Assembly (NCBI GenBank): GCA_019359095.1
Contig: JAHHHZ010000028.1
Span: forward strand, 62,001 to 126,000
Reading direction: 5' to 3'
DNA: 64,000 nucleotides
From: Pleurocapsa minor HA4230-MV1
Lineage (GTDB): Bacteria; Cyanobacteriota; Cyanobacteriia; Cyanobacteriales; Xenococcaceae
Each line of letters begins with the position of its first letter. Position 1 is the first letter of the stretch. The notes beneath the pieces are model-generated. The model was given only the letters and a program-made list of their open reading frames with translations, searched no databases and was not told the DNA's origin. Below, in pieces: positions 1-64,000 of this stretch. The translations under genes and the position numbers were made by a program.

Positions 1-442
1 AGCCTGGTAAAATTGCGCCACCAATTAGTTTTCCCTGTTCGTCCACTCCTGTAAAAGTTAAAGCTGTTCCGCCATCAATTACAAGACAGGCTTGATGATA
101 AGTTGCGATCGCTCCCCAAACTGTTAAAGCGCGATCGATTCCGATGGTGGGATAAAGATTAGTTAACTTGATATCTTGTAAACTAATCAAGTTTAATTGA
201 TAATAATCTTGCCAGCAATCTGTTTGATGAGTTACTACTGAAGCGAGATATACTGGAACATCAAATAAACCTTGCCTAATCAAATTAGGGGAAAAAAACA
301 ACTGCGGTAACTGCCTTGGTCTAACTGTGTTTAAGATGTGAGATGTATCCCAAGTATCGATAAGAGTATGATCTTTAAACCATCCCCAGTGCAACCTAGA
401 ATTACCAGCAGCTAATGCTAACCAATTGTATTCATTCTCCAC
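1..442 (-). CDS. coaX: Type III pantothenate kinase (CoaX), 3' end cut off by the window edge
   Basis: ATP-dependent phosphorylation of pantothenate, the first step of coenzyme A synthesis. Translation of the minus strand from a GTG at 442 gives a protein opening VENEYNWLALAAGNSRLHWG, an ASKHA-type N-terminus, followed further on by VIDGGTALTFTGVD and GGAILPG, which are the characteristic CoaX motifs. About 147 codons are visible and the C-terminal part lies outside the window. The start is decided by a TAA codon directly upstream in frame (443-445), leaving GTG as the only sensible initiator. It lies 79 bases downstream of the secreted-protein gene on the same strand. Family call is firm; the start is inferred. 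Confidence 0.88.
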   Translation of the reverse strand, partial: MENEYNWLALAAGNSRLHWGWFKDHTLIDTWDTSHILNTVRPRQLPQLFFSPNLIRQGLFDVPVYLASVVTHQTDCWQDYYQLNLISLQDIKLTNLYPTIGIDRALTVWGAIATYHQACLVIDGGTALTFTGVDEQGKLIGGAILPG

Positions 443-521
443 TTAAGTTTTTAAATACTACTTAACATTTTTATCTTGACATAAAATCTTTTTTATGCAT
501 ATATGTGGGTAAATTGTTTAG

Positions 522-1097
522 CTAATTAAAAAAATCTGTAATGGCTCTTTCAATTGAGCGCTCTACCCCTGTTTGTAAAGTTTCAACCATTACTCTTTCA
601 ATCATCGAGGGACGACGCTGCTGCGTTGCAGTTTGCTCTGCTTGTGCTGTTTCCTGACTCACTAGTGCTTCACCTTTAAAAGTATAACTAAGCATAGTGT
701 TAGCATGATCTTCACTCTTAATTTTATTTTTCTTACTTCCCGTATAAAATTCTTGTCCTGGGAGTAATTTGATTTGGATTGTGCCACCTGCTTCAGAGAT
801 CATGCCTGCATGAACCGCAGTGCTACAAATTCCTGAGTTTAAGGTATAAGTATCAGTTCCCCATATAGGAGTATGAATCAAGTCTTCGGCAGCAGCTTGA
901 CAGTAAAAATGATAGATTTTACCGATGTTTTCCATTTTGTCTATGCCCATGCTGCTTAATTTACTATTCCAGCCTATTTCTGGCACTTTTTCTTCAGCGT
1001 TTTGAGCCATAACGGGTTGCCAAGAGGTTACACTAGTAGCGATCGCTAGACTAGTAACGATAAATTTTAGTTGTGAACTGATTTTAATAATTTTCAT
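522..1097 (-). CDS. Secreted or periplasmic protein of unknown function (191 aa)
   Basis: I do not recognise the family. The N-terminus (MKIIKIS, then a hydrophobic stretch to about residue 30 ending in VMAQ) looks like a Sec signal peptide with an Ala-X-Ala-like cleavage region, so export is likely. The mature part contains three cysteines (in FYCQAAAED and SGICSTAVHAG) that could form a disulfide, and an LCCL-like flavour around GICSTAVHAGMI and GGTIQIKLLPGQEFYTGS. LCCL domains share exactly this order of Cys-Ser-x-Ala-x-His-Ala-Gly and a downstream YxGS, so an LCCL-related extracellular domain is my best guess. The C-terminal 40 residues are charged. It stands alone between dacB and coaX. 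Confidence 0.7.
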   Translation of the reverse strand: MKIIKISSQLKFIVTSLAIATSVTSWQPVMAQNAEEKVPEIGWNSKLSSMGIDKMENIGKIYHFYCQAAAEDLIHTPIWGTDTYTLNSGICSTAVHAGMISEAGGTIQIKLLPGQEFYTGSKKNKIKSEDHANTMLSYTFKGEALVSQETAQAEQTATQQRRPSMIERVMVETLQTGVERSIERAITDFFN

Positions 1098-1274
1098 CTG
1101 CTTTTTAATTATTTGTTAAGCGATTTCTTTTCAGCCAAAATTAAATTTAGATCAATTAATTTTAATAATTATTTGTTAGCTGAAATACTAATGCAACAAC
1201 ACAGTATTTTAATAATTTTGTCTTAATTTTATTGATATCTTTATCTAATCCTGGGAACATTATTTCTACAGTGA

Positions 1275-2771
1275 CTAGTGACACTGCTCAAGACGGCTTA
1301 CGATCACCACTATTTCATCAATCGCTTGGCGAATTTGTTTGTTTTCTAATTCAGAATTGTTGACTAGGATACTAAAAACCAAAGTAGAGTTTGACTGAGT
1401 TTGTAGATATCCTGCTAATGCTCCCACTTCCGTCAAAGTTCCTGTTTTAGCCCAAAGATTATTTTGTACAGAAGTGTTAATAAAACGGTTTTTTAACGTC
1501 CCATCAATTCCCGCTGTAGCTAAGGAATCAAGGTAAGCTTGAGCTATTTTAGGTTCTGTTGTTTGCGACATTAGCCGTAAAATTTTCACTAGTGTTTGAG
1601 GTGTAACTAAATTTTGGCGAGATAAACCAGAAGCATCAACTAAAATATATTCATCTGGCTTAATTCCTATCTGTTTAAGACTTTGGTTAATAGCATTAAT
1701 AGGTGTTTCTACCTGTAATTTTTGGGCTAATATCTTACCTAGCGCCTCCGCATATAAATTATTACTTTCTTGATTAATTTCAGTTAATATTTTTTGCAAA
1801 GGTGGAGCATAAATTGCCGTTAGTTCTGGCTCTAATAAATCTAGATTCTCTCGTTCGACTACAGTACCTCTAGTAACAGTAATACCCGAGCGCAAGAGAT
1901 GAAAACGTAGTGATTCTAAGAAATATTGAGCAGGATCTACTACTGCTAAATTCCAAACATCGGGAGGTTCATTAACTGCTAACTTTCCGCGCAGCATTAA
2001 TAGTGGTTGACCCAGATCTCGATCGATTTCTACGGCATATTCAAGATCTGTTCCTGTAGTAGCGTGGTTAATCACCCGCCACTGATTAGCAGCGATCGCA
2101 TCATCCCAAAAGAATTTTACAGGCTGTCCAATCTGCTGGGGTAACAAAGTGAGAGTAACGGTATTCTGGTTGAGAATAGTGCTGTTAACTGCCGTGGCAA
2201 AATAACTATGAACATCTGCCCATTCCCAGCTTGGGTTAATTGTCGGTGGAGTAAAATAACTATCGTCAATAATTAAGTTTTCAATTTTTCTCACTCCTTT
2301 GAGTTGCAACTGATGTACTATATTTTTTAGGCTTTGAGTCGATATAGTGGGATCTCCTTGTCCTTTAATCCGTAGAGAGTTCAACACGGGAGGCTTTCCC
2401 TGACTATAAATTGGTGTCTTAATTCGATAATCTGCACCCAATTCTAATAACCCCGCAGCAGATACTAGTAGTTTTGCCGTCGAAGCAGGATTAAAAAACT
2501 TATCCCCATCAAGACTATATAAAGACTTCCCTGTAAGAGTTTGAATTTCAATTCCCCAACGCGATCGCACTAACTCAGGACGATTAATTATCTGTTCAAT
2601 CCCTTTGGCTAAATCTTGCTGGCAAAAACGTTGTGGCTGCTTGGCTATATCTTTTTCCAGAGCGATTTTTGACTGTCCTGTTGAAGCTAAAGTTGCCGAC
2701 ATGATTAGGGGATTGATAGAGAATAAAGCCAATAAACTCAACCCTTGAAAGCAAGCAAAAACTAATTTCAT
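1275..2771 (-). CDS. dacB: D-alanyl-D-alanine carboxypeptidase/endopeptidase, PBP4 (peptidase S13) family
   Basis: Periplasmic low-molecular-weight penicillin-binding protein that trims or cleaves peptidoglycan peptides. With the start at 2771 the product is 498 aa, with a hydrophobic signal sequence at residues 1-30. The three active-site motifs of the serine penicillin-recognising fold are present: SxxK (STAK, 97-100), SxN (SNN, 336-338) and KTG (442-444). A longer open frame reaches 2942, but the start MKLVF at 2771 begins exactly where the signal peptide begins and matches the start of the duplicated copy upstream (MQLVF at 3464), so I chose it. A truncated copy of its 5' end lies 450 bases upstream in the same direction. 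Confidence 0.9.
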   Translation of the reverse strand: MKLVFACFQGLSLLALFSINPLIMSATLASTGQSKIALEKDIAKQPQRFCQQDLAKGIEQIINRPELVRSRWGIEIQTLTGKSLYSLDGDKFFNPASTAKLLVSAAGLLELGADYRIKTPIYSQGKPPVLNSLRIKGQGDPTISTQSLKNIVHQLQLKGVRKIENLIIDDSYFTPPTINPSWEWADVHSYFATAVNSTILNQNTVTLTLLPQQIGQPVKFFWDDAIAANQWRVINHATTGTDLEYAVEIDRDLGQPLLMLRGKLAVNEPPDVWNLAVVDPAQYFLESLRFHLLRSGITVTRGTVVERENLDLLEPELTAIYAPPLQKILTEINQESNNLYAEALGKILAQKLQVETPINAINQSLKQIGIKPDEYILVDASGLSRQNLVTPQTLVKILRLMSQTTEPKIAQAYLDSLATAGIDGTLKNRFINTSVQNNLWAKTGTLTEVGALAGYLQTQSNSTLVFSILVNNSELENKQIRQAIDEIVVIVSRLEQCH

Positions 2772-2907
2772 GTACGAAAGCAAAATTTCAACTAATAAAA
2801 CTCGCGCAAAGACGCGAAGGCGCAAAGATCTTATCCCAGATTTCACAGGTGTGAGCGGAGAATTTTGTATTTTAAAAGGTTGTAAAATATTGAAGAGCCT
2901 AATAAAT

Positions 2908-2990
2908 ATCAGAGTACAGGATTTTGACCATTGCGGCATCATCGCTGAAATCTGCGATGAAATAGGGCTGGAGGTAGCTATTTATGAAAG
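2908..2990 (+). pseudogene. Transposase N-terminal relic (DUF4277 / IS1634-like)
   Basis: The plus-strand translation here reads IRVQDFDHCGIIAEICDEIG, which closely resembles the first residues of DUF4277-type transposases (pattern LDHxGIIAGxxDEIGL). Nothing of the catalytic domain follows; the frame ends within about 30 residues and runs into the antitoxin-like gene. Just upstream, 2804-2827 holds a GCGCAAAGACGCGAAGGCG-type short repeat common in cyanobacterial intergenic DNA. Interpreted as the stump of an IS that inserted between the two dacB copies. Recognition rests on a short match. Confidence 0.5.
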
Positions 2991-3211
2991 CAACAGAATT
3001 TGATGCTAAATTCGAATCTGGAGAAGAGATCACTGAGTTATTGGATCTTACCCAAGTTCAACGTCCTGGTCATCAGCAGAAACGAGTCAACGTTGATTTT
3101 CCGACATGGATGGTTAAGGCACTCGATCATGAAGCACAAAGATTGGGTGTAACTCGCCAGTCAATTATTAAGATCTGGATTGCTGAGCGACTCGAACAGT
3201 TAACTCGTTGA
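2984..3211 (+). CDS. Ribbon-helix-helix (CopG/BrnA-like) antitoxin, apparently solitary
   Basis: 75-aa protein. The C-terminal half has the RHH pattern: a short beta strand (KRVNVDFP), then two helices (WMVKALDHEAQRLGV and RQSIIKIWIAERLEQL). Such proteins are DNA-binding antitoxins that repress their own operon and neutralise a toxin such as BrnT or RelE. Here no toxin frame is found next to it: upstream is a transposase relic and downstream the antisense dacB fragment. The start ATG at 2984 overlaps the end of the relic. Function as an antitoxin is inferred from the fold; it could act only as a regulator or be a leftover of a decayed pair. Confidence 0.7.
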   Translation: MKATEFDAKFESGEEITELLDLTQVQRPGHQQKRVNVDFPTWMVKALDHEAQRLGVTRQSIIKIWIAERLEQLTR

Positions 3212-3219
3212 ATAATTTT

Positions 3220-3464
3220 AAAGACTTCCCTGTAAGAGTTTGAATTTCAATTCCCCAACGCGATCGCGCTAAGTTAGGACGATTAATTATCTTTTCTATA
3301 GCTAAGGACAAATCTTGCTGGCAAAACCGTTTCGACTGATGAGCTACATTTGGTAAAGTTGCTCTTAATTCTCCCTGCGCCAAAGTCGCGGTGATGAAAA
3401 GAGGATTGCCCAAGAGAAAACATGACAAGCTCAGCAGCTTGAGCCAACTAAAAACTAATTGCAT
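3220..3464 (-). pseudogene. Truncated duplicate of the dacB 5' end
   Basis: Starting MQLVF at 3464, about 80 residues align with the N-terminus of the intact dacB (signal peptide, then RFCQQDL, IINRP, ARSRWGIEIQTLTGKSL). The homology stops abruptly at 3220; beyond it the frame runs antisense through the antitoxin gene. At DNA level the first 48 bases from the breakpoint (3220-3267) are identical to 2521-2568 in dacB (allowing one base of boundary uncertainty), and similarity continues with more divergence towards the 5' end. No penicillin-binding active-site motif remains. It is a broken tandem copy of dacB. Confidence 0.85.
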
Positions 3465-3584
3465 CTAAAGACGATTTATCAATTGTTAATTGATTAGCTT
3501 ACCCTTTTGCACTGATAATTAAGTATAGGTAACAATACTAGGTTTAGATCATAAACGGCGATCGCTTTTTAGAGGATAATAATA

Positions 3585-4646
3585 ATGTTGGATAGTAAAT
3601 CAGTTTTAGAAGTATTAAGACCCGTACAAGATCCAGAGCTACAAAAGAGTCTTGTTGAACTGAATATGATTCGCAACGTCGTAGTTGATGCGGGAAAAGT
3701 TAGCTTTACTTTAGTATTAACCACTCCTTCGTGTCCCCTGCGCGAATTTATCGTCGAAGACTGTCAGACAGCAGTTAAAACCTTGCCAGGAGTAGAAACC
3801 GTCGAGGTAGAAGTTACTGCCGAAACTCCTCAGCAAAAATCCTTGCCCGATCGCACTTCTGTACCAGGAATCAAGAATATTATCGCTATCTCTAGTGGCA
3901 AAGGTGGAGTGGGAAAAAGCTCTGTAGCAGTTAATGTGGCTGTTGCTTTAGCTGCCAAAGGTTCTAAGGTTGGTTTGCTAGATGCAGATATTTATGGCCC
4001 AAATGCCCCCAATATGTTGGGCTTGTCTGATGCCAAAATTGCGGTAAAACAGGGTAAAGCTGGCGAAATACTCGAACCTGCTTTTAATCACGGCGTAAAG
4101 CTTGTTTCTATGGCATTTTTAATCGATCCAGATCAGCCTGTAATTTGGCGAGGGCCAATGCTTAACGGGATTATTCGTCAGTTTCTCTATCAGGTGGAGT
4201 GGGGGGAATTAGATTACTTAGTCGTTGATATGCCTCCTGGTACGGGAGATGCTCAGTTAACCATGGCTCAGGCTGTACCGATGGCAGGAGCGGTAATTGT
4301 GACGACACCCCAGACTGTATCCTTAATTGATGCTCGTCGTGGTTTAAAAATGTTTCAGCAGTTAGGAGTAAATCTACTGGGAATTGTCGAAAATATGAGT
4401 TATTTTATTCCCCCTGACATGCCAGAAAAAAGCTATGACTTATTTGGTTCAGGTGGTGGAGTTAGAACGGCTCAAGAGCTTGAAGTTCCCTTGCTTGGCT
4501 GTGTTCCTCTAGAAATTGCCCTCAGAGAAGGAGGTGATAACGGGGTGCCGATTGTAGTTGCCGCGCCTGAGTCTGAATCGGCTAAAGCTCTAGTGGCGAT
4601 CGCGGAACAAATTGCAGCTAAAGTGTCGATCGCTGCTTTGGTCTAA
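3585..4646 (+). CDS. mrp: Mrp/NBP35 family iron-sulfur cluster carrier ATPase
   Basis: 353-aa P-loop protein of the Mrp/ApbC family, thought to bind and transfer Fe-S clusters to apoproteins. An N-terminal MIP18/DUF59 domain (about residues 1-90, with TTPSCPL) precedes the deviant Walker A motif GKGGVGKSS (about residue 106), the switch region DADIYGPN, and DMPPGTGDAQ. The C-terminal CxxC pair of E. coli-type Mrp is absent: after VENMSYF comes IPPDMPEKSYDLFG, as I expect for the cyanobacterial branch. ATG at 3585 is preceded by AGAGGA. It stands alone, divergent from the dacB relic. Confidence 0.93.
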   Translation: MLDSKSVLEVLRPVQDPELQKSLVELNMIRNVVVDAGKVSFTLVLTTPSCPLREFIVEDCQTAVKTLPGVETVEVEVTAETPQQKSLPDRTSVPGIKNIIAISSGKGGVGKSSVAVNVAVALAAKGSKVGLLDADIYGPNAPNMLGLSDAKIAVKQGKAGEILEPAFNHGVKLVSMAFLIDPDQPVIWRGPMLNGIIRQFLYQVEWGELDYLVVDMPPGTGDAQLTMAQAVPMAGAVIVTTPQTVSLIDARRGLKMFQQLGVNLLGIVENMSYFIPPDMPEKSYDLFGSGGGVRTAQELEVPLLGCVPLEIALREGGDNGVPIVVAAPESESAKALVAIAEQIAAKVSIAALV

Positions 4647-4779
4647 AATATGTTTTGATTACTTTTAATTACTTTTTAGTTGCTTAAGTATTTTTTCTAT
4701 CTATTAGTAGAAGCAAATCTCTGTGTGAAAGCTTTAAGGTGAAACATATTACAGAGCATTATCTAGCAGAAATATTTTC

Positions 4780-5127
4780 ATGAGCGACACCAAAGTTAAA
4801 AAAGTAAACTCTAGCAGTTCACCAACGGGTGATATGGGTCAAAAGTATTTGAGCGCAGGAAAAAACCTTGCCATGCGTCTTTGGGAAAACGAACAACCAG
4901 CAGAACCAAAACCTGAAGCAGCAAGAGAATACGAAACTGTAGGCTATGTCATTAAAGGAAAAGCCGAGTTACATCTACAAGGACAGGTAGTTAAATTAGA
5001 ACCTGGTGATTCCTGGATCGTGCCACAGGGAATATCCCACACCTATAAAATCATTGAAGCGTTCACCGCCATTGAGGCTACTAGTCCCCCTGCCAGAGTT
5101 GATGGTAAAGATGATTCGTCAGGCTAA
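4780..5127 (+). CDS. Small cupin-domain protein
   Basis: 115 aa with a single cupin_2 barrel: the two conserved motifs are around YETVGYVIKGKAELHLQGQ and GDSWIVPQGISHTYK, with the histidine of motif 2 (SHTY) retained but only a weak set of metal ligands in motif 1 (no HxH). The N-terminal 20 residues are Ser/Lys-rich and probably disordered. Such proteins are metal-binding or small-ligand binding; the substrate cannot be told. It follows mrp by 133 bases and converges with fmt (37 bases between stop codons). Confidence 0.8.
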   Translation: MSDTKVKKVNSSSSPTGDMGQKYLSAGKNLAMRLWENEQPAEPKPEAAREYETVGYVIKGKAELHLQGQVVKLEPGDSWIVPQGISHTYKIIEAFTAIEATSPPARVDGKDDSSG

Positions 5128-5164
5128 TTCTCGATCGGGTTCGATTAGCGATCAAGCAACGGTT

Positions 5165-6166
5165 TTATCCATTGGCAATCTGAGTTCCCACCGCTAAACG
5201 CATTCCGTTAACAAAGTCCCATCCAGATTGAGGACGTTTTCCTGCAAGCTGTACTTGTTTAAGCAGTAACAACCCCGAACCTGTTTGCACGATCGCACCA
5301 TGGTTTTTAACGTTCTTGACTATTTCTCCTGGTTTACCTGCAAGGGAAGCTAATTCGTCATACTCTTGCTTGATACTGGCATATTCTGTGGGTAAATCAT
5401 TAATTGTGTCTGGAGTAATTGGGACTGTAGCGCTAATTTTTAGTTTCTGATCGTTTAAGGTGGCGTAACAGTTAGGGAAAAAACCTCTAACTTGATTGTG
5501 AATCGCGATCGCACTTTTTGACCAATCAAGGGCAAAGTCAGCTTTATCAATTAATCGAGCATAGCTAGCCTGGTTCTGATCTTGAGGCGTGGGAGTTATA
5601 GCTTGTTGTTCTAGTTTAAATAAAGTTTCTAACAGCAAGTCTGCACCCTGATTAGCTAGGGTAATCGCTAAATCGTGAACATTATCGAGTAAGTTAATCT
5701 CTGTTTCAGCTTTAAGCAGCATATCTCCCGTATCCATGCCAACATCCATCAACATTGTCGTAATTCCGGTAGTGCGATCGCCATTTACAATGCTCCACTG
5801 TATTGGTGCAGCACCACGATATTTCGGTAACAGAGAACCATGAACGTTGACACAGCCAAGCTTAGGCAGCTTAAGTATCTCCCCAGATAAAATCTGTCCA
5901 TAGGCAACAACGACAAAAGCATCCGCCTCCGTAGCCACAAGATTACGGATAGTTTCCCGATCTTTTTTAATTCTTTTAGGTTGCCATACAGGTAAATGAT
6001 GCTCTAGCGCCACCTGTTTAACAGCGGAAGGCTGGGTTTTATTACCGCGTCCCCTTCTTTTGTCAGGCTGTGTCACCACACCTAGCACCTCAATTGTCGA
6101 GTCTGACAGCAGCTTATTCAAAGTAGGAACAGCAAATTGCGGAGTACCAAAAAAAACAATTTTCAT
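5165..6166 (-). CDS. fmt: Methionyl-tRNA formyltransferase
   Basis: Transfers a formyl group from 10-formyl-THF to initiator Met-tRNA, needed for normal bacterial initiation. 333 aa, close to family length. The N-terminal Rossmann-like domain opens [16 protein letters not shown]; the active-site region is [19 protein letters not shown] with the SLLP signature, and [11 protein letters not shown] follows. The C-terminal OB-like domain (from about residue 205) binds tRNA. It starts 34 bases after the nblS stop on the same strand, with a heptamer array in the gap. Confidence 0.96.
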
Positions 6167-6172
6167 ACATTA

Positions 6173-6225
6173 ATACCCATTACCCATTACCCATTACCTA
6201 TTACCCATTACCATTACTCATTACC
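6173..6225. repeat. Heptamer tandem array (ACCCATT type) covering the nblS stop
   Basis: About seven imperfect copies of ACCCATT. The array includes the last codons of nblS, so the C-terminal residues VMSNGNG and the TAA stop are written in repeat units. Arrays of this kind are typical of cyanobacterial intergenic DNA. Confidence 0.9.
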
Positions 6226-8189
6226 TCTACAGGCTGTTCAACTTCTGCTTGATAAATAGGCAGTTCAAACCAAAAACTAGTTCCTACCCCTACTTCACTA
6301 TCGATATAAACTCTACTATTATGTTTTTCAATAATGTTGCGCACAATAGAAAGACCTAATCCCGTACCTTCGAGGGTATGAACTCGATTCTCGACGCGGA
6401 AAAAGCGTTCAAAGATAGCTTCTTTATCTTCGGCTGAAATACCGATTCCCGTATCGACTATTTCAATTTTGACGGCAGATTGATTTAAAGTATTTGATTC
6501 TGCTTTAGTTTGATAAGCACGAACCGTTACTTTTCCTCCTGCATTAGTAAACTTGAGACTATTACCAACTAAATTAGTCAATACTTGTAGCAGCAAATCA
6601 TAATTACCCAAGACAGGAGGAAGATCGTTTTCGATTTCTTGATATAGTTCAATCCCCTTATCCTTGGCGTTTAACTGACAAGTCCTTAAAGTCTGTTCTA
6701 TAGGTTGGCTGAGATAAACTTCGCTCAGATCGTAAGCGCGAGATGACTCTAGACGAGATAAGTCTAAAACGTCATTAACCAAACGAGTTAAGCGATCTGT
6801 TTCATGGTTGGCAGTGTCTAAAAACTCTCGGCGTTGTACATGAGTTAGATCTTCACCATATTCGGAGAGGGTTTCAATAAAAGATTTGATATTAAATAGA
6901 GGCGTTCTTAATTCGTGGGAAACATTACTAATAAACTGACTTTTAGCTTCGTTTAATTCCACCTCACGAGTAATATCCTGAACCGTCATGGCAATACCTT
7001 TGATGTTCGTGTTACCACCGTCTAAAACTCGGCTTAATAATACGCGGATTGTTCTGGGGACAGGTTTTTGCAGGGTAATCCGAAATTCATCGCGATCGCT
7101 TACATGGTCTAGATGATGTTGTTCGATCTGGTCTCCAGAATCTTCTTTGGCAGCCTCAATTTTTCTCTCAATCATTTGATACAGAGGCTTGGTTAACTTA
7201 GTGGTTAACTCGGAGGGAAGGCGATGCAGAATATTATCACCGATCGCATTTTCTCCCCAACCAAAGATACTTTTAGCCGTGGGATTGACCAAAATAATGT
7301 GCATTTCAGGGTCAATTAGCACTGCGCCATCGGCAATAGTCGAAACCAGAGTTTCTAACTTGGCTTTTTCTGAAGTTAGTTCTTCAACATTTTGTTCGTT
7401 ATAGTTTTCCAGCTTTTCCGCCATCAAATTAAAGCTAGAAATTAATTCTCCTAATTCTCCTCTGAGGGGTAGATCGATTCTCTGCTTAAAGTTTTTCGCT
7501 GCAATGTTTTTGACCCCCACTAAAAGCTCTTTAATCGGTCTGGTGATCATCAAAGCATTAAATACGTTACCCAAGATGACCATTGCCCAAATGGTAATAA
7601 ATACGGCAATAGTTACATCCCGCGTCAGATTAGAAGACGCTACAATCGTCGGATTGGGATTGATGCCGACTGCCAATACTCCTAAATACTCTCCATTGTG
7701 ACTCAAAGGCACAAATACATCCGTTACCTGACCATTAGGAGTCTGATGCTGACGGATGAAAGGAAGATCGCTATTTTGGGCATAGTCTTCTGGCAGGGAA
7801 ATACGGCGTTCGATAGTTAGAGCATTCTGAATTTCTGCTTGAGAATAGGGAATGCCAAAAAAGATATTGCCCGATTGATCGGCATAGATAATGTAGCGAA
7901 TACTTGAGGTGCTGCGATAAAAACGAGTCGAGAAATCAGCTAATCCTTGAAGATTATCTTCTGCCACTAAAGGCGCAGCATTAGAAGCAATTAAGATGCT
8001 TAGGTCACTACCAAAACGAGTATCGTTGATATTAGATTGCAGTTGAATCGTGTTTACTGCCCAAAAGGTTAAACTACTCATAATCAAGGAAACAACCAAG
8101 GTGGCAGCAGCCATCAGCTTAGTCTGGAGAGTAAACTCAGACCACCAGAGGGCAATAATTTCTTTGATTTTGGTAATAAAAGTTAACAA
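6201..8189 (-). CDS. nblS: NblS/Hik33 (DspA) membrane sensor histidine kinase
   Basis: Sensor of the conserved cyanobacterial stress pathway (high light, nutrient and cold/redox stress) working with response regulators RpaB/NblR-type. 662 aa: TM1 about 25-48, an extracytoplasmic domain about 50-188, TM2 about 190-213, HAMP 214-268, PAS about 275-400, HisKA with SHELRTPLFN (H425), and HATPase with the N box (N543), G1 DTGIG (579-583) and G2 GTGLG (608-612). This architecture and the sequence LRTPLFNIKSFIETL are diagnostic for NblS. The last residues are encoded by a heptamer repeat. fmt follows on the same strand. Confidence 0.93.
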   Translation of the reverse strand: MLTFITKIKEIIALWWSEFTLQTKLMAAATLVVSLIMSSLTFWAVNTIQLQSNINDTRFGSDLSILIASNAAPLVAEDNLQGLADFSTRFYRSTSSIRYIIYADQSGNIFFGIPYSQAEIQNALTIERRISLPEDYAQNSDLPFIRQHQTPNGQVTDVFVPLSHNGEYLGVLAVGINPNPTIVASSNLTRDVTIAVFITIWAMVILGNVFNALMITRPIKELLVGVKNIAAKNFKQRIDLPLRGELGELISSFNLMAEKLENYNEQNVEELTSEKAKLETLVSTIADGAVLIDPEMHIILVNPTAKSIFGWGENAIGDNILHRLPSELTTKLTKPLYQMIERKIEAAKEDSGDQIEQHHLDHVSDRDEFRITLQKPVPRTIRVLLSRVLDGGNTNIKGIAMTVQDITREVELNEAKSQFISNVSHELRTPLFNIKSFIETLSEYGEDLTHVQRREFLDTANHETDRLTRLVNDVLDLSRLESSRAYDLSEVYLSQPIEQTLRTCQLNAKDKGIELYQEIENDLPPVLGNYDLLLQVLTNLVGNSLKFTNAGGKVTVRAYQTKAESNTLNQSAVKIEIVDTGIGISAEDKEAIFERFFRVENRVHTLEGTGLGLSIVRNIIEKHNSRVYIDSEVGVGTSFWFELPIYQAEVEQPVEVMSNGNG

Positions 8190-8294
8190 GGGATTTGGTA
8201 GTGATAATAAATGTTAAGTTACTTGAATTATAGTTTACCAATTGTGAAACAAAATGATGATTAAGTATTATGATTCGTGCTTTTTCACCAACGA

Positions 8295-9557
8295 CTATGA
8301 TCTGTACCTGTGTCCGATATCCCGACGGTAATACATAGCATCAAACTCGATCGATTCTAACGCAGCATAGGCGATCGCCACTGCCTCGGCAAAAGTATCT
8401 CCCACCCCAGTAATTCCCAGCACTCTACCGCCGTCGGTCACTATTTCTGCTTGCTCCAGTTTAGTTCCTGCCTGAAAGACGATCGCTCCTTGTTGTTCGG
8501 CTTGTGGGATGCCAGCGATCGCTTTACCCTTTTGATAAGCATCGGGATAACCACCAGAAGCAGCGACAACACAGACTGCGCTGCCAGATTTCCATTGTAG
8601 AGGGGGCAGTTGTGCTAGTTTTTGTTCCACACAGGCGAGGAGAATTTCATCGAGAGGAGTATCTAATAAAGGTAAAACCACCTGGGTTTCAGGATCGCCA
8701 AAACGACAGTTAAATTCAATTACTTTTGGTTCACCAGCAGGGGTAATCATTAAACCTGCATATAGTACACCACGATAATCAATTCCTTGTTGCTGAAGAG
8801 CTGCTAAGGTTGGCTGCAATATCTCTTGTTCAATTCTCCAGCTCAATTCCTGCGTCACTAAAGGCACGGGAGAATATGCTCCCATCCCCCCTGTATTCTT
8901 GCCTGTATCTCCTTCGCCGATGCGTTTATGATCTTGGGCGGGAGATAGGGAACGAATGGTTAAACCATCAGTGACGGCTAACACCGATACTTCCGAACCT
9001 GTTAAAAATTCCTCAATTACTAATTTACCTGAGTTGTCACCTAGTAACTCCACTACTGCGACGATCGCTTCTTCCTTATTCATCGCCACGATCACTCCTT
9101 TCCCCGCAGCCAAACCATCAGCTTTGACCACAATAGGCGCACCAACTTGCTCAATATAAACTTTAGCTGCCTCTGCATCAGTAAAGGTTTGAGATTTAGC
9201 CGTGGGTATGTTTGCCTGGGTCATAATCTCTTTTGCCCAAGACTTACTCGACTCAATTTTTGCCCCTGACTGAGTTGGCCCAAAAACAGCAATCTGACGT
9301 TCTCTCAAATAATCGACAATGCCCAAAGACAAGGGTACTTCAGGCCCGACCACAACTAGAGCAATCTGGTATTCTGCCACTGCTTGAGCAATACCCGCAA
9401 AATCATCCACGGCGATCGCTAAGTTGAGACAATTATTCATCGTCGCTGTACCACCATTGCCAGGAGTACAAATAACTTGTTCTACGTTAGCCGACTGTAG
9501 TAATGTCCAAGCTAGAGCGTGTTCTCTACCACCGTTACCGACTACTAGTACTTTCAT
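8295..9557 (-). CDS. purD: Phosphoribosylamine--glycine ligase (GAR synthetase)
   Basis: Second step of de novo purine synthesis: ATP-dependent joining of glycine to phosphoribosylamine. 420 aa. The N-terminal domain opens MKVLVVGNGGREHALAW; the ATP-grasp domain contains KADGLAAGKGV, the PurD signature RFGDPETQ and GGMGAYSP. Full length, with no sign of damage. It stands 105 bases upstream of nblS on the same strand and 63 bases downstream of trpF, so a loose same-strand run trpF-purD-nblS-fmt is possible but the gaps argue against tight coupling. Confidence 0.97.
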   Translation of the reverse strand: MKVLVVGNGGREHALAWTLLQSANVEQVICTPGNGGTATMNNCLNLAIAVDDFAGIAQAVAEYQIALVVVGPEVPLSLGIVDYLRERQIAVFGPTQSGAKIESSKSWAKEIMTQANIPTAKSQTFTDAEAAKVYIEQVGAPIVVKADGLAAGKGVIVAMNKEEAIVAVVELLGDNSGKLVIEEFLTGSEVSVLAVTDGLTIRSLSPAQDHKRIGEGDTGKNTGGMGAYSPVPLVTQELSWRIEQEILQPTLAALQQQGIDYRGVLYAGLMITPAGEPKVIEFNCRFGDPETQVVLPLLDTPLDEILLACVEQKLAQLPPLQWKSGSAVCVVAASGGYPDAYQKGKAIAGIPQAEQQGAIVFQAGTKLEQAEIVTDGGRVLGITGVGDTFAEAVAIAYAALESIEFDAMYYRRDIGHRYRS

Positions 9558-9620
9558 AATTGAAGCTCATTACTTTGCAAGGCTGTAATTATCCCACGAC
9601 TCATAATTAAAAAATCGAAA

Positions 9621-10250
9621 TTAATTATTAATTGCCTCAAATAATTGAGCCACTTTAGCTAAATCTTTATCCCCAGGCGATCGCTCGACACCGCTAGAAA
9701 GATCGATCCCATCAGGCTGTAAACGAGATAAAGCCTCGCTAATATTATCGGGAGTTAATCCCCCCGCTAGTAGCCAAGGAATAGCTGGTTTAAACTGAAG
9801 CAAATCTTGCCAATCAATAGTGTGACCTGTCCCGCCGAGCATTTGAGGATGATAAGCATCAAGCAACAAAGTATCTACACAATCTAGATAAGCAGAGGTT
9901 TCGCCTAAAGATGCTGCCGACTTGAGCCGAAAGGCTTTAATTAACTCAATTTCTGGTCTAATTGCCTGACGTAGTTGCCGACAAAACTCGGGAGATTCTG
10001 TGCCATGTAGCTGAACAGCCGATAAATGAGCCTGTTGGACTACTGAAATAATTTCGGTTACACCATGATTAGCAAAGACACCGATTTTAACTGTTTCACT
10101 TGGTAGTGTATCGGCGATCGCCCTCAAGCGATCGGCACTTACATATCGGGGAGATTCTGGGACACAGATAAAACCAATACTGTCTGCTCCCAGTTCAACA
10201 ATTGCTTTACCCTGCTCAATCTGGGTAATTCCGCATATTTTAACTCGCAT
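9621..10250 (-). CDS. trpF: Phosphoribosylanthranilate isomerase
   Basis: Amadori rearrangement in tryptophan synthesis. 209 aa TIM barrel. The N-terminus MRVKICGIT carries the catalytic cysteine (KICGIT); other family motifs are [17 protein letters not shown], and the phosphate-binding end [10 protein letters not shown] followed by [16 protein letters not shown] with the catalytic Asp region. Full length. No other trp gene is adjacent, as usual in cyanobacteria where trp genes are dispersed. Confidence 0.96.
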
Positions 10251-10408
10251 TGGTTCTATAGCTGATTAATTAGAGAATTTGGTTGTAAAAGTTTGTCTTA
10301 CTGTTAATTATTTAAAAGAAACATCGTTTTGTACAGAGAGATTTTTATAATTCCTATAAACAAAAAATAGCCGAAAGAAATATTTAATCAGCAAGGGAAA
10401 CTAAATTT

Positions 10409-10684
10409 ATGATGATATCTAACTTGATTTTGGCAGTTCAGCACGCGCCTTCAACTATTGAGTGGAATCCTTCTGTGGCTTTAGTAATGATTATGTCAAA
10501 CTTATTTTGTATAGCTATTGGTCGCTATGCGATTCAAAATTCTGGACAAGGGCCAAGTTTACCCGTGCCTAAGCCTGAAGTATGGGATAAATTTGGTCTG
10601 CCTGAGTTACTAGCAACCACCAGTTTAGGTCACATACTAGGAGCAGGGATTATTTTAGGTTTGGGCAATGCGGGAGTTCTTTAG
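10409..10684 (+). CDS. psaK: Photosystem I reaction centre subunit X (PsaK)
   Basis: Peripheral PSI subunit with two transmembrane helices (about residues 20-42 and 68-90) joined by a loop containing the conserved NSGQGPSLPVPKP. 91 aa; PsaK is made with a short leader, here the residues before about AVQHAPST. Some PsaK isoforms have roles in state transitions and high light; I cannot assign the isoform. ATG at 10409 is supported by GGGAAACT shortly upstream; a second ATG follows immediately. Flanked downstream by a heptamer array. Confidence 0.92.
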   Translation: MMISNLILAVQHAPSTIEWNPSVALVMIMSNLFCIAIGRYAIQNSGQGPSLPVPKPEVWDKFGLPELLATTSLGHILGAGIILGLGNAGVL

Positions 10685-10690
10685 CAATCA

Positions 10691-10727
10691 GTAATGAGTA
10701 ATGAGTAATGAGTAACGAGTAACGAGC
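10691..10727. repeat. Heptamer tandem array (GTAATGA / GTAACGA)
   Basis: Five consecutive heptamers between the convergent stop codons of psaK and the DUF1400 hydrolase gene. Confidence 0.85.
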
Positions 10728-10739
10728 CTTAATCAGTAA

Positions 10740-12431
10740 TTATTCCTGTTCCTCTTCCTGAGATTTTAGTTTTAAAAGATCGGGGTTTAAAGATTCAATT
10801 AATCTGAGGGGAAATTTTTTTCTACTCATAACCGCTCCATATTCGGCATTGAGATAGTTTCCATAGGCTTCTTGGTGAGTAATGTATTCGCCAAAGAAAG
10901 CTAAACTAAGCTGTCGGACATAATCACGAGCAATTTTGGGGCTAGGTCCGATCGCTTTGGTGGGAACGGGAATACTGCCAGCAGACTCCTCAAGAGTAGA
11001 AAAATGAGTGCCACCTTTTAACAGCACGAGATATTTCTCACGAGTTGTTAACCAAGTAAAAGGAATAATTTGCTCAGGCAAAGCTGGGGTAACGGGATCT
11101 GAACTACCAGAAATTAGCATCACAGGCAGCTTAATTTTACTCAAACTTTCTTTGCCAAAAATAGAACTAACTAAAGGGTTAATAGCAATTACCGCTTTAA
11201 TTCTCTCGTCTTGAAGCTCTTCTTTATTGACAACCAAAGGAATTTGTAGTGCTAAGCATTGAATGAGCCAAGATAAATTCCAAGAGGTTTCTAGATTAGG
11301 ACAATCATAGTTGAGAGAATTCCAGTTAATCTCTGCTCCTGCTAATGCCAAAGCAGTATATCCACCAAAGGATTGCCCGATCACACCAACGTTATCAACA
11401 TCAATTTGATTACTAAAGTTATCAGCAATTCGGTCGAGTAAAAATTTGATATCCAACGGACGATCGATTAGTTCTTGAGGAGGAGTTACATCACTTTCTA
11501 AACCATTTAACAAAGCTGCAATTTGCTTGGCGCTACTGCCAGGATGTTCGGGAACCGCCACGGCAAATCCGTGAGAAGCCAGATGTTTGGCTAAATAGGC
11601 GAAGGTGGTTAGATCGCTACCTAAACCGTGGGAAATGACGATTAAGGGTAACTTTTGCTTACCTGGGATTTTTGGTAAATATAGATCGACAGGAAAAGTG
11701 CGATCGCGACGGATATCGTTCATGCTCAGCCTCTGCTGGCGATAGGAATAGCCTCCAGGATTTAATAAGTTGAGATTTCTTTCTTCGGGTACAACTGTAG
11801 TCAGATCTTGGCGTTCTTTAATTACCTGTTGTTCTACTGCTGCTACGGAGAGAGCATTGCTTTGGACTACTTTACTTAAATCTTTAAAGGTTTCCAATCC
11901 TTGTCGAGAATCAATCCGCAGTGTCTGGGTCGGAAACTTTTTGATTACATTTAGCGGAGTTAACCCGCCATCCCGATCGGCTGCTGCCAAAATTAATGCC
12001 GAACGCAGCGCATAAAAACCTGGTTGACGAGCCTTAGTTTTAAAGACTTGTGACATACGCTCAAGTATTTTCTCGCCCTGAAATGAATAGAGAAACTGGG
12101 CGATCGCTAAATGACTAAAATCAGCACTGCTAGTTAGACCAACCTTAAACTCTGCTAACTGTTCGGGAGTCAGAAAATCAGTATAACTTTTTAATTTAGG
12201 ATCGATTATACCCGTTTTAGCATAGGTTTCCAGGGAATCAACCGAGACAGAAAACTCTAGCACTCCATAATTTAAAATAATATTTTCTGCTGCGATCGCT
12301 TTTTTGTCTAAATATGTTTCTAAAGCGAGACAACATCCAAGCTGCAACACTCCTACAGCTAGATAAGAGGAAATTTTACCGTTGAAAAAAGCTGTAGGAT
12401 TCTTCATGGAATTTGCGAGGGAAACAGTCAA
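10740..12431 (-). CDS. DUF1400 alpha/beta hydrolase, probably exported
   Basis: 563 aa with an N-terminal hydrophobic segment (about 20-48, ending AIAAEN) that resembles a signal peptide. Residues 50-180 match the DUF1400 domain typical of cyanobacterial hydrolases (LEFSVSVDSLETYAKTG). The C-terminal part is an alpha/beta hydrolase: oxyanion region SHGLGSD (267-273), nucleophile elbow GQSFGG with Ser354, an Asp in SGSSDPVTP and a His in GGTHFS, giving a complete catalytic triad. Related proteins are called dienelactone hydrolase or PAF-acetylhydrolase-like; the natural ester substrate is not known. It is divergent from argF. Confidence 0.88.
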   Translation of the reverse strand: MTVSLANSMKNPTAFFNGKISSYLAVGVLQLGCCLALETYLDKKAIAAENIILNYGVLEFSVSVDSLETYAKTGIIDPKLKSYTDFLTPEQLAEFKVGLTSSADFSHLAIAQFLYSFQGEKILERMSQVFKTKARQPGFYALRSALILAAADRDGGLTPLNVIKKFPTQTLRIDSRQGLETFKDLSKVVQSNALSVAAVEQQVIKERQDLTTVVPEERNLNLLNPGGYSYRQQRLSMNDIRRDRTFPVDLYLPKIPGKQKLPLIVISHGLGSDLTTFAYLAKHLASHGFAVAVPEHPGSSAKQIAALLNGLESDVTPPQELIDRPLDIKFLLDRIADNFSNQIDVDNVGVIGQSFGGYTALALAGAEINWNSLNYDCPNLETSWNLSWLIQCLALQIPLVVNKEELQDERIKAVIAINPLVSSIFGKESLSKIKLPVMLISGSSDPVTPALPEQIIPFTWLTTREKYLVLLKGGTHFSTLEESAGSIPVPTKAIGPSPKIARDYVRQLSLAFFGEYITHQEAYGNYLNAEYGAVMSRKKFPLRLIESLNPDLLKLKSQEEEQE

Positions 12432-12567
12432 ACTATTCCAGTTGTAACATTTTCTCTCAGCCTAATTTAATCTCATGAATTAATGATTAAGCATTGATTG
12501 TAGTCTACCTTTGGTTTTAAAATTAACTCTTCGCTTATGCTTCCACTCACTATTAATACTTGGCAAT

Positions 12568-13491
12568 ATGAAACAGCTTAAAGGAAGAGACTTGCTTGGC
12601 ACTGCCGATCTTAATCCAGCGGAAATTATCGGCTTATTAAAACTTGCTCGTCAGCTTAAAAGCCATGAAGTAGAACTTAAATGCAATAAAGTTCTCGGTT
12701 TACTGTTTTATAAAGCCTCAACTCGTACCAGAGTTTCTTTTACCGTGGCAATGTATAAGCTGGGAGGACAGGTAATCGATCTCAATCCGAGTGTGACCCA
12801 AGTTGGTCGTGGTGAACCAATTGAAGATACTGCCAGAGTTCTAGACCGCTACCTCGATATTTTGGCAATTCGCACCTTTGCTCAAGCAGATCTAGAAACT
12901 TTTGCTAACTATGCTCAAATCCCTATAATTAACGCCCTCACAGATTTAGAGCATCCCTGTCAGATTTTGGCAGATTTAATGACGGTTCAAGAATGTTTTG
13001 GCTCACTAGAGGGTAAGACGCTAACCTATTTAGGAGACGGCAATAACATGGCTAACTCTCTACTATTGGGTGGCGCATTAACTGGTTTAAATGTCAGAAT
13101 TGCTGCTCCTCAAGGATATGAACCCGACCCCAAAATTGTTCAACAGGCGCAAAAAATTGCTGGAGATAGGTCAGAGATTATAGTTACTCAAGATGCGATC
13201 GCCGCTGTAGAAGATGCTCAGGTGGTCTATACCGATGTCTGGGCAAGCATGGGACAAGAAGACCTCGCCGACCAAAGAATACCCGTCTTTCAGCCCTATC
13301 AAGTCAATTCACAGCTATTGTCACACGCCGACCCCGAAGCGATTATCCTGCATTGTTTACCTGCTCACCGAGGGGAAGAGATTACCGCTGAAGCCATAGA
13401 AAGCGATCGCTCTTGGGTTTGGGAACAAGCCGAAAATAGGATGCACGCCCAGCAAGCATTAATGGCAAGTTTATTAGGATTAATTTATTGA
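12568..13491 (+). CDS. argF: Ornithine carbamoyltransferase
   Basis: Forms citrulline from ornithine and carbamoyl phosphate in arginine synthesis. 307 aa from ATG 12568. Motifs: carbamoyl-phosphate loop STRTR, DLEHPCQILAD, and the ornithine/active-site segment HCLPAHRGEEI; all present. An open frame continues upstream to a TTG at 12511 but that extension (MVLKLTLRLC) is not family sequence. The last codon (Tyr) and the TGA stop overlap the right end of the adjacent IS605-type element, so the present C-terminus is probably not the ancestral one. Confidence 0.95.
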   Translation: MKQLKGRDLLGTADLNPAEIIGLLKLARQLKSHEVELKCNKVLGLLFYKASTRTRVSFTVAMYKLGGQVIDLNPSVTQVGRGEPIEDTARVLDRYLDILAIRTFAQADLETFANYAQIPIINALTDLEHPCQILADLMTVQECFGSLEGKTLTYLGDGNNMANSLLLGGALTGLNVRIAAPQGYEPDPKIVQQAQKIAGDRSEIIVTQDAIAAVEDAQVVYTDVWASMGQEDLADQRIPVFQPYQVNSQLLSHADPEAIILHCLPAHRGEEITAEAIESDRSWVWEQAENRMHAQQALMASLLGLIY

Positions 13492-13590
13492 CATCTCCTA
13501 TGGTTGAAACGCATAGGATTCTAAAATGATATTACGAAACAGGCTGTCCTAAAGGATTAGCTTCGCGTCAAGCCGTGTTTCTCCATTTTT
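13488..13590 (-). ncRNA. Putative omegaRNA scaffold and right-end hairpin of the tnpB element
   Basis: In IS605-type elements the TnpB guide RNA is transcribed from the 3' end of tnpB through the right end, and its guide is the flanking DNA. Here the segment includes the tnpB stop region, a GCGAAGCTAATCCTTTAGG motif, and the terminal hairpin at 13496-13518. The guide would be the first bases beyond 13488, i.e. the reverse complement of the argF 3' end. The 5' boundary is a guess. Confidence 0.5.
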
Positions 13591-14934
13591 ACGATACGAT
13601 CTACGCATTAAGTGTAAATGATATCGCTTGGGCAGTGTCAAAGCTGCCTTACCCACCTCGGCTAAAGAAATCCCTAGCTGTATGGCTACTTTTCTTAAAA
13701 TCGAACCAGCACCATTAAGATCTGCATTAATCACAATTCCCTTGGCTGAACGATACAAGCCTCGTTTCACTCTTCTGCCTGAAAACTTATACCCCTTGGG
13801 TTTTTCACCATATTTCGGTACAAGATCATTGTCGAGAAAACTTGATTTAGAGCTATATGCTTCTTCAGTTTCGGTAAAAATAATCCCTACTGATTCAGCT
13901 AGTTCCTTGATTCGATTTTTTAACTTAGAAGTGGGGATAGGCACAAAATTTTGATTATTTTGCTTGCCTAGATTGGCATTAGTTTTGATACCCTGTCCCC
14001 AGCCAAAAACAATATTGCCAATGCCGTATTGAAGACAGTAGTTAATTACAAATCTAGCAGCTTTATTAACGGCATCGCGCATTTGGCAGTTACGTTTGTG
14101 CGTAAGCTCAGCTAGATAATCATCCCAGTATTTAGCCGACTTACCCTTTTTATGCAGCGCGACAGCTTTGTTATAGCGTTGATTAATTGATTTAATTTTC
14201 CTCCCGCAAACAATAAAACTTTTACCTTTGGATGAGAGTACAGATAGCCAGTTAGTCAAACCAGGGTCGATACTAATGCCTTGAGAATAATCTAAACCTG
14301 TTGCTTTTTGAGTCTCGACTTTGTAAACATATTCAGCCCATAGCTGATTATTACTAGGCACTATTCGCACTTCAGATAGTTGTTCAGATTTGAACTCAAC
14401 TCCACCATTGATGCTTAATACTGGGTTAAACAACTCTGGCTTATTTTCCTTCGCCGTCGCTAACCTGCACTGTCCAGTTATATTGTCATAAGTCAAAGCT
14501 TGGGCAGGAAAAGCAACTTGATACAATCCGCCTGAAGTTCGGTAATAAGGAATTCTTGGTTTGTGATTTAACTCCCCACTCCACCAGCATCTAATTAGTT
14601 TGTTATAGCTAGTTATTCCTTCCACTACCGACTTAATAGTTTGCTGCGCTTGTTGACCACCTAAAGCAACATAATGCTTATTGTCCTTAAACTGTTTGCA
14701 CAAGTCTGCATAACTAGCTTTGACGAGTTGATCTTGAAAAGCGGTTCTAAATAGATTGTCTTTATCGAAATACTCATAAGTTGGACAGCTAGCAAAATGA
14801 GACTGTCGTACGAACCATAGAACGCAGTTGTATAAGCTGTTTGAATGATGACACTGCCACAGGAGATAATCTTTTAGCTCGTCGTCAATCTTGCCAGTTA
14901 GCAGTATTTTTTGGGTTCGATAGTTTATAGCCAT
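13549..14934 (-). CDS. tnpB: TnpB-type RNA-guided nuclease with altered RuvC-II and no zinc finger
   Basis: 461 aa, OrfB/IS605 family. RuvC-I is ISIDPGLTNW (D223), RuvC-III is INADLNGAGSILRK (D405). At the RuvC-II position the usual IxxE is replaced by GNIVFGWGQG (306-315) with no glutamate. The region where TnpB normally has two CxxC pairs reads YSSKSSFLDNDLVPKYGEKP and has no cysteine. A conserved TETEEAYSSKSS (354-365) just after could supply the missing acid. ATG at 14934 starts a protein of normal family length. The last codons (LDAKLIL) and stop lie inside a dispersed GTCCTAAAGGATTAG repeat. Known role of the family is RNA-guided DNA cleavage that favours element retention. Confidence 0.9.
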   Translation of the reverse strand: MAINYRTQKILLTGKIDDELKDYLLWQCHHSNSLYNCVLWFVRQSHFASCPTYEYFDKDNLFRTAFQDQLVKASYADLCKQFKDNKHYVALGGQQAQQTIKSVVEGITSYNKLIRCWWSGELNHKPRIPYYRTSGGLYQVAFPAQALTYDNITGQCRLATAKENKPELFNPVLSINGGVEFKSEQLSEVRIVPSNNQLWAEYVYKVETQKATGLDYSQGISIDPGLTNWLSVLSSKGKSFIVCGRKIKSINQRYNKAVALHKKGKSAKYWDDYLAELTHKRNCQMRDAVNKAARFVINYCLQYGIGNIVFGWGQGIKTNANLGKQNNQNFVPIPTSKLKNRIKELAESVGIIFTETEEAYSSKSSFLDNDLVPKYGEKPKGYKFSGRRVKRGLYRSAKGIVINADLNGAGSILRKVAIQLGISLAEVGKAALTLPKRYHLHLMRRSYRKNGETRLDAKLIL

Positions 14935-15100
14935 TCTGTATTGTTATAAAAATGAAAATCTTGTCCGCTATAACTGTCAACAGCTTGGATTGAATCAAAT
15001 TGGATTTCATAAAACAATCCCAGATCTAAAACTGTCGTATTACAAGTTTCTTTTAGCTCACTCCAATCTAAATAAAACAACGAATTAAACGTTAAAGTTA

Positions 15101-15532
15101 TTAGTTTTTTGATGTCGCGGCGAACTGTGCAAATAACTCTGCCCCTGTCATGTTCTTAGTTTCATTGGCAAAAGAGTAATATTCAGGTTTCTCGTCGATA
15201 AAAACCTGATGCTCTAGAACAAAATAGGATTCATTATTAAAAATCCCTGCTGGTATGTAATATTGATTATTTTGTTTGAACCGATAAAATAAATGGCTAC
15301 CGCATTGGTTACAGAATCCTCGTTCCGCCCATTCTGAAGATTGATAAATCCCGATATTTTCTTTACCAGAGAAACTAACATCACTGCTACATTCAACTGC
15401 CATCAAAGCTGCACCACCCCATTTACGACACATATTACAATGACAAGCTGCAACGTGAGGGTTCATGGTGGTTGTAGAAAGGCTTACCGCTCCACACAAG
15501 CAGCTACCTTTGGCAACACTTAGTTCAGACAT
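15101..15532 (-). CDS. GFA (CENP-V-like) zinc-binding domain protein
   Basis: 143 aa of the glutathione-dependent formaldehyde-activating enzyme superfamily. Zinc-binding cysteines occur in the usual arrangement: GSCLCGAVSL, CHCNMCRKWGG and FCNQCGSHLFY. The named founder (Gfa) was once thought to form S-hydroxymethylglutathione; most small members have no proven reaction, so I give only the domain. Full length for the family. It sits in a patch of decayed genes beside the tnpB element. Confidence 0.85.
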   Translation of the reverse strand: MSELSVAKGSCLCGAVSLSTTTMNPHVAACHCNMCRKWGGAALMAVECSSDVSFSGKENIGIYQSSEWAERGFCNQCGSHLFYRFKQNNQYYIPAGIFNNESYFVLEHQVFIDEKPEYYSFANETKNMTGAELFAQFAATSKN

Positions 15533-15667
15533 ATTTCTTTTTCCTTCGGGGTATCTGTTCTATTGATTTTGCTGAGTTCTTTATACCGCTAGTGAGTCGA
15601 ATTACTGACAGTTCGCAACAATAATTTAAGACTGGTAATTGACCACCGATAACCATGAATACCGCTT

Positions 15668-15944
15668 ATGATGTCAATTACGCATTCCGCGATCGCCCTA
15701 TCGGGAACTCCCCTAATCCTCGGCACTACCAACCCTCTAGCCTTGGGTTTAGCCGTCATTGGTTCGCAACTTCCCGATCTGGACACTACAACTTCAACCA
15801 TTAGCTTGCACTTTCGTTGAGTGTAAAATCTGTTTTCCGATTAGTAGTTGGAAGTTGAATTATTGTGAGTTGGAGAGAGCGATCGCTTTATTGAAGGAGC
15901 AGCATGTAGTTGGGAGTGTGGAGGTTAAGATTTTGCGATCATGA
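15668..15944 (+). pseudogene. Frameshifted and internally deleted DUF457 (YdjM-like) membrane hydrolase
   Basis: Plus-strand translation from ATG 15668/15671 gives SITHSAIALSGTPLILGT and later GSQLPDLDTTTS, the N-terminal signature of DUF457 proteins (the LPDIDxxxS metal site). After TTS the frame is lost and stops at 15820, while another frame carries on with KICFPISSW, the segment that should come next, and then ends ALLKEQHVVGSVEVKILRS at 15944. So the reading frame has at least one shift and most of the middle of a roughly 200-300 aa protein is gone. Relics of this size are easily missed. Confidence 0.65.
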
Positions 15945-16033
15945 ATATTCAATGTAGAGCATTTAAGATGGTCTATTATAAGTCTTATCAGCAAGTTCGC
16001 AATACCTGCATAGCGAGAATAGGAGTGAAAAAT

Positions 16034-16255
16034 ATGGCTTTAGATCAACTCGAAGCATTTTTAAAGAAAATGCAGTCTGAACCTGCACTTAAAAATGAGG
16101 TGCTTGCTTCATCAACAGCAGATGAAGTTGCACAAATAGCACTCTTGCTTGGTTTTGAATTTTCAGGTGATGAATTATTGAGAATGTCAGGTAAGAAAGT
16201 TGGCAGGGTTACTGTTAAAAAAAAGGATCTTCCTGGAGAGTACTGGGGGAATTAA
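16034..16255 (+). CDS. Nif11-like leader-type peptide, orphan
   Basis: 73 aa. Begins MALDQLEAFLKKMQSEPALK, then TADEVAQIALLLGFEFSGDELL, the Nif11 domain that serves as leader of NHLP/N11P-type RiPP precursors. The tail after the leader (KKVGRVTVKKKDLPGEYWGN) is short, has no Cys and few Ser/Thr, and lacks a Gly-Gly cleavage site. I chose ATG 16034, with AGGAG 9 bases upstream, over the longer frame from 15941 whose extra residues are unlike the family. No lanthipeptide synthetase, cyclodehydratase or peptidase-ABC exporter is within the window, so a maturation partner would have to be elsewhere, or the protein acts in another way. Confidence 0.85.
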   Translation: MALDQLEAFLKKMQSEPALKNEVLASSTADEVAQIALLLGFEFSGDELLRMSGKKVGRVTVKKKDLPGEYWGN

Positions 16256-16288
16256 GCGATCGCCGTACATTTTTCATACAGCCCTTCT

Positions 16289-17191
16289 TCAGGCTGATTG
16301 TTTGATAAATACTCCTATTCCCCCTAAAATTATGCAACCTCCTAGTAAGAGATTAATTGAGGGAACTTCCCCAAAGACGATCGCTCCAACTAAACTAGCG
16401 ATTACTGGCTCAAACAATAAACTCAGACTAATGACAGTCGGCGAAATCCAGCGCATTGACCAGTTAAGACTAGTATGACCGATAATTTGAGACATTAGCG
16501 CCATCAAGCATACATATAGATAAACTTTACCCTGATAACCGAGGTAACTAACCTTAAATAAAAACGGCAGTGGAAACAAACATAGTGCAGCCGTAAAATA
16601 AGCGATCGCCACATAGCTACCCGTATCTAAACCCCTGCGCTGCGCCTGAGAACCAAAGATCATATATAAACTAGACATCACTGCACCGATTAAAGCCAGC
16701 ACGTCACCCAAAATTGGATTACTATAGCTACCGTCAATATTGCTATCAGCGATCGCCATGATCGCCCCACCAAACAAGGCAATGCCAATACCGATTATGC
16801 CCTGTAGACTTAACTTTTCTCCATACCACCACCAAGAGAACAACCCTACCCAAATCGGATTAGTTGTCACCAACACCGTAGAAGCAGCGATGGAAGTATA
16901 AGCCAAAGAAGTAATCCAGGTGGCAAAATGAATTGCTAAACATAACCCTGCGGCGATCGCATAATAATAAGCAGCGGATTTTGCTCGATCTAACTTTAGA
17001 TTCTTCCAGGTAGGTAATAAAATTATCGTAGCCAAGATCATCCGAGAAGCTGCTAAAAATAAACTAAAACCCACCTGGTTATCGACCATAACAGTATCAA
17101 CCGCCAAGCGAACCCAGATTGCAGCTAGAGAGACTCCAATAATGCTAATTACGACCACTAGCAAGATTTGCAATCGAGCAGGCTTAATCAT
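16289..17191 (-). CDS. EamA-family (DMT superfamily) transporter
   Basis: 300 aa inner-membrane protein with ten predicted transmembrane helices made of two EamA repeats (about 8-140 and 160-295); motif-like segments include NPIWVGLFSWWWYGEKLSLQG and SPTVISLSLLFEPVIASLVG, typical of the last helices of each repeat. Members export amino acids, metabolites or nucleobases; no substrate can be inferred. It is divergent from the DUF1823 gene (35 bases between starts), so a shared promoter region is likely. Confidence 0.88.
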   Translation of the reverse strand: MIKPARLQILLVVVISIIGVSLAAIWVRLAVDTVMVDNQVGFSLFLAASRMILATIILLPTWKNLKLDRAKSAAYYYAIAAGLCLAIHFATWITSLAYTSIAASTVLVTTNPIWVGLFSWWWYGEKLSLQGIIGIGIALFGGAIMAIADSNIDGSYSNPILGDVLALIGAVMSSLYMIFGSQAQRRGLDTGSYVAIAYFTAALCLFPLPFLFKVSYLGYQGKVYLYVCLMALMSQIIGHTSLNWSMRWISPTVISLSLLFEPVIASLVGAIVFGEVPSINLLLGGCIILGGIGVFIKQSA

Positions 17192-17226
17192 TAAACATCG
17201 ATTCCATAAATAAATATCTTAGATTT

Positions 17227-17586
17227 ATGTCTAACTTACCTCCATTAAATACTGAAACAATCTGGTCTATTCTCAACGAAGAAATCGCCGATACGATTGT
17301 TAATCAGCTAGTCTGGCATTATCTGGGCTACCGTTACGATGAAATTAATCAAACTTGGGATCTAACAGGAGTAGTCGATGACTGGGGCGAACAATATCCC
17401 GAACCACCAGACTTTATTGCCAACCGTCCTCCAACTGTTAAGCTGACTCGTTCTATTCCCCCAGAGAATAAACAATTACTGAAAGACAAACTAGGATTTA
17501 AAGGCTATAAATTGGGCGAATTTGGCCCCAGACAAACCCGTCGCGCCACCGCTGCTAACTGGCTTTTAAACTATCTAGAAACATAG
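17227..17586 (+). CDS. DUF1823 family protein
   Basis: 119 aa, soluble. Sequence such as IWSILNEEIADTIVNQLVWH, YLGYRYDEINQTWDL and RRATAANWLLNYLE matches the DUF1823 family, found in cyanobacteria and some plastid-bearing eukaryotes; function unknown. Full length. Divergent from the EamA gene. Confidence 0.85.
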   Translation: MSNLPPLNTETIWSILNEEIADTIVNQLVWHYLGYRYDEINQTWDLTGVVDDWGEQYPEPPDFIANRPPTVKLTRSIPPENKQLLKDKLGFKGYKLGEFGPRQTRRATAANWLLNYLET

Positions 17587-17589
17587 GTA

Positions 17590-17660
17590 GAGGCTAACTA
17601 CCTACTACCCACTACCTACTACCTACTACCTATTTCCTATTTCCTATTTCCTACTTCCTA
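17590..17660. repeat. Heptamer tandem arrays (CTACCTA and CCTATTT)
   Basis: Two adjoining arrays fill the gap between the convergent DUF1823 and Nudix genes: first CTACCTA-type units, then TTTCCTA units. Confidence 0.9.
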
Positions 17661-17661
17661 A

Positions 17662-18117
17662 CTAGGCGATCGCCACTCGATCGTTTAGGTAATCTTGTAA
17701 CTGTCGATCGTGGTCATGACAGAGATCTCCTAAAGGTAAATCCTTGCGTTCAAAAGCCTTTACTTGTAATACTTCTAGCTTATCTTCAGCTTCTAATTCT
17801 CCCTCGGCTTCCACCTCTAATAAAATTGAGATTGAATGTAAACGAGGATCGCGCTTAGGGTCGGAATATATTCCCCGCAAACTTTTGATTTTGAGCAGTT
17901 TCAAGCCTGTTTCTTCTTTTAATTCTCTGCTGGCAGCATGAGGGATATCTTCTCCCCAATCAACCATTCCCCCAGGCAAACCCCACTGACCTGAATCACG
18001 ACGCTGAATCATCACAATGCGACCATCAGGCAAAACAGGAATAATTGTCGTACCCGTAACAGGATGACGGAAGATAATACCAAGTACCGTAGAAATAAAT
18101 CGCCAAGAACGACCCAT
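17662..18117 (-). CDS. Nudix hydrolase
   Basis: 151 aa. A complete Nudix box runs from GGMVDWGEDIP to RELKEETGL, giving GX5EX7REUXEEXGU, so the metal-binding glutamates are intact. Members hydrolyse nucleoside diphosphate derivatives such as ADP-ribose or oxidised nucleotides; the substrate is not evident. Starts 26 bases after argH ends on the same strand, so co-transcription is possible. Confidence 0.92.
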   Translation of the reverse strand: MGRSWRFISTVLGIIFRHPVTGTTIIPVLPDGRIVMIQRRDSGQWGLPGGMVDWGEDIPHAASRELKEETGLKLLKIKSLRGIYSDPKRDPRLHSISILLEVEAEGELEAEDKLEVLQVKAFERKDLPLGDLCHDHDRQLQDYLNDRVAIA

Positions 18118-18143
18118 AGGAAAAGAGATTAAGTATGTAATGT

Positions 18144-19532
18144 TTAATTGAGATTTAATTGAGACTTTGCTCGTTCGATTGCTTGGCTCACTTGAACTAG
18201 TCCTGTTCCACCATAACTATTGCGAGCCGAAACCACCTGTTTTGGGGCGATCGCTTCATAGATATCGGCTTCAAAGGCGGGATGCAGTTGTTGCCATTCT
18301 TCTAGAGTCAGATCTTTCAGCAGTTTTCCAGCAGCGATACTGGTTTTTACCACCTTACCCACCAAATTATAAGCCTCACGAAAAGGAACGTCTTTAGATG
18401 CTAAATAATCGGCAACATCGGTGGCGTTGGAAAAGTCTTCAGCAACAGCCTCTGCTAGTCTTTGGGTTTTGAACTCAATTCCTTCATTGAGCAAAATAGT
18501 CATCGCTTCCAGACAGGCTTTAACAGTTTTCACTGCATCAAAAACTCCTTCTTTATCTTCCTGAAGATCCTTATTGTATGCCAAAGGTAAACCTTTCATA
18601 ATTACCAGCAAAGCCTGGAGATGACCAAATACACGACCTGTTTTCCCCCGTACTAATTCTGGAATATCAGGGTTTTTTTTCTGGGGCATAATGCTTGAAC
18701 CCGTAGCACAGGTGTCTTTGAGGGTAATAAAACTAAACTCTTGGGATGCCCAAAGAATCATCTCTTCACTGAGGCGACTTAAATGCACCATGATCAGACT
18801 GGCAGCACAAAGAAATTCGATCGCAAAATCGCGATCGCTAACTCCATCTAAACTGTTTTCGTAGATACGGTCAAAGCCTAATAAATCTGCCGTATACTGT
18901 CGATCGATGGGAAAAGTCGTTCCCGCTAAAGCACCACAGCCTAAAGGGGAAATATTCGTCCGCTTGAAAACATCTTCTAACCTTTCCCAGTCTCGTTGGG
19001 TCATCTGGAAATATGCCAAGAGATGATGAGCTAGACTGATTGGTTGCGCTCTTTGGAGATGAGTATAGCCAGGAATTAGGGTTTCCAAGTGCTGCTCGCT
19101 GTGATTGAGTAATGCTGCTTGAAACTGCCGTAAATACTGCTGAATTTCTCTGATTTCAGCTCTGAGATATAGCCTAATATCAGTTCCTACTTGATCGTTA
19201 CGCGATCGCGCTGTATGCAATTTTTTACCTGCATCACCGACAATTTCAATTAATCTTCTTTCTACAGCAAAATGAACGTCTTCAGCCTCTACCCCAGGGT
19301 TAAAGTTACCCGATTGATATTCCTGGCGAATTTGTTCTAAGCCTGCTACCAGCTGTTGGGCTTCTTCATCGGTAATAATTTTGGTTTGAGCAAGCATTTT
19401 GGCATGGGCAATTGAACCAGTTAAATCATATTCAATTAATTCAAGATCGAAACCAATACTGGCATTAAAAATAGCGATCGCTGGATTTAGAGCCGATTCA
19501 AAGCGATCGCTCCAGGTTTTTTGCTTGCTCAC
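18144..19532 (-). CDS. argH: Argininosuccinate lyase
   Basis: Last step of arginine synthesis: splits argininosuccinate into arginine and fumarate. 462 aa, family length. Motifs: [12 protein letters not shown] near residue 110, the [13 protein letters not shown] signature loop with the catalytic Ser (about 275-290), and [10 protein letters not shown]. Not clustered with argF, which lies 5 kb away. The Nudix gene follows on the same strand. Confidence 0.97.
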
Positions 19533-19630
19533 AATATAAAATCAACAATTATTACGACTCAATTATTTTAAGTCATTAGCTATTGTTTCCTCTCTACAGT
19601 CCAAAATAATAATTTAAATAACTATTAGTT

Positions 19631-19867
19631 TTAACCAGTAAAACCTTTGAAGGTGTAACCAAAAAATGTACCCATTAATAATGCCCAGACTTGACCTGAA
19701 TCGATAAAGTTATACCAAGCATCCTGGATTTGACCTAAAATATCGGGATCTTCGATATTTTGAGCTAAAAGATTAGAAACAGGTAACAGGTAATTATGAT
19801 GCAGTTCAAATATCACCTGAATTAATTGATCGTTGCCTAAAATTTCCATCAGCTTAAAAATTTTCAT
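19631..19867 (-). CDS. Small hypothetical protein (78 aa)
   Basis: Unrecognised. From ATG 19867 it reads MKIFKLMEILGNDQLIQVIF and ends WALLMGTFFGYTFKGFTG; mostly helical with a hydrophobic, glycine-rich C-terminal segment that could sit on or in a membrane. A GTG five codons upstream is an alternative start. It lies between argH and the SpoIIE phosphatase on the same strand, 55 bases after the latter's... upstream neighbour starts at 21389 and ends at 19938, so the gap is 70 bases and read-through is possible. Confidence 0.6.
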   Translation of the reverse strand: MKIFKLMEILGNDQLIQVIFELHHNYLLPVSNLLAQNIEDPDILGQIQDAWYNFIDSGQVWALLMGTFFGYTFKGFTG

Positions 19868-19937
19868 AGTTAGGATTTGCACCTAATCTAATCTCAGATT
19901 GCTGAAATCGCCAGCCAATAGTAAAGAATTAATCTAA

Positions 19938-21389
19938 TTAATCAATTGCTTGAATTTGCATCACAATCGAAGTCATATCGTCACCATGACTTTTATTAGC
20001 ACCACTAAACTGCTTCACTTGACCAAAAACATGATCGAGAATTTCTGCTGATGTATCGAGATGCTGACAAGCCCACTTGAAACAAAGACAAAGATTTTCT
20101 TCATCAAAGCGATCGCCGTTTTCATTGGCAGCGTCGGTAAATCCGTCCGTGTAATAAATAATGGTGTCTCCAGGAGCAAGCTGTACCGTAGCATCCTCAT
20201 ACTCTGATTCCATATCCAGACCAATTAACATGCCCCAGCTATCAAGCTTTTCTAGCGTGTTAGTAGCTTTACGCCAGAGTAAAGGAGGGTTATGAGCAGC
20301 ATTGGTAAAAGAAAGAGTTTGTCTTAATGGATCGTATTCAGAATAGAACATACTCACGAAGCGGTGTGAGTTTTCTAAATCAGCATACATTACACGATTG
20401 AGATGACGCATAATTTGAGCAGGAGAATGGCGATTCAGCACTTCTGCGCGTAACATTCCCCTAGTCATGGTCATAATCAAACCTGCGGGAACACCTTTCC
20501 CCATAACATCGCCGATTACGATACTCCAGGGTACGTCTGAGCCAATTTCAGGCTGACTATTTTTAAGGCGATCGTAGTTGGTGGGAATAAAATCATAATA
20601 ATCTCCCCCCACACGACTGGCAGTTTCGCACTTGGCGGCAATAGTTAGTCCTTTAATTTGGGGGCATTTACTAGGAAGTAGACGCAGCTGGATTTCTGAA
20701 GCAATTTCTAGCTCACGGTCTTGTCTTTCCTTGGAACGTAACTCCACCGTTAACTCGTGATTGGCGATCGCCACTGCGGTCTGATCTGCTACTAGTTGAG
20801 TTAGTTTTCTGCGAGTAGGAGTCCAATTATAGTCAGCCTCGATACTAAATACATAAAGACGACCTTGTTCAATATTCTTCACTAAAATTGGCGTACCAAA
20901 AAAATGCACTTTGGATTCTAATTCTTGGCGCATTTTTTGATCGATAATTTCTGATAGTTGAGCAGAAGCATTAATCGTTTGCTGATGATTAATCTGATAA
21001 TTTATCCGTTCAAATACGTTACTAACTTCTAAACCAACCTTATTATCTTGGCAGTGAATTTGCTCCAAATGTACTTTGCTGCCTTTATATAAAATCAATG
21101 CTCCACCAATACAATCAGTAACTCTGGCTGCCATGAGGGGAGTCAATTCCAGAAACTGATTAAGGTTGCTAAAACTACGCAGGGCAAATCCTAAAGAGCT
21201 TAACAGGTCTTGGATTTTATTTTGTTCCCTTTGGAGATTAGCCACTAATTCTTTTAGCGCCACAATCGGGTTGGAATTTTGTACGCTAGACTCACCAACA
21301 CTATTGTTTTCTTGAGAGGGATGGCTATGAGAAGATACGACAGTCATTGCCTCTACAAATTTAGACATTTTTTTTAGTTCATTAGTCAA
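19938..21389 (-). CDS. GAF-domain PP2C (SpoIIE/RsbU-type) serine phosphatase
   Basis: 483 aa. After a Ser-rich N-terminus and a short coiled coil (about 45-65), a GAF domain spans about 65-215, then a linker helix and a PPM/SpoIIE phosphatase domain (about 240-480). Metal-binding aspartates are visible in GGDYYDF, IGDVMGKGVPAGL, and DGFTDAANENGDRF plus the terminal GDDMTSIV. Such proteins dephosphorylate anti-sigma-factor antagonists in partner-switching systems; no antagonist or anti-sigma gene is adjacent. Several in-frame ATGs near the start (21389, 21368) leave the exact N-terminus open. Confidence 0.9.
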   Translation of the reverse strand: MTNELKKMSKFVEAMTVVSSHSHPSQENNSVGESSVQNSNPIVALKELVANLQREQNKIQDLLSSLGFALRSFSNLNQFLELTPLMAARVTDCIGGALILYKGSKVHLEQIHCQDNKVGLEVSNVFERINYQINHQQTINASAQLSEIIDQKMRQELESKVHFFGTPILVKNIEQGRLYVFSIEADYNWTPTRRKLTQLVADQTAVAIANHELTVELRSKERQDRELEIASEIQLRLLPSKCPQIKGLTIAAKCETASRVGGDYYDFIPTNYDRLKNSQPEIGSDVPWSIVIGDVMGKGVPAGLIMTMTRGMLRAEVLNRHSPAQIMRHLNRVMYADLENSHRFVSMFYSEYDPLRQTLSFTNAAHNPPLLWRKATNTLEKLDSWGMLIGLDMESEYEDATVQLAPGDTIIYYTDGFTDAANENGDRFDEENLCLCFKWACQHLDTSAEILDHVFGQVKQFSGANKSHGDDMTSIVMQIQAID

Positions 21390-21597
21390 AAATAGGTTTT
21401 GAATACAGTAATACTCAAATGTTCAATCAGATAATATGAGAGTAACTTTTATATTATCTAATGACCACTATCTCTCAGAAATTGATCTGAAAATATTAGG
21501 TTGATTTATGATAACTCTAAATAGCTATTACGCCAATAAACTTATCGTAAAAACACTTAAGTTGAGGAAAACAAACAGCTTGAATTGTTTAATTTGT

Positions 21598-23103
21598 TTA
21601 ACCATTAAGTAAAGCTTCGACAAATTCATAGCTAGAAAATGGTCGCAAATCCTCAATTCCTTCTCCTGCACCAATAAAGCGGATTGGTAAGTTTAATTGC
21701 TGTGTGATCGCTAGAGCCACACCACCTCTAGCACTACCATCGAGTTTAGTTAAAACAACACCACTAAGATTTGCTGCTTCAGAGAATACTTGGGCTTGGC
21801 GCAAACCATTTTGCCCCAAAGTGGCATCTATAACTAATAAAGATTCTACTTTAGCGTTGGGGGCTTTTTTATCAATAATTCGACGGATTTTTGCTAATTC
21901 CGTCATTAAATTTTGTTTATTTTGCAGTCTGCCTGCGGTATCAACTAAAAGTAACTCAATATTTTTTGCCTGGGCAGCAGCGATCGCATCAAAAACCACT
22001 GAAGCAGGGTCGGTATTCTGTCCTGGATTAGCAATTACCTGGGTATTTGTCCGTTCTCCCCAAACCTTAACTTGCTGTACCGCAGCAGCACGAAAAGTAT
22101 CCGCAGCAGCAATCAAACAGCTATAGCCAGACTTTTGACCCAAGTTTGCCAGTTTACCAATCGTGGTAGTCTTACCTGCACCATTCACCCCTGTCAACAG
22201 CCAAATATTAAACTCATCTTTTTCTGGCACAAAGTCGCTATTTGGTCGATTTTTTAGAGGTTTGTCAAGGATATCTTGGAGAATAGTTTTCAGATAGGCG
22301 ATCGCCTGATCTGGAGGTAAAACTTCTTTTTTTAACTTTTGTTGCAGGGTTTCAATAATATAATCAGTAGCTTCAATACCTACATCAGCCTGTAATAAAA
22401 GACTCTCAATCGACATGACCGCATCTTCATTTAAAGGGCCTTTGCCGACAATTGCCTTAAGCTGATTAACTAAACCAATACGAGTTTTTCCTAGTCCCTG
22501 ACGCAGTTTCGTCAGCCAACTAATTTCCTCTTCCGAAATATCTTCAGCGGTTCTACCACTTTTAGCCAGTACCTGAGATGACCAAATAAAATCTTCGTCT
22601 AATTCTGTTTCTGGTACTGGAACTTCTTCGACGGGGGTTTCAATAGCTGTCTCTTTCAGCTTGGCTAATCCCTGAGACTTCTGCATCCAAGCAGGAACAT
22701 TTGCTTGAGGAGTTTCTAACTCAGTTTTATTTTCTTCAATAGTTTCCGCTGCAACTTCCTCTACACCCTCAATTTTTTCCTCTAGCGCTGCTGTAGATTC
22801 TGGGGCGGATTCTGCTACATCTAGCTCATTGAGATCAGCTTCTACTGTCTCTGCTTCATTAATAGATTCAGATTCTTCTATATCGTCCGATCTAGGTTCT
22901 TTTACTTCCTCAACTCTCTGTTCGGCTTCACCTTTACGTTCCTGAATATTTTTATAGGCAGCCTTAGCAAAAGCAAGATAATCTGGTTCGGCTACTGTCG
23001 ATGCCGATTCTGAAGAGTCTGTAGTTACTTCAGGTTGTGTTTCAGGGAATGTTGTCTCAGACGGCTGCTGTGCTTTTTCGTTACGGCGAAACCAATTAAA
23101 CAT
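21598..23103 (-). CDS. ftsY: Signal recognition particle receptor FtsY
   Basis: SRP-GTPase that docks ribosome-SRP complexes at the membrane. 501 aa: a long acidic N-terminal A domain (about 1-190, rich in Glu), then the N domain and the GTPase. Motifs: G1 GVNGAGKT (305-312), DTFRAAA, DTAGR (388-392), TKLD (452-455) and GAGEGIEDLRPF (478-489). The acidic region starts with MFNWFRR, a membrane-facing amphipathic start often seen in bacterial FtsY. Monocistronic by position. Confidence 0.97.
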   Translation of the reverse strand: MFNWFRRNEKAQQPSETTFPETQPEVTTDSSESASTVAEPDYLAFAKAAYKNIQERKGEAEQRVEEVKEPRSDDIEESESINEAETVEADLNELDVAESAPESTAALEEKIEGVEEVAAETIEENKTELETPQANVPAWMQKSQGLAKLKETAIETPVEEVPVPETELDEDFIWSSQVLAKSGRTAEDISEEEISWLTKLRQGLGKTRIGLVNQLKAIVGKGPLNEDAVMSIESLLLQADVGIEATDYIIETLQQKLKKEVLPPDQAIAYLKTILQDILDKPLKNRPNSDFVPEKDEFNIWLLTGVNGAGKTTTIGKLANLGQKSGYSCLIAAADTFRAAAVQQVKVWGERTNTQVIANPGQNTDPASVVFDAIAAAQAKNIELLLVDTAGRLQNKQNLMTELAKIRRIIDKKAPNAKVESLLVIDATLGQNGLRQAQVFSEAANLSGVVLTKLDGSARGGVALAITQQLNLPIRFIGAGEGIEDLRPFSSYEFVEALLNG

Positions 23104-23254
23104 TGTGTAAGAGGAGTGAGGCTACTTTGATCAGTTTTATAGATGATACCAAGGTTCGCTTTGTGATCGATTCTCAGTTCGAGTGGTAATTACACTACAA
23201 ATTTATTCTCGTACAAAACTCTGAATCTTTAATTTACAAAATGTCGGGATCGTT

Positions 23255-23668
23255 TCAGGGCAGGATAGTGAAATATGTCACTTTATCCGATTGAATTAGA
23301 TTAAAGTGTCTGCGGTCTAAAGTTAATATTTGGTCGATCGAGTAACGTTCTGCCAAGACTAATAAACTTGCATCAACTAAGCCCAGAGGTAAATCTTGAT
23401 AACGAGCCATAATAGGAGTTGCTTTCTTTAGATCGATTAATTTAAAAGGCAGTAGAGCAAAATTATCTTGCTCGATGTCTTCTAAAAAAGTTCTGGCAAC
23501 CCTTTCTCCTAAATATTTGGTGGCTAGATAGTCAACTTCTGGCAATACAGTTACAGGAATATAGATTTTTTGTCCCTCGATCGCTGTTACAGCAGCTTGA
23601 TGATACCGATCGTCTCGATCTAATAAAGCAATAATTCCGCTCTTTACCGCTATTAGTCCTCTTGCCAT
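23255..23668 (-). CDS. PIN-domain (VapC-like) protein with first catalytic Asp replaced by Lys
   Basis: 137 aa PIN fold. The second and third acidic positions are seen (LPEVDYL, GLVDASLLVLAE, TLDRRHF), but the N-terminal strand reads LIAVKSGIIALLDRDDRYH, where the family has V-D-[ST]-G. The K at the position of the first metal-binding Asp should weaken or abolish ribonuclease activity. It overlaps the upstream antitoxin-like gene by 16 bases, the usual TA layout with antitoxin first. The overall fold call is firm; toxicity is doubtful. Confidence 0.85.
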   Translation of the reverse strand: MARGLIAVKSGIIALLDRDDRYHQAAVTAIEGQKIYIPVTVLPEVDYLATKYLGERVARTFLEDIEQDNFALLPFKLIDLKKATPIMARYQDLPLGLVDASLLVLAERYSIDQILTLDRRHFNLIQSDKVTYFTILP

Positions 23669-23865
23669 AGTAGTTCATTAGTTTGGCTTGATAAATCTGT
23701 TCTACCGCTTGTTCCCATACCAATAGATTTGCGCAATAAGCTATCGTCATTACTTTTTGCTTCATCTTGTTCGGTTTTTTGGAGTATCAAACGAGCAATA
23801 GTTTCTTGTTTATCGGCTGGCAAGTCAGAGAGCTTTTTTAAAGCTTGTTGTAAAAGTTCTGTCAT
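23653..23865 (-). CDS. Antitoxin-like partner of the PIN protein
   Basis: 70 aa. The first half (LLQQALKKLSDLPADKQETIARLILQKTE) is the helical, LPxxxQxxIAxxIL pattern found in small antitoxins paired with PIN or RelE toxins in cyanobacteria; the second half is polar and probably disordered, as in toxin-wrapping tails. The 16-base overlap with the PIN gene implies translational coupling. DNA-binding domain type is not clear. Confidence 0.75.
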   Translation of the reverse strand: MTELLQQALKKLSDLPADKQETIARLILQKTEQDEAKSNDDSLLRKSIGMGTSGRTDLSSQTNELLWQED

Positions 23866-23983
23866 GGTTTTAAGTATTCATTTAATTATGGTCATCAACA
23901 AATATGGTTGGGGGTATGTTCTTTTGTATTCCTGCTGCCAATTTTGAAAATTCTAAAGCTGATAGCAAAGCTTCTTTACTTAC

Positions 23984-24976
23984 TTAATCATTAGTCAAAA
24001 CAATTTTGCCGATCGCTTGTCCCGATTCTAGATAAGCATGAGCAACAGCAACTTCAGAGAAGCTAAAAGTTTTATCGTCTAAAAGTGGACGTATTTGTCC
24101 TCGATCGACTAAATCAGCTAGTTTGACTAAAATTTTGCCATGATGGGATCGGTTAATTCCTGACAGCATTGGCAACAGCATATAAACTAAATGCAAAGTT
24201 AGTCCTTTAGCGTGCATCAGGCTTAAATCTTGTTGGGAGGTAGAAACTGTCGATATCACTGTGCCATTTAGCTTTACTGCTTGGAAAGCATGTTGTAAAT
24301 TATCGTTGCCTACAGTGTCGAAAACCAGATCGAAGCCTTGACCATCAGTATATTGGGCGACAAATTCCTCCACCGCAGTATCAGTATAGTTAATTGCCAC
24401 ATCTGCGCCTAATGAAAGAGCGATCGCCGCTTTGGCTGGGCTGGAAACGGTAGCATATACTTCTGCGCCAGCCCATTTTGCTAACTGTACCCCCAGATGA
24501 CCGACTCCTCCAGTACCGCCATAAACTAAAACCTTTTGACCAGATTGTACTTGAGCGCGATCGATTAGTCCTTCCCAGGCGGTAATAGATACTAAAGGTA
24601 GTGCTGCTGCTTGTGCCATGGTTAAAGATTTGGGCTTATGAGCAATTAAATTACTATCCGCCAGCATATATTCTGCTAAAGCACCGCCTGTTCCTTTGAC
24701 TCCACCGGCACAGCCATATATTTCATCCCCAACTTTAAAAGCATTGACTTTACTTCCTACTGCTTCAATAACTCCTGCTACATCCCCATGCAAAACAGCA
24801 GGAAAATCTGGAGTAATATCAGCTATAAAACCCCGACGTATTTTAGTGTCTACTGGGTTAACACTAGTTGCTGCAACTTTTATGAGTACATGATTAGGTA
24901 ATAATTCAGGCTTGGGTAAATCTGCCAGGTGGAAACTATCTGGTGCGCCAAAATGTTCAATTACAAATGCTTTCAT
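23984..24976 (-). CDS. Zinc-free MDR-family NADPH:quinone oxidoreductase
   Basis: 330 aa medium-chain dehydrogenase/reductase. GroES-like N-terminal domain with SVNPVDTKIRRG and HGDVAGVIEAVG; Rossmann domain with YGGTGGVGHLGVQLAKW (about 150-167). The catalytic zinc ligands of alcohol dehydrogenases are absent, as expected for quinone or enone reductases. It is divergent from an HxlR-type regulator (105 bases between starts), which probably controls it in response to electrophiles or quinones. Confidence 0.9.
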   Translation of the reverse strand: MKAFVIEHFGAPDSFHLADLPKPELLPNHVLIKVAATSVNPVDTKIRRGFIADITPDFPAVLHGDVAGVIEAVGSKVNAFKVGDEIYGCAGGVKGTGGALAEYMLADSNLIAHKPKSLTMAQAAALPLVSITAWEGLIDRAQVQSGQKVLVYGGTGGVGHLGVQLAKWAGAEVYATVSSPAKAAIALSLGADVAINYTDTAVEEFVAQYTDGQGFDLVFDTVGNDNLQHAFQAVKLNGTVISTVSTSQQDLSLMHAKGLTLHLVYMLLPMLSGINRSHHGKILVKLADLVDRGQIRPLLDDKTFSFSEVAVAHAYLESGQAIGKIVLTND

Positions 24977-25081
24977 GGCTAATATTTTTATTTAAACGTT
25001 ATGTTTCTTATGTACCATTTAGTAGCAAGCACTGGGAAGGATTTACCTGAAAGTGTGTCAGTTACCTTTTAGTAAGTCACC

Positions 25082-25534
25082 ATGAATTCTAGTTTAAACT
25101 CCAGAAAAACTGAACTTAATTATCTACCGCAACCTGCTTTGGCTCGAATTGCTAACAGAGGTATTTTTGACACTCAGTGTGAAGGTCATCAAATATTAGA
25201 TAAAATTGCTAACAAATGGACAATTTTGATTATTTATGCCTTAACACAGGGTAAAAAGCGATATCGCGAGCTTAAACAGCAAATAGCAGGAATATCGTCT
25301 AAAATGCTGATCCAAAATCTCCGTAATTTGGAGCGCAACGGATTAATACAAAGAGAGGTATATTCAACAATTCCCCCAAGAGTAGACTATTCTTTAACTG
25401 TTTTAGGTGAGTCCTTAGCTGAGCCTTTAGCTATTTTAGGAGAATGGGCATATCAACATATTTCAGATGTTCATGCTTCAGTCGAGCAATACGATAATCG
25501 CCCTCAGTCTGAAAGTTTTTGGCAACAAAAGTAA
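25082..25534 (+). CDS. HxlR/MarR-like transcriptional regulator (first copy)
   Basis: 150 aa. The HxlR winged helix is recognisable: LDKIANKWTILIIYALTQGKK, RYRELKQQIAGISSKMLIQ, LRNLERNGLIQREVY, IPPRVDYSLT. One cysteine (TQCEGHQ, about residue 38) just before the DNA-binding domain matches the redox-sensing Cys of YodB/HypR-type regulators. It sits head-to-head with the quinone reductase gene, the standard layout for a local repressor. ATG 25082 follows directly on the shared intergenic region. Confidence 0.9.
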   Translation: MNSSLNSRKTELNYLPQPALARIANRGIFDTQCEGHQILDKIANKWTILIIYALTQGKKRYRELKQQIAGISSKMLIQNLRNLERNGLIQREVYSTIPPRVDYSLTVLGESLAEPLAILGEWAYQHISDVHASVEQYDNRPQSESFWQQK

Positions 25535-25656
25535 GGCTTGCTGTACAAACTTATTATTAATCTTATGAGACGAGGGTTATACCTCACTTAACTTTAGAGA
25601 ATGGAATTGATTTGAGTCTGCTTTGTTGGGCTGCGCTTTAACTTGCACATAAGCTA

Positions 25657-25995
25657 CTATCTATATTCTTCTAAATCATCAATAACATCCAGAATTTCAA
25701 CGAACCGAGAGCCAAAGGCAGTCAACTTATACTCCACGCGGGGCGGAATTTCTGGATAAGCAACTTTCTCGACAATACCAAAGTTGACGAGATCTACTAA
25801 TCGCTCATTCAAAACCTTAGTTGTCAATCCCTCAGTTGCACGAGTCATCGCTCCTGGGCGGTTGATTCCTTGACGAATTAAGCGTAAAACTTGCAGCATC
25901 CATTTACAACCAAGAGTATGCTCCACGATATGAGCCACAGTTGGTTGAGAAGCAGAGATTTTTTTTGGCAAGCTATGGGGTTGTGATGACTGCAT
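25657..25995 (-). CDS. HxlR/MarR-like transcriptional regulator (second copy)
   Basis: 112 aa, HxlR fold: HIVEHTLGCKWMLQVLRLI, GAMTRATEGLTTKVLNERL, LVNFGIVEKVAYPEIPPRVE. One cysteine (LGCKW) sits within the first helix, as in other thiol-sensing HxlR members. It is divergent from the second MDR reductase gene, mirroring the first module. The two regulators are clearly different in sequence, so this is not a recent duplication. Confidence 0.88.
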   Translation of the reverse strand: MQSSQPHSLPKKISASQPTVAHIVEHTLGCKWMLQVLRLIRQGINRPGAMTRATEGLTTKVLNERLVDLVNFGIVEKVAYPEIPPRVEYKLTAFGSRFVEILDVIDDLEEYR

Positions 25996-26116
25996 TTGCG
26001 ACTAGACAGTAACTACCTTACTAAATGGTGCTGACTTGCGTGACAAGAAAGAACCACTATACATTGAGTGGTATCGAAATACCTTTACCGTTGATTATAA
26101 AGGATGGTTAATAGAG

Positions 26117-27085
26117 ATGGAAATTATGAAAGCAGCCGTACTAACGACATTTGGTGGTGCTGAGAGTTTTGAGATTCAAACTGTACCCAAGCCAGTACCA
26201 AAACCTAATCAGGTTCTAGTCCGGGTTTGTGCGACATCGATCAATCCAGTTGATTATCAGACTCGCCGTGGTGACTACAAAGACCTGGTTCGATTACCAG
26301 CAATTATCGGAGTTGACATTTCAGGGGTTATTGAGACAGTTGGAGAGTCAGTGACAGACTTTGAGGTAGGAAATGAAGTTTATTACTCGCCACAGATTTT
26401 TGGAGAATCTGGCAGCTATGCTCAATATCATGTTGCTGACGCAGGGATTGTTGCGCTTAAGCCTTCTAACTTGTCGCACATTGAAGCAGCGTGTTTTCCT
26501 CTTGCAGGAGGAACGGCTTGGGACTGTCTAGTGACGAGAGGTAATCTTCAAGTTGGGGAATCAGTTCTAATTCATGCGGGTGCTGGTGGCGTTGGTTCTA
26601 TTGCGATTCAACTTGCAAAAGCGATGGGAGCCTATGTTTTTACAACATGCAGTTCTAAAAATTTCGATTTTGTTAAAGAACTGGGCGCAGATCGAGCCAT
26701 TGATTACAAAAACGAAGATTACGCGGAAGTTATTTCTCAGGAAACAGATGAGCTAGGTGTTGATTTAGTTTTGGATACGGTCGGTGGGCATACAATCCAG
26801 CGTAGCCCAGAAATTATTCGCCCATTCGGCAGGCTTGTGAGTATTGTAGACACTGAAACACCACAATCACTCATAGAAGCATGGGGCAAGAATCTGACTA
26901 TCCATTTTGTTTTCTCGCCACAGTACCGAGCAAAATTAGATGCTTTGACAAAGCTAATCGAGCGCACTCAGCTTCGCCCCGTCATTGATTCAACGCTGTC
27001 TTGGGATCGGGTGATTCAAGCACATCAGCGTTTAGAGCGGGGAGGGACGCAAGGGAAAATCGTGCTGGACTTTACCAAAAGTTAG
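26117..27085 (+). CDS. MDR-family quinone/enone oxidoreductase (second copy)
   Basis: 322 aa from ATG 26117 (ATG 26126, MKAAVLTTFG, is equally possible; the frame is open to a TTG at 26036 but that part is not family sequence). GroES-like domain with SINPVDYQTRRG and GVDISGVIETVG; Rossmann motif HAGAGGVGSIAIQLAKAMG. No zinc ligands. Only moderately similar to the enzyme at 23984-24976. Regulated most likely by the adjacent divergent HxlR protein. Confidence 0.88.
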   Translation: MEIMKAAVLTTFGGAESFEIQTVPKPVPKPNQVLVRVCATSINPVDYQTRRGDYKDLVRLPAIIGVDISGVIETVGESVTDFEVGNEVYYSPQIFGESGSYAQYHVADAGIVALKPSNLSHIEAACFPLAGGTAWDCLVTRGNLQVGESVLIHAGAGGVGSIAIQLAKAMGAYVFTTCSSKNFDFVKELGADRAIDYKNEDYAEVISQETDELGVDLVLDTVGGHTIQRSPEIIRPFGRLVSIVDTETPQSLIEAWGKNLTIHFVFSPQYRAKLDALTKLIERTQLRPVIDSTLSWDRVIQAHQRLERGGTQGKIVLDFTKS

Positions 27086-27454
27086 ACTATTAGGAATTGC
27101 CCATTCGTGACAAGTTAAGATAATCTGATGCTAGTCAACTACTACAGATGTGTCATGTTAATAAACTAACACTAAAGATGGATGTATTTGCTCTTATAGG
27201 CGATTAGGCTCCGCCTAGCCTTCGGATCGCCCTTTAAGCAGGAAAAGTTGAGCGACAATATCTTAAAAGCTTAGAACTTTAAGCCAGTTGACAAACATCG
27301 TAGTCTTTTAACTTGTCACGAACTCGACTTCTTCAATCATAATTACTATGTTCATCTGCGATCTCCCATGTACAAGAAATTATTTCACCTCAGAAACTTT
27401 TCCTGTACATTCAATTAATATATCAACTCATAGATTTTGAATATCAAACCAAGT
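27086..27454. other. Intergenic region between reductase and GT2 genes
   Basis: 369 bases without a gene. It holds the palindromic repeat at 27199-27231 (next entry); otherwise I see nothing conserved. Confidence 0.6.
27199..27231. repeat. Palindromic repeat GGCGAT...ATCGCC
   Basis: Outer arms GGCGAT/ATCGCC enclose an inner inverted repeat AGGCT/AGCCT with CCGCC, forming a stem-loop. Short GC-rich palindromes built around HIP1-like ends are common between cyanobacterial genes. Confidence 0.7.
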
Positions 27455-28456
27455 TTACTTTTTACCCACAACATCTCGGATACGATAAATTGGTCTTCTT
27501 TGGGATTCATGGTAGGTACGCATTAACAGTTCGGTTACTAAGCCAAAGCAAAATAAATTGACTCCCGTAATAATTAGCAATACAGCCAGGATCAATAAAG
27601 GGCGATCGCCGATATTTTGATTGAAGAATAGTTTTACAATCGTGAGATATGTTCCCATGGCTATCCCCGTTAATAGCGCAATCACCCCACCTAAGCCAAA
27701 AACGTGCATTGGACGAGTGAGAAATTTCTTCATGAAGTAAACGGTTAATAAGTCCATCACGACTCGAATCGTTCTACCTAAACCATATTTACTTTGACCA
27801 AAGCGTCTGGCATGGTGACTTACGGGTACTTCGGCAATACGCGCACCTTCGATATAGGCTAAGGCTGGTAAAAAGCGGTGCAGTTCACCATATAGGTTCA
27901 TGTCGGCAATTAATTCGGCACGGTATGCTTTAAGGGAACAACCATAGTCGTGTAGTTTTACCCCTGTCACCTTAGCAATAATGATATTGGCAATCTTTGA
28001 GGGTAATAGTCTAGTCAAGGCTGCATCCTGTCTTTTGATCCGCCACCCACTTACCAGATCGTAGCCTTCTTCCAGTTTGCCCAACAACAGCGGAATATCC
28101 GCAGGATCGTTTTGCAAGTCGCCATCTAAAGTCACGATTACTTTTCCTGTAGCCAATTCAAATCCTGCTGCCATTGCTGGAGTTTGCCCATAGTTACGAC
28201 GTAGAATTACCGCCTTGAGATCTGTTCTGCTGCGAGCAAGATCGGTCAAGACATCGGTAGAACGATCTTTTGAACCGTCATCAACACAGATGATTTCGTA
28301 ATGCAAATTTGTTGTGGCTACAGCATCAGCGATCGCCTGTATTAAAGCTTCGATACTTTCGGCTTCGTTATAAATCGGCACAACTACTGACAAGTCTAAC
28401 TGAGTCGAATCTAATACTGAAGATAAGCTGCGATTTTCTAAAAAAGGAGATGACAT
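27455..28456 (-). CDS. GT2-family polyprenyl-phosphate sugar transferase (DPM1/GtrB-like)
   Basis: 333 aa from ATG 28456 (a TTG at 28483 would add nine residues). GT-A domain: VVPIYNEAESIEALI, DDGSKDRS, VTLDGDLQNDPADIP with the metal-binding DxD-like acids, and YGCSLKAYR. Two C-terminal membrane helices (about 235-258 and 272-300, numbering from 28456) follow. This layout transfers a sugar onto a lipid carrier at the inner face of the membrane; the sugar is unknown. Ends RIRDVVGKK. No glycan cluster is adjacent. Confidence 0.87.
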   Translation of the reverse strand: MSSPFLENRSLSSVLDSTQLDLSVVVPIYNEAESIEALIQAIADAVATTNLHYEIICVDDGSKDRSTDVLTDLARSRTDLKAVILRRNYGQTPAMAAGFELATGKVIVTLDGDLQNDPADIPLLLGKLEEGYDLVSGWRIKRQDAALTRLLPSKIANIIIAKVTGVKLHDYGCSLKAYRAELIADMNLYGELHRFLPALAYIEGARIAEVPVSHHARRFGQSKYGLGRTIRVVMDLLTVYFMKKFLTRPMHVFGLGGVIALLTGIAMGTYLTIVKLFFNQNIGDRPLLILAVLLIITGVNLFCFGLVTELLMRTYHESQRRPIYRIRDVVGKK

Positions 28457-28605
28457 AGAAAGAAATATTAGTAATTTGAGCAAATCAAAGTAAAAGTTGC
28501 CTTGACCGATTAAGCCTCGATGATATTGAACAAATATTATCTAGTATTAGAAATCTGTTGTCACTATATTGACATTGACTGTAAGCTCTAGGCTTTTTTT
28601 GCCGA

Positions 28606-28648
28606 TTGAAAAAGAAATAGGCAACACCCATATTATGAGTGCTGCCTA
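28606..28648 (-). terminator. Rho-independent-type terminator of ftsH
   Basis: On the minus strand, 48 bases after the ftsH stop, TAGGCA(n)CAC pairs with GTG(n)TGCCTA around an 11-base loop (28618-28648), followed by ATTTCTTTTTC. One mismatch in the stem. Confidence 0.7.
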
Positions 28649-28695
28649 GGTTTAAATTATTTAAAAACTAGTAATTTGATTGAGTAACCAAATAC

Positions 28696-30546
28696 TTATG
28701 CTAAAGATGCCATTTTCACATCGTTGTTAGCTAGAACATCTTGTAACTCATCTGCTTCCACTGTTTCTTTCTCAATTAGCATGTCCGCTAATTTATCTAA
28801 GATGTGGCGGTTTTCCATCAATACTTTCTTAGCGCGACTGTAGGCCTGATCGACGTAGTTACGTACTTCTTCATCGATCGCTGCTGCGGTTTCGTTGGAA
28901 AAATCACGGTCAGAGGCAATATCTCGACCCATAAAGACGTTTCCATTCTGACGACCAAGGGCAACAGGGCCTAAGCGATCGCTCATCCCAAAACGAGTTA
29001 CCATTTGACGAGCTACTCTGGTTACCTGTTGTAAGTCATTTGAAGCACCAGTGGTTACTTCTTCTTCACCGTAGATAATCTCTTCTGCCAAACGTCCACC
29101 TAAAGCAACTGCCATTTGGTTTTGGAGATAGGAACGGGAATATAAGCCAGACTCCATCCGATCTTCACTAGGAGTAAACCAAGTTAGACCACCAGCACGT
29201 CCGCGAGGGATAATGCTGATTTTTTGTACGGGGTCATAGTCGGGCATTAAAGCACCAACTAGAGCGTGACCAGCTTCATGATAGGCCACAAGCTCTTTAC
29301 GTTTTTCACTCATCACGCGGTTTTTCTTCTCTGGGCCAGCCATAACGCGATCGATCGCATCATTGACTTCATCCATGGAGATTTCGGTTAAGCTACGACG
29401 CGCAGCTAGGATCGCTGCTTCATTAAGCAAATTTGCTAAATCTGCACCAGTAAAGCCAGGGGTACGACGAGCAATCTTGTTTAGGTCAACGTCTTTAGCC
29501 AGAGTCTTACCACGAGCATGAACATTAAGGATTTCTTGACGACCAGCGTAATCAGGACGATCTACTACTACTTGACGGTCAAAACGACCAGGACGCATTA
29601 AGGCCGAGTCAAGTACATCAGGACGGTTGGTAGCAGCGATGATGATAATACCAGTGTTACCCTCAAAACCATCCATTTCAGTTAATAGTTGGTTAAGAGT
29701 TTGTTCCCGCTCATCATTACCTCCACCAAGACCAGCACCACGTTGACGACCTACTGCATCAATCTCATCGATAAAGACGATACAAGGAGCATTAGCTTTT
29801 GCCTGTTCAAATAAGTCACGGACACGGGACGCACCCACACCGACAAACATCTCGACAAATTCTGAACCAGAAATACTAAAGAAAGGTACTCCAGCTTCAC
29901 CAGCTACAGCTTTTGCTAGCAAAGTTTTACCTGTTCCTGGAGGGCCAACCAAAAGCACGCCTTTAGGAATTTTGGCACCAATAGCAGTAAAGCGATCGGC
30001 ATTTTTGAGAAAATCAACAACTTCAGTTAGCTCAAGCTTGGCCTGTTCGATCCCCGCTACATCACCAAAGGTTACTTGACTCTTGGGTTCCATTTGTACT
30101 CTGGCTTTGGATTTACCAAAATTCATGGCTTGAGAGCCTGGGCCACTTTGCGCTCTTCTTAACAAGAAGAATAATCCTACTAATAAAAGAATCGGGAACA
30201 AGAGACTACTTAAAGCTCTAAATAACCATCCTTCATCTCCTTGAGGAAGTACAGCAATATCAACACCATTATCACTGAGGATGTCGATTAACTGAGGATC
30301 GTTGGGTAAATTAACTCTAATTGGTGTTCCTTCTCGGTCAATTACCTGCGCTTGAGTACGGTCAGCACTAATTTTTACTGTTTCGATTTTATTGTTTTGA
30401 ACTTCGTCAATTAGTCTGCTGTAAGGCCAACTTTGACTAGTTTGTGGTTGTTGATCTAAAAAGGCAGTACCTAAAGCAACTACCACGATGGCTAGCAAGA
30501 CATATAGACCTGCGTTACGCCACTTTTTATTGTTATCTTTGCTCAC
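28696..30546 (-). CDS. ftsH: Thylakoid/inner-membrane AAA+ zinc protease FtsH (FtsH3-like)
   Basis: 616 aa. TM1 about 12-30, a small periplasmic/lumenal domain, TM2 about 107-129, then the AAA+ module with Walker A GPPGTGKT (201-208) and Walker B IVFIDEID, the second region of homology around [20 protein letters not shown], and the protease site HEAGH (423-427). Cyanobacterial FtsH hetero-hexamers remove damaged PSII D1 and other membrane proteins. Length and N-terminus ([12 protein letters not shown]) suggest the FtsH3 partner rather than FtsH2, but I am not certain. A hairpin terminator follows. Confidence 0.94.
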
Positions 30547-31286
30547 TCAGACAGCCTCCCTTAGCTGAAGATTAAAAATCTTATATGTTTGTTTATTTTA
30601 ACGATTCTCACCTTGTCAAACCCCAAAACTAGCGGGGTTACATCTGACTAGATACCTTGACCCGTCATAGTCCATTTAGATATAGTTTAAGATATGTAAA
30701 GACAAAGCAGTACTAACAAGCTATTGGTTTTTTTAAAACGTTGTTAACTTATGTTAACGTTTCTCAGGAAAAAATGACTAAATATTTTGGAAAAACAGTT
30801 TGAAGATCGTGCTTCTACTTCAGCAAGGCTTTAGATTCCATTTCTAATAGCAATTTTCAATAGTAAGTGGAGAGATAAAATCAAATTGTAGGTTGGGGGA
30901 GCCACTGCCTTGCCCTAAAGGACTAGTCCTAAAGGATTAGCTCGCAAGCTCGCGTCCTTCGCGTCGCCGAGGTGTCCTCGGTTGTCTATCACGGATACAC
31001 ATTCGGATATAGCAAGTGGCGTTTGAGGCACGAAACCCAACGATCAAAAGATTTTGTTGGGTTTCACTATCGTTCTACCCAACCTACTAAGTCCCTTATT
31101 ACTTTTGAGAAATGGTATTAGATTCCACCTCTAAAAAGCAAAAAGCAGCGTAGTTCCAGCAATTGTGATTGCTATGGGAAAAAGTTACACTGCTTTGAGT
31201 CAAGGTTTTAACACCTAAACTTAGTTGATAAATTTTGGGTTTTTCAGGACGATCGACCGAGTAAGAAATTAGAGAAATTGCTCTCT
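30547..31286. other. Repeat-rich intergenic region upstream of ftsH
   Basis: 740 bases without a convincing gene. The part next to ftsH must hold its promoter. 30913-30982 has a dispersed GTCCTAAAGGATTAG/GCGTCC-type repeat, nested inside a larger inverted-repeat unit at 30888-31087. Two related direct repeats, TTAGATTCCA(n)TCTAA, lie on either side (about 30831 and 31121). Confidence 0.65.
30888..31087. repeat. 200-bp inverted-repeat (MITE-like) unit with AGGTTGGG ends
   Basis: Ends GTAGGTTGGG (30888-30897) and CCCAACCTAC (31078-31087) are perfect 10-bp inverted repeats. Inside, GAAACCCAAC (31032-31041) pairs with GTTGGGTTTC (31056-31065). The same style of unit, ending in AGGTTGGG, is widespread in cyanobacteria. 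No ORF inside. Confidence 0.7.
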
Positions 31287-31787
31287 TTAAGATACCGCTG
31301 CTTCAGATCTAACCAAACTCCAACCTCTGCTGCATTTGACTTTACCCTGAATGACGGTGTTAAGATACTGCAATCTAATCCCATATTTACTTCCCAACTC
31401 TTTTGCAGTGCAGCGTTCTGAAATATTGCGTTTTTCGTTTTTCCAGCTGTAAGTTTTTTGGTCAAGGTGTACTTCAGATGTTTTTTTGCCAGAAGTAGTA
31501 GTTGCTAGGGGCATTAATTCCGTAATTGAATCTTCTACTAGTACTACTTGAGCAACCAACTCACCAATTTCTGGATTACTTGCTGCCAAGTTAAGTCTTT
31601 TGAGTCCATCTTTGACGTTGAGTTTTTTCATCCCAAAACGACTTTTTGTGCCATCAGTAGAAAAAATAATTGGTTCATTAACACCTGATTCAATTAAACT
31701 TTGGGCTAATTCAGGATTGCTATATTCTTCAGTGGGGACGAGCAAGATTAGGTCTTTTAAGGCAGCTTGATAGGTGATTTTTTTCAT
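31287..31787 (-). CDS. Hypothetical protein with possible C-terminal helix-turn-helix (166 aa)
   Basis: Not recognised. The N-terminal two thirds (MKKITYQAALKDLILLV, VEDSITELMPLATTTSG) look like an ordinary soluble domain. The last 35 residues, with RCTAKELGSKYGIRLQYLNTVIQG and GWSLV, read like a helix-turn-helix of the kind found in tandem NUMOD-like or small DNA-binding modules ('xAKELxxKYGI'). Isolated between two long gene-free stretches. Composition is similar to its surroundings. Coding assignment is supported by length and clean start; function open. Confidence 0.6.
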   Translation of the reverse strand: MKKITYQAALKDLILLVPTEEYSNPELAQSLIESGVNEPIIFSTDGTKSRFGMKKLNVKDGLKRLNLAASNPEIGELVAQVVLVEDSITELMPLATTTSGKKTSEVHLDQKTYSWKNEKRNISERCTAKELGSKYGIRLQYLNTVIQGKVKCSRGWSLVRSEAAVS

Positions 31788-32583
31788 GATTAACTCAGCT
31801 TTTTCGTTATTGCTTGGGAGAACATCAATCCGATAATTTTTGATAGTGCGACTAATGAATTTGCTCAGGGACGCTTTTGGCTGAAACAGTATTTATTTAA
31901 ATTCAAAAAGATTTTTTTTACAGCCAGATAGCCAGAAAAGTTTATTAATCTGTTGGAGTCTGTGGCAATTTTTTCCAATGTCGATAGAGTCGCCAGGTCA
32001 GAATTTACCAAATCAAAACTTTATTTAGACTAAACAAAAGCTTTGACAGTCACATTGTATTCATCTCCGAAATTTTACTCATCCGTATGATTACTGAATT
32101 TATAATCCCTTTGAAACCAGGGTAAAACTAAAATTTGAGCTAAATTAACTCAAATTTAATTATTTTTTAAGCTTTTCAGTCAAATTAGACAGATGTTAAT
32201 GCTGTGTATTTTATTTTATTAGTAAAATCGTCTACTCAGATAAACGTTTTGAGGATTTCTGATAAAAGCAAAGCTATTTACACCTTGTTTGACAAAAATT
32301 TCACTGCTGTTTAGATTTAATTTCTTAACTATTCTAATTCTATTTATAGTTATAGAGTAATTAGCGATCGCTTTCAATTAAAGATTAAGAAATAAATTTC
32401 CTCGTCAACTAAAATTAATTCAAGCTATTTTAACAAATAAGTAATAATACTTAGTCTCTGGTTGAAACAAAGTTGGCGATTGCGTATTTTTACCAGGGTA
32501 CAATTACTGAGAAAATATACCGATAAAATACCAGGAAGTTTCAAGATATTTTTGATTGTCCGTTCTGGGAAAAAACCGAGAAA
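31788..32583. other. 796-base AT-rich gap with no recognised feature
   Basis: No open frame of note, no tandem repeat and only one HIP1-related site (near 32363). I see no clear RNA or regulatory element. Its length is unusual for this otherwise compact region. Confidence 0.55.
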
Positions 32584-33027
32584 TTAATCAAAAGCTGCTG
32601 CTAAATAATCTTTAATGGTTAGTTGATGACGCTCAATTGTAATTGCTTGACCAATTTCCAGATGATTAATTTGAGCCAAATCAGAGTTGGCATTTTTGGT
32701 AAGATCGCAGGGTTGATAACTGACTAGTCCTACATCAAAGCGACAGGGAAATTCAGCCAAGGAAGGATGTTTACTTAAGAAAAAAGATGCAGTTTGAATT
32801 AACTTTTGCTGTTTAATAGCGTCGATCGCCAGTAAACCATCTGCATCCCAATTATAGGCGCTGCGGGTTTTAACCTCGACAAAGGCGATCGCCCCAGATG
32901 TTCGATCCTGAGCAATTAAATCAATTTCTCCCCAGCGACAACGCCAGTTATACTCCAATAGCTCATAATTATCTAACTGTAACCATCGACCAATTAACTG
33001 TTCTCCCAAAGTGCCGATTTTTTTCAT
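32584..33027 (-). CDS. YraN/UPF0102 family endonuclease-like protein
   Basis: 147 aa. The restriction-endonuclease-like core is visible: WRCRWGEIDLIAQD (catalytic E and D) followed by FVEVKTRS (E-x-K). This is the UPF0102 signature; these proteins are predicted Holliday-junction-resolvase-like nucleases of unproven role. Starts 26 bases after the PPOX gene on the same strand; the two may be co-transcribed. Confidence 0.9.
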   Translation of the reverse strand: MKKIGTLGEQLIGRWLQLDNYELLEYNWRCRWGEIDLIAQDRTSGAIAFVEVKTRSAYNWDADGLLAIDAIKQQKLIQTASFFLSKHPSLAEFPCRFDVGLVSYQPCDLTKNANSDLAQINHLEIGQAITIERHQLTIKDYLAAAFD

Positions 33028-33053
33028 TGGTTACTGATTACTGATTGCTGAAA

Positions 33054-33635
33054 TTAAGGATTAACTGCTTGAGTTGTCCAGGTTTGATCTTCTTGCAGAT
33101 TATATAAAAAGCGTTGCTGAGGATCTCCTTTTAATTGAAGATAGTCGATTCTGTGGGGAGTCAATAATAATAAACAAAAATTATCGTGAGGGTTATTTGC
33201 GTCTGTAAGCTCGATCTCAAAAGCCGATTTATCTGATCTAGGTTGGGCGGGATCTGGCCAGGAAAATTGCGATCGCGCAGAGTCAGAAAGATCCTGCCAA
33301 GTTATCTTACGTGCTTGTTGTAAATCAAGATTTGTTGATTGAACAGTAACCAACTGAAGCTTTCCTGAGATCCGAAACTGTTCGCGGGTTTTAGTAAAGT
33401 ACCAACAAATTTCAGCTAAGGGTTGATGCTCAATATCTTGCATCTTGGCACTACGAACATCAGTAATAATTTTCAGCCGATTCTGCTCGTCATCTAAAAA
33501 GCCGCGAAAAACCACAGTACGATTAGCTGGATAGCCTGCTGGGTTAATAGTAGCTAACTGAAAATAACGAGAATGGGGTTTAGAACGATTGTGGTGAATG
33601 GCACTAGAAAGTGGCGATCGCCAAGGAGCAAGCAT
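33054..33635 (-). CDS. FMN-dependent PPOX-type flavoprotein (cyanobacterial Npun_F5749 type)
   Basis: 193 aa of the pyridoxamine-5'-phosphate-oxidase-like split-barrel. Opens APWRSPLSSAIHHNR and continues YFQLATINPAGYPANRTVVFRGF, the FMN-binding strand pattern; ends WTTQAVNP. This subgroup is distinct from true PdxH, which is present separately at 47309-47956. Reaction unknown. yraN follows. Confidence 0.88.
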   Translation of the reverse strand: MLAPWRSPLSSAIHHNRSKPHSRYFQLATINPAGYPANRTVVFRGFLDDEQNRLKIITDVRSAKMQDIEHQPLAEICWYFTKTREQFRISGKLQLVTVQSTNLDLQQARKITWQDLSDSARSQFSWPDPAQPRSDKSAFEIELTDANNPHDNFCLLLLTPHRIDYLQLKGDPQQRFLYNLQEDQTWTTQAVNP

Positions 33636-33639
33636 AGAC

Positions 33640-33741
33640 AGTGAGCAGTGAGCAGTGAGCAGTGAGCAATAAACAAATACCGAATACTTAAATGATGCCC
33701 ATCAACAATTAGTAATCAGTAATTAGTAATTAGTAATTAGT
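33640..33741. repeat. Heptamer arrays (GTGAGCA; AGTAATT) overlapping a stop codon
   Basis: AGTGAGC units at about 33640-33668, then TAGTAAT/TAATTAG units at about 33708-33741. The second array covers the last three codons (TNY) and TAA of the following membrane-protein gene. Confidence 0.85.
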
Positions 33742-34305
33742 AAATAAATAGGAACGGAAATAACCATATAGATAGAACATATCGATCGCAATTACAATTC
33801 CTTTTGTCCAAGGGGAATTTAGCAAACTAAGCACCAGTGGATTTACTCCCAATACTAATGCCATTTCAATAAAAGCAACGATTCTGCCGTAGTGATTAAC
33901 ATCCCAGTAAGAAAATGGACTAATCAAGCGATAGTTGCTCAAAGGAAAAAAGTGACGATGGGCATCATCGTGGTGTACGGGAAGGTCTAATAAAGAATGA
34001 CAGACCATACTAACAAACAAAATTAGCCCTGGTTTCCAATCAAAACGATAACAAATAGCAGCTCCAATGAGTGCCAAAGGAATCGAATGAAACAAAGCCA
34101 CTGTGTTTTGGCAAAAAGGTTCATAATAAGCCTCTGACCAAATTTTGCCTTCGGGCATTTTATAAATAAATTTGGCAACTAAATAAAAGATGAATATTGG
34201 TACATCAGGTAAAATTGCGCCGATCGCGATCGCTAGATTCTCCGTGGCAGAGCTTGTTTTTCCTAGTAAAGCTAGATTAAGTATGTAGTGACCAGGAGTA
34301 TTCAT
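33730..34305 (-). CDS. DUF4184/DUF457-like integral membrane protein
   Basis: 191 aa with about five membrane helices. MNTPGHYILNLALLG, AILPDVPIF and HSLLDLPVHHDDAHRHFFP hold a histidine/aspartate set (N-terminal H, LPDVP, HSLLD, HHDDAH) reminiscent of the YdjM-type membrane-bound metal hydrolases. Function not established. The final residues TNY and the stop come from a heptamer repeat. Confidence 0.75.
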   Translation of the reverse strand: MNTPGHYILNLALLGKTSSATENLAIAIGAILPDVPIFIFYLVAKFIYKMPEGKIWSEAYYEPFCQNTVALFHSIPLALIGAAICYRFDWKPGLILFVSMVCHSLLDLPVHHDDAHRHFFPLSNYRLISPFSYWDVNHYGRIVAFIEMALVLGVNPLVLSLLNSPWTKGIVIAIDMFYLYGYFRSYLFTNY

Positions 34306-34383
34306 CTATGGTGTTTAGATAGCTAATTCACATCAGACTTATAGTAGCTTAAGGTGTCGTTCTCCATACTGAATCAGTAATTA

Positions 34384-34950
34384 CTAATCGGTAATCAGCC
34401 AAAAAAAGGCTCTTGCTCCATCCCGCACAGTCTTTTCGATCGGTTCAGGAGGGTTTTTTGAAGGCACAGAGATCGCTTGAAAGTTTATTCCTCGACTACG
34501 AAGCACTATGTCGCCAATGACTTTTGCTCGTTGCATATGGTTTTCTGAGGTGATGAGATATACGCTGTCTATTCCCTGAGCTTTTAGTTCATCTACTAAG
34601 GTCGTAAAATTAGTTACGGTATCGCTGGCTCTGTAATCAAAATGAAGGCGATCGCTTTTGATCCCTGCATTATGAAAAATCTTTTGAGCATATGCTTGAG
34701 GACTACCAGAAGAAATCCAAATTGGCAGATCGGGGTGTTGCTGAGCTAATTGGGCTGCATATCTTTCTCGCTCTTCATGTCCTCCCAAAACCAATAAAGC
34801 TTCGGGATTAGAGGTGATTTGATGACCTGGTTTGAATCCGACACAAAGGGATGTTGCCACAGTAAAAAGCAAAAATAAGTATTTAAAATTGCTGGCTCGA
34901 TTGAGATTGGTTAAATTGGGTTCTGTTTTTGGAGATAAACGTAAAAACAT
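34384..34950 (-). CDS. YdcF/DUF218 family protein, membrane-anchored
   Basis: 188 aa. One N-terminal membrane segment (about 22-42) and a DUF218 domain: ALLVLGGHEERERYAAQL, PIWISSGSPQAYAQ, and DYRASDTVTNF, then YLITSENHMQRA. DUF218 proteins include SanA/YdcF with possible roles in envelope metabolism. The last codons LITD plus TAG fall in a repeat-like AGTAATC context. Confidence 0.85.
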   Translation of the reverse strand: MFLRLSPKTEPNLTNLNRASNFKYLFLLFTVATSLCVGFKPGHQITSNPEALLVLGGHEERERYAAQLAQQHPDLPIWISSGSPQAYAQKIFHNAGIKSDRLHFDYRASDTVTNFTTLVDELKAQGIDSVYLITSENHMQRAKVIGDIVLRSRGINFQAISVPSKNPPEPIEKTVRDGARAFFWLITD

Positions 34951-34959
34951 AAGTAGCAG

Positions 34960-34987
34960 GTAGGGGCGAACGGCCGTTCGCCCCTAC
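34960..34987. repeat. Perfect 28-bp palindrome, GTAGGGGCGAAC arms
   Basis: GTAGGGGCGAACGG and its exact reverse complement meet at the centre with no spacer. Highly GC-rich compared with its surroundings. Same palindrome type is scattered through many cyanobacterial genomes. It lies just upstream of the YdcF start. Confidence 0.85.
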
Positions 34988-35210
34988 TATAAAAGAGGCG
35001 ATCGCCACTGATGCACAATTTTATGCATAAACTCGCTCTATTGTATGGAGATTTTTTTCAGATGTCTCGTCTCTAGAGAATTATTTCGGCATAAGATGAG
35101 CGAAAATTGAGCCAGCGATCGGATTAAACGATTAAATAGTAAACAAGAAGGGGACAGATTTTGTTACTCTTAGAGACGCTGTATCTTACTTAATTACTTA
35201 GCTACTGGGC

Positions 35211-37001
35211 ATGAGAACAAATTACTGTGGCGAATTGCGAGCCGAACATATAGATCAAACTGTTACTATCTTTGGCTGGGTCGATCGTCGTCGTGACCAC
35301 GGGGGAGTTATATTTATTGACTTGCGCGATCGCACTGGCACAGTTCAGATTGTCAGCGATCCCCAGCGTACCCTTAAATCTTATGCTGATGCGGAGTCTT
35401 TGCGTAGTGAATATGTAGTTAAAGCCGTGGGGCGAGTTAGTCAGCGTCCCCCAGAATCTCTTAACGATAATCTGCCGACAGGACAGGTAGAAATTTATGC
35501 TGAATCAATTGAAGTCCTCAACGCCGTTAGTAAACAGCTTCCTTTTCAGGTTTCTACTGCCGATACAGAAACTGTTGGTGAAAAGCTACGGCTGAAACAT
35601 CGTTATTTAGACTTAAGACGCGATCGCATGGCGAAAAACCTCCAGTTACGTCACCAGGTAGTTAAGGCAATGCGCCGTTTCTTAGAAGACGAGCAAAACT
35701 TTATTGAAGTGGAAACGCCGATCCTGACTCGTTCGACCCCTGAAGGGGCAAGAGATTATTTGGTGCCATCGAGAGTAAATCCTGGTAATTGGTATGCCCT
35801 GCCTCAGTCTCCCCAATTATTTAAGCAATTATTAATGGTATCGGGTTGCGATCGCTATTATCAAATTGCCCGTTGCTTCCGCGATGAAGATTTGCGCGCC
35901 GATCGACAGCCAGAGTTTACTCAGCTAGACATGGAAATGAGTTTTCTCTCTCAAGATGAAATTATTGAACTCAACGAAGGGTTAATCAGCCGTATTTTTA
36001 AAACCGTTAAGGGAATTGAATTATCAACTCCTTTTCCCCGGATTACATATGCTGACGCGATGGCGCGTTACGGGACAGATCGCCCCGATACTCGCTTTGC
36101 CATGGAATTAGTTGATGTTTCCGATATTGTACAAGATTCGGGATTCCAAGTCTTCTCAGGGGCGATCGCTAGTGGTGGACAGGTTAAAGTGTTACCTATC
36201 CCTGGAGGCAATGATGCTATCTCGAATGTGCGGATTAAACCCAAGGGGGATATTTTTAACGAAGCCGTTACCGCAGGGGCAAAAGGAATTGCCTACATTC
36301 GCGTGCGGGAAAACAACGAAATCGACACCATTGGGGCAATCAAAGATAATCTCAATGAAGAGCAAAAACAGGAATTGCTCAGACGTACTGGAGCAAAACC
36401 AGGACATTTACTCTTGTTTGGGGCAGGAGATACTGATACCGTCAATAAGTCTTTAGATCGTCTCCGCTTATTTATTGCGCAAGAAATGGGCTTAATTGAT
36501 AACCAACAGGTTAATTTAATCTGGGTCACAGAATTCCCCATGTTTGAATGGAATGCCGATGAGAAACGCTACGAAGCACTTCACCATCCTTTTACCGCTC
36601 CTTATCCCGAAGATCGAGCCGATTTAACTACTGCTAGAGCGCAAGCTTATGACTTGGTATACAACGGGATCGAAATTGGTGGTGGTAGCTTGAGAATCTA
36701 TCAAAAAGAACTTCAGGCAGAAGTGTTTAAAGCGATCGGTTTATCCGATCAGGAAGCCGATAATAAATTTGGCTTCTTGTTAGAGGCTTTTGAGTATGGC
36801 ACACCTCCCCATGGAGGAATTGCCTTTGGCTTAGATCGCTTGGTCATGCTTCTGGCGGGAGAAGAATCAATTCGCGATGTAATTGCCTTCCCCAAAACTC
36901 AACAGGCTAGCTGTCCCTTAACCAATGCCCCTGCTGCGGTAGATAAAAAGCAACTTAAAGAGCTGGAAATTGCTTCGACTTATCAACCCAAAAAAGAATA
37001 G
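35211..37001 (+). CDS. aspS: Aspartyl-tRNA synthetase
   Basis: Class II aaRS, 596 aa, bacterial type with OB-fold anticodon domain first (about 1-105: [20 protein letters not shown]), then motif 1 to 3 of the catalytic core interrupted by a GAD insertion (about 305-420). Visible: [44 protein letters not shown] (motif 2), and GLDRLVMLL (motif 3). Whether it charges tRNA-Asn as well cannot be told. ATG 35211 is the first in frame. Starts the plus-strand run aspS to pabB. Confidence 0.97.
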
Positions 37002-37172
37002 AAGCTGATGTAAGTAGTAAGTACTACTACTTTATAACTAAATCAGTCTTTTGCCACTGAAAAAATGGTATTCTTTAGTCTAATATAAACGTATCAATCA
37101 GCCTGATTAAGGAGGCTTTGAGCCGATTGAAAGGTTTATTGATTAGCAAAAATTTTTTATAACCTAAAAATT

Positions 37173-37733
37173 ATGCCGTCATCTGGGTTTAACTATAACG
37201 AACAATATGACGAGGAAACTCTGACCATTGTTGATGAGGATGGGCGATCGCTTCCTTGCTACATTGAGCAATCTTTGGAAGTAGATCAACTGACCTATTT
37301 ACTATTAGTACCTGTTGATATTCCTGTCATTATCATGACTATTAACCAGGATAGTGAAGATGAAGTAGAAGCAGCAATGCTAGATGATGAAGAGGCGATC
37401 GCCAAAATATTTGACAATGCCAAAGCGGTATTAGCCGAACAAAATCTCTATCTACACCACACAGCCTATACTCTGACTGCTACGGGAGAGTTACCTCCCA
37501 TTGAAGAGGAACAGGTGTTGACTCTTGATAGTGGTGAAGATGATGATGACGTTGACGAGGAATTGCAGTCTCTATGTTATTTCTTTCATGCCGAGCAAAA
37601 ATACGGGATTTATACACCCTTAACTCCGCTGTTATTTTTTGCGCGCTACGATGCAGAAAACCATTTAGAATTGGTTTCTCCAGATCAGGAAAACCTATTG
37701 CCAATTCTTGAAGAACTACTGTCAGAAGAATAG
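37173..37733 (+). CDS. DUF3727 family protein
   Basis: 186 aa, acidic, soluble. DEETLTIVDEDGRSLPCYIE and TYLLLVPVDIPV, with a second similar half, match the cyanobacterial/plastid DUF3727 family. A run of acidic residues (GEDDDDVDEE, about 123-132) separates the halves. Function unknown; the gene next to mltG, as here, is the usual context (146 bases apart). Confidence 0.85.
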   Translation: MPSSGFNYNEQYDEETLTIVDEDGRSLPCYIEQSLEVDQLTYLLLVPVDIPVIIMTINQDSEDEVEAAMLDDEEAIAKIFDNAKAVLAEQNLYLHHTAYTLTATGELPPIEEEQVLTLDSGEDDDDVDEELQSLCYFFHAEQKYGIYTPLTPLLFFARYDAENHLELVSPDQENLLPILEELLSEE

Positions 37734-37879
37734 TTGGTTGCGAAAATCAGTCAGTTTTATCTATATTTAGGGATTAATTAGCATAAAACAGACAGTTCTA
37801 AAAAACCAGGCTAAGATAAGACCCAGCTTTATTTTTAGAGCCAATGATTAATGATTTAACCTAGCCAGATCTATTTAAA

Positions 37880-38965
37880 ATGACTGCTCAAAAAAAGCGT
37901 AAAAAACCAGTTTCTCGCACTAAATCTCCTAAAAGCTTGGCGATAAAAATTATACCCATAGCGATCGGTGCAACTGCACTTTTGGGTTGGACTAGTTGGA
38001 ATAGTTCAATTGCTCCTGTAGAGGCGAGCAGCGAAGGCAAACCAAAGCAAGTTCAGTTTACTGTTAAACCTGGAGTTTCAGGCAATGAAATTGGCGAACA
38101 GTTAGCTGATGCTGGTTTGGTTAAATCTCTCAATGCTTGGAAACTTTGGACTAAATACAAGCAAGCTGCCGACTCCTCTGGCGGATTTAAAGCTGGCACT
38201 TATCAATTGTCTCCTGAAGAACCCTTAACTGATATTGCAGCTAAGATTTGGTCTGGCAAAATTATGCAGATCGACTTCACTATTCCCGAAGGTTGGTCAA
38301 CCAGACAGATGGGAAAATACTTTGAGTCACAAGGCTATTTTAGCGCTGCCGAGTTTGCCGAGGCAGTCAAAAATATTCCCTACGACAAATATCCTTGGCT
38401 ACCCCAAAATTTACCAATCTTAGAAGGATTTTTATATCCTGATACCTACAAAATATCTAGCGACTTAACCAACGATCCTCAAGCAATCATCAATACCATG
38501 TTGACTCGGTTTGAGAAAACTGCTTTACCTGTCTATGAAGCAGCAAAACCAGATATGAGCCTGTTAGATTGGGTCACCCTCAGCAGCATCGTTGAGAAAG
38601 AAGCCGTGATTGGCACAGAGCGCTCTTTAATTGCGGGGGTTTTTACCGCGAGGCTAAATCAGGGAATTAAGCTAGAATCAGACCCCACGGTAGAATATGG
38701 TTTAGGTATTAGACAGACGGCAGATCAACCTTTAACCTATTCTCAAGTAGGCACTCCCTCCCCCTACAATACCTATATGAATACAGGCTTAACTCCCACT
38801 CCCATCGCTGCACCTGGTTTGGCGAGCCTTAAAGCTACCTTAAACCCCGACAACACTGATTACCTATTCTTTGTCGCACGTTATGATGGTACTCATGTCT
38901 TCAGCAAAACGTTAAGTGAGCATGAAGCAGCAACTAGAGAGATTCGTCGCCAGAGAAATCAATGA
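37880..38965 (+). CDS. mltG: Endolytic transglycosylase MltG (YceG family)
   Basis: Inner-membrane lytic enzyme thought to cut nascent glycan strands and set their length. 361 aa: basic N-terminus (residues 1-20), TM about 22-40, LysM-like segment, YceG catalytic domain. The catalytic Glu is E239 in SSIVEK, and EGFLYPDTY (182-190) is the second family hallmark. Full length. It follows the DUF3727 gene and precedes ecfT on the same strand (63 bases apart). Confidence 0.95.
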   Translation: MTAQKKRKKPVSRTKSPKSLAIKIIPIAIGATALLGWTSWNSSIAPVEASSEGKPKQVQFTVKPGVSGNEIGEQLADAGLVKSLNAWKLWTKYKQAADSSGGFKAGTYQLSPEEPLTDIAAKIWSGKIMQIDFTIPEGWSTRQMGKYFESQGYFSAAEFAEAVKNIPYDKYPWLPQNLPILEGFLYPDTYKISSDLTNDPQAIINTMLTRFEKTALPVYEAAKPDMSLLDWVTLSSIVEKEAVIGTERSLIAGVFTARLNQGIKLESDPTVEYGLGIRQTADQPLTYSQVGTPSPYNTYMNTGLTPTPIAAPGLASLKATLNPDNTDYLFFVARYDGTHVFSKTLSEHEAATREIRRQRNQ

Positions 38966-39028
38966 GCAGCGAGCAGTGATCGGTGATTAAATTAATCCCT
39001 AGTTTTCCTTTCTTCTCTGACAAAAGAC

Positions 39029-39988
39029 ATGGATTTATTGCGATCGCTTCCGATTGGTTCTTATTTAGAACAACCTATAACTTGGCTGCACAAAGTCGAT
39101 CCTAGAGTTAAATTAGCTTGGCTAATGACCTTTTTGATTGCTCCTGTGTTAGGTAATCCCTGGTGGCGTATCGTCTTGGCAGGGTCATTAATCCTGTTGA
39201 CTATTGTTGCGGGAATCCCCTTTCGCGTCTGGTGGAAGCAAATTGGCTGGTTGTTGTTGTTATGTACTTTCTTATTTTTGTTTGCTAGCGTTGCTCCCGA
39301 TACTTTAGCAGTAACGCATCAGCCAAGAACGCCACCTTTTTGTGCTAATCCTGAAGTAACCTCTAGTAATAAACCTAATCAAGTATCCCCTTCGTCTGCC
39401 TGTCAGTCTCAATTGCCAAATGCTAGCAGTTATCGCTTCGTTTACTTTGATCAACCCAAATTCGCTTTTTTGCCTCGCCTGACAATTACTCGTCGCTCTC
39501 TGGACATAGCTGTCAAGGTATCTACTCTAATTTTTACTTTGATTTACAGTACCAGTTTGTATCTTTTAACCACGGCTCCTGAAGAAATTACCGCAGGTTT
39601 AGAAGATCTCATGAGTCCCCTGCGTCGCTTAAATTTACCCATTGCCGAAATTACTTTAACTTTGACTCTTTCTCTGCGCTTTATTCCTTTAGTCTTAGAA
39701 GAAGTACAGAATTTAGTCCGTTCAATTCGCACCAGAGCGATCGACTGGAAGAAACTTGGATTGCGTCGTAGCACACAATTATGGTTAATTGTTTCCGAAA
39801 AATTGCTCGAAAATTTACTACTTAGAGCAGAACAAATTGCTACGGCAATGGACGTTCGCGGTTTTACTAGTCCTAACGAGCATCGAGTTCAATGGCATCA
39901 ATTGAAGTTGAGATGGCGCGATTGGATCGCTTTAGGCATTTTAATTCCCTTTTGGTGTGCGCGGTGGTTTATTGGGGGAACTAGCTGA
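39029..39988 (+). CDS. CbiQ/EcfT-type energy-coupling factor transmembrane protein
   Basis: 319 aa with about five to six membrane helices. N-terminal DPRVKLAWLMTFLI is the CbiQ family start; the cytoplasmic coupling segments show ARG-type motifs (SIRTRAIDW and QIATAMDVRGF), which contact the ATPase subunits. No ATPase or substrate-binding S component is adjacent, so it probably works with shared ECF ATPases encoded elsewhere. An unusual 45-residue polar insert (about 96-145) lies between the second and third helices. Confidence 0.88.
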   Translation: MDLLRSLPIGSYLEQPITWLHKVDPRVKLAWLMTFLIAPVLGNPWWRIVLAGSLILLTIVAGIPFRVWWKQIGWLLLLCTFLFLFASVAPDTLAVTHQPRTPPFCANPEVTSSNKPNQVSPSSACQSQLPNASSYRFVYFDQPKFAFLPRLTITRRSLDIAVKVSTLIFTLIYSTSLYLLTTAPEEITAGLEDLMSPLRRLNLPIAEITLTLTLSLRFIPLVLEEVQNLVRSIRTRAIDWKKLGLRRSTQLWLIVSEKLLENLLLRAEQIATAMDVRGFTSPNEHRVQWHQLKLRWRDWIALGILIPFWCARWFIGGTS

Positions 39989-40072
39989 AAAAACAATGCT
40001 GAACAACCTAGTCTGACTTGACTGAGAGACTAGGAGACTGGGAAAATAATCGATCGCTATTTAATCTCATTC

Positions 40073-41482
40073 ATGCCGATCAAAGAAGTAATGCAGCCGA
40101 TAAAAATATGGCAATGGCGATCGCTAACTCTTAATCATCGTACTGCTTCAGAAGTTTTTACTGCCTTATTTCTTGATGATCCAGTTGCTACTCTGCTCGA
40201 AAGTCCAGGAACAATTGCAGATTTAGAACAACCACAGTTATCACGCTATTCAATTTGTGCTGGCTCGCCTAGAACTAAAGAGCAGAAATTTCAATTATGG
40301 ACTCCGAAAATTGGTGAAATCCTACCTTTCTTGCGATCGCTACTAAAGCAACCCACTAGTCATAATTCTCAGGTGGCTCATTTACCCTTTACTGGTGGTT
40401 GGCTAGGTTGGCTAGGTTACGATCTTGCTTGGGAGATTGAAAAATTACCCGAACTCAAGCAGGATACTTTACCCTTTCCCGTAGCATATTGGTATGAGCC
40501 AGATTGTTTTGCTGTATTAGACCATGTAGCTCAAACTTTATGGCTGGCTGCTGGTGATTTTGAGCAGTTAGAAAACTTGGTCGCCAAACTTGCTGCATTT
40601 CAACCCGCTCCAGAAATTGTGCCAAACACGCCAACAACATCCACAATTACTTTCTTAACCGATCGAGAACAGTATCAAAACGCAGTCGAACAAGCAAAAC
40701 AGCACATACAAGCAGGAGATATTTTTCAGACTAATTTATCCTTGAGATTTCAAACTAGTACAACTAACAATAGCTGGTTAATTTATCAAGAGCTACAGAA
40801 AATTAATCCTTCTCCTTTTGCTAGTTATTGGCGATCGCCTTGGGGAGATGTGATTAGCTGTTCTCCTGAACGATTAGTGCAGTTAGAGGGCAATTTAGCG
40901 CAAACTAGACCCATTGCGGGAACGAGAAGAAGAGGAATAGATCGCCAAAGCGATCGCGCTTTGGCAGCAGAATTACTTGCTAATACCAAAGAACGAGCCG
41001 AACATATCATGCTCGTCGATTTAGAACGCAATGATTTAGGACGAGTTTGCCAGTGGGGTTCAGTCGAAGTAGACGAGCTGTTAGTTATTGAACGCTATAG
41101 CCACGTAATGCATTTAGTCAGTAACGTCAGAGGAATTTTAAATAGCGATCGCGATGCCGTCGATTTGATCCGAGGTGTCTTCCCTGGTGGAACAATTACA
41201 GGCTGTCCTAAAGTGCGCTGTATGGAACTAATCGAAGAGCTTGAACCTGTGCGTCGTAGTTTATTCTATGGTTCTTGTGGCTATCTCGACCAGCGAGGAA
41301 ATTTAGACCTCAATATTCTGATTCGTACTTTGCTCTATGTCAAATCGCCTGATAGTGATATCGCTCAAGTATATGGACAAGTTGGTGCGGGGATAGTTGC
41401 CGATAGCGAGCCAGAACAAGAATGGTACGAGTCTTTAAATAAAGCCGAGGCGCAAATTGCAGCTTTGCAATTCAAACCGTGA
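40073..41482 (+). CDS. pabB: Chorismate-utilising synthase component I (PabB-like)
   Basis: 469 aa of the TrpE/PabB/EntC family. Catalytic region: ISCSPERLVQ, RPIAGTRRRG, LVDLERNDLGRV, SNVRG, FPGGTITGCPKVRCMELIEE, GAGIVADSEPEQE. The PGGTITG sequence (where typical TrpE has PAGTLSG) favours aminodeoxychorismate synthase, so a folate role is likelier than tryptophan, though cyanobacterial members are often called TrpE. Needs a glutaminase subunit (PabA/TrpG) encoded elsewhere. The first ATG (40073) or ATG 40094 may start the protein. Confidence 0.85.
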   Translation: MPIKEVMQPIKIWQWRSLTLNHRTASEVFTALFLDDPVATLLESPGTIADLEQPQLSRYSICAGSPRTKEQKFQLWTPKIGEILPFLRSLLKQPTSHNSQVAHLPFTGGWLGWLGYDLAWEIEKLPELKQDTLPFPVAYWYEPDCFAVLDHVAQTLWLAAGDFEQLENLVAKLAAFQPAPEIVPNTPTTSTITFLTDREQYQNAVEQAKQHIQAGDIFQTNLSLRFQTSTTNNSWLIYQELQKINPSPFASYWRSPWGDVISCSPERLVQLEGNLAQTRPIAGTRRRGIDRQSDRALAAELLANTKERAEHIMLVDLERNDLGRVCQWGSVEVDELLVIERYSHVMHLVSNVRGILNSDRDAVDLIRGVFPGGTITGCPKVRCMELIEELEPVRRSLFYGSCGYLDQRGNLDLNILIRTLLYVKSPDSDIAQVYGQVGAGIVADSEPEQEWYESLNKAEAQIAALQFKP

Positions 41483-41547
41483 CTAACCAGATCCATTTTA
41501 AATACTTCTCGTTTAAGCTTTGTTATTGATTAGTTAAGTAGTAGGTA

Positions 41548-41630
41548 GTCCTAAAGGATACCGCTTCGCATATAGGTAGTGAATAGTAGGTAGCGTTACT
41601 TGTTACTCGTTACTCGTTACTTTTCTAGCC
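41548..41630. repeat. Dispersed repeat GTCCTAAAGGAT plus heptamer units
   Basis: GTCCTAAAGGATACCGCTTCGC at 41548-41569 is a relative of the repeat at the tnpB 3' end; GTTACTC/GTAGGTA heptamers flank it on both sides. Lies downstream of the pabB-like gene. Confidence 0.75.
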
Positions 41631-41763
41631 TCATATATTAATCCGCATTTGTTAAACGAGAAGTATTGGCTCCATTCTAAATAAATAGGGACACCATTAA
41701 ATAGCATCCCCACTCTCAAAAAATATTACTTTTAATTAATTTGGTAACGATGTTCGGACACTG

Positions 41764-41904
41764 TTAAAGCCCGCCTCGTTTATCTCGCCCTTGACGACGG
41801 CGATCGCGCCACTGGACAACAGAAAGATAGCCAACTCCTAAACTTAGTAGCCCTAGAATGCCTATGGCTACTAGAAACAGAGTATTTAGTAATTGAGTTT
41901 CCAC
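41764..41904 (-). CDS. 46-aa single-membrane-span protein coupled to petN
   Basis: Starts with GTG at 41904, only two bases after the petN stop, and ends with TAA at 41764. The product VETQLLNTLFLVAIGILGLL continues into a hydrophobic helix (to about residue 30) and ends with a very basic tail QWRDRRRQGRDKRGGL, predicting a lumenal/outside N-terminus and cytoplasmic tail by the positive-inside rule. The tight coupling to petN suggests a role in the cytochrome b6f complex or its assembly, or just co-expression. I do not recognise it as any named subunit. Coding support: clean frame, protein-like helix-plus-basic tail. Confidence 0.75.
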   Translation of the reverse strand: METQLLNTLFLVAIGILGLLSLGVGYLSVVQWRDRRRQGRDKRGGL

Positions 41905-41906
41905 GA

Positions 41907-41996
41907 CTAGAATCCGTTACGACCCCAGACAACCATGGCGATCGACCAGGAGAATAAAGCTAAGATTGTTACCCAGCCTAAAGTTAAAATATCCAT
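41907..41996 (-). CDS. petN: Cytochrome b6f complex subunit PetN
   Basis: 29 aa: [15 protein letters not shown], then [14 protein letters not shown], which is unmistakably PetN, one of the four small hook-like subunits of the b6f complex. A single transmembrane helix (about 5-24). An upstream in-frame start at 42089 would add 31 residues that do not belong to PetN. The 46-aa gene follows after two bases. Confidence 0.95.
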
Positions 41997-42115
41997 GCTT
42001 TGTATCTTTGTTTTGAAATATCTATTTAATTTGGCAACTATAAACCTTATCATACTTCTTAAGCGGTATTTTGTGGTGTGAAACCCCATAATTAGAGTAG
42101 CCAGTATTCAGATAG

Positions 42116-42550
42116 TTAAATAAAGGGTTTGATTAGCTTACGAGCGATCGCCAAATCCAAAATTAAACGAGCGATCGCAAAACAGACAATACTTTGCAAA
42201 ACTAAACCAGCTAAAGATAATAGTTCAGCTAAAACCAAGTTTCTTTCAACTAAAGCCAATCCTCTAACTAAACCAAAGGCAAGTACGGCACCGTCTTGAA
42301 GATGAGAATTGCGATCGCTGCGAATTATATAGCGATAGGTTACGCCAAACAAAAAACCACTAACTGCACCAATAGCTAATTGAATCGCCGATATCCAGCT
42401 AATGACCCCAAAATTAGTATTCAATTTGAGGATCAAATCGCTCACCAAACCTTGAACTACCAACAATACTAATGCTGCCAGGGTAAATGCGATCGCGCCG
42501 ATCAGTCCCGCCTTAACAGATTCAATCCTTTCCGTAACTAAACTAGGCAC
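42116..42550 (-). CDS. Integral membrane protein of unknown function (144 aa)
   Basis: Four predicted membrane helices (about 12-34, 46-68, 86-104, 112-130). Not recognised beyond looking like small cyanobacterial membrane proteins annotated as hypothetical. Helix glycine and alanine spacing (GAIAFTLAALVLLVVQGLV) and the loop RYIIRSDRNSHLQDGA are notable. It lies 119 bases upstream of petN on the same strand, so it could be part of the same transcript. Confidence 0.75.
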   Translation of the reverse strand: MPSLVTERIESVKAGLIGAIAFTLAALVLLVVQGLVSDLILKLNTNFGVISWISAIQLAIGAVSGFLFGVTYRYIIRSDRNSHLQDGAVLAFGLVRGLALVERNLVLAELLSLAGLVLQSIVCFAIARLILDLAIARKLIKPFI

Positions 42551-42740
42551 AATTCCCTCTCATAATTTACCCGAACCATGAATACTAGTATGCCTTTTTT
42601 CGCTCTCCAAGTAGATATCGGAATTTAATTTGGCACTTTTATGCACTGCATCTGACTTAATAGTTAATAAAATATATTTACTATCGAGAATTATCGAAAA
42701 ACTGTAATGTTATGGTCAAAGATAGTTTTTAAGCGAATTA

Positions 42741-43031
42741 CTATATAGTTGAGGTACGGAGTGGAAGAAGCATTGCAATGGTTGTATAAAAAGAAATTGT
42801 AGTCCTAAAGATGTAAGGATGCGTTGTAATGATGAACGAAATACCAAATTGCTCCAACATGATTTTCAATTTATCACTAACCAAACTTAACCCAGCAGCT
42901 AATGTAGCACCATAGGTTAGGCTATCTCCTGTATCTACATCATTAAATGTATTTGCTGCGAAGATGAAGTTAAATTTTTTGTCTTCTGTAGCTGTCTGAT
43001 TAGCGATCGCTTTTTTTAAAATTGATGACAC
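42741..43031 (-). pseudogene. Relic of a cadherin/dystroglycan-type (CADG) repeat of a large adhesin
   Basis: Residues 9-47 of this 96-codon frame read AIANQTATEDKKFNFIFAAN followed by TFNDVDTGDSLTYGATLAAG. This is the start of a putative-Ig/CADG repeat (pattern ANQTATEDxxFxFxxxANTFxDxDxGDxLTYxATL). After that the frame is unrelated hydrophobic sequence. Such repeats belong to proteins of thousands of residues, none of which is here, so this is a fragment carried or left behind. Positions of homology: about 42888-43007. Confidence 0.6.
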
Positions 43032-43032
43032 G

Positions 43033-43081
43033 CTCTAGTAATCAGTAATCAGTAAAGTAATCAGTAATCAGTAATCAGTAA
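43033..43081. repeat. Heptamer array (AGTAATC) overlapping the M16 peptidase stop
   Basis: AGTAATC units with one slip. The array provides the last codon (Tyr) and TGA of the M16 gene. Confidence 0.85.
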
Positions 43082-44364
43082 TTACCAGGTTTCATAATTA
43101 CCGCGCCATAGGCATCAGGATTAAGATATTTTTGGGCTGCTATTTGTAAGTCTTGAGCTGAAACGGCTTGAATATGTTGAGGATAATTTAAAGCTGGGTC
43201 AAGATCCTGTAGCTGGGAATAATAGTAACCATAGAGGTTAGCGCGATCGCTGGGACGTTCATTAGCAAACACAAAACGATTGGCTACTTGAGTACGAATA
43301 CGGTCTATATCTTGGTCGACAATAGGTTCGTTTTGAATGACTCGGATTTGTTGAGCGATCGCTTGTTCTACCGCCTCAATGTTTTCTGTTGGCAAGGCAG
43401 CAGAGATATAAAATACTCCCTGATGGGTTTGAGTCATGTTACTCACGCCAATCTGATTAACCAGACCTTTTTCTTCTCGTAATTCTCTAAATAGGCGAGA
43501 TACTTTACCCTGTCCTAAAATTACCGCCAAAATGTCTAAAGCATAGGTTTGATCGAGGTTTTCCATGCCAGGAACACGCCAAGTCATAATTAACCGTGCC
43601 TGTTGTAGACTCTCATCGGTATATTCGCGACGGACTATTTCTGTAAAAGGCGCTTCTGGGGCGACCGAAGGAGTACTATTTTTAAGATACTCGTCACGGG
43701 TAGTATAATGCTGTTCAAAGCTGTTGGTAACAATCTCGATCAACTGTTCTACAGGAAGATTACCCACGACGGCTGCGGTCATAGAATTAGGCTGATACCA
43801 AGCACCATGAAAATTGCGCATTTGTGGCGATCGCAAATTTTCAATTACAGATGCAGGGCCTAATACAGGACGACGATAAGGTAAGGTGGCAAAACAAGTT
43901 TCCATCGAACGAGAGAAAGTACGACGACTAGGACTATCTTCTGAGCGACGGATTTCCTCCAGAACAACTAGTTTTTCCCGTTCAAAAGCTTCGTCTTCTA
44001 AGCTAGGGTTTAAGACTACATCAAGCTGCAAGGGTGCTAGTTCAGCAAAATCTTGCGGTGCAGTGGTTATATAGTAATGAGTATAGTCCTGACTAGTAGC
44101 AGCATTGGTTTCTGCACCTCTTTTCTCGATTAAATGCTCAAATTCGCCAATTTTTAGATTAGGCGTGCCTTTAAACACCATATGCTCTAAAAAATGCGCC
44201 ATGCCGTTGATTTCGTTGCTTTCTTGAGCTGAACCAACATTAATCCAGACATTGAGGTTCACTGCTTCAACAGGCATCTGTTCGGCAATAATAGTTAAAC
44301 CATTATCGAGTTTACATATAGTTGGGGCGTTGAGTTTAGGCTGTTGCGTAATAATAGAAGTCAT
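43075..44364 (-). CDS. M16-family zinc metalloprotease
   Basis: 429 aa. The inverted zinc motif HFLEHMVFKG (about residues 57-66) with the downstream Glu (SQDYTHYY/EE region), and the R/Y pair region (RYxxD-like YGYYYSQL, about 390) are those of the processing-peptidase/PqqL-type M16 proteins. One half-size subunit is encoded; M16B members often act as pairs, and no second copy is adjacent. The last residues GNY and the stop are within a heptamer array. Confidence 0.92.
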   Translation of the reverse strand: MTSIITQQPKLNAPTICKLDNGLTIIAEQMPVEAVNLNVWINVGSAQESNEINGMAHFLEHMVFKGTPNLKIGEFEHLIEKRGAETNAATSQDYTHYYITTAPQDFAELAPLQLDVVLNPSLEDEAFEREKLVVLEEIRRSEDSPSRRTFSRSMETCFATLPYRRPVLGPASVIENLRSPQMRNFHGAWYQPNSMTAAVVGNLPVEQLIEIVTNSFEQHYTTRDEYLKNSTPSVAPEAPFTEIVRREYTDESLQQARLIMTWRVPGMENLDQTYALDILAVILGQGKVSRLFRELREEKGLVNQIGVSNMTQTHQGVFYISAALPTENIEAVEQAIAQQIRVIQNEPIVDQDIDRIRTQVANRFVFANERPSDRANLYGYYYSQLQDLDPALNYPQHIQAVSAQDLQIAAQKYLNPDAYGAVIMKPGNY

Positions 44365-44458
44365 TAAAAGTACTTTTTGCTATACCAAATATATAAAAAA
44401 CTTATAGTTATTCTAATCATTATTTACTGATAAAGGAGTTGAAGAATGTTTTAATTTA

Positions 44459-44526
44459 GGGACTTGGGGACTTGGAGACTTGGGGACTTGGGGACTTGGG
44501 GACTTGGGGACTTGGGGACTTGGGGA
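44459..44526. repeat. Octamer tandem array GGGGACTT
   Basis: About eight near-perfect copies of GGACTTGG. The reverse-complement array (CCCCAAGT) occurs at 54076-54116. Confidence 0.92.
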
Positions 44527-44594
44527 ATCACTTTATTTAAAGTCGTTAGTCATACTCGATCTTACTTGGCGATCGCCAACAACAAAGTAAAGAA

Positions 44595-44620
44595 AAAGAC
44601 CGCTCTTTGCAAAGCGATCT
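44595..44620. other. Imperfect hairpin AAGACCGCT...AGCGATCTT
   Basis: Nine-base arms with one mismatch surround CTTTGCAA; a strong small stem-loop. Not followed by a T-run on either strand, so I do not call it a terminator. Confidence 0.5.
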
Positions 44621-44835
44621 TAATCATGAGTTCATCTAGTTGATTGTCAAGATTGTTTTGAGGAATAGGAGTCAAAAGTCACAAAGGGCTTGCCCGCATG
44701 TAGTCTGAATAACCTACAATTGTTTGACAACGAAGTCGAAGGTTTTTACCTATTACCCATTACCTATTACTTATTACCTAACCTCAACTCCTCAATTCAA
44801 AATTGACAGACTACATTTTTGATAAATCTTTGCCG

Positions 44836-45399
44836 TTATTTCACAGCATTAGCGGCACTACTTACCACACCCTTGAGGGCAGCAATGCCCTGTTCGACAC
44901 TTGCCCAAATACCCATATCAGGTTCTTGTCCTGTCAGTTCTCTAGTGCCAACGAAGTAAAGCACGCCTTTAAGAACTTCTTGATGAGCGCGGTTTTCAAA
45001 GTTGACTTTATTCAACGGTTCCATTGCGTCTTGTAGTTCATCGTTGAGAGATTGAGCGGCTTTATGAAGTACTAAGCCAGTCATGCTTTGCTGATGTTTT
45101 AATAGCTCAAGTTGAAAGAATTTATCATATTCTGTTAACTCTGAGCCATCCATCATTTGACCGATTTTATCAGCGTGTTGTTGGGTAATGTCGCGGGGTT
45201 GAGCCGCATTACCAAATTTGGCGATCGTCTCATCAATATCGCTTAAGTTCTGGCGATCGCTTTCCAACATTTTTTCTAGTCGTTCGCGAATTGTTTGATC
45301 ATTTGTCTGTGCCATTAGTTTCTGTTCGTATTCGATCAAAACGTTCTGAATCAGCTTGAGATCGCCAAGTTTGGTAGCTATATTTGTTTGAGTAGTCAT
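44836..45399 (-). CDS. Helical ferritin-like/hemerythrin-like protein, unknown function
   Basis: 187 aa, almost all alpha-helical by composition (LIEYEQKLMAQTND, KIGQMMDGSELTEYDKFFQLEL, KHQQSMTGLVLHKAAQSL). Repeated His/Glu-rich helices (ELLKHQQS, VLHKAAQ, RAHQEVLKG, GTRELTGQEPD) recall four-helix di-iron folds. I do not recognise a named family. The start MTTQTN is preceded by heavy T/A sequence; ATG at 45399. Confidence 0.65.
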   Translation of the reverse strand: MTTQTNIATKLGDLKLIQNVLIEYEQKLMAQTNDQTIRERLEKMLESDRQNLSDIDETIAKFGNAAQPRDITQQHADKIGQMMDGSELTEYDKFFQLELLKHQQSMTGLVLHKAAQSLNDELQDAMEPLNKVNFENRAHQEVLKGVLYFVGTRELTGQEPDMGIWASVEQGIAALKGVVSSAANAVK

Positions 45400-45501
45400 G
45401 GTTCGTTTATCTAGTTGTTATTTGAAATAAAATTGAGTATCTTATTTCATGATCTCGCGAGATTCCTCAACTCTCCTCCGTCTAGGGTAAGAAGTCTATT
45501 T

Positions 45502-46149
45502 CTATCCAGTGACTGGATGTTGTCCGTAATAAGGCATAATTTCTGACCAGTGGGGCTGTTTTCCCTGCTGCCAATCTGTATAGGCTAAATCCAAAACATT
45601 AGTCACAGAAGCAGCAATCTGTTCGCTAGCGGTAATTAATTGATAGGCAGGTAAATCTGCCAGAGTTTTCTGCCAAACTTCTGGAGTCATTAAGGTATCC
45701 TGCATATATGTCTTAAGCCCTAAGTCAGTTACCTGATAAATGCCGACAAATAGTTGCTCTCGTCTAGCATCCATCTGAACCGCTAACAAATTTTCTCCTT
45801 GATAGTTTTGGGCTGCGGCTATGGCTGCTAAGTTGGAAATACCAAATAAAGGAATGTTTAGCTGTTGGGCAATAGTGCGGGCAGTAACAACCCCGACACG
45901 AGTTCCTGTAAAGCCTCCTGGCCCTTTAGCTACGGCGATAAAGGCTAAATCTTGCCAAGTTTGAGGCAGTAGCATTGCTGCTAGATGTTGATGTAGTTGG
46001 GATGCTAAATCTCGTCCTAAATCCCAGGTTTGACTACGGCTGTCCCCTGCATAATTATTAATAGCTATGCCCAATTGTGGTGTACTAGTATGAAGAGCGA
46101 TCGCATATTTATTATGTGTCAGGTGTGAATTGGCTGCGTTTAAATTCAT
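45502..46149 (-). CDS. tsaB: tRNA N6-threonylcarbamoyladenosine synthesis protein TsaB
   Basis: 215 aa ASKHA-fold scaffold protein that works with TsaC, TsaD and TsaE to make t6A37. YAIALHTSTPQLGIAINNY, AKGPGGFTGTRVGVVTART and AVQMDARREQLFVGIYQ are TsaB hallmarks. Full length. Alone on this strand between the ferritin-like gene and fetB. Confidence 0.92.
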   Translation of the reverse strand: MNLNAANSHLTHNKYAIALHTSTPQLGIAINNYAGDSRSQTWDLGRDLASQLHQHLAAMLLPQTWQDLAFIAVAKGPGGFTGTRVGVVTARTIAQQLNIPLFGISNLAAIAAAQNYQGENLLAVQMDARREQLFVGIYQVTDLGLKTYMQDTLMTPEVWQKTLADLPAYQLITASEQIAASVTNVLDLAYTDWQQGKQPHWSEIMPYYGQHPVTG

Positions 46150-46192
46150 TGGTTGTTAGCTTTTAGCCATTAGCTTTTAGCTTTTAGCTTTT
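46150..46192. repeat. Heptamer-like array (TTAGCTT)
   Basis: Six TTAGCTTTTAGC-type units directly upstream of tsaB. Confidence 0.8.
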
Positions 46193-46250
46193 AAAAAAGA
46201 GTGTGGAGTTTAATTGAATCAAGTTATCAATTCACTAAATAATATCTGAC

Positions 46251-47027
46251 CTAGCCAATTAATTGTTCTCGCGGATTAAAAAAGCGTTTGTAAATTCCTT
46301 CAGTAATTAAGATTGTCGTCATCAAATTAACTAAAACGATCGCAAATAAAATCAAGATCTGATAAGAAGCTGCATCGCGAGGATTACTACCCCCTAATAC
46401 TTGTCCTGTAAGCATTCCTGGCAGACTAACCAAGCCCATCACCACCATATTATTTAAAGTAGGAATTAAGCCTGTGCGAATTGCCTCTCGTTGATAGCTA
46501 GCGATCGCTTGTTTTGCCGTAGCACCTAAACTGAGATGGGTTTCAATTTCCAGACGGTTGTGCTGAATTGAGTTTAATAGGCGATCGCCCGCTAAGGATG
46601 CACTATTCATCGCATTACCAAATAGCATCCCAGCTAAGGGGATTAAATACTGGGGTTCGTACCATCGATCGGGCTGCACGATCAACAAAATTACATAGGC
46701 TAAAGTAAAAACATTACTGGCAACTAAAGCTAAAATTACCGTCGATAGAAGTCCCTTCAGCTTTTGATCGATACGGTTACGGGTGACAACTGAGGCAATA
46801 GCAATCATGATCCCTAAAATGCCCAACACCGCTAGCCAGTTATCAATCGCAAACACCAGATCTAAAATATAGCCAATGGCGATGAGCTGCACTAAAGAAC
46901 GTCCTGCACTATAGGCTAGCTGCTTTTCTAAGCCTAGTTTACGCCATAAAGATAAGGCGATCGCCAAACCAATCAAGCCCAAACATAAAACCAAATCAAC
47001 CGTATCTAAGACAATTAAATCATTCAT
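46251..47027 (-). CDS. fetB: FetB-type iron-export ABC permease (UPF0014)
   Basis: 258 aa, about six to seven membrane helices; VTRNRIDQKLKGLL, GLVSLPGMLTGQVLGGSNPRDAASYQI are the UPF0014 motifs. E. coli FetAB exports iron; here FetA (ATPase) is not adjacent, so the pair is split or the partner lies elsewhere. Complete. Confidence 0.88.
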   Translation of the reverse strand: MNDLIVLDTVDLVLCLGLIGLAIALSLWRKLGLEKQLAYSAGRSLVQLIAIGYILDLVFAIDNWLAVLGILGIMIAIASVVTRNRIDQKLKGLLSTVILALVASNVFTLAYVILLIVQPDRWYEPQYLIPLAGMLFGNAMNSASLAGDRLLNSIQHNRLEIETHLSLGATAKQAIASYQREAIRTGLIPTLNNMVVMGLVSLPGMLTGQVLGGSNPRDAASYQILILFAIVLVNLMTTILITEGIYKRFFNPREQLIG

Positions 47028-47049
47028 TCTTGATGGACAAAGTAATACT

Positions 47050-47211
47050 GGCGTTGCTGATTTAGCGAACGAGCGCGGTCTTGAAGGTTTCCTTCTTAGA
47101 GCGACTCGTTTAAGACAAGTGTGAAACCGATAATAATACTGTTCGGAGCTATAGGCTATAAGCTATAAGCTATAAGCTTTTTAAATTGGTATACCCTGAT
47201 TCAGCAACGCC
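47050..47211. mobile_element. 162-bp MITE-like element with 8-bp target duplication
   Basis: Terminal inverted repeats GGCGTTGCTGA (47050-47060) and TCAGCAACGCC (47201-47211). Immediately outside are GTAATACT (47042-47049) and GTAATACT (47212-47219), a perfect 8-bp direct repeat. No ORF. The interior carries a TATAAGC heptamer array (about 47152-47178). A larger element with the same ends is at 57966-58318. Confidence 0.8.
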
Positions 47212-47280
47212 GTAATACTAAATCCGATTCTCAAAAATAACTTTATAGTAAGTAGCAAGCAGTTTAATCCGCTAAAACTC

Positions 47281-47308
47281 CATTACCCATTACCCATTAC
47301 CCATTACC
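47281..47308. repeat. Heptamer array (ACCCATT)
   Basis: Four perfect units between the MITE and the pdxH stop. Confidence 0.9.
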
Positions 47309-47956
47309 TTAGGGAGATAATCGACTGATTGACCAATTACCATCAGCTTGTAGATCGTATACTAAGCGATCGTGGAGACGACTGGGACGACCTTGCCAAA
47401 ACTCCAGCCGATTAGGTACAACTCGAAATCCACCCCAATGTTCGGGTAAGGGAATAGTATCCTCACCGCTATATTGTGCTTGTAAACTAGCCAACTTTTG
47501 CTCTAATACTTCTCGGTTAGCAATCACCTGACTTTGATTTGATGTCCAAGCACCAAGCTGTGATGCTTTAGGGCGACTATGAAAATATTCTAATGACTCG
47601 GCTGATGATAACTTCTCAACTTTGCCCTCAATCCGAATCTGTCTTTCCAGCTTATCCCAAAGAAATACTAAAGCAGCATAGGGATTAGCGATTAACTGCC
47701 GTCCTTTTTGGCTGTCGTAATTGGTATAGAATACAAAACCTCGCTCACTGACACCCTTAAGCAAGACAATCCTCGCACTAGGCTTACCATCAGCAGTAGC
47801 AGTGGCTAAAGTCATGGCGTTGGGTTCAATTAAGTCGGCTGCCAAAGCCTGCTCAAACCAGAGGTTGAACTGATGGATCGGATTAGAGTCTAGATCGGCT
47901 TCACTTAATCCTGCCAGAGTATAGTTTTGTCTTAAATCGGCGATCGATGAATCCAC
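47309..47956 (-). CDS. pdxH: Pyridoxamine 5'-phosphate oxidase
   Basis: 215 aa FMN-dependent enzyme of the vitamin B6 salvage route. Motifs [40 protein letters not shown] and the C-terminal [17 protein letters not shown] with RLSP at the end are diagnostic. Full length. Confidence 0.96.
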
Positions 47957-48162
47957 TTTTTCTCAGCAACAAAGAACAGTTATTAATTTAACAATTAATA
48001 GACTCTTTGCCTGAATATTGTTGAAGAAGTCGTCCTTTGCATCGCTCTCGAAGGGGAATACTTTTGACTTTTAAGGTGTTTTTTGGCTACTTAAGTAAAG
48101 CATGATATATTTACCCCTTAATCTAAACGTAATGAAGATCTGGATCAGAGGAGTAATACAAG

Positions 48163-49092
48163 GTGGTTGCAATTAATGAGAATGCTAAAGAATCAGACTC
48201 GATTAAGCTAGCCAAGCCAATAGATCCAGTTGGCAGAGTAGAGATTACAACTAAAACTACAGCGTATTCCAAAGAGTTGAACATTGGAACAGGAACTTTA
48301 GTTGCTCCCAATAAAGTTTTGACAGCAGCTCATGTGATCGATCCCGACCTCAATGGCGTAATTGATGTTAAGGACTTATCAAAGTATTCGTTTGAGTTGG
48401 GGGATGATTTAGATGCAGGTTCGGATCACAGCTTGAAAATCGAGCGGGTTAGTTTACATCCATCTTGGCAGGCCGCTAAAGCTAATCGAGTCAGCAGCGT
48501 TGATGAAAGTGAAAATGTTGCCAATCCGCGATATGACCTAGCTATATTGACTTTAAGTGAAGACTTTACAGACATTGAACCAGTTGCGGTTTCACCTAAT
48601 GTTCCTGAACTAGCAGATGATACATCTTTACTCGGTAAAAAAGGAACTCTGATTGGCTATGGAGATTATGGACAGCCAATTGCTACTTCAGGCAATAGTG
48701 ACGGTTTACGCCGTGCAGCCGAAAATATTATTGACAGCGTTGACGATGGCTTAATTCGCTTTGACTATGACAGCACTTACTCCTTCGATCAGCAAAATAA
48801 TAATCAAGGATTAACCAGTCCTAATCTAGATGGCTCTTTCCCAGAATTTACACCTGTGCCAGACTCTTCGCCCAAACCAATCCGTTTGGAAGGAGGAATT
48901 GGCCCTGGTGATAGTGGTGGCCCATTGCTAGTCGAGTCGGATGCAGGCCCTACTGTTGTTGGAGTTGCCAGTGAATTTATCGATCCCGATCCCTTAGGTA
49001 CTCCCGTCTCTGGTTATGGTTCAATTTATGTCTATTCATCACTTGATAACCCTAAAACCCTCGACTTTTTGAGTGATGAGGACATAGTTTAG
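48163..49092 (+). CDS. Trypsin-like serine protease with no signal peptide
   Basis: 309 aa chymotrypsin-fold (S1) protease. The triad is H57 (LTAAHV), D125 (YDLAIL) and S251 (GDSGGP). Start is a GTG at 48163 with AGAGGAG at 48147-48153; no ATG is available in frame and there is no signal sequence or membrane segment, so it may act in the cytoplasm or leave by another route. A DPDLNGVIDVKD segment just after the catalytic His resembles a Ca-binding dockerin/EF loop. Other repeats of DxDxG spacing are not evident. Terminator-like hairpin follows at 49111. Confidence 0.88.
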   Translation: MVAINENAKESDSIKLAKPIDPVGRVEITTKTTAYSKELNIGTGTLVAPNKVLTAAHVIDPDLNGVIDVKDLSKYSFELGDDLDAGSDHSLKIERVSLHPSWQAAKANRVSSVDESENVANPRYDLAILTLSEDFTDIEPVAVSPNVPELADDTSLLGKKGTLIGYGDYGQPIATSGNSDGLRRAAENIIDSVDDGLIRFDYDSTYSFDQQNNNQGLTSPNLDGSFPEFTPVPDSSPKPIRLEGGIGPGDSGGPLLVESDAGPTVVGVASEFIDPDPLGTPVSGYGSIYVYSSLDNPKTLDFLSDEDIV

Positions 49093-49110
49093 CTTGTTGG
49101 AATTACAACA

Positions 49111-49135
49111 AGGCGGGGATGACCCGCCTAATTAT
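49111..49135 (+). terminator. Terminator hairpin after the serine protease
   Basis: Seven-base perfect stem AGGCGGG/CCCGCCT with loop GATGA, then AATTATTTA. Lies between convergent protease and hemL genes and could work for both, with only weak T-richness. Confidence 0.65.
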
Positions 49136-49177
49136 TTACTTCAAAATTTATAACTTCAGACTCAAAAATTTTGCCGT

Positions 49178-50479
49178 TTAAATTGCCTCTAAAACAGTTT
49201 TGGCAGCTGCTAAAGTGCGATCGACATCTTCATCAGTATGGGCAAGAGAGGTAAAGCCAGCCTCGAACTGAGAAGGTGCAAGATAAATACCTTGTTCTAA
49301 CATTCCGCGATGGAAACGCGCAAATTTTTTCATGTCGGCAGTTTTGGCATCATCGTAGTTATGAACTGCTTGACCAGTAAAGAACATGCCAAACATAGCG
49401 CTAATATTACCGCCAGTGACTTCGTGTCCTGCTTCTTTGGCTACGGCCAATAAACCTTCAGAAAGTTTAGTGGTAATGCGGTCTAGCTGTTCGTAAGTAC
49501 CTGGCTTGCTCAGTAATTCTAAAGTTTTAATCCCCGCCGTCATGGCTAAAGGATTACCAGACAATGTTCCTGCTTGATACATTGGGCCTGCTGGGGCGAC
49601 CATAGACATGATATCGGCACGACCACCATAAGCACCCACAGGTAAACCACCACCAATTACTTTACCTAAAGTTGTGAGATCGGGAGTTACACCAAATTTA
49701 GCTTGTGCGCCACCATAAGCAATCCGAAAACCAGTCATTACTTCGTCAAAGACTAGTAATGCACCCTGTTCTTGAGTTATTTCCCGCAATCCTTCCAAGA
49801 AACCAGCATCAGGAGTAACGAAGCCAGAATTACCTACTACAGGTTCTAAAATGACCCCCGCAATCTGATCGGGATTTTCAGCAAAGAGCTGTTTCACTGT
49901 CTCTAAATCATTATAGGGAGCAGTTAAAGTATTAGCAGTAGTCGATTTGGGGACTCCTGGAGAATCTGGCAAGCCAAGAGTAGCAACCCCAGATCCTGCT
50001 TTAACCAAAAACATGTCTGCGTGACCGTGATAACAGCCTTCAAACTTGATAATCTTTTCTCTACCTGTGAAAGCTCGCATCAAGCGCAGCACTGACATAC
50101 AGGCTTCTGTTCCCGAGTTAACAAAGCGTACTACATCAATACTAGGGACAGCATCAATGACCATCTCGGCTAGCACGTTTTCTAAAGCGCAAGGCGCACC
50201 AAAGCTAGTCCCTTTTTCTAAGGCTGCGTGTAAAGCTTCGATTACTACGGGGTGAGCATGTCCACAGATCGCTGGCCCCCAAGTTCCGACATAATCGATA
50301 TACTGATTGCCATCGACATCCCAGATATAAGCACCTTTAACATGATCGAAGACAATCGGTTGACCGCCGACTGATTTAAACGCTCGTACTGGAGAACTTA
50401 CGCCACCAGGCATGAGTTTTTGAGCAGCATTAAAAATTTCTTCTGATTTAGCCGTTTTAAAGGAAGTTGTAGAAACCAA
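49178..50479 (-). CDS. hemL: Glutamate-1-semialdehyde 2,1-aminomutase
   Basis: PLP enzyme that forms 5-aminolevulinate, the start of chlorophyll and heme. 433 aa. [16 protein letters not shown], the pocket [14 protein letters not shown], the PLP lysine region [18 protein letters not shown] (Lys about residue 274) and [11 protein letters not shown] match the family. Full length; it sits alone, convergent with the protease. Confidence 0.97.
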
Positions 50480-51018
50480 TATTGTCTCCTTTAATTAAAG
50501 TGAGTGTGTAAATGTATATCTCTAGTTTAAAGATATGAGTTTTTGTAAAGACGTAATCATGTCAATAGCCTTTTATTATCTTACGGATCGTAGCTAGTCA
50601 GCGAACCAGATTGTTAGAAATTTTAAATTGTTTTGCATTATGAGCTGATTTGATCCATCGAGCGATCGCATTTTTCACTTTGCTGATTTTGCTGATGTTG
50701 TGGCTCAAAAATCACGGTTTCTGTTGACTCAGTTATGGTAACAGTAATTCTTGGGCGCTCTTTAACTGCGAAAAAGCTACTAAATAGAGCTTCTATTTCA
50801 GCCTGTGACTCACAAACAGCATGTAAGCATATAGTATACTGCTCTATATAAGACTCTTAATCACGTAAGTTGGTATCTAGATAAATGAAGTAAGAATGCT
50901 TATAATGGTTAGCCCAGAGCAATTTTCGGTAACTTTCACCACTTCATGGAGATTTGATTTAGGGTATTTTCAAAACATAAATCATAAATTATTATCTTAA
51001 AATTTTACAGGAAAATAA
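50480..51018. other. Intergenic region between hemL and gltA
   Basis: 539 bases. Divergent promoters of hemL and gltA must lie here. It contains the startless open frame described next and one HIP1-like site near 50664. A HIP1-poor, AT-rich 150 bases precede gltA. Confidence 0.6.
50638..50856 (-). other. 72-codon protein-like open frame without a normal start codon
   Basis: Minus-strand reading from 50856 gives ESYIEQYTICLHAVCESQAE and continues to RITVTITESTETVIFEPQ, ending at TAA 50638. It has a protein-like composition (two Cys, charged residues) but no ATG, GTG or TTG before mid-frame; the upstream codon is TAA at 50857-50859. It may be a gene relic whose 5' end has been lost, or chance. 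No family recognised. Confidence 0.3.
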
Positions 51019-52161
51019 ATGACGGCAACATTTTGCGAATATAAGCCAGGTCTAGAAGGCATACCTGTAACTAAATCTAGTATCAGTTATGTTGATGGTC
51101 AAAAAGGGATTTTAGAGTATCGCGGCATTACAATTGAAGAATTGGCCAAGCGCAGTAGTTTTTTGGAAACTGCATATCTATTGATTTGGGGAGAATTGCC
51201 TAGCGCCAAACAGCTTCAAGACTTTCAAACTCATATTCTGTTTCACCGTCGGGTTAAGTATCGTATTCGGGACATGATGAAGTGTTTTCCTGAAACTGGA
51301 CATCCGATGGATGCTTTGCAAACTTCAGCAGCGGCATTAGGCTTGTTTTATGCTCGTCGTGCTTTAGACGATCCTGAATATATTAGAAAGGCAGTAGTAC
51401 GTATTCTGGCAAAAATTCCCACAATGGTGGCAGCATTTCATCAAATGCGTCGGGGTAATGATGCAGTTCAGCCTAATGACGAGCTGGACTATGCAGCTAA
51501 CTTTCTCTATATGTTGACGGAGCGAGTTCCTCATCCTTTAGAAGCGAGAATCTTTGATATTTGTCTGACACTTCATGCAGAACATACCATCAATGCCTCA
51601 ACTTTTTCGGCTATGGTCACAGCCTCCACTCTAACCGATCCTTATGCAGTAGTGGCTTCAGCCGTGGGTACTTTGGCAGGGCCACTTCATGGTGGAGCTA
51701 ATGAAGAAGTATTATTAATGTTGGAAAAGATTGGTTCAATCGAGAATGTTGAGCCTTATGTAAGCGATCTAATTGCTAACAAACAAAAAATCATGGGTTT
51801 TGGACATCGGGTTTATAAAGTAAAAGATCCCCGAGCTAAGATCCTGCAAGAGTTGGCGGTAGAACTATTTGACGAGACAGGACACGATCGCTATTACGAT
51901 CTAGCTTTAGAATTAGAGCGGGTGATTGAATCGAAGTTGGGACATCGGGGAATCTATCCCAATATTGATTTTTATTCTGGCCTAGTCTACAGTAAATTAG
52001 GCATTCCTAGCGATTTATTTACGCCTATTTTTGCGATCGCTCGCGTGGCTGGCTGGCTAGCTCACTGGAAAGAACAGTTGGCAGTAAACCGCATCTTTCG
52101 TCCCACGCAGATTTATACGGGAGAACACAGTATTGCGTATGTGGCAATGGAAGAGCGCTAG
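51019..52161 (+). CDS. gltA: Citrate synthase
   Basis: 380 aa, type I/II-like small cyanobacterial citrate synthase (CS/2-methylcitrate family). Active-site His in LTLHAEHTINASTFS, HGGANEEVLLML, and MGFGHRVYKVKDPRAKIL with the second catalytic His; also the Asp region near NIDFYSGLVYSKLG. Feeds the TCA cycle and 2-oxoglutarate supply for nitrogen assimilation. ATG 51019 is preceded by AGGAAAA. Confidence 0.95.
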   Translation: MTATFCEYKPGLEGIPVTKSSISYVDGQKGILEYRGITIEELAKRSSFLETAYLLIWGELPSAKQLQDFQTHILFHRRVKYRIRDMMKCFPETGHPMDALQTSAAALGLFYARRALDDPEYIRKAVVRILAKIPTMVAAFHQMRRGNDAVQPNDELDYAANFLYMLTERVPHPLEARIFDICLTLHAEHTINASTFSAMVTASTLTDPYAVVASAVGTLAGPLHGGANEEVLLMLEKIGSIENVEPYVSDLIANKQKIMGFGHRVYKVKDPRAKILQELAVELFDETGHDRYYDLALELERVIESKLGHRGIYPNIDFYSGLVYSKLGIPSDLFTPIFAIARVAGWLAHWKEQLAVNRIFRPTQIYTGEHSIAYVAMEER

Positions 52162-52243
52162 TTGAATCGAGTGCAATACAACTTGACAATTTTCTGTCTA
52201 AGTAGGTATTTGTCAGCGGTAAAAAAATTGTTAAGATTTGTAG

Positions 52244-53992
52244 ATGGCAAATTCTCGATTACGCAAATTAGGCAGTTACCTTCGTCCCCATTGGCGAATG
52301 GTTTTGTTAGGTACGATCGCGCTTTTAATTGTTAACTTGCTGGGAGTCTATATTCCCCTTTTGATCAAAGATAGTATCGATCAGTTAGAGGGGGAATTTA
52401 GTTTTAACCAGCTTTCACGTACGGCACTCTGGCTACTATTATTGTCAGCAATTATGTGGTGTTTTCGGATGTATTCCCGCACCTCTATTTTTGGCGTAGG
52501 CAGGCAGGTGGAATTCGTTCTCAAACAGCGAATTTTTCAACACCTGCTCACGATTGAGCCTGGATATTTCTCGAATAATACTTCAGGAGACTTAATCAAT
52601 CGCGCTACTAGCGATGTCGATAATATTCGTCGTCTAGTCGGATTTGCTCTACTAAGCTTTATTAATATTATTTTTGCTTACGCCTTTACCTTACCCGTCA
52701 TGCTCAAGATTAATGTACGGCTGACTATCTTGGCGATCGCTGTATATCCACTCATGTTGCTGACTGTACAGCTATTTAGTGGCAAATTACGGCGTTATCA
52801 AGAGGAGATTCAAGTCAAGCTGTCGGATCTTAGTGAGCTAATTCAAGAAGACATGAGCGGGATGGCGTTAATTCGGATTTATGCTCAAGAGAATCAAGAA
52901 AGAGCCGCCTTTAGTCAGAAAAATCAGCAATTGTTAGAGTCGAATCTCAAGTTAGCTCAAGTAAGAAATCTGCTATTTCCTGTAATTGAAGGTATTTCTT
53001 ATATTAGTTTGTTAATTTTGTTGTGGGTGGGGACAAAAGCGATCGCATCTGGACAAATAACCGTTGGGGATTTTATTGCTCTAGTTTTATTTGTGGAACG
53101 ACTAGTATTTCCCACTGCCTTACTTGGCTTTACCATCACCGCCTATCAACAGGGAGAAATCAGTATTGATCGGGTGGAGTCAGTTACTCAAGCCAAACCT
53201 AAAATTAAGAATACTGCTCAGGCGATTATTTTACCTGCTACAGAGATAAAGGGTGCAATTACGGCGCGCAACTTAACCTATACTTATCCTGGCTCGAATA
53301 CTCCTGCGCTTTACAATCTAAACTTTGAGATCCAGCCTGGGGAGACAGTTGCCATTGTTGGCTCAATTGGTTCAGGAAAATCTACTTTAGCCAATGCTAT
53401 TCCTCGGCTATTAAATATAGCAGAAGGCGAATTATTTTTAGACAATTGCGACATTACTAAATTAGATTTGGCGAGTTTAAGAAAAGCGATCGCTTATGTT
53501 CCTCAAGACAGCTTTTTGTTTAGCACGACGATTCAAAACAATATTCGCTACGGTGAACCATTGGCAGAAACAGGAGAGGTGGTTCAATCAGCTAAACAAG
53601 CCCAAATTCACCCAGAAATTCTCACATTTCCCCAAGAATACGATACTTTAGTCGGTGAGCGAGGCATTACCCTTTCTGGTGGACAAAGACAACGAACAGC
53701 TCTGGCGAGAGCTTTGTTAGCCGATGCTAAAGTTTTAATCCTGGATGATGCTCTTTCCAGCGTCGATAACGAAACAGCAACCAAAATTCTGGAAAGCCTA
53801 TCGCCGACGACAGCCAAGAAAACCGTCATCTTTATTTCCCATCAACTATCTGCTGCTGCTACTTGCGATCGCATTTTAGTGATGGATCAAGGCAAAATTG
53901 TCCAAAATGGTACTCACGCAACCTTATTGCAATCAAAAGGACTTTATCACTCCCTGTGGCAGCAACATCAATTAAAAGAAGTGCTGAACTAA
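52244..53992 (+). CDS. MsbA-like ABC exporter (fused permease and ATPase)
   Basis: 582 aa. Six membrane helices in the N-terminal 300 residues (GNIT-type ABC transmembrane type-1 fold), then an ATPase: Walker A GSIGSGKST (about 373), Q loop AYVPQDSFLF, signature LSGGQRQR, Walker B VLILDDALSSVD, and H loop FISHQLSA. Substrates of such half-exporters are lipids or drugs; none is suggested by neighbours. Functions as homodimer. The octamer array follows its stop. Confidence 0.92.
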   Translation: MANSRLRKLGSYLRPHWRMVLLGTIALLIVNLLGVYIPLLIKDSIDQLEGEFSFNQLSRTALWLLLLSAIMWCFRMYSRTSIFGVGRQVEFVLKQRIFQHLLTIEPGYFSNNTSGDLINRATSDVDNIRRLVGFALLSFINIIFAYAFTLPVMLKINVRLTILAIAVYPLMLLTVQLFSGKLRRYQEEIQVKLSDLSELIQEDMSGMALIRIYAQENQERAAFSQKNQQLLESNLKLAQVRNLLFPVIEGISYISLLILLWVGTKAIASGQITVGDFIALVLFVERLVFPTALLGFTITAYQQGEISIDRVESVTQAKPKIKNTAQAIILPATEIKGAITARNLTYTYPGSNTPALYNLNFEIQPGETVAIVGSIGSGKSTLANAIPRLLNIAEGELFLDNCDITKLDLASLRKAIAYVPQDSFLFSTTIQNNIRYGEPLAETGEVVQSAKQAQIHPEILTFPQEYDTLVGERGITLSGGQRQRTALARALLADAKVLILDDALSSVDNETATKILESLSPTTAKKTVIFISHQLSAAATCDRILVMDQGKIVQNGTHATLLQSKGLYHSLWQQHQLKEVLN

Positions 53993-54075
53993 AAATTTTA
54001 TCCCTTATTTACTGACGTTACGCAGAGTGAAGAATTTAGAGAGATAGGGAGATGGGGAGAGTTATTGAGGATTGA

Positions 54076-54116
54076 TTCCCCCAAGTCCCCAAGTCCCCAA
54101 GTCCCCAAGTCCCTAA
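54076..54116. repeat. Octamer tandem array CCCCAAGT
   Basis: About five units, the reverse complement of the 44459-44526 array. Covers the extra codons in front of the HDAC start. Confidence 0.9.
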
Positions 54117-54171
54117 AAAGATGCGTAACATCAGTTATTTATTTTCTTGTATTCTCTTTAAGTGCTGGTTC

Positions 54172-55086
54172 ATGGGTAAATACGGTTTTGCCATTGTTTA
54201 TCATCCCGATTATGTTGCGCCACTGCCTGATGCTCATCGCTTTCCCATGCCCAAATTTAAAATTCTACGGGATTTATTAATTAAAGATGGAGTAATTCAG
54301 CCTGAGCAGATTTTTGCGCCAGAATTGCCCGATTTAGCGTTAATTCAGCTAGTTCACACTCCAGAATACATTCAAGCATATTGCAATGGAACATTAGAAC
54401 CTAAAGCTCAACGTCGAATTGGTTTACCCTGGAGTAAAGCCTTGGCTCATCGAACTCAAATTGCGATCGGCGGGACAATCCTAGCTGCCAAACTAGCGTT
54501 AGAATATGGCTGTGCTTGTAACACTGCTGGAGGGACACATCACGCCTTTCCTAGCTATGGATCGGGGTTTTGTATCTTCAATGATTTAGCGATCGCCTCT
54601 CGTGTTTTACAGCATCAAGGCTTAGTTAAACAGATTTTGATTATCGACTGTGACGTACACCAGGGAGACGGAACAGCCTATATTTTTCAAGACGACAGTA
54701 GCGTGTTTACTTTTTCAATGCACTGTGAGGCAAATTTTCCTGGTAAAAAACAACGCAGCGATCTTGATGTTCCTTTACCCATTGGTTTAGATGACGATGG
54801 TTACCTCCAGATTTTAGCCAGTCATTTAGCAGATTTATTGAGTGCAGTAAAACCAGATTTAGTTTTGTTTGATGCGGGGGTAGATACTCATGTTAGCGAT
54901 CGCTTGGGTAAATTATCTCTCAGTGACTGGGGCATTTATCGACGAGAAAGAATGGTTTTAAGCACCTGTAAAGCAGGAGGCTATCCTGTGGCTAGCGTGA
55001 TTGGTGGAGGTTATGGTAAAGATATATCTGCATTGGTTTATCGTCACTCTTTGTTACATCGTGCAGCTCAAGAGGTCTATCAATAA
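54172..55086 (+). CDS. Histone-deacetylase-family metal hydrolase (acetylpolyamine/AcuC-like)
   Basis: 304 aa from ATG 54172. GGTHHAFPSYGSGFCIFNDL (adjacent His pair), IDCDVHQGDGTA (zinc Asp and His), and FDAGVDTHVSDRLG (second zinc Asp) define the HDAC fold with catalytic residues intact. Bacterial members deacetylate polyamines or proteins; specificity unclear. Open frame extends back to 54121 but that part is not conserved. Confidence 0.92.
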   Translation: MGKYGFAIVYHPDYVAPLPDAHRFPMPKFKILRDLLIKDGVIQPEQIFAPELPDLALIQLVHTPEYIQAYCNGTLEPKAQRRIGLPWSKALAHRTQIAIGGTILAAKLALEYGCACNTAGGTHHAFPSYGSGFCIFNDLAIASRVLQHQGLVKQILIIDCDVHQGDGTAYIFQDDSSVFTFSMHCEANFPGKKQRSDLDVPLPIGLDDDGYLQILASHLADLLSAVKPDLVLFDAGVDTHVSDRLGKLSLSDWGIYRRERMVLSTCKAGGYPVASVIGGGYGKDISALVYRHSLLHRAAQEVYQ

Positions 55087-55106
55087 GTAGTTAAACTGCT
55101 AAAATT

Positions 55107-55808
55107 TTAAAACAGTTGTTTGATTGTTTGATAACACGCTCTAATGTAATAAGTTAGCAAACTAATAATACCTAATAACTTAAATCCTTCTTCTAAAATA
55201 AAATCACCTTTCATCCCCTCAAATAAAATATCAATAACGATAGAAATAGCAAAAAAAAGTAACGCCAATATCAGTCCTAAAAGATCAGTTTGATAAATTA
55301 ATTTTCTAAAATAAAAAATGTATAAAGTAAATAGCGAGCCATAAATTACGAATAAAATTGTTTCTAATAAATGTTGTAGTGGTCTGTTGGTTTGAACAAT
55401 ATTGGCCTCTGCTCCAAATAACAAAGTCGAAAAATTTTCGTGTAGCTGAAATATATCGTCAATCAACAACCAAAGCATAATGTATGCTGAAGCCAAGAAA
55501 AAAAGTTGCCATTTCGGATTAGTTTTTTTACTAATTCTTAAAAGATAGGCGCTGAAAAAGCAAATACTCACAGCACCACACCACAAAAGTACACCAATAA
55601 TAGATACTAATCCAGTATAGGGTGCTAAGTTGCCTACTTCAGCAGGATCTGCAACTAATTCGTAGATCGAAATCTTGGTATTTTCAGTTAAAAGCCAGAT
55701 TAAAAAAATAAACAAACATGCTGGTATATATATTTTTGCCAGGCTTATTATCTGTTGTGAAGATAAGTTTACGCTTGATGTTATAAACTTATTTAATTGG
55801 TTTTTCAA
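55107..55808 (-). CDS. Integral membrane protein of unknown function (233 aa)
   Basis: About six membrane helices (about 26-46, 66-86, 104-124, 146-168, 172-194, 205-225). Conserved-looking charged residues lie inside or at helices: DDIFQLHEN, FEGMKGDFILEEGFKLLG; acid and His in these could bind a metal. Not recognised. Convergent with the HDAC-like gene, 20 bases apart. Confidence 0.75.
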   Translation of the reverse strand: MKNQLNKFITSSVNLSSQQIISLAKIYIPACLFIFLIWLLTENTKISIYELVADPAEVGNLAPYTGLVSIIGVLLWCGAVSICFFSAYLLRISKKTNPKWQLFFLASAYIMLWLLIDDIFQLHENFSTLLFGAEANIVQTNRPLQHLLETILFVIYGSLFTLYIFYFRKLIYQTDLLGLILALLFFAISIVIDILFEGMKGDFILEEGFKLLGIISLLTYYIRACYQTIKQLF

Positions 55809-55982
55809 TTTGTATAAAGAGCAATAAATAAACTTATTTTAACCTTTAGTTGGCACATAAATTTACTAATCCTTAACCAAATATTAACATAAATTCATCA
55901 ATTAATTATTACCAGGACTTGCACATTAACAAAATGATAAAATAATGCCTTAAGAAATAAGAATATTGAAGTGAATTTCAGT

Positions 55983-56001
55983 TACCCATTACCCATTACT
56001 T
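55983..56001. repeat. Short heptamer array (ACCCATT)
   Basis: Two and a half ACCCATT units in the 281-base gap before msrA; the rest of that gap holds nothing I recognise. Confidence 0.7.
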
Positions 56002-56089
56002 CGATAAATTAATGTGTTTACTTAATTGAAAACTGTTGTAAGTCATCAGACAAACTCGATCTTAGGAAAAATAACTGCTATTTAGATCT

Positions 56090-56563
56090 ATGAATAGACA
56101 AACAGCCACTTTTGGGGCAGGATGTTTTTGGAAAACGGAACATAAATTTATGAACGTCCCAGGAGTAAGCAAAACTTCAGTGGGATATATGGGAGGAGAC
56201 TTTGCTAATCCTTCTTACCTGGATGTCGTAGCTAGAATCACTGGTCATGCAGAAGTAGCACAAATTGAATATGATGCCGATATGGTTAGTTACGAAGAGT
56301 TGTTACAGATCTTTTGGCAAATGCACGATCCAACTAGCCTCAATCGTCAGGGTACAGATAGAGGTGAACAATATCGCTCAGTAATTTTTTATCATACTGT
56401 TGCGCAAGAAAAAATTGCTCGTAAGTCAAAGCTAGAGCTACAGCAGTCGCGGATTTTTGACCAAGATATTGTTACGGAGATTAAGCCAGCTAAAGAATAC
56501 TATCTTGCTACTGAAGATCATCAACAATATTTACTCAAGAAAAATCAAACCTTAGCCAATTAG
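56090..56563 (+). CDS. msrA: Peptide methionine-(S)-S-oxide reductase
   Basis: 157 aa. The active-site motif GAGCFWKTEHKF puts the catalytic Cys at residue 12; it is the only cysteine in the protein, so no intramolecular resolving Cys exists and an external reductant (glutaredoxin or thioredoxin) must act directly on the sulfenate. Family motifs VGYMGG, HAEVAQIEYD and DPTSLNRQGTDRGEQYRS are present. Confidence 0.95.
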   Translation: MNRQTATFGAGCFWKTEHKFMNVPGVSKTSVGYMGGDFANPSYLDVVARITGHAEVAQIEYDADMVSYEELLQIFWQMHDPTSLNRQGTDRGEQYRSVIFYHTVAQEKIARKSKLELQQSRIFDQDIVTEIKPAKEYYLATEDHQQYLLKKNQTLAN

Positions 56564-56782
56564 AATGACCATTTGACCATAATACAAAAATATTAAAAAG
56601 TATCCAACCTCGATCTAGCCGATAAATTGGGCAAAATCTACCGTTTTAATCGAGGTTAAACCACAGTTATAGCCGTATAAAATTAGCGATAGACAATTTA
56701 GGGTGATCGACTCGTAGGTAGTAGGTAGTAGTCAAAAAACGTCCTAACATTGTCTCGTATTGCTATACTCGTCCTGGGTTCA

Positions 56783-57814
56783 TTAATCTTCAGCAAATAT
56801 ATAACGACGTAAATCGGCAGGGTTAGGCTCAGGACTGCTTTCAGCGAATTTAACTGCCTCGTCTATGGTAGCCAACACCTTGCTGTCAATCTCTTTTAGT
56901 TCTGCTGCTGTGGCTAAATTTTGCTCAATTAGATAAGCAGCAAATTTTTTAATCGGATCCCGTTGACCCCAAAATTCCTTTTCTTGAGGATCTCTAAGTT
57001 CATCAGGATCCGCTAGAGAATGCCCTCGAAAGCGATAGGTCAAGGCTTCAATTAAGGTTGGCCCTTCTCCTGCACGAGCGCGTGCCACAGCCTCTTTAGC
57101 GAGGGTATTAACCGCTAAAACATCCATGCCGTCAACCTCATATCCTGCCATGTTAAATACACTGGCTTTTTTGTAGATTTCGGGTTGTGAAGTTGCGCGA
57201 TCGTGAGCCATGCCGATCGCCCATTTATTGTTTTCGACGACATAAATAATCGGCAATTTCCATAGCGCTGCCATATTTAAGCACTCAAAAAATTGACCAT
57301 TGTTACTAGCCCCATCACCAAAGAAACAGACTGCCACAGCATCAGAACTTTCGTCTCCCATGACTTCGCGACGATATTTACTTTGGAAGGCAGCACCCGT
57401 AGCGACAGGAATTCCTTCGGCGACAAAAGCATAACCACCCAGCAGACCATGCTCTGCCGAAAACATGTGCATTGAACCACCACGACCTTTACTACAGCCT
57501 GTTTCTTTACCGAATAATTCTGCCATGACCTCTTTTGCAGGCACTCCCGCACTCAAAGCATGAACGTGATCGCGGTAAGTACTAGAAACATAGTCGCCCT
57601 TGGTTCTCAAAGCCTTAATTATGCCCGAAGATACCGCTTCTTGACCGTTATAAAGGTGGACAAAACCAAACATTTTGCCTCGATAGTACATTTCAGCACA
57701 CTTATCCTCGAATAAGCGTCCCAAAACCATATCTTCATACAGAATGAATCCTTCTTCTTTAGTTATCTTGACAGAACTAGCATCAAATTTAGGTAAGGTT
57801 CTTTCAGCACACAT
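56783..57814 (-). CDS. pdhA: Pyruvate dehydrogenase E1 alpha subunit
   Basis: 343 aa ThDP enzyme subunit. The ThDP/Mg motif [12 protein letters not shown] with downstream [10 protein letters not shown], plus RYHGHSLADP-like [15 protein letters not shown], and the start region [16 protein letters not shown] are typical of PDH E1 alpha in cyanobacteria and plastids. The E1 beta gene is not adjacent, as usual in cyanobacteria where pdh genes are scattered. Confidence 0.95.
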
Positions 57815-57965
57815 AAAACAGTTTCAAAATAAAGGCGCAGATATCTATTGAATCACAAAATTCCAGTGGGCGAAAGTATAAACCAAGACTGACGCAGTGA
57901 AATGAAAAATAAGGGTTCGAGGGAACAGGGAATAGGAACGCTTAATACTCTTACCTTTAATGTCT

Positions 57966-58318
57966 GGCGTTGCTGAATTAAGGTATGATTTTATAACAGA
58001 TGCGATCGCTAATTTAAAATAAGATCCCATAAAAATGAACTGTACTGAGTGTCCTACAGGATATGCCTAGCGGTATGCTTTAGGATAAAACTTACATGAC
58101 GAGAGTTGAAGGAGAAAATACCAGACTCAGACACTATCTAGCGCGATTACATTGAAAAACTCTGTGTTACTCGAAGTCTCTCAAGATGTTTGAATACTCG
58201 ATTAGATTATTAGTTAATTATCTTAAATTATGGGATGTTCCTGTACCTTGTAGGCAGAAATATCGTTATTCAAAGCGAGCGCATTTTTCCTTAAATCATA
58301 CCTCAATCCAGCAACGCC
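57966..58318. mobile_element. 353-bp MITE-like element, relative of the 162-bp element
   Basis: Left end GGCGTTGCTGAATTAAGG and right end (reverse complement) GGCGTTGCTGGATTGAGG; across about 25 bases the inverted repeats differ at only two positions before diverging. No transposase frame inside. The interior contains a GTCCTACAGGATATGCCTAG-type palindrome (58051-58086) similar to the GTCCTAAAGGATTAG repeat. Unlike the 162-bp element no clean target duplication is seen at its borders. Confidence 0.7.
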
Positions 58319-58347
58319 ATTGTCAGCAAATAATCAGCCTCACATCC

Positions 58348-58376
58348 AAAAAAAAGGTGAGCTAATTGCCCACCTT
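58348..58376 (-). terminator. Rho-independent terminator of clpC
   Basis: Minus-strand AAGGTGGGC and GCTCACCTT pair (9 bp with one G-T), loop AATTA, then TTTTTT. Starts 36 bases after the clpC stop. Confidence 0.88.
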
Positions 58377-58411
58377 AAACTGAAATTTAGCTTATATTTG
58401 CTCGATCTTGG

Positions 58412-60772
58412 TTAACGAGTTGCTTCTACTAATACCTGTTCTTGTACAGATGTCACGGTAGTATTACCATTCTCATCAATATCAACCAGAGCATGATCGC
58501 CATCGTTGACTCTACCAGAAAGAATTGCTTCAGCTAGACTGTCTTCGAGAAAACGCATAATTGCTCGGCGAAGAGGTCTAGCACCATAACTAGGATCGTA
58601 GCCTTCTTCAATTACTTTGTCTTCAAAAGCAGTGGTGACGCCTAAAGTAATTTCGCGTTGTTCTGCTAATCTGACTGAGATCTCTTTGAGTAAAATACTC
58701 GCAATCTGTCTAACTTCAGGCTTAGTTAACTGACGGAAAACAATAATCTCGTCCAGACGGTTAATAAATTCAGGACGGAAATAGTTTTTCAATTCCTGAT
58801 TAACTAATTCTTTGATGCGGTTATATTGTGCTTCATCTTTATTACCAGAGAAATCAAAGCCTAAACCACTACCGCCTTTTTCAATGACCTTTGACCCAAT
58901 ATTAGAGGTCATGATAATTACGGTGTTTTTAAAGCTAACAGTGCGTCCTTGAGCATCGGTCAAACGACCATCATCAAGTAGCTGAAGCATCAAGTTGAAG
59001 ACATCGGGATGAGCTTTCTCAATCTCATCAAACAGCACGATAGTATAGGCTTGACGACGTACCGCTTCGGTTAGCTGTCCACCTTCGTCATAACCCACAA
59101 ATCCTGGAGGAGAACCAATCAGCTTCGATACCGTGTGGGATTCCATGTACTCCGACATATCGATACGCACGATCGCTTCTTGCGAACCAAACATCTGCGT
59201 GGCTAAAGCTTTAGCTAATTCGGTTTTTCCCACCCCTGTAGGGCCAGAAAAGAACAAACTGGCAATTGGACGATCGCGATCGCCTAATCCAGAACGAGAA
59301 CGGCGTAAGGCGCGGGAAACGGCTTTAACTGCTTCATCTTGACCAATAACTCGCTCATGGAGATCGTCTTCCAAATACATCAGCGCTTCTGACTCAGTTT
59401 CCGTCATTTTAGTTACAGGAACTCCAGTCCAAGCAGCCACGATTTTAGCGATCGCTTCTTCATCAACTACGGGAGTTAAGGCTTCTGGATTAATACTCGC
59501 TACATCCGTCTGATTTTCTTCTTTACTCTGCAAACAGTGATTTAAATGAGTACGGGAACCAGCTTCGTCGATTAGGTCAATTGCCTTATCAGGTAAAAAG
59601 CGATCGGTAATATATCTCTCAGAGGAGATCACCGCAGTTCTAATTGCTTCGTCGGTATATTTAACTTTGTGGAAGTCTTCGTAGGTTTTGCGTAATCCCT
59701 GAAGAATCTCAATGGCATCTTCAACGGAAGGTTCACCCACCATTACTTTTTGGAAACGGCGTTCTAAGGCAGCATCCCGCTCAATATACTGGCGGTACTC
59801 ATCTAGAGTAGTACTACCAAGACACTGAATTTCGCCTCTAGCTAGAGATGGTTTGAGCATATTAGCAGCATCCATTGCTCCCCCCATTGCCCCAGCACCA
59901 ACAATAGTATGAATCTCATCAATTACCAGAATAATATTGCCTGCCTGACGGACTTCCTCCACAATTGACTTGAGACGTTCTTCAAACTCGCCTCTAAATT
60001 TAGTTCCTGCCAGCAGCGAACCCATATCTAAGCTAATTACTTCCTTGTCAGCCAAAAGAGAAGAAACATCACCCTCAACAATCCGTTGAGCTAATCCTTC
60101 AGCGATCGCAGTTTTACCAACTCCAGGTTCACCGACTAAAATCGGGTTGTTTTTGGTTCGTCTACCTAAAATTTGGACGGCTCGTTCAATTTCGGGAAAT
60201 CTACCGACTACAGGGTCAAGCTTACCTTCTCTGGCTAGATCGGTGAGGTTAATACTAAACTCTTTGAGCTTGGTTTGCTTTTCTCTGCCACCACCGAAAC
60301 TAAACGGATTATCTTTATTACCCACGGTAACTACCTCCGCTTCTCCTAATTTCTTAATTAAGTCTGTCCGTAGCTGTCTGAGGTTAACATTTTGTTTGGT
60401 CAACAACTTGACTGCCATATTGTCAGTCTGTTTAATCATCGCCAACAAAATATGTTCTGGGCTAATAAAATTACTCTTTAATTGACGTGCTTCATTGAAA
60501 GCCTGTTCTAAAATTCTTTTCGCTTTTGGGGTAAACGGAATGTTAGAAGGAATAAACCCAGAACCTTTACCAACTATTTCAATGGCTAAATTTCTAGTTT
60601 GCTCTAAGTTAATATCCAGATTAGCTAGTAATTCTGCTGCTGCTGATGTTCCCTCCCCAATCACCCCCAATAAAATATGTTCTGTCCCTACCAGATTGTG
60701 TCCTGTGTTGCGGGCTTCCTCTTGAGCAAGAACAACATTCTTTATAGCTTTTTCATTGAAGTATTCAAACAT
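58412..60772 (-). CDS. clpC: ClpC-type Hsp100 ATPase with a shortened middle domain
   Basis: Unfoldase partner of ClpP. 786 aa, against about 820-840 for typical cyanobacterial ClpC. N-domain (1-145), AAA1 with GEPGVGKT (214-221) and Walker B VIDEIH, AAA2 with GPTGVGKT (510-517), ClpP-binding GLGF (636-639). Between DEAGSR (402-407) and [12 protein letters not shown] the usual UVR/M-domain coiled coil (about 65 residues) is replaced by only about 26 residues (with [11 protein letters not shown]). So the regulatory M-domain is largely missing while both ATPase modules look intact. A strong terminator follows. Confidence 0.93.
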
Positions 60773-60925
60773 GGTTTAAACAACTCCCCTTGTTTATTTA
60801 TTTAATATTTCTTTATCTTCTTTACCTAATTTATCGTTTTTGACTGTCAAGATGTAGTGGTAAAAGCCGTAATCTTGATTTTTGGGAGTTCAAATTGGCA
60901 AAATCTATACTTAGGATTAGTTCTG

Positions 60926-61528
60926 ATGATTGACGAAGGCTATATCAAATATCAATGTCATTGGGAGAAGGTTGACGCGATCGCCGAACCCGACATTGTA
61001 GAATTAAATTATTGGCACAGTCAGCTTTATCAATTAGGTTTAATCGGTGAATATAATAATGGCATTGGCTTTGGCAATCTCAGTATTCGCTTGCCTCATA
61101 GCGCACAACTAATCATCTCAGGTACACAGACAGGCGGAATTGCCAATTTAACGGCACAGCACTATACCAAAGTAATCGACTACGACTGGCAACAAAATTA
61201 TGTTACCTGCCAAGGATTAATTCAAGCTTCTTCGGAAACTTTGACTCATGCTGCGATCTACCACGCACTACCTGAAATCAATGCTGTAGTTCATGTTCAC
61301 CATCAACCGCTGTGGGAGCAATTACTAGATCGCATTTCCACTACTAATCCTGATTGTGCTTATGGAACACCAGAGATGGCACAGGAGATCATCAGATTAT
61401 GTCAACAACCTCTAACTCAAGAGCAGAAAATTATTGCCATGAGTGGACATGAATCAGGAATATTGACTTTTGGAGCTAATTTAAATCAAGCTGGTGAAAC
61501 TTTATTGAAGTACTTCACCACTATTTAA
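60926..61528 (+). CDS. Class II aldolase/adducin-like protein
   Basis: 200 aa from ATG 60926. GNLSIRLPHSAQLIISGTQTGG and AVVHVHHQPLWEQLL carry the zinc-ligand histidine pair of class II aldolase/epimerase folds (fuculose/ribulose phosphate type), with MSGHESGILTFG giving the C-terminal His. Close to methylthioribulose-1-phosphate dehydratase (MtnB)-like or FucA-like enzymes; substrate undetermined. Open frame continues back to 60857 but is not conserved. Confidence 0.82.
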   Translation: MIDEGYIKYQCHWEKVDAIAEPDIVELNYWHSQLYQLGLIGEYNNGIGFGNLSIRLPHSAQLIISGTQTGGIANLTAQHYTKVIDYDWQQNYVTCQGLIQASSETLTHAAIYHALPEINAVVHVHHQPLWEQLLDRISTTNPDCAYGTPEMAQEIIRLCQQPLTQEQKIIAMSGHESGILTFGANLNQAGETLLKYFTTI

Positions 61529-61646
61529 GTTGAGCAACTAAATTTGATCGATTAATGTGTCCAGTCAATATTTTGAGTACTTTGTCATTTTATTGATGCT
61601 GACATACGACATCGGATAACCAATTGAAACCACGGAATAATACAAA

Positions 61647-62312
61647 TTGATTAATCAATCTCGGCAGAAAAATCGTTGGCTAATTTTATCGCTCATAGCT
61701 GTTATCAGTTGCTGGTTGAGCATTGGTTTTAGTCCTGTGGCTACAGCCAAACTATTTGATGGCCCAATAGATCGACTTCCTCTGGAACAAAGAGTTTCTC
61801 TTAAAAAAGGCGAATTAGTCTTTCTGGGTGAAGCAGGTAATTATACCTCTCGTTTATTAATCTCGACTACCGTGGATAATGCTTGGCAGGTGTTAACTGA
61901 CTATGAACATTTTGCCGAATTTATGCCAGGAGTTGTCAGTAGTCAGTTACTTGAAAGTAAGGGCGATCGCAAAATTTTTGAACAAATCAATAAAATTAAA
62001 ACCCTTGTCTTTAGCATCGAATCAAGAGTTAAAGTTGCCACCATTGAATCATATCCTAAGCAAATTGCCTTTGAGGCGGTTGATGGCGATTTAAAGACGA
62101 TGAATGGGACATGGGTTTTAGAACCCGTCTCGCCTTATCCTAGCGCCCCACCAGACCAAGTTTTAATCACTCACAAGGTCATGGTTGAACCTGAAGGAGC
62201 TCCTAGTGATAGTATTTTCTTCAATATCTACGAAGATCGCCTCCAAGAAACTCTTAAAGCAATTAAACAGGAAGCAGAACGAAGAGGGGGTAATTTGATT
62301 ACTGATTACTGA
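61647..62312 (+). CDS. Exported SRPBCC/START-like protein
   Basis: 221 aa with an N-terminal signal segment (NRWLILSLIAVISCWLSIGF, ending VATA) followed by a polyketide-cyclase/SRPBCC domain (about 60-205: LISTTVDNAWQVLTDYEHFAEFM). Start is a TTG at 61647, with TAA nine bases upstream in frame and no ATG available. The C-terminal TDY and TGA are written in an ATTACTG heptamer stretch. Cyanobacterial members bind hydrophobic ligands; role unknown. Confidence 0.82.
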   Translation: MINQSRQKNRWLILSLIAVISCWLSIGFSPVATAKLFDGPIDRLPLEQRVSLKKGELVFLGEAGNYTSRLLISTTVDNAWQVLTDYEHFAEFMPGVVSSQLLESKGDRKIFEQINKIKTLVFSIESRVKVATIESYPKQIAFEAVDGDLKTMNGTWVLEPVSPYPSAPPDQVLITHKVMVEPEGAPSDSIFFNIYEDRLQETLKAIKQEAERRGGNLITDY

Positions 62313-62393
62313 GATTACTGAGATTACTGAGATCAAGTCCGTGTGATGACTTGAAATAAAGTCTCCCTAATCCCCTACATCCCTAATTCCCTA

Positions 62394-63188
62394 TTACTCA
62401 AAGTTACTGATCACTACTAACTGTCTCTGTGCTTCATACAAGAGCAAAGCAGAGGCAATGGCAACATTTAAAGATTCCACCTGATTTGCCAAGGGAATTT
62501 TTATTTGCACATCTGCTAAATCGATCAGCTCTGAGGATAATCCTGCCCCTTCATTGCCTAATAAGATCAGACTGGGGCGAGTAAAGTCAGCGTCCCAATA
62601 AGTTTTAGCTGCTTTAGAGGTAGTGGCAATAATCTGTACCCCCTGCTGCTGCTGCTGCTCAACCAACTGAGGTAAATCTTGGTTTGTCACTACAGGTAGC
62701 CCAAACCATTGACCTACACTGGCTCGCAGAACTTTGGGGCTATAAAAATCGACGCTATCAGGACTCAACCATAAACCGTCAACTCCTGCTGCTGCTGCGG
62801 TGCGGATGATTGTCCCCAAGTTGCCAGGATCTTGTAATCTTTCTAGGGCAAGACCTACAGTTCTTAAAGTCGGTACTGGTTCGGCATTTGGGCGAGGAGC
62901 GATCGCCACTACCCCATCAGGATTAACCGTAGTAGCGATCGCCTTAAGTACTTCTGGACTGACAAATTCGGCTCTAACCTCTCGTTCGGCAATTATTCGG
63001 CATAATGGCTGATGATTTTGCTGCCATCGCTCTGTGTAAAAAATAATATCTAGCTTATAATCGGCTTGGCAAGCAGCTTCAATTAAATTAGTACCTTCAA
63101 TCAGCAGTAAATTTTGCTTTTGTCGTTCCTGGGAACGATGTAGCTTGCGAACCTGCTTGACTAAAGGATTTTGAATGCTAGTTAAAAT
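62394..63188 (-). CDS. SpoU-family 23S rRNA/tRNA 2'-O-methyltransferase with ATT start
   Basis: 264 aa. An N-terminal RNA-binding domain (ILTSIQNPLVKQVRKLHRSQ; QKQNLLLIEGTNL) and a SPOUT knot: LALERLQDPGNLGTIIRTAAAAG, LGNEGAGLS and ANQVESLNVAIASALLLYE. The open frame extends upstream through tRNA-Leu to 63356, which cannot be protein. The family start corresponds to I-L-T-S, here ATT at 63188, with AAGGA about eight bases before it; no ATG, GTG or TTG is available until far into the domain. I therefore place the start at ATT 63188. Confidence 0.85.
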   Translation of the reverse strand: MLTSIQNPLVKQVRKLHRSQERQKQNLLLIEGTNLIEAACQADYKLDIIFYTERWQQNHQPLCRIIAEREVRAEFVSPEVLKAIATTVNPDGVVAIAPRPNAEPVPTLRTVGLALERLQDPGNLGTIIRTAAAAGVDGLWLSPDSVDFYSPKVLRASVGQWFGLPVVTNQDLPQLVEQQQQQGVQIIATTSKAAKTYWDADFTRPSLILLGNEGAGLSSELIDLADVQIKIPLANQVESLNVAIASALLLYEAQRQLVVISNFE

Positions 63189-63253
63189 CTTATTTTCCTT
63201 GCCTACTATTGACGAACAGTATGGTTCAAAGTAATACTTTGGTTGCCAGGCTA

Positions 63254-63338
63254 TGCGGAACTCGGGACTTGAACCCGAATGTTTTAAACAAACACTAGAA
63301 TCTGAATCTAGCGCGTCTACCAATTCCGCCAGTTCCGC
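63254..63338 (-). tRNA. tRNA-Leu, anticodon CAG
   Basis: 85 nt on the minus strand. Acceptor arm GCGGAAC/GTTCCGC with discriminator A, D loop with TTGGTAGACGC, anticodon stem CTAGA/TCTAG with loop TTCAGAT (anticodon CAG), long type II variable arm, and T arm TCGGG-TTCAAGT-CCCGA. CCA is not encoded. Lies 65 bases upstream of the methylase start, the same strand. Confidence 0.96.
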
Positions 63339-63515
63339 ATTATAAATTGAATCCACAAGCTCTTATTATGATTGACTTTTATATTCAATGTCAAACTTAA
63401 AATTCGCCTTCAATTAATTTTTTTAGTCTAAAACTGTTCAATTGAATTTTTGAAGTCTATCTTAGTATTGCTTAAAAGCCCAAATAAATATATTTGATCT
63501 CAAGAGGATAAAGCC

Positions 63516-64000
63516 ATTAACTCTATCTCTAGCCCAACCAAAATAATCTCCAAAGACCCTCAAGCTGTATTAGAAATCTGGGGACGTTCTTCTCTCTCAG
63601 GAAATGTCCAAATTAGTGGGGCCAAAAATTCTGCTCTGGTATTGATGGCAGGTTCTATACTCTGTCCTGGTAAATGTACTTTACGCAACGTGCCAGACTT
63701 AGTTGATATCAAACGCATGAGGCAAATACTTGAGGCTTTGGGCGTTAAGCTAAATCGTCAAGATGATGTGATTGAAATCGATGCTACTAAAATTAACCCG
63801 ACTGAAGCTCCTTATGATGTTGTATCACAGCTTCGAGCTAGCTTCTTTGTCATTGGCCCCTTATTAACTAGGCTAGGTACGGCTCGCGTTCCTCTCCCTG
63901 GAGGATGTGCTATTGGCGCTAGACCCGTCGATCTCCATGTACGGGGACTACAGGCGATGGGAGCGAATGTTTCCATTGAAGATGGTGTGGTTCATGCTAA
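63516..64000 (+). CDS. murA: UDP-N-acetylglucosamine 1-carboxyvinyltransferase (MurA), cut off at window end
   Basis: First committed step of peptidoglycan synthesis (target of fosfomycin). The visible 161 codons carry [16 protein letters not shown] (the conserved K-N pair), [29 protein letters not shown] and the loop [17 protein letters not shown] with the PEP-binding Cys. The start is an ATT at 63516 (reading INSISS), with AAGAGG about eight bases upstream; no ATG, GTG or TTG is in frame between the upstream TGA and the conserved domain. An ATT start is thus the best fit. Confidence 0.9.

Follow-up and report, generated by a model that had tools for sequence, protein, structure and literature searches.

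The 46-codon open reading frame (ORF) that follows petN in Pleurocapsa minor HA4230-MV1 encodes a genuine conserved protein, far beyond anything attributable to chance, and its distribution matches the phyletic range of the oxygenic cyanobacteria: nearly all of those sampled carry the family. The photosynthetic membrane has been thought nearly fully catalogued; here is a gene that, in the genomes sampled, is about as widespread as petN itself, and for which our searches found neither a name, nor a profile, nor a structure. Genomes that lack photosystems are telling. Decay of the gene where both photosystem I (PSI) and photosystem II (PSII) are missing, set against its retention where PSII alone is missing, leads to a testable hypothesis: that the protein acts on the PSI side.

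The ORF and its neighbour lie on the minus strand of the window – the whole 64,000-nucleotide stretch of DNA that was analysed – at the positions given in Table 1. The original prediction was right as to coordinates, helix and tail, and left the strand unsaid; on the plus strand the corresponding frame is interrupted by stops. The placement of a GTG start just past the petN stop was borne out, and the identity of petN is certain (Pfam PetN, E 5.6e-18; the NCBIfam equivalog scores over its cut-off). Both the predicted single helix and the strongly basic tail agree with the analysis: the product has one hydrophobic stretch, its best 19-residue window reaching a mean Kyte-Doolittle value of 2.36, and AlphaFold models a single helix with a mean pLDDT of 89. 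The protein finds one match in its own genome, no Pfam family better than E 0.3 and no NCBIfam family; when the region was scanned for promoters and terminators, no signal exceeded shuffled sequence. Immediately 5′ of petN the window also holds a 144-aa hydrophobic ORF (42116-42550, minus strand), for which neither Pfam nor NCBIfam gave a convincing match, and at 44464-44590 a simple repeat that encodes LGDLGTWG-type peptides in several frames.

Table 1. Features of the microprotein gene and its upstream neighbour in the window.
Feature	Position	Strand	Remarks
46-aa ORF	41764..41904	-	GTG start 41904-41902, stop 41766-41764
Transmembrane segment, residues 9-27	41824..41880	-	hydrophobicity and AlphaFold; within long predicted helix 2-43
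Basic tail, residues 32-46	41767..41811	-	net charge +5; conserved WRDRRR motif at its beginning
petN, 29 aa	41907..41996	-	upstream neighbour; stop 2 nt from the GTG of the ORF

Evidence that the ORF is a conserved gene came from tblastn, from selection on the frame and from a phylum-wide profile search. By tblastn the family was present in 143 of 150 genomes (that of the window included) at E <= 10, in 140 of them at 1e-3 or better, and in 136 of the 139 well-assembled genomes. Seven genomes gave no match (G001, G004, G017, G024, G052, G073 and G148); G148, the one of these checked for PetN, has no PetN either. Across ten loci of the window's genus pN/pS was 0.18 in the proposed frame; the two shifted frames gave 1.17 and 2.47. 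Differences at codon positions 1, 2 and 3 numbered 315, 141 and 805. That this is a real membrane microprotein, as originally proposed, thus stands on firm ground.

The profile search, built from 21 members (A1) and run against 386 genomes drawn from the phylum, recovered the family in 182 genomes, while PetN (PF03742) matched in 183 of the same draw. Among the matches listed, 181 genomes have both (intactness was read for part of these, and one of them, G293, is a relic copy), PetN occurs without the family in G261 and G369 only, and PetN is absent from same-phylum genomes outside the class. The class members G148, G105 and G345 have neither gene. The one reverse case, an uninspected family match without PetN in G158, which lies outside the class, is probably due to chance (E 0.0011). 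We measured breadth by genome-wide searches because a contig pattern scan with the single seed WRDRRRQxRD found only 24 relatives. No relative was found in phages or plasmids; among viral contigs 69 pattern matches yielded none that was confirmed, with a seed that is the tail motif and hence misses tail-less forms.

The association with petN is close, and the same frame does recur behind petN in relatives – the comparison on which the original prediction had staked itself. Of 30 loci fetched, 27 pass the motif filter (L010, L011 and L019 fail), and 26 of these have petN immediately 5′ in the same orientation, no more than about 60 nt away; in the remaining one, L027 (G121), petN was missed by the pattern and its adjacency is seen in the genome-wide comparison. 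That comparison took in 150 listed places of the family and 129 of PetN, and omitted about 20 rows from f41 genomes of 1.6-1.9 Mb. Among the matches listed, 105 of 125 genomes with both genes have them adjacent on one strand, the matches 3-180 nt apart; in the other 20 the gene is detached from petN and yet retained. When 750-850 nt around petN were read in eight of the omitted f41 genomes, all eight had the family ORF on the strand of petN. The median gap between petN stop and ORF start is 5 nt (136 loci). Start codons can be taken as indicative only, given a start rule that favoured ATG or GTG near a fixed distance: 162 loci, repeats included, reduce to 136 distinct proteins with 90 GTG and 45 ATG starts chosen (the single undetermined start is that of the G293 relic), and at the position aligned with the start of the window ORF, 82 of 131 members have GTG, 33 ATG and 16 another codon. 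Because the gap is so short and GTG the usual start, translation probably proceeds by termination-reinitiation after petN.

Family members share the consensus G-G-x-x-Y-L-T-x-x-E-W-R-D-R-R-R. In an alignment of 71 members (135 references were available) Tyr26 is invariant, and M1, L9, A13, G23, L27, W32, R33, D34, R35, R36 and R37 are conserved in at least 90%; among 38 more widely spread members Y26 is again invariant, and the 90% level is reached only at L9, L27, D34, R36 and R37. Tail charge has a family median of +4, and in the 1.6-1.9 Mb genomes the tail is short and follows the pattern [WF]-K-D-[KN]-[RK]-R.

One member of the family has in all likelihood been on record for some time. Table 2 of PMC5126843 places the hypothetical 49-aa gene sgl0002 of Synechocystis at 159812-159961 on the minus strand, 42 nt downstream of petN (sml0004, 160004-160093, minus strand). 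Our G061 (L029) has a family ORF of 49 aa, 42 nt past petN; on position, length and spacing, sgl0002 of strain PCC 6803 is likely the orthologue. The window ORF fits this petN-downstream family in strand, position, possession of one helix and a basic tail of the WRDRRR type, and nothing is known in which sgl0002 differs. In PMC4770689 a meta-analysis of 756 arrays put sgl0002 in a 43-gene photosynthesis cluster of PSII (15 genes), PSI, b6f and phycobilisome genes; its product was predicted to have a single hydrophobic domain, and the gene was noted to share its orientation and region with petN. Calling the gene previously overlooked was therefore half right: no function, name, profile or structure was found for it, but sgl0002 carried an annotation, and where it lies and with what it is co-expressed had been noted in 2016. 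The open-access literature searched holds no functional study of sgl0002 and does not mention the WRDRRR motif; PMC9958174 mentions sml0004 and not sgl0002.

An indication of what the protein may do comes from four genomes of genus label g88 – G261 (2,794,318 bp), G293 (3,020,309 bp), G369 and G511 – a label they have in common with G258, in which the largest contig seen is 4,679,413 bp. These sizes may be set beside the roughly 3.02 Mbp of the Rhopalodia gibberula spheroid body (RgSB) and the 4.68 Mbp of its relative PCC 8801, and PMC5638926 states that functional photosystem genes were not found in the spheroid body; we infer that the four are diatom endosymbionts. In G261, G369 and G293 psaA/B and PF00124 (psbA/D) are absent or reduced to fragments, most with stops, and in G511 neither was found. 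The b6f genes tell a different story: petN and petG are intact in all four, and petA in the three tested.

Directly 3′ of each intact petN a recognisable remnant of the ORF persists. Relative to G258, petN has no indel in any of the four, whereas insertions or deletions of 1 to 11 nt interrupt the ORF in every one, differing from genome to genome. The frame from the start position ends after six codons in G261, one in G293 and nine in G511, where the start codon is GTA; G369 keeps 33 codons in frame from GTG, enough for most of the helix, and lacks the Tyr-Leu...WRDRRR part. The broken gene of G293 contrasts with the chlorophyll genes of RgSB, nine of ten of which bear no sign of damage (PMC5638926). 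The family to which G258 belongs has matches in 46 of 50 genomes; those without are G261, G369, G511 and G491. The last of these (5.6 Mb, 210 contigs) may have an assembly gap or a real loss.

A complementary case is provided by G482 and G483, genomes of 1.4-1.5 Mb with no PF00124 match, intact psaA and psaB, and petN and petG present. This gene content is the UCYN-A set: PSI retained, PSII lost (PMC11070190). Both have an intact 44-aa ORF after petN (L105:1604-1735, L106:1604-1735) with a dN/dS of 0.15 between them. The first 27 codons differ by nine synonymous and five non-synonymous changes, the tail by four and seven, which suggests constraint on both, slightly stronger on the helix. WRDRRR is lost and the tail charge is down to +1 and +2, a value of +2 being shared by two other family members. 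Such a replaced tail hints, at the level of sequence, at separate partners for helix and tail, and the role in these genomes may be different. Taken together, the two sets of genomes indicate that the gene follows the photosystems rather than the b6f genes as such, and that PSII is dispensable for its retention.

Detached copies offer a further view. We examined the surroundings of 15 of the 20; ten neighbouring genes were scanned against Pfam, and nine of these against NCBIfam as well. In four loci of f10/g17 (L090, L091, L099 and L102; L090 scanned, the others judged by opening residues) the gene adjoins a divergent psb27 and lies upstream of pam68; rpsO is among the listed ORFs of two, and in L099 a 396-aa ORF without identification stands between psb27 and the gene. 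Both psb27 and pam68 are PSII assembly-factor genes, and this neighbourhood points to PSII assembly. In two f39 loci, both scanned, the gene is 3′ of plastocyanin petE; a 272-aa plastocyanin-like ORF at L093:4996-5814 matches the plastocyanin profile in part, through frameshift or fusion. In one scanned f44 locus it is 3′ of menB, which is required for the PSI quinone. Seven loci of f2 and f9 (three scanned) have it after a transglutaminase-like protein, and in one f10 genome its neighbours are recR, identified by eye, and crcB, which was scanned. Three of the five contexts are photosynthetic, and eight of the 15 copies have uninformative neighbours.

Comparison with known small membrane proteins gave no counterpart. 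PetN, PetG, PetL and PetM likewise have a single short membrane helix, a tiny gene and a link to the petN neighbourhood; the microprotein differs in its strongly basic tail, and in being frameshifted in all four photosystem-less genomes where petN and petG stay intact, a fate at odds with a b6f subunit, which should be kept wherever b6f is kept. Searches of the PDB with one sequence and two profiles turned up none of the b6f chains at E <= 10, and the positive control, PetN, was recovered in 7r0w, 7zxy, 2zt9, 1vf5 and others; by these searches the protein is not among the members of the solved cyanobacterial b6f complexes. The original prediction, which could link it to none of PetG, L, M, N or P, is upheld here, and its suggestion of a b6f-associated peptide, in the form given, is not supported, in view of the same lack of a match in the structures and of the four frameshifts.

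NdhP and NdhQ of NDH-1L are similar in having about 5 kDa and one helix, and the N-terminus of NdhP is predicted to be lumenal (PMC4131877). The same searches, whose positive control was PetN, returned no NdhP or NdhQ chain at E <= 10, and the Synechocystis genes, ndhP (sml0013) and ndhQ (Norf6), both lie away from petN according to PMC5126843; identity with NdhP was accordingly dropped. What the PDB did return we regard as noise: complex I chain 3 by phmmer (E 0.55) and, by profile, excisionase (0.93 and 1), Notch 1 (2.2), a potassium channel (6.5) and PsbM (8c29_M, 6.9). No chain matches above noise, which makes it improbable that the protein is a stoichiometric component of a solved complex.

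Some family members also show weak profile similarity to PsbZ (Ycf9): 10 of 38 match TIGR03043, best E 0.0024, and five match Ycf9, best E 0.0036. We judged these to be at noise level, as we did HemY_N (16 of 38, best E 0.0011) and TRAP_alpha (12 of 38, 0.0014). PsbZ has two helices; the family persists in the absence of psbA/D, the window protein itself matches neither profile at E <= 0.5, and neither a match of that protein above the curated cut-off nor dependence on PSII was found.

Decay in the absence of both photosystems despite the presence of b6f genes, together with persistence in genomes that have lost PSII alone, leads us to favour – tentatively, and at somewhat less than even confidence – an accessory or biogenesis factor of the PSI side, neither an intrinsic b6f subunit nor specific to PSII. 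As to topology, site of action and mechanism, we infer that the protein crosses the photosynthetic membrane once and that ribosomes just finishing petN would start its translation, as the small spacing and the prevalence of GTG starts suggest. By the positive-inside rule its N-terminus would be lumenal and the WRDRRR tail cytoplasmic. It would act on the PSI side of the chain, whether on the photosystem, on the delivery of chlorophyll to it or on the link between b6f and PSI. The matched phyletic range, the endosymbiont decay, the retention in UCYN-A-type genomes, the co-expression with photosynthesis genes and the petE and menB neighbours all speak for this reading. What weakens it most is that all four losses fall within one clade (g88), where loss of constraint may have been a single event in widely decaying genomes. 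Against it, too, the G369 copy is truncated rather than obliterated, G491 has no match, the UCYN-A-type ORFs have shed the conserved tail and more than half of the detached copies examined have uninformative neighbours, while the coupling to petN itself favours b6f and the psb27/pam68 context favours PSII assembly. A more speculative version, which we can offer as a possibility but would not bet on, makes the microprotein, translated in tandem with PetN, a factor hitherto missing from the b6f-PSI half, for its biogenesis or its coupling, its helix needed wherever there is PSI and its tail serving something lost with PSII.

The strongest rival is a partner that b6f needs only when it works photosynthetically: a non-core, substoichiometric accessory in chlorophyll handling, turnover or supercomplex tuning. 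Adjacency to petN, the short gap and co-expression with b6f and photosystem genes alike (PMC4770689) suit it well, and even the decayed endosymbiont copies could be accommodated if b6f in those genomes serves respiration alone and carries no chlorophyll; on the other hand, no b6f chain searched in the PDB matches it, 20 of 125 genomes among the matches listed keep it detached from petN, and it is frameshifted where b6f genes stay, so that we consider this possible and on balance doubtful. We think it unlikely that the protein is a general factor for membrane insertion of chlorophyll proteins, on the ribosome, SecY/YidC or chlorophyll-synthase side, its basic tail touching the ribosome: the tail, the decay where photosystems are lost, the retention with PSI alone and the four loci beside rpsO-pam68 and psb27 agree with such a role, yet that neighbourhood comes from one lineage only and the tail is altered in UCYN-A-type genomes that still hold PSI genes. 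A PSII-specific subunit or assembly factor is improbable by a wider distance; the psb27/pam68 context of that one lineage, co-expression with PSII genes and the faint PsbZ and PsbM similarities are outweighed by purifying selection on the ORF in G482 and G483, which have no PF00124 match, and by the want of any PSII chain above noise. Finally, a very short ORF with a GTG start and no Pfam or NCBIfam family invites dismissal as chance or as regulatory read-through of petN, an explanation that class-wide conservation and codon-level selection refute and to which we give practically no weight.

The genome of the window has two full-length psaA/psaB pairs, at G000:C28:26418-31066 on the minus strand and G000:C36:272719-277270 on the plus strand; the second is perhaps a set for special light conditions.
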